The notes below the pieces were generated by a model. The model saw only the letters and a program-made list of their open reading frames with translations. It did not search any database and was not told where the DNA came from. From NCBI GenBank assembly GCA_030146905.1, contig JASLAV010000235.1, forward strand, positions 1 through 7,831: a stretch of 7,831 bases of DNA, read 5' to 3'. The position numbers were made by a program, and so were the translations under genes. How positions within the stretch are numbered: the stretch's first letter is position 1; every line of letters starts with the position of its first letter. The DNA comes from Lentzea sp. (GTDB lineage: Bacteria; Actinomycetota; Actinomycetes; Mycobacteriales; Pseudonocardiaceae). Below, piece after piece: positions 1-7,831 of this stretch.

Positions 1-423
1 CGCTCGTCCGACGGGCACGACGGGTTGATCTTGACGATGAGCCTGGACGGGGCCGGGGTGCCTCCGTTGCGCGAACTGCGGCATTCGGTGCGGCAGTTCG
101 TGGCGCACCTGGGAGACGAGTGCGCAGAGGACGCTGAACTGCTCGTCACGGAACTCGTCAGCAACGCGTATGACCACGGACTGCCGCCCATCGGCGTTCG
201 ACTGTGTCCGGTACCGGATTCGCCGTTGGTGCACATCGAGGTGGAAGACGGGGACCGGATGAATTTTCCACAGCTGGGAGTCCCACGGTTGGGCGGAGAC
301 CGCGGGCGCGGCTTGGTGCTGGTGGATCAGCTGTCGCTCAACTGGGGCTTCGACGTGACCGCGACGGGCAAGGTCGTATGGGCCGACTTGAGCTGCCGCA
401 GTTTAAGTGCCGTTCACAGCTGA
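1..423 (+). CDS. ATP-binding anti-sigma regulatory protein (SpoIIAB/RsbW-like, HATPase_c_2), possibly 5'-partial
   Basis: This is a small GHKL-type ATP-binding protein of the kind that acts as an anti-sigma factor or serine kinase in actinobacterial partner-switching. Counting from ATG 37, the N-box lies at about residues 39-48 (ELVSNAYDHG) and carries the Mg-binding Asn43. The G1-box Asp is D71 (VEDGDR), and the glycine-rich lid is at 86-92 (GGDRGRG), followed by LVLVDQLSLNWG, a typical family ending. The frame is open to the left edge. In-window starts are TTG 25 and ATG 37, neither with a clear Shine-Dalgarno. The hydrophobic strand LILTMSLD looks like the first beta strand of the fold, so a start at 37 would cut it and the true start may be upstream of the window. 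The stop at 421-423 overlaps the end of the convergent STAS gene by 10 bp. The family is clear; its partner sigma or STAS protein is inferred from context. Confidence 0.85.
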   Translation, partial: RSSDGHDGLILTMSLDGAGVPPLRELRHSVRQFVAHLGDECAEDAELLVTELVSNAYDHGLPPIGVRLCPVPDSPLVHIEVEDGDRMNFPQLGVPRLGGDRGRGLVLVDQLSLNWGFDVTATGKVVWADLSCRSLSAVHS

Positions 424-776
424 CCCAGTTGACGTGGGGTGGTCGCGTTGATCGCGTCCGTCACGGACGTTTCGAGCCTCAGCGACTGCGTCACGCCGGC
501 GAGGTCCAGCACTTTGAGGACACGGCGGGAGCCGACGATCCGGACGTCCACGCCGCGCGAAACCGCTGCAAGCAGGGTGTTGAGACCGGAGGAGTCGCAG
601 AAGGTCACGCCCGTCATGTCCAAGATCACTGGGCCTGACTCCGAAGTCGTCCGGTCGAGGTGTTCCGTGAGTTCAGGGGCTGTGTTGGTGTCCAACTCTC
701 CTGTCGCTGTGATGACCAGCGCCCGAGGGGTCTCGGCGACGCTCACCCGGAAATCATCGCCCGCTGGAAATGTCAT
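414..776 (-). CDS. STAS-domain anti-sigma factor antagonist (SpoIIAA/RsbV-like)
   Basis: This single-domain STAS protein of about 120 residues is the usual length for anti-anti-sigma factors. The signature DSSGL is at residues 61-65, preceded by VILDMTGVTFC. Ser63 corresponds to the serine phosphorylated by SpoIIAB/RsbW-type kinases, and unphosphorylated protein would sequester such a kinase to free a sigma factor. It faces the ATP-binding gene tail to tail with a 10 bp overlap, so the two are plausible partners; this is inference, since such proteins are often multi-copy. I chose ATG 776 (protein begins MTFPAGDD). An in-frame ATG at 797 would add seven unconserved residues, and a TATGCT box lies between the two. 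Neither start has a good Shine-Dalgarno, which fits leaderless translation from 776. The N-terminal start is uncertain; the family assignment is firm. Confidence 0.88.
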   Translation of the reverse strand: MTFPAGDDFRVSVAETPRALVITATGELDTNTAPELTEHLDRTTSESGPVILDMTGVTFCDSSGLNTLLAAVSRGVDVRIVGSRRVLKVLDLAGVTQSLRLETSVTDAINATTPRQLGQL

Positions 777-782
777 GTGCCT

Positions 783-788
783 AGCATA
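783..788 (-). promoter_or_regulatory. Candidate -10 box (TATGCT) for a leaderless STAS transcript
   Basis: On the minus strand TATGCT (TAnnnT type) ends six bases before ATG 776. That is the distance expected if transcription starts at the A of the start codon. No convincing -35 box is visible about 17 bp upstream, so this is only a candidate. Confidence 0.3.
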
Positions 789-797
789 TGGCCCCAT

Positions 798-1163
798 CGG
801 CAGCTTCGGGCGATGGGCTCGAGCGGCTTGCAGTGTGACGGTTCACGTCCTCGTCGATCACCTTCGGTCGTCCGCCGTGATTCCTTTCCGCGGCGGGTGA
901 TTGGAGGCTGCGCGTAAACAGGACCATCAGGCCGGGATATGTGGAATATCACCAGCAGGACACGAGACGAGCGCCACTCAACGCTGGTCACCGTCCTCAA
1001 GGGCAAGTTCGCAGGACGGCCAGCGACATCAGAACTGGTCGGCAGATCTCACAACTAGGTCGTGGATCACGAGTTCCTCATGACGGTGCCACCGACCTTC
1101 AGCCTCGCTCACTCGGCACCTGCCGACGACGCTTCAATGCCACCAATCATTGCGTTCAAGACT
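798..1163. other. Gene-free interval between the STAS gene and the amidohydrolase gene
   Basis: No reading frame here has recognisable protein features; the short open frames look like chance in high-GC DNA. The interval lies downstream of the amidohydrolase and upstream of the STAS gene. It holds a 6 bp GC stem (872-877 with 891-896, 13-base loop), a small dyad GATAT-5-ATATC at 936-950, and a GGTGCC/GGCACC pair (1085-1090 with 1115-1120) that could be part of a weak amidohydrolase terminator. None of these is strong. Confidence 0.5.
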
Positions 1164-2480
1164 TCAAGGTCGCGTGGCGAGGTCGGTGAGTTCTGCCCGT
1201 GGCGTCACGGTGTGCTGCTCCGACCAGGTTCCGCTCGCACGGACCGGTGAACGGCGGACCACGCCGGACTGCATGACGAATTCCACCCGGCCGACGGCGT
1301 CGATGTCGGTGAACGGATCGCCGGACACCGCGATCAGGTCCGCCACCGCGCCCGGCCTGATCACGCCCAGATCGGGCTGTCGCAGCAGTTCCGCGGCAAC
1401 GCTGGTGGCGGCGCGCAAGGCCCGCAGCGGACTGATGCCGTTGGACACCATCGAGCCGAACTCCCGCCAGGTCTCCGCGTGCGGGATCACGCTGGCGTCG
1501 GTTCCGAACGCGATCGTCACGTCGCTGTCGGCCAGATGTTCGGCACCGGCGCGCAGTCTGTCGGCATGGCGGCGGACCTTCTCGCGGATGAAGGCCGGTT
1601 TTCCTTGCCAGTACTCGTCGTCGTCGAGTTTGTCGACGAAGCCCAGCATCGCGTACTGGGTGGGGACGAGGTACGCGCCGTGTTCGGCGACCATGGCGAG
1701 CGTGTCGCGCGACGCCAGGCTGGCGTGCTCGACGGAACGCACGCCTGCCTGCACGGCCCGGCGGACAGCCTCGTCGTTGAGGGCGTGCACCGCGCACGGC
1801 AGCTCCAGGTCGGTGGCCGCGGCCACCAGTGCGCGCATCTCCTCGAGGGTGTAGGTGACCTGGGTCGGCTCGTCGTTGGCCGACCCGAACCCGCCGCTGG
1901 CCGCGAACTTGATCCAGTCCGCGCCGTGGCGCGCCTGTTCGCGCACCTTGCGCACCACCTCGGCGGTACCGTCGCCCAGCGTGCCGACCTCGATCCCGTA
2001 CCGGGCGGTCAGCCCGGGTTGCTTGTCGCCGTGGCCGCCGCGGGCGGAGATCAGGTTGGGCGCCACGATCAGGCGAGGACCTTCGATGACGCCGTCGGCC
2101 TGCGCCTGGCGCAGATCGACCGTGATCGGCTGGTCGGCACACCCCAGATCGCGCACCGTGGTGAACCCGTTGTGCAGCAACTGCCGTAGAGCGGGCAGCG
2201 CGGCCAACGTCTGATGGCCGACAGAGCTGGTCGCCAGTCCGCTGTCCAACACGTGCACGTGGCAGTCGATGAATCCCGGCAGCAACGTCCGCGCACCCAG
2301 ATCAATGGTCCGCACGCCGTCGGCACGAACCTCTCGCCCCACGTCGGCGATCCGGCCGTCTCGAACCAGCACCTTCAGCTGTTCCGAGGGGCGCTCGGAC
2401 ACGCCGTCCCACACGTGATCAGCCAGCAGCAGCACTTCGCCGTCGCGATCACCGCGTCGCGACTCCGTCGATGGGGACAC
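1164..2480 (-). CDS. Metal-dependent amidohydrolase (imidazolonepropionase/prolidase-like subtype)
   Basis: This 438-residue cytoplasmic hydrolase belongs to the amidohydrolase superfamily. It has the small N-terminal beta-sandwich (about 15-65), the TIM-barrel and the returning C-terminal strand region (GVIRPGAVADLIAVSGDP, 372-389). Metal ligands are all visible: H74 and H76 in DCHVH, bridging K191 in DWIKFAASGG, H232 in CAVHALN, H252 in VEHAS and D328 in AFGTDAS. The ARGGHGD stretch at 146-152 and the Lys-bridged binuclear site match the subgroup that includes Xaa-Pro dipeptidases, Lys/Arg-carboxypeptidase-like enzymes and imidazolonepropionase-like proteins. The exact substrate cannot be read from the sequence; hydrolysis of a dipeptide or cyclic amide is most likely. 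There is no signal peptide. The start is GTG 2480 with only a weak ribosome site; GTG 2435 is an alternative, since conserved sequence begins only around VLLLADHVWDG. No neighbour explains its role. Confidence 0.88.
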   Translation of the reverse strand: MSPSTESRRGDRDGEVLLLADHVWDGVSERPSEQLKVLVRDGRIADVGREVRADGVRTIDLGARTLLPGFIDCHVHVLDSGLATSSVGHQTLAALPALRQLLHNGFTTVRDLGCADQPITVDLRQAQADGVIEGPRLIVAPNLISARGGHGDKQPGLTARYGIEVGTLGDGTAEVVRKVREQARHGADWIKFAASGGFGSANDEPTQVTYTLEEMRALVAAATDLELPCAVHALNDEAVRRAVQAGVRSVEHASLASRDTLAMVAEHGAYLVPTQYAMLGFVDKLDDDEYWQGKPAFIREKVRRHADRLRAGAEHLADSDVTIAFGTDASVIPHAETWREFGSMVSNGISPLRALRAATSVAAELLRQPDLGVIRPGAVADLIAVSGDPFTDIDAVGRVEFVMQSGVVRRSPVRASGTWSEQHTVTPRAELTDLATRP

Positions 2481-2905
2481 AGCCCGGGTTGCCCGCCAGC
2501 GTCGTCACACATCCCGATGACCACCCGAAAGAGTGGAACGTTGCAAACCCCACCGCCCACCATGTCCGGTTGCGCATGCAATGGTCACCATGCGCGTCAG
2601 TCCGAGTCAGATGAGGAGCAGAGGCCGTCCGCTCCGGATTCGGCCTGGCCAGGGCGGTCGAGCATGTCAGCCGTGTCCAGGCCGGGTTCGGCTGGGCGTA
2701 CGCTACCAATACGACCGCCGGCCGGGGCGACTTGCGCGCTCACTTCCGGCCAGACTCATCCCGACCCCTCAGGTCACTCGAAAGTGGAAGCAATTCCGTA
2801 ATTGTGGGTAATGAGTGGTACTTCGTTTCACACGATTTTCCACCTGCTCCTCGATGCGTGATACGGGGAGCTGCTCAGTGGCCCGCATCGGTATGACGCG
2901 CGCCT
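2481..2905. other. Long gene-free divergent region upstream of sigK and the amidohydrolase
   Basis: This interval separates two divergently read genes. Short open frames on both strands show no recognisable domain, ribosome site or composition typical of coding DNA. The right part (about 2788-2845) is notably AT-richer than its surroundings. It contains the small dyad CAATT-4-AATTG at 2790-2803 and may hold additional promoter or regulator sites. Nothing else is supportable by eye. Confidence 0.5.
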
Positions 2906-2923
2906 CACCCATCCGAGTGGGTG
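2906..2923. repeat. Inverted repeat CACCCA-6-TGGGTG overlapping the sigK -35 element
   Basis: This is a perfect 6 bp dyad (2906-2911 and 2918-2923) with a 6-base spacer, and it overlaps the CCATCC box. It may be a regulator site on the sigK promoter, or chance. A second regulator at this promoter is inference only. Confidence 0.4.
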
Positions 2924-2935
2924 TCGGCTGCGAAT
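2909..2935 (+). promoter_or_regulatory. Predicted SigK-type ECF promoter of the sigK-rskA operon
   Basis: CCATCC (2909-2914), 16 bp, then CGAAT (2931-2935). From memory, the mycobacterial SigK promoter has a CCATCC-like -35 and a CCGAAT-like -10 at similar spacing, including in front of sigK itself. The same arrangement recurs before the lipoprotein gene at 7677-7703. A transcript would begin near 2942, which excludes ATG 2934 as the start of sigK and gives autoregulation. Confidence 0.65.
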
Positions 2936-2966
2936 GGAAGTCGCTGAGGTGACGAAGAGGAGCGCG

Positions 2967-3572
2967 ATGCGGAAGCGAGATCAGGCGCAGCCGGCCACCT
3001 TGCGTGGTTCTGAGGATCTCAGGGGATCAGAGGACGCGGAGGATCTGCTGTTGCGGGTGGCGCGCGGCGACGAGGCGGCGTTCGGGCGGTTGTACGACCT
3101 CGTGTCGGGCATGGTGTTCGGACTCGCGCGCCGCGTTCTGCGAGACCAGGCGCAGTCGGAAGAGGTGTTCCAGGAGGTCATGCTCGAAGTGTGGCGAACG
3201 GCCAGCCGGTTCGACCCGGCCCGCGGCAAGGCCACGACCTGGATCATGACCATGACACATCGGCGTGCCGTCGACCGGGTGCGTTCCGCGCAGGCGGCGG
3301 CCAACCGAGATGAACGAGCCGCGGCGATGGAAGTGGCGACTCCGTTCGACGAGGTCGTCGAAAAGGTCACCGAGCGTCTCGAACAGCGCAAGGTCCGGCG
3401 TTGCCTGTCCTCGCTGACCGACTTGCAGCGCGAGTCCGTGCTGCTGGCCTATTACCGGGGTTACACCTATCCGGAGGTGGCCGGCCTGCTCGACATCCCG
3501 CTGGGCACGGTGAAGACGCGGATGCGTGACGGGCTGATCAGACTCCGGGACTGCTTGGGGGTGACGGTGTGA
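2967..3572 (+). CDS. sigK: ECF RNA polymerase sigma factor SigK
   Basis: This is an extracytoplasmic-function sigma factor of 201 residues counted from ATG 2967. Region 2 spans about 37-107 (DEAAFGRLYDLV through HRRAVDRVRS), including core-binding and -10 recognition helices. Region 4 spans about 140-197, with the helix-turn-helix TYPEVAGLLDIPLGTVKTRMRDGL. The SigK assignment rests on overall sequence style, the adjacent RskA-family gene and the dipZ neighbourhood. Only two cysteines occur, C146 and C196, spaced like the redox-sensitive pair of M. tuberculosis SigK. I chose ATG 2967 because GAGGAG (2957-2962) precedes it and the predicted transcript begins near 2942. ATG 2934 and GTG 2949 are in-frame alternatives, but the first lies upstream of that start point. 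The N-terminal tail contains a repeated RGSED. The stop overlaps the next gene's GTG by four bases, so translation is coupled. Confidence 0.9.
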   Translation: MRKRDQAQPATLRGSEDLRGSEDAEDLLLRVARGDEAAFGRLYDLVSGMVFGLARRVLRDQAQSEEVFQEVMLEVWRTASRFDPARGKATTWIMTMTHRRAVDRVRSAQAAANRDERAAAMEVATPFDEVVEKVTERLEQRKVRRCLSSLTDLQRESVLLAYYRGYTYPEVAGLLDIPLGTVKTRMRDGLIRLRDCLGVTV

Positions 3573-4306
3573 ACACGTCGTCAGAGCTGCACACGCTCAC
3601 AGGCGTCTACGCCGTGAACGCCTTGTCCGACTCCGAACGTGTCGACTTCGAAGGACATCTGGCGCACTGCCCGTCCTGCGCCCAGGAAGTCGCTGAACTG
3701 CAGGCCACCTCGGCCGCACTCGCCGCGGCGGCGGACCTTGCGCCACCTGCGCACCTGCGGGCTCAGGTGATGGCGGGCGTGGCGGCCGCACGTCAGCTGC
3801 CACCGGAGACGCCCGCCCCGGTGGCCGCTGCGCTCGTGTTCCCGAGCCGGAGACGGTGGCTGGTCCGGACGAGCGTGCTGGCGGCTGCCGCCAGCGTGCT
3901 CATCGCGATCGTGGTCGGGGTCCAAGGCGTGCAGGATCGCCGAGAACTCGACGCGCTGCGGCAGTCGGCCGCCGGCTACAGCCAGGTTTCGGACCTGCTG
4001 ACCGCTCCCGACGCGAAGCTCCTGAGCGACTCGGGATCCGCAGGCGGGAACGGAACCGTGGTGGTCTCATCAAGCCGCAACAAGGCGGTGTTCCTCGCCA
4101 GCGGGTTGCCATCGCTGCCCGCGGACCGCACGTACCAGCTGTGGGTGGTCGGACCTGCCGGACCACGCTCGGCCGGTCTGCTGCGGGACGAGCCCCTGGT
4201 TGCCGATGGCCTGGCCGGTGCACGGGCGTTCGCGTTGACCGTCGAACCGAGCGGCGGCTCACCAGCCCCCTCGACGGCTCCGGTTCTCGCGATGCCGGTG
4301 ACGTGA
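3569..4306 (+). CDS. rskA: Membrane anti-sigma-K factor RskA
   Basis: This single-pass membrane anti-sigma factor should hold SigK inactive at the cytoplasmic face. The N-terminal cytosolic anti-sigma domain (1-75) carries the zinc-type motif H30-x3-C34-x2-C37 (HLAHCPSC), preceded by HTLTGVYAVNALS, typical of the family. A single membrane helix lies at about 98-118 (LVRTSVLAAAASVLIAIVVG), after a basic FPSRRR stop. The outside part (about 120-245) is the anti-sigma-K domain, with YQLWVVGPAGPRSAGLL and the characteristic C-terminal FALTVEPSGGSPAPS. At 245 residues it is close to family length. The start is GTG 3569 in the GTGA overlap with the sigK stop. In M. tuberculosis the homologous protein is cut by regulated intramembrane proteolysis to release SigK; the same route is inferred here. 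The gene ends just before a strong hairpin. Confidence 0.92.
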   Translation: MNTSSELHTLTGVYAVNALSDSERVDFEGHLAHCPSCAQEVAELQATSAALAAAADLAPPAHLRAQVMAGVAAARQLPPETPAPVAAALVFPSRRRWLVRTSVLAAAASVLIAIVVGVQGVQDRRELDALRQSAAGYSQVSDLLTAPDAKLLSDSGSAGGNGTVVVSSSRNKAVFLASGLPSLPADRTYQLWVVGPAGPRSAGLLRDEPLVADGLAGARAFALTVEPSGGSPAPSTAPVLAMPVT

Positions 4307-4314
4307 TCCGAACG

Positions 4315-4354
4315 CGACATGACCCGAAGGCCTGATGCCGTCGGGGTCATGTCG
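4315..4354 (+). terminator. Hairpin terminator after rskA
   Basis: An 11 bp perfect stem pairs CGACATGACCC (4315-4325) with GGGTCATGTCG (4344-4354), and can be extended by a further GA/TC pair past one bulged G. It begins 8 bases after the rskA stop. There is no T-run afterwards, which is usual for high-GC actinobacterial terminators. It marks the end of the sigK-rskA transcript. Confidence 0.7.
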
Positions 4355-4465
4355 TCTCCGCTGGTGTTCAGACAAGGCTCATGATCAACGGGATCGCCTC
4401 GGACCCGGCTGTGCGGCCTGATAAGTCGGTGGCTCGCCTGGAAGCGCCTCGTTAACCTCCGTTCG

Positions 4466-5365
4466 GTGATCTATGAAGACCCGCGGGCGTACCTGCTCGG
4501 GCTTGAGGGCCTTGCGTTGTTGCGCGCGTTCACCGGAGAGTTCGACCGTGACTTCGTGGAGGCCCGGATCGCGGAGATCCGCAGAGTGCTCGCCGACGAG
4601 GTGTTGGCGAACGCGGCTGTGGAGGTCGACCGGGTCGACACGGTCACGGGCTATCGGCTGTGGTCGGCGACGTATGACCAGCCGAACTCGTCGTTCGACA
4701 TCGATGAGCCCGTGGTCAAGGGGATCGTGAACTCGCTGCCCGTGGGTGTTGCTCTGGATGCCGCCTGCGGGACTGGCCGCTACGCCGAGTTCCTGGCCGG
4801 GCGCGGCCACCGGGTCGTCGGCGTGGACGGCTCGCCCGACATGCTCGCGCGGGCGCGCACTCGGGTGCCGCAGGGCGAGTTCCTGCTCGGTGATCTGCGT
4901 CGGCTTCCGGTGGGTGACGCCGAGGTTGATCTGGTCGTGTGCGCCTTGGCGCTGACCCACGTCCCGACGCTCGAGCCGGTGATCGCGGAGTTCGCCAGGG
5001 TTCTACGCCCGGGTGGGCACCTGGTGATCGCCGACATGCACCCTGATCGGGTGGCGCAGGGTGCGATTCCCTCCGTGCGCAGCGGTGACGGCCGGCCCGG
5101 CAGGCTGAGTGCCCACCGCCACCTGGTCGGTGACTACCTGCGTGCCGCGCTGCCGGTGGGACTGCGCGTGCGGCGCTGCGAGGAACCTCCCCTGCCGGCC
5201 AGCACCCGGCCGGGGCCTTCGGAGGGGACGGACACGCTCGGGGAACCAGGACCGTGGGAGCTGTGGCCGTGGTGCCTGGCCGGCATGGTGCCCGAAGCGG
5301 CACGAGCCGCCAACGCGGGTGCGCCGGCGCAGATCATCTGGCACTTCCAGCTGGACGAGTCGTGA
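4466..5365 (+). CDS. Class I SAM-dependent methyltransferase
   Basis: This 299-residue cytosolic methyltransferase has a Rossmann-type SAM fold at about 90-195. Motif I is LDAACGTGRYAEFLA (97-111), the acidic end of beta-2 is D121 in VVGVDGS, motif II-like residues lie at LLGDLRRLP (140-148), and the post-motif III strand is RPGGHLVIAD (181-190). An N-terminal helical extension (1-85, beginning IYEDPRAYLLGLEG) is shared with a family of uncharacterised actinobacterial methyltransferases that I recognise only in general terms. The substrate is unknown; small molecule or lipid are both possible, and the C-terminal part is Pro- and Arg-rich before a WELWPWCLAG stretch. It is not a cyclopropane-fatty-acid synthase type by its motifs. 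The start is GTG 4466; no good ribosome site is visible. It lies between rskA and the convergent trxA, but the hairpin at 4315 suggests separate transcription. Confidence 0.85.
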   Translation: MIYEDPRAYLLGLEGLALLRAFTGEFDRDFVEARIAEIRRVLADEVLANAAVEVDRVDTVTGYRLWSATYDQPNSSFDIDEPVVKGIVNSLPVGVALDAACGTGRYAEFLAGRGHRVVGVDGSPDMLARARTRVPQGEFLLGDLRRLPVGDAEVDLVVCALALTHVPTLEPVIAEFARVLRPGGHLVIADMHPDRVAQGAIPSVRSGDGRPGRLSAHRHLVGDYLRAALPVGLRVRRCEEPPLPASTRPGPSEGTDTLGEPGPWELWPWCLAGMVPEAARAANAGAPAQIIWHFQLDES

Positions 5366-5411
5366 CACCGCCCAGGACTTCAGGTGGTTCGCAACCAACG
5401 TGCTCGTTCTG

Positions 5412-5443
5412 GGCAGGGTGCGGGTTGGTGTCGTCTCCCTGCC
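5412..5443. terminator. Candidate bidirectional hairpin between methyltransferase and trxA
   Basis: GGCAGGG (5412-5418) pairs perfectly with CCCTGCC (5437-5443) around an 18-base loop, in the 83-base gap between convergent gene ends. A competing 6 bp stem (5394-5399 with 5424-5429) overlaps the loop. The position favours a shared terminator, but the loop is long and there is no T-run. Confidence 0.4.
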
Positions 5444-5448
5444 GGTGT

Positions 5449-5769
5449 TCAAAGCCAGGCGGAGAGCGCTTTGAGGATGTCTGCGCGCTTGCGTGGTGCC
5501 GTGAGGATCGAGACGGGCTGCCCTCCGGAGAACAGGATCAGGGTGGGAATGCTCAGCACCTGGTAGCGGATGGCGATGCCGGGGTGGGCGTCGATGTCGA
5601 CCTTGACGACCGAGATCGCGTCCTGGTGTTCCTCGGCGATGCCGGTTACGACCGGGCTGAGCTGCTTGCACGGGCCGCACCACGGCGCCCAGAAGTCGAC
5701 CAGCACGGGCTTGTCCGAGGCGAGAACGGTGGCGTCGAAGGAATCCGTGGTCACGTCTGCGAGCTGCAT
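5449..5769 (-). CDS. trxA: Thioredoxin (cytosolic)
   Basis: This 106-residue classical thioredoxin has the active site W30-C31-G32-P33-C34-K in VDFWAPWCGPC, the cis-proline P76 in the SIPT loop, and D25 as the buried acid. There is no signal peptide or membrane segment, so it acts in the cytosol. It is transcribed just after dipZ: only 12 bp separate the genes, and its ribosome site (AGGA, 6 bases before ATG 5769) sits in that gap, so they form one operon. A cytosolic thioredoxin is the normal electron donor for CcdA-type membrane domains, which makes DipZ its likely partner. The usual GAxPK segment before the last helix is replaced by TAPRKRADIL, so the docking face may differ slightly from housekeeping thioredoxins. 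It could also serve general disulfide reduction, possibly including SigK. Confidence 0.93.
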   Translation of the reverse strand: MQLADVTTDSFDATVLASDKPVLVDFWAPWCGPCKQLSPVVTGIAEEHQDAISVVKVDIDAHPGIAIRYQVLSIPTLILFSGGQPVSILTAPRKRADILKALSAWL

Positions 5770-5781
5770 GGGAGTTCCTCA

Positions 5782-7518
5782 TCATCCGAAGGTGAAGGAG
5801 AAGGCCTGGACGCCGGGGCTGACGGTCGCGGTGAGCGAGCCGCCCCGGACCTGTTGCGTGGCGAGGAGCTGGTAGGAGTTCGGGGTTCCGTCGACCTGGA
5901 TGGTCTTGGTCTGCCCGTTCTGCTCGATGGTGACGGTTCCCTTGCCGGACAGGACCATCCGCACTTCCTTGGCGCGGTAGTTGAGCCTGATCTGCCGGGG
6001 CTGCTCTGCGGGGGTGATGGACTGCGTGTCCAGCGTCCAGTCGCCCGCCAGCGCGAAGCTGTCCGCAGGCTGGTTCTCGGGGAACTGGAAGGACTTCTGG
6101 CCGCTGGTGTAGGTCTCGGTCCCGGCGAAGTTCACGCGTTTGGTCGAGCCGAGGTAGGTCTCGCGGGTGATGTCGGCGATGACCGGCGTGTCGTCGGTCA
6201 GTTCGGTGGCGGCGGGGAGCTGGACACCGGGCTTGGCGTCGTCCAGGAGTTGGCGGATCAGCTTTTCGGTGACCTGGTAGTCGCCTTCGCCGAACTTGAT
6301 GTGCCGCACGGTGCCTTGGGCGTCGATGAGGTAGTGGGCGGGCCAGTAGCGGTTGCGGTAGTTGGTCCAGGTACCGAGGTTGTTGTCCAGGGCGACCGGA
6401 TAGGTGATGCCGAAGTTCTTCGCGGCGGCCGCGACGTTGCCGGGTTCCTTTTCGAAGGCGTATTCGGGGGAGTGGATGCCGACGACCTGGAGGCCGGCGT
6501 CGCGGTAGGCCTTGTCCCACGCGGTGATGTGCGGGATGGAGCGCTGGCAGTTGATGCAGGAGTAGGCCCAGAAGTCGAGCATGACGACCTTGCCGCGCAA
6601 TGACTTCAGGTCGAGCGCCTGGCCGTCCGGGGTGCCCAGCCACTGCTGGATGCCGGTGATGTCCGGCGCGATGCCGCAGCTCTCCAGCTCAGGCGCGCCG
6701 TCGGAGCACTTGTCGAGATCCTTGTTCTGGTCGTTGACCAGTCCTCCGAGGTTGAGCGCTTTGCGGACCTGCTCGGAGTTGTTCACCTTCTCCTGCAACG
6801 AGCTGGTGTAATCGGGGATGACGCGCTGCAGCAGCTGGGGGAGGTTGAACACCAGGCCGATCGCGAGTGCGATCATCACGAGGCCCGCGGTGATGCGGAT
6901 GGCGCGCTGGCGCTTGCGGAAGGACTGCACGCGTTCGGCGACCCGGCGGCCGGCGAGGGCGAAGATCAGCAGCGGGATGGCCGCGCCGACGGCGAACGTG
7001 AGCGTGAGGACCACGGTCTCGGTGCCGATCCTGCCCGTGGAGCCGGCGACGGTGATGGCGGCGAGCACCGGGCCGGCGCACGGCACGTAGACCGCACCCA
7101 GCGCCAAGCCGAGGGTGAACCCGCCACGGCTGGCGTCCGGGTTGCGCTGCGGGATCCAGGTGAAGGGCTTTTCCAGCAAGTGTTCGAAGCGCGGCACCAC
7201 AAGGCCGACGCCGATCAGGATGAGCACGGCGATCCCGGCCCAGCGCAGGACGTCCTGCGGCAGGTTCAGCAGTGTCAGCAGCAGGGAGCCGAACAGGGTG
7301 ACCAGGCTGAAGCTGACGACGAGCCCGGCGATGACGAGGTAAGGCCGGGTGCGCGAGGCCGGCTTGACCGCCAGCGCCACACCCGATCCCGGCCCAGGCG
7401 TCGTGCGGGCGCTCTGCGTGCCGCCGGAGAAGAAGATGACGGGCAGGACGGGCAGGATGCACGGCGAGATACCGGTGACCAGGCCGCCGATCAGACCGAT
7501 CAGTGCGAGGGTCAACAT
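5782..7518 (-). CDS. dipZ: DipZ-like transmembrane thiol-disulfide carrier (CcdA + thioredoxin-like + CBM-like domains)
   Basis: This 578-residue membrane protein matches the M. tuberculosis DipZ architecture. Residues 1-230 form a CcdA/DsbD-type membrane domain with about six helices and the paired cysteines C20 (GISPCILPVLP) and C147 (YVPCAGP), which carry electrons across the membrane. Residues about 285-430 form an extracytoplasmic thioredoxin-like domain with the SCINC motif (C321, C324) in LDFWAYSCINC. Residues about 440-578 form a beta-rich carbohydrate-binding-module-like domain, as in DipZ. C271 and C281 in the linker may form a further disulfide. I chose ATG 7518, which begins at the first helix (MLTLALIGLIGG) after AGTAGG six bases upstream. 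In-frame starts at 7554 and 7692 would add hydrophilic residues with no signal-like character. Electrons would pass from the cytosolic thioredoxin to extracytoplasmic substrates. In mycobacteria dipZ sits in the SigK-controlled mpt83-dipZ-mpt70 operon. Confidence 0.93.
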   Translation of the reverse strand: MLTLALIGLIGGLVTGISPCILPVLPVIFFSGGTQSARTTPGPGSGVALAVKPASRTRPYLVIAGLVVSFSLVTLFGSLLLTLLNLPQDVLRWAGIAVLILIGVGLVVPRFEHLLEKPFTWIPQRNPDASRGGFTLGLALGAVYVPCAGPVLAAITVAGSTGRIGTETVVLTLTFAVGAAIPLLIFALAGRRVAERVQSFRKRQRAIRITAGLVMIALAIGLVFNLPQLLQRVIPDYTSSLQEKVNNSEQVRKALNLGGLVNDQNKDLDKCSDGAPELESCGIAPDITGIQQWLGTPDGQALDLKSLRGKVVMLDFWAYSCINCQRSIPHITAWDKAYRDAGLQVVGIHSPEYAFEKEPGNVAAAAKNFGITYPVALDNNLGTWTNYRNRYWPAHYLIDAQGTVRHIKFGEGDYQVTEKLIRQLLDDAKPGVQLPAATELTDDTPVIADITRETYLGSTKRVNFAGTETYTSGQKSFQFPENQPADSFALAGDWTLDTQSITPAEQPRQIRLNYRAKEVRMVLSGKGTVTIEQNGQTKTIQVDGTPNSYQLLATQQVRGGSLTATVSPGVQAFSFTFG

Positions 7519-7590
7519 GTGGGGCCTACTCGGATTGACGGAAGTGCGTGACATCCCTGCTTCGTCACCGGCACATGCCCGGATTGGCCA

Positions 7591-7608
7591 CCACGGTGTC
7601 CACTGTGG
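7591..7608. repeat. Imperfect palindrome in the dipZ/lipoprotein intergenic region
   Basis: The 18-base sequence CCACGGTGTCCACTGTGG matches its own reverse complement at 14 of 18 positions. It lies about 75 bp upstream of the dipZ start, where a regulator or the dipZ promoter could be. Its function is unknown. Confidence 0.35.
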
Positions 7609-7651
7609 ATGCTCGACATGTTTTTCCTGGTGGCGTGCAGTGCGCGAGCAA

Positions 7652-7675
7652 TCTGGTAACAAATCGATAACCAGA
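7652..7675. repeat. Inverted repeat TCTGGT-12-ACCAGA upstream of the lipoprotein -35
   Basis: The outer 6 bp arms (7652-7657 and 7670-7675) are perfect, and the inner two bases add one further match. A 24-base dyad ending one base before the -35 box has the size and position of a dimeric regulator's site between divergent genes. It may act on the lipoprotein, on dipZ or on both; this is inference. Confidence 0.4.
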
Positions 7676-7676
7676 C

Positions 7677-7703
7677 CCATCTGTTCCTCCAACGGCAGCG
7701 AAT
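7677..7703 (+). promoter_or_regulatory. Predicted SigK-type ECF promoter of the lipoprotein gene
   Basis: CCATCT (7677-7682), 16 bp, then CGAAT (7699-7703). Both boxes and the spacing repeat the element upstream of sigK (2909-2935), and GCGAAT is identical in both -10 regions. Transcription would start near 7710, giving a leader of about 36 bases before ATG 7747. Confidence 0.65.
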
Positions 7704-7705
7704 CA

Positions 7706-7722
7706 CGAGCAACAACTGCTCG
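7706..7722 (+). promoter_or_regulatory. Stem-loop at the predicted 5' end of the lipoprotein mRNA
   Basis: CGAGCA (7706-7711) pairs perfectly with TGCTCG (7717-7722) around ACAAC. It straddles the predicted transcription start, so it could be an operator or, if the transcript starts slightly earlier than estimated, a 5' mRNA hairpin. Confidence 0.35.
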
Positions 7723-7746
7723 AACACTCCTTGGAGATGTCCCGCC

Positions 7747-7831
7747 ATGAACAAGACCGTCCGCAACACCGTCCTCGCCACCGGCGCCGTCTCGCTCGCC
7801 CTGTTCGGCGCGGCGTGCGGCTCGGGCGACA
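7747..7831 (+). CDS. Secreted lipoprotein, N-terminal part (candidate MPT83/fasciclin-like); partial at right edge
   Basis: Only the first 28 codons are in the window. They encode a lipoprotein signal peptide: a charged start (MNKTVRN), a hydrophobic core, and a lipobox-like FGAAC with the lipidated residue at C24, then GSGD. The residue at -3 is Gly instead of the usual Leu, but such FGAAC boxes are seen in actinobacterial lipoproteins. Start ATG 7747 is preceded by GGAG (7733-7736) at ten bases. The gene is divergent from dipZ and lies behind a SigK-type promoter. In M. tuberculosis dipZ is flanked by mpt83 and mpt70, fasciclin-domain proteins of which MPT83 is a lipoprotein, so the same kind of product is likely. 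This identity is inference from context; the mature domain is not visible. Confidence 0.75.
   Translation, partial: MNKTVRNTVLATGAVSLALFGAACGSGD

Follow-up and report, generated by a model that had tools for sequence, protein, structure and literature searches.

The window, by which we mean the whole stretch of 7,831 nucleotides analysed here, comes from Lentzea sp., a soil actinomycete of the Pseudonocardiaceae. It contains sigK-rskA, a thioredoxin/dipZ pair and the beginning of an MPT70/MPT83-type fasciclin (FAS1) lipoprotein gene, which together probably form a compact Lentzea SigK-RskA regulon. We demonstrate the identities of these genes, the sites that precede them and the conservation of these sites; the features are listed below with the evidence for each.

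2909-2935, plus strand: predicted SigK-type promoter of sigK-rskA, CCATCC-16-CGAAT (exact motif; identical -35 and -10 in loci L001-L003)
2967-3572, plus strand: sigK, ECF sigma factor of 201 aa (NF007228, 285 bits against a cut-off of 226)
3569-4306, plus strand: rskA, anti-sigma factor with an N-terminal HxxxCxxC and an RskA_C domain (PF10099, 101.5 bits; NF052375, 211.5 bits)
4466-5365, plus strand: SAM methyltransferase ORF, a bystander (PF08241)
5449-5769, minus strand: thioredoxin gene (TIGR01068, 106.5 bits)
5782-7518, minus strand: dipZ-like gene for a membrane thiol-disulfide protein with DsbD_TM, AhpC-TSA/Redoxin and Thioredoxin_10 domains (PF02683, PF00578, PF17991)
7560-7586, minus strand: third, relaxed SigK-type site before dipZ, CAATCC-16-CGAAG (present at 8/8 Lentzea-type dipZ genes)
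7656-7672, plus strand: direct repeat GTAACAAATCGATAACC with an 11-bp period, candidate OmpR-family (MtrA/GlnR-like) box, 4 bp before the -35
7677-7703, plus strand: predicted SigK-type promoter of the FAS1 lipoprotein gene, CCATCT-16-CGAAT (exact motif; conservation)
7747-7831, plus strand: 5' end (28 codons) of the MPT70/MPT83-type FAS1 lipoprotein gene (N-terminus like that of the L001 orthologue)

The SigK of the window matches the SigK structure PDB 4nqw (E 2e-49) with both cysteines aligned, the conserved pair being C146 and C196 in our protein. In M. tuberculosis SigK, the conserved cysteines are numbered 133 and 183. We prefer ATG 2967 as the sigK start, with AGGAG ahead of it; the alternative ATG at 2934 falls within the -10. 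The sigK and rskA genes overlap by four bases, and the RskA_N domain (PF22618) scored slightly under its cut-off (26.7 versus 27). Among the best 120 of 7997 matches, the top named relatives of SigK were Lentzea proteins (85% for P0002 and P0005), and among the best 80 of 91 loci the closest were L001 (Nocardia sp. NRRL S-836, 87%) and L002 (Lentzea albidocapillata, 85%). The gene order of L001 is missing the methyltransferase ORF between rskA and the thioredoxin gene. The latter and dipZ probably constitute one operon. Since only the first 28 codons of the lipoprotein gene fall within the window, its identity rests on its orthologues: the one in L001, of 218 aa, carries the fasciclin domain PF02469, and its closest solved structure is MPT70 (PDB 1nyo, E 8e-63).

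A previous sequence-only reading of the window had placed CCATCC-16-CGAAT before sigK and CCATCT-16-CGAAT before the lipoprotein gene, and we found both in these positions, their spacers identical at 16 bp. When both strands of the window were searched with CCATC-N17-CGAAT, two matches were obtained; 200 dinucleotide shuffles averaged 0.01, and none of them reached two. The G that the same reading pointed out before CGAAT is indeed common to both sites and carries no weight, relatives having either G or C there. Its statement that the window holds no other copy is accurate for the strict motif only, as a third site, CAATCCGGGCATGTGCCGGTGACGAAG, lies on the minus strand at 7560-7586, before dipZ. 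With the relaxed motif C[ACG]ATC[CT]-16-CG[AG]A[TCG], whose degeneracy was chosen after the relatives had been seen, the window gave three matches against 0.27 expected, a number reached by 2 of 300 shuffles. The idea of one divergent target was not supported: a separate site precedes dipZ, in several relatives two or more FAS1 genes carry a site, and the lipoprotein gene (7747) lies on the same strand as sigK and is divergent from dipZ instead.

A genome scan, the check put forward along with these claims, was run on the 20 related genomes behind loci L001-L025 (18 Lentzea-type, one of them titled Nocardia sp., and two Allokutzneria; Streptomyces genomes were left out). We found 83 matches to CCATCY-16-CGAAT against 20 to the reversed pattern, an outcome that does not refute the sequence-only reading. 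Thirty-three matches precede members of the FAS1 lipoprotein family, three precede sigK, three a distant ECF factor gene (L096, L128 and L137, in the form CCATCC-16-CGAAT) and two an Allokutzneria oxidoreductase (one tested, PF00174). A further 11 are one coding stretch, the codons for HTAKGLE, in a gene that we take to be UvrD-like, and 31 are without assignment; in view of these last two groups, we rejected the strict motif counts as the only evidence.

Among 44 distinct FAS1 start contexts, taken from the loci and the window, the exact SigK site was present in 34 (33 with a 16-bp and one with a 17-bp spacer), and seven had a variant (CAATCC, CCGTCC or CGAAC) in the corresponding position; of the remaining three, one ran into a contig edge and one into an assembly gap, and the third, L200, is an Allokutzneria contig without a site. 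Each genome had between one and seven matches to this lipoprotein, a count that takes in fragments at contig edges. The -35 of the lipoprotein promoter in the window is CCATCT rather than CCATCC, which we counted against our best explanation. Carrying FAS1 control over to the Streptomyces loci was rejected, since a relaxed site lay within 250 bp of only 1 of the 32 FAS1 genes there.

Of 26 Lentzea-type sigK genes, 21 were also preceded by the relaxed site (15 CGATCC-16-CGAAC, four CCATCC-16-CGAAT including that of the window, and two others), as were 51 of 56 sigK genes of the Streptomyces/other group, 48 of them with CAATCC-16-CGGAT. An order-wide search, given a reach of 1.1 kb as other genes may intervene, returned it at 19 of the 30 best-scoring sigK matches, 15 times as CCATCC-16-CGAAT. 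The corresponding shuffle rates were 1.5%, 1.9% and 4.7%. L004, L005 and L006 have sigK genes like that of the window (type A), and we did not observe a good site before them, the best matches having 2-3 mismatches.

In the 18 Lentzea-type genomes, seven full-length dipZ genes were detected, each of them arranged divergently to a FAS1 gene, and 12 of these genomes gave no dipZ match at the threshold used. C[AG]ATCC-16-CGAA[CGT] occurs in 9/9 aligned dipZ upstream regions (the window, seven Lentzea-type genes and L200), the flanks of which have diverged. An automatic count of the relaxed site before dipZ gave 8/8 Lentzea-type genes, 2/6 from other Pseudonocardiaceae and 8/11 from the genus of the G295 genomes (shuffles 1.3%, 2.5% and 1.8%, respectively). 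We take this genus to be Mycobacterium because its FAS1-dipZ order is like mpt83-dipZ-mpt70 and its SigK and FAS1 proteins match 4nqw and 1nyo. In L131 and L173 the dipZ ATG lies seven bases after the -10, suggesting that these transcripts have a leaderless start. Judged by its sequence, CAATCC-16-CGAAG before the dipZ of the window looks like a weaker promoter.

We also traced the direct repeat next to the -35 of the lipoprotein promoter through the same 20 genomes, where GTAAC-N6-RTAACC has 75 matches against 18 for the reversed control. Among 44 FAS1 genes with an alignment beginning at residue 1, a set that differs from the 44 start contexts of the site count, 38 are preceded by one of these matches, 87-93 bp upstream of the start. 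Another 31 matches are copies of one identical sequence, many of them located at the end of a contig and probably belonging to an insertion element, and six are elsewhere. We then relaxed the scoring (two GTRAC half-sites, 9/10 or better) and applied it to FAS1 promoters with a SigK-like site, which were available for 37/40 genes in the Lentzea-type set (including a few Allokutzneria loci), 17/25 in other Pseudonocardiaceae and 28/42 in the presumed Mycobacterium genus, best-scoring loci only. The repeat was found at 35/37, 6/17 and 12/28 of these promoters, respectively, compared with 0.4-0.6% of mononucleotide shuffles. At the same score it preceded 1/21 Lentzea-type, 0/51 Streptomyces/other and 0/19 order-wide sigK sites and 0/18 dipZ sites, and with the threshold lowered to 8 these counts became 5, 4, 0 and 1 with the same denominators. 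Fisher tests gave 3.5e-15 for the Lentzea-type set and 7e-10 for the rest, in related sequences that are not independent. The repeat is probably a second regulatory input to the lipoprotein promoter.

The distance of the repeat from the promoter was measured with the threshold set at 8, for which the shuffle rate is 3-6%. The gap between the second half-site and the -35 is 5 bp in 36/36 Lentzea-type promoters, 14-15 bp in 7/9 of those from other Pseudonocardiaceae and 5, 15 or 16 bp in 10/14 of those from the presumed Mycobacterium genus. A difference of about 10 bp corresponds to one helical turn, suggesting that a regulator bound at either distance would touch RNA polymerase from the same face. 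On the other hand, at this threshold the repeat is missing from 14/28 promoters of the presumed Mycobacterium genus and 8/17 of other Pseudonocardiaceae, and this speaks against such contact.

We consider it highly probable that the Lentzea locus is a SigK-RskA regulon driving its own operon, the FAS1 lipoprotein gene and dipZ-trx. Without an extracytoplasmic or redox signal, RskA would keep SigK inactive; once freed, SigK would transcribe the sigK operon from 2909-2935, the FAS1 (MPT70/MPT83-type) lipoprotein gene from 7677-7703 and, probably more weakly, dipZ-trx from 7560-7586 on the minus strand. DipZ may aid the formation of disulfides in the lipoprotein once it is exported, a role that has been proposed in mycobacteria (PMC9861118), and the OmpR-family repeat, present at the lipoprotein promoter alone of the three, would probably act as a second input. 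The use of the sites by SigK, their relative strength as promoters, the control by RskA and the role of DipZ are what we infer here. The poor sites before the type A sigK genes of L004-L006 and the count of 2/6 for dipZ in other Pseudonocardiaceae speak against this explanation. The SigK-type promoters, the autoregulation and the lipoprotein target put forward by the sequence-only reading are likewise predictions, backed by the conservation of the sites.

It is very improbable that the motif matches have no regulatory function and arose by chance or through inheritance alone. The motif is short, and the unassigned and UvrD-like coding matches of the genome scan, set beside the 20 of the reversed control, would fit such a view. 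Conservation is also in part a matter of shared ancestry, because in 36 FAS1-promoter sequences of less than 80% identity the promoter spacer (1.03 bits per column) and the N6 of the repeat (1.04 bits) are partly conserved as well. In these same sequences, however, the half-sites of the repeat reach 1.64 bits, the -35 1.82 and the -10 1.96, compared with 0.22 bits in the region from -70 to -36 before the -35. Furthermore, sites of this kind are seen again upstream of sigK in Streptomyces loci and, elsewhere in the order, upstream of sigK, FAS1 and dipZ. That the main reader of the sites is a second SigK paralogue (type B) or another ECF factor, with the local SigK autoregulating and not being the main driver of the lipoprotein gene, appears unlikely, though far less so than the absence of any function. 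Another SigK may serve the sites because 6 of the 18 Lentzea-type genomes have two SigK-family genes above the cut-off; besides, FAS1 promoters are alike whether their neighbour is a type A sigK, a type B sigK or none, and the distant ECF gene in three genomes has its own CCATCC-16-CGAAT. Yet in the window and in L001, sigK and FAS1 share one small cluster with matching -35 and -10, type B sigK genes are mostly preceded by a different form, CGATCC-16-CGAAC, and the FAS1 genes keep their site in the other 12/18 genomes, which have a single SigK above the cut-off.

Regarding the regulator that would bind the repeat, we see an even chance that the FAS1 promoters are composite, with an OmpR-family regulator, most likely MtrA, bound to an 11-bp repeat that keeps its helical phase relative to the SigK -35 in organisms ranging from Lentzea to some of the mycobacteria, and with the sigK and dipZ promoters lacking the repeat. 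MtrA is tentatively preferred because of the form of the half-sites and its envelope function. The S. coelicolor MtrA box is GTAACCNNNNNGTAACC, a direct repeat of GTnAC-like half-sites (PMC12323332), from which the repeat of the window differs by two mismatches, and that of M. tuberculosis consists of two degenerate 7-mers with a 4-bp spacer (PMC6265350, PMC11215152). The MtrA boxes of Streptomyces, Corynebacterium and Mycobacterium resemble the predicted box of the window in being GTnAC direct repeats with an 11-bp period, but GlnR boxes fit it equally well or better. It is quite conceivable, at somewhat under even chances, that the repeat is a GlnR (nitrogen) box or the site of some other OmpR-family regulator rather than that of MtrA. 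S. venezuelae GlnR boxes include GTnAC-n6-GTnAC (PMC10704036, Table 2), three forms of the FAS1 box have 0-1 mismatches to the GlnR box versus 1-2 to the MtrA consensus, and GAAAC-n6-GTAAC stands at 17/17 Lentzea-type amtB promoters. The mtrA gene itself, whose promoter would be a further expected target of MtrA, present in one copy in each of the 17/17 Lentzea-type genomes searched (relatives of the window; G003, the eighteenth of the set, was left out), has a weak repeat: within 400 bp upstream the best 11-bp repeat scores 7-9/10, with 9 in 6/17 genomes at about 325 bp. Moreover, the main texts of two studies of the M. tuberculosis MtrA regulon (PMC6265350, PMC11215152) do not mention sigK, and that of the latter mentions neither mpt83 nor dipZ. 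Conversely, the half-site of the FAS1 boxes, RTAACC, is unlike the GAAAC of amtB, the form GTGAC-N6-GTGAC of the presumed Mycobacterium genus fits the MtrA half-site cGTnACc with its 4-bp spacer (PMC6265350, PMC11215152), and a cell-surface lipoprotein would suit the MtrA regulon more than nitrogen assimilation. In a limited literature search we met no MtrA or PhoP site at these promoters, by which we do not claim that none is in print.

The Lentzea locus has much in common with the SigK-RskA regulon of Mycobacterium, including the sigma/anti-sigma pair, both SigK cysteines and the targets FAS1 lipoprotein, dipZ and sigK, and the -35, -10 and 16-bp spacer found in the presumed Mycobacterium genus are identical to those of the window. 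In M. tuberculosis, mpt83, mpt70 and dipZ each have a SigK-dependent promoter (PMC9861118), and the SigK regulon of M. bovis comprises the mpb83-dipZ-mpb70 locus and the sigK locus (PMC10540498). Unlike in Mycobacterium, where sigK-rskA and mpt83-dipZ-mpt70 are the arrangement, the window has sigK-rskA and dipZ-FAS1 in one cluster, its dipZ is transcribed away from FAS1, with the thioredoxin gene downstream, its dipZ site is further from the consensus, and several relatives have more than one FAS1 copy. The sequence-only reading was right that the SigK recognition code is conserved outside Mycobacterium; this is not new, since the text of PMC7509140, citing Veyrier 2008, already describes the mpt83-sigK-rskA cassette and the SigK site as conserved in other Actinobacteria and Yersinia. 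What that reading missed is the third site before dipZ and a plausible second input at the lipoprotein promoter.

The stimuli that induce SigK-RskA in mycobacteria have been termed obscure (PMC9861118), and the locus described here offers a self-contained SigK-RskA circuit outside Mycobacterium. If the repeat is a real response-regulator site, it would provide a concrete second input, and the lipoprotein genes could respond apart from dipZ and sigK. Such a separate response would fit the pattern reported for M. kansasii, in which light induces mpk83 and mpk70 and not the intervening dipZ (PMC9861118). Should the composite promoter with MtrA or a related regulator prove true, a further signal, from the envelope or from nutrients, would be required for lipoprotein output, or would tune it, in addition to the release of SigK.

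In the window, the sequence-only reading had found no CGAAT with a matching -35 beyond the sites of sigK and the FAS1 lipoprotein gene; this holds for the strict motif (CCATCY-16-CGAAT), but a relaxed SigK site escaped it.

7560-7586, minus strand: relaxed SigK site, upstream of dipZ
7656-7672: direct repeat GTAAC-N6-ATAACC, adjoining the lipoprotein -35 and kept in relatives

By its sequence, the repeat is a candidate MtrA/GlnR box. The search of related genomes for this repeat also returned GTAACACGTGGGTAACC, present in 31 identical copies across Lentzea-type genomes, frequently at contig ends, which looks like the end of an insertion element. At the left end of the window (1-797), a cut HATPase_c_2 gene (RsbA-like) is convergent with a gene for a STAS-domain anti-sigma antagonist.

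Two SigK types occur in loci L001-L023, type A, which is window-like, and type B, mostly preceded by CGATCC..CGAAC and usually encoded divergently from FAS1; two SigK genes scored above the cut-off in 6 of 18 Lentzea-type genomes. Most Streptomyces sigK genes (L026-L080) carry a lineage-specific form of the site, CAATCC-16-CGGAT.

In Allokutzneria genomes (L081, L101), the strict motif lies 7 bp upstream of an oxidoreductase gene divergent from sigK (PF00174, tested on the L081 protein). Furthermore, CCATCC-16-CGAAT precedes by 28 bp the start of a distant ECF sigma gene in three genomes (L096, L128, L137), whose product shares 31-34% identity with SigK, possibly reflecting cross-talk or an autoregulated ECF sigma factor with a similar code.
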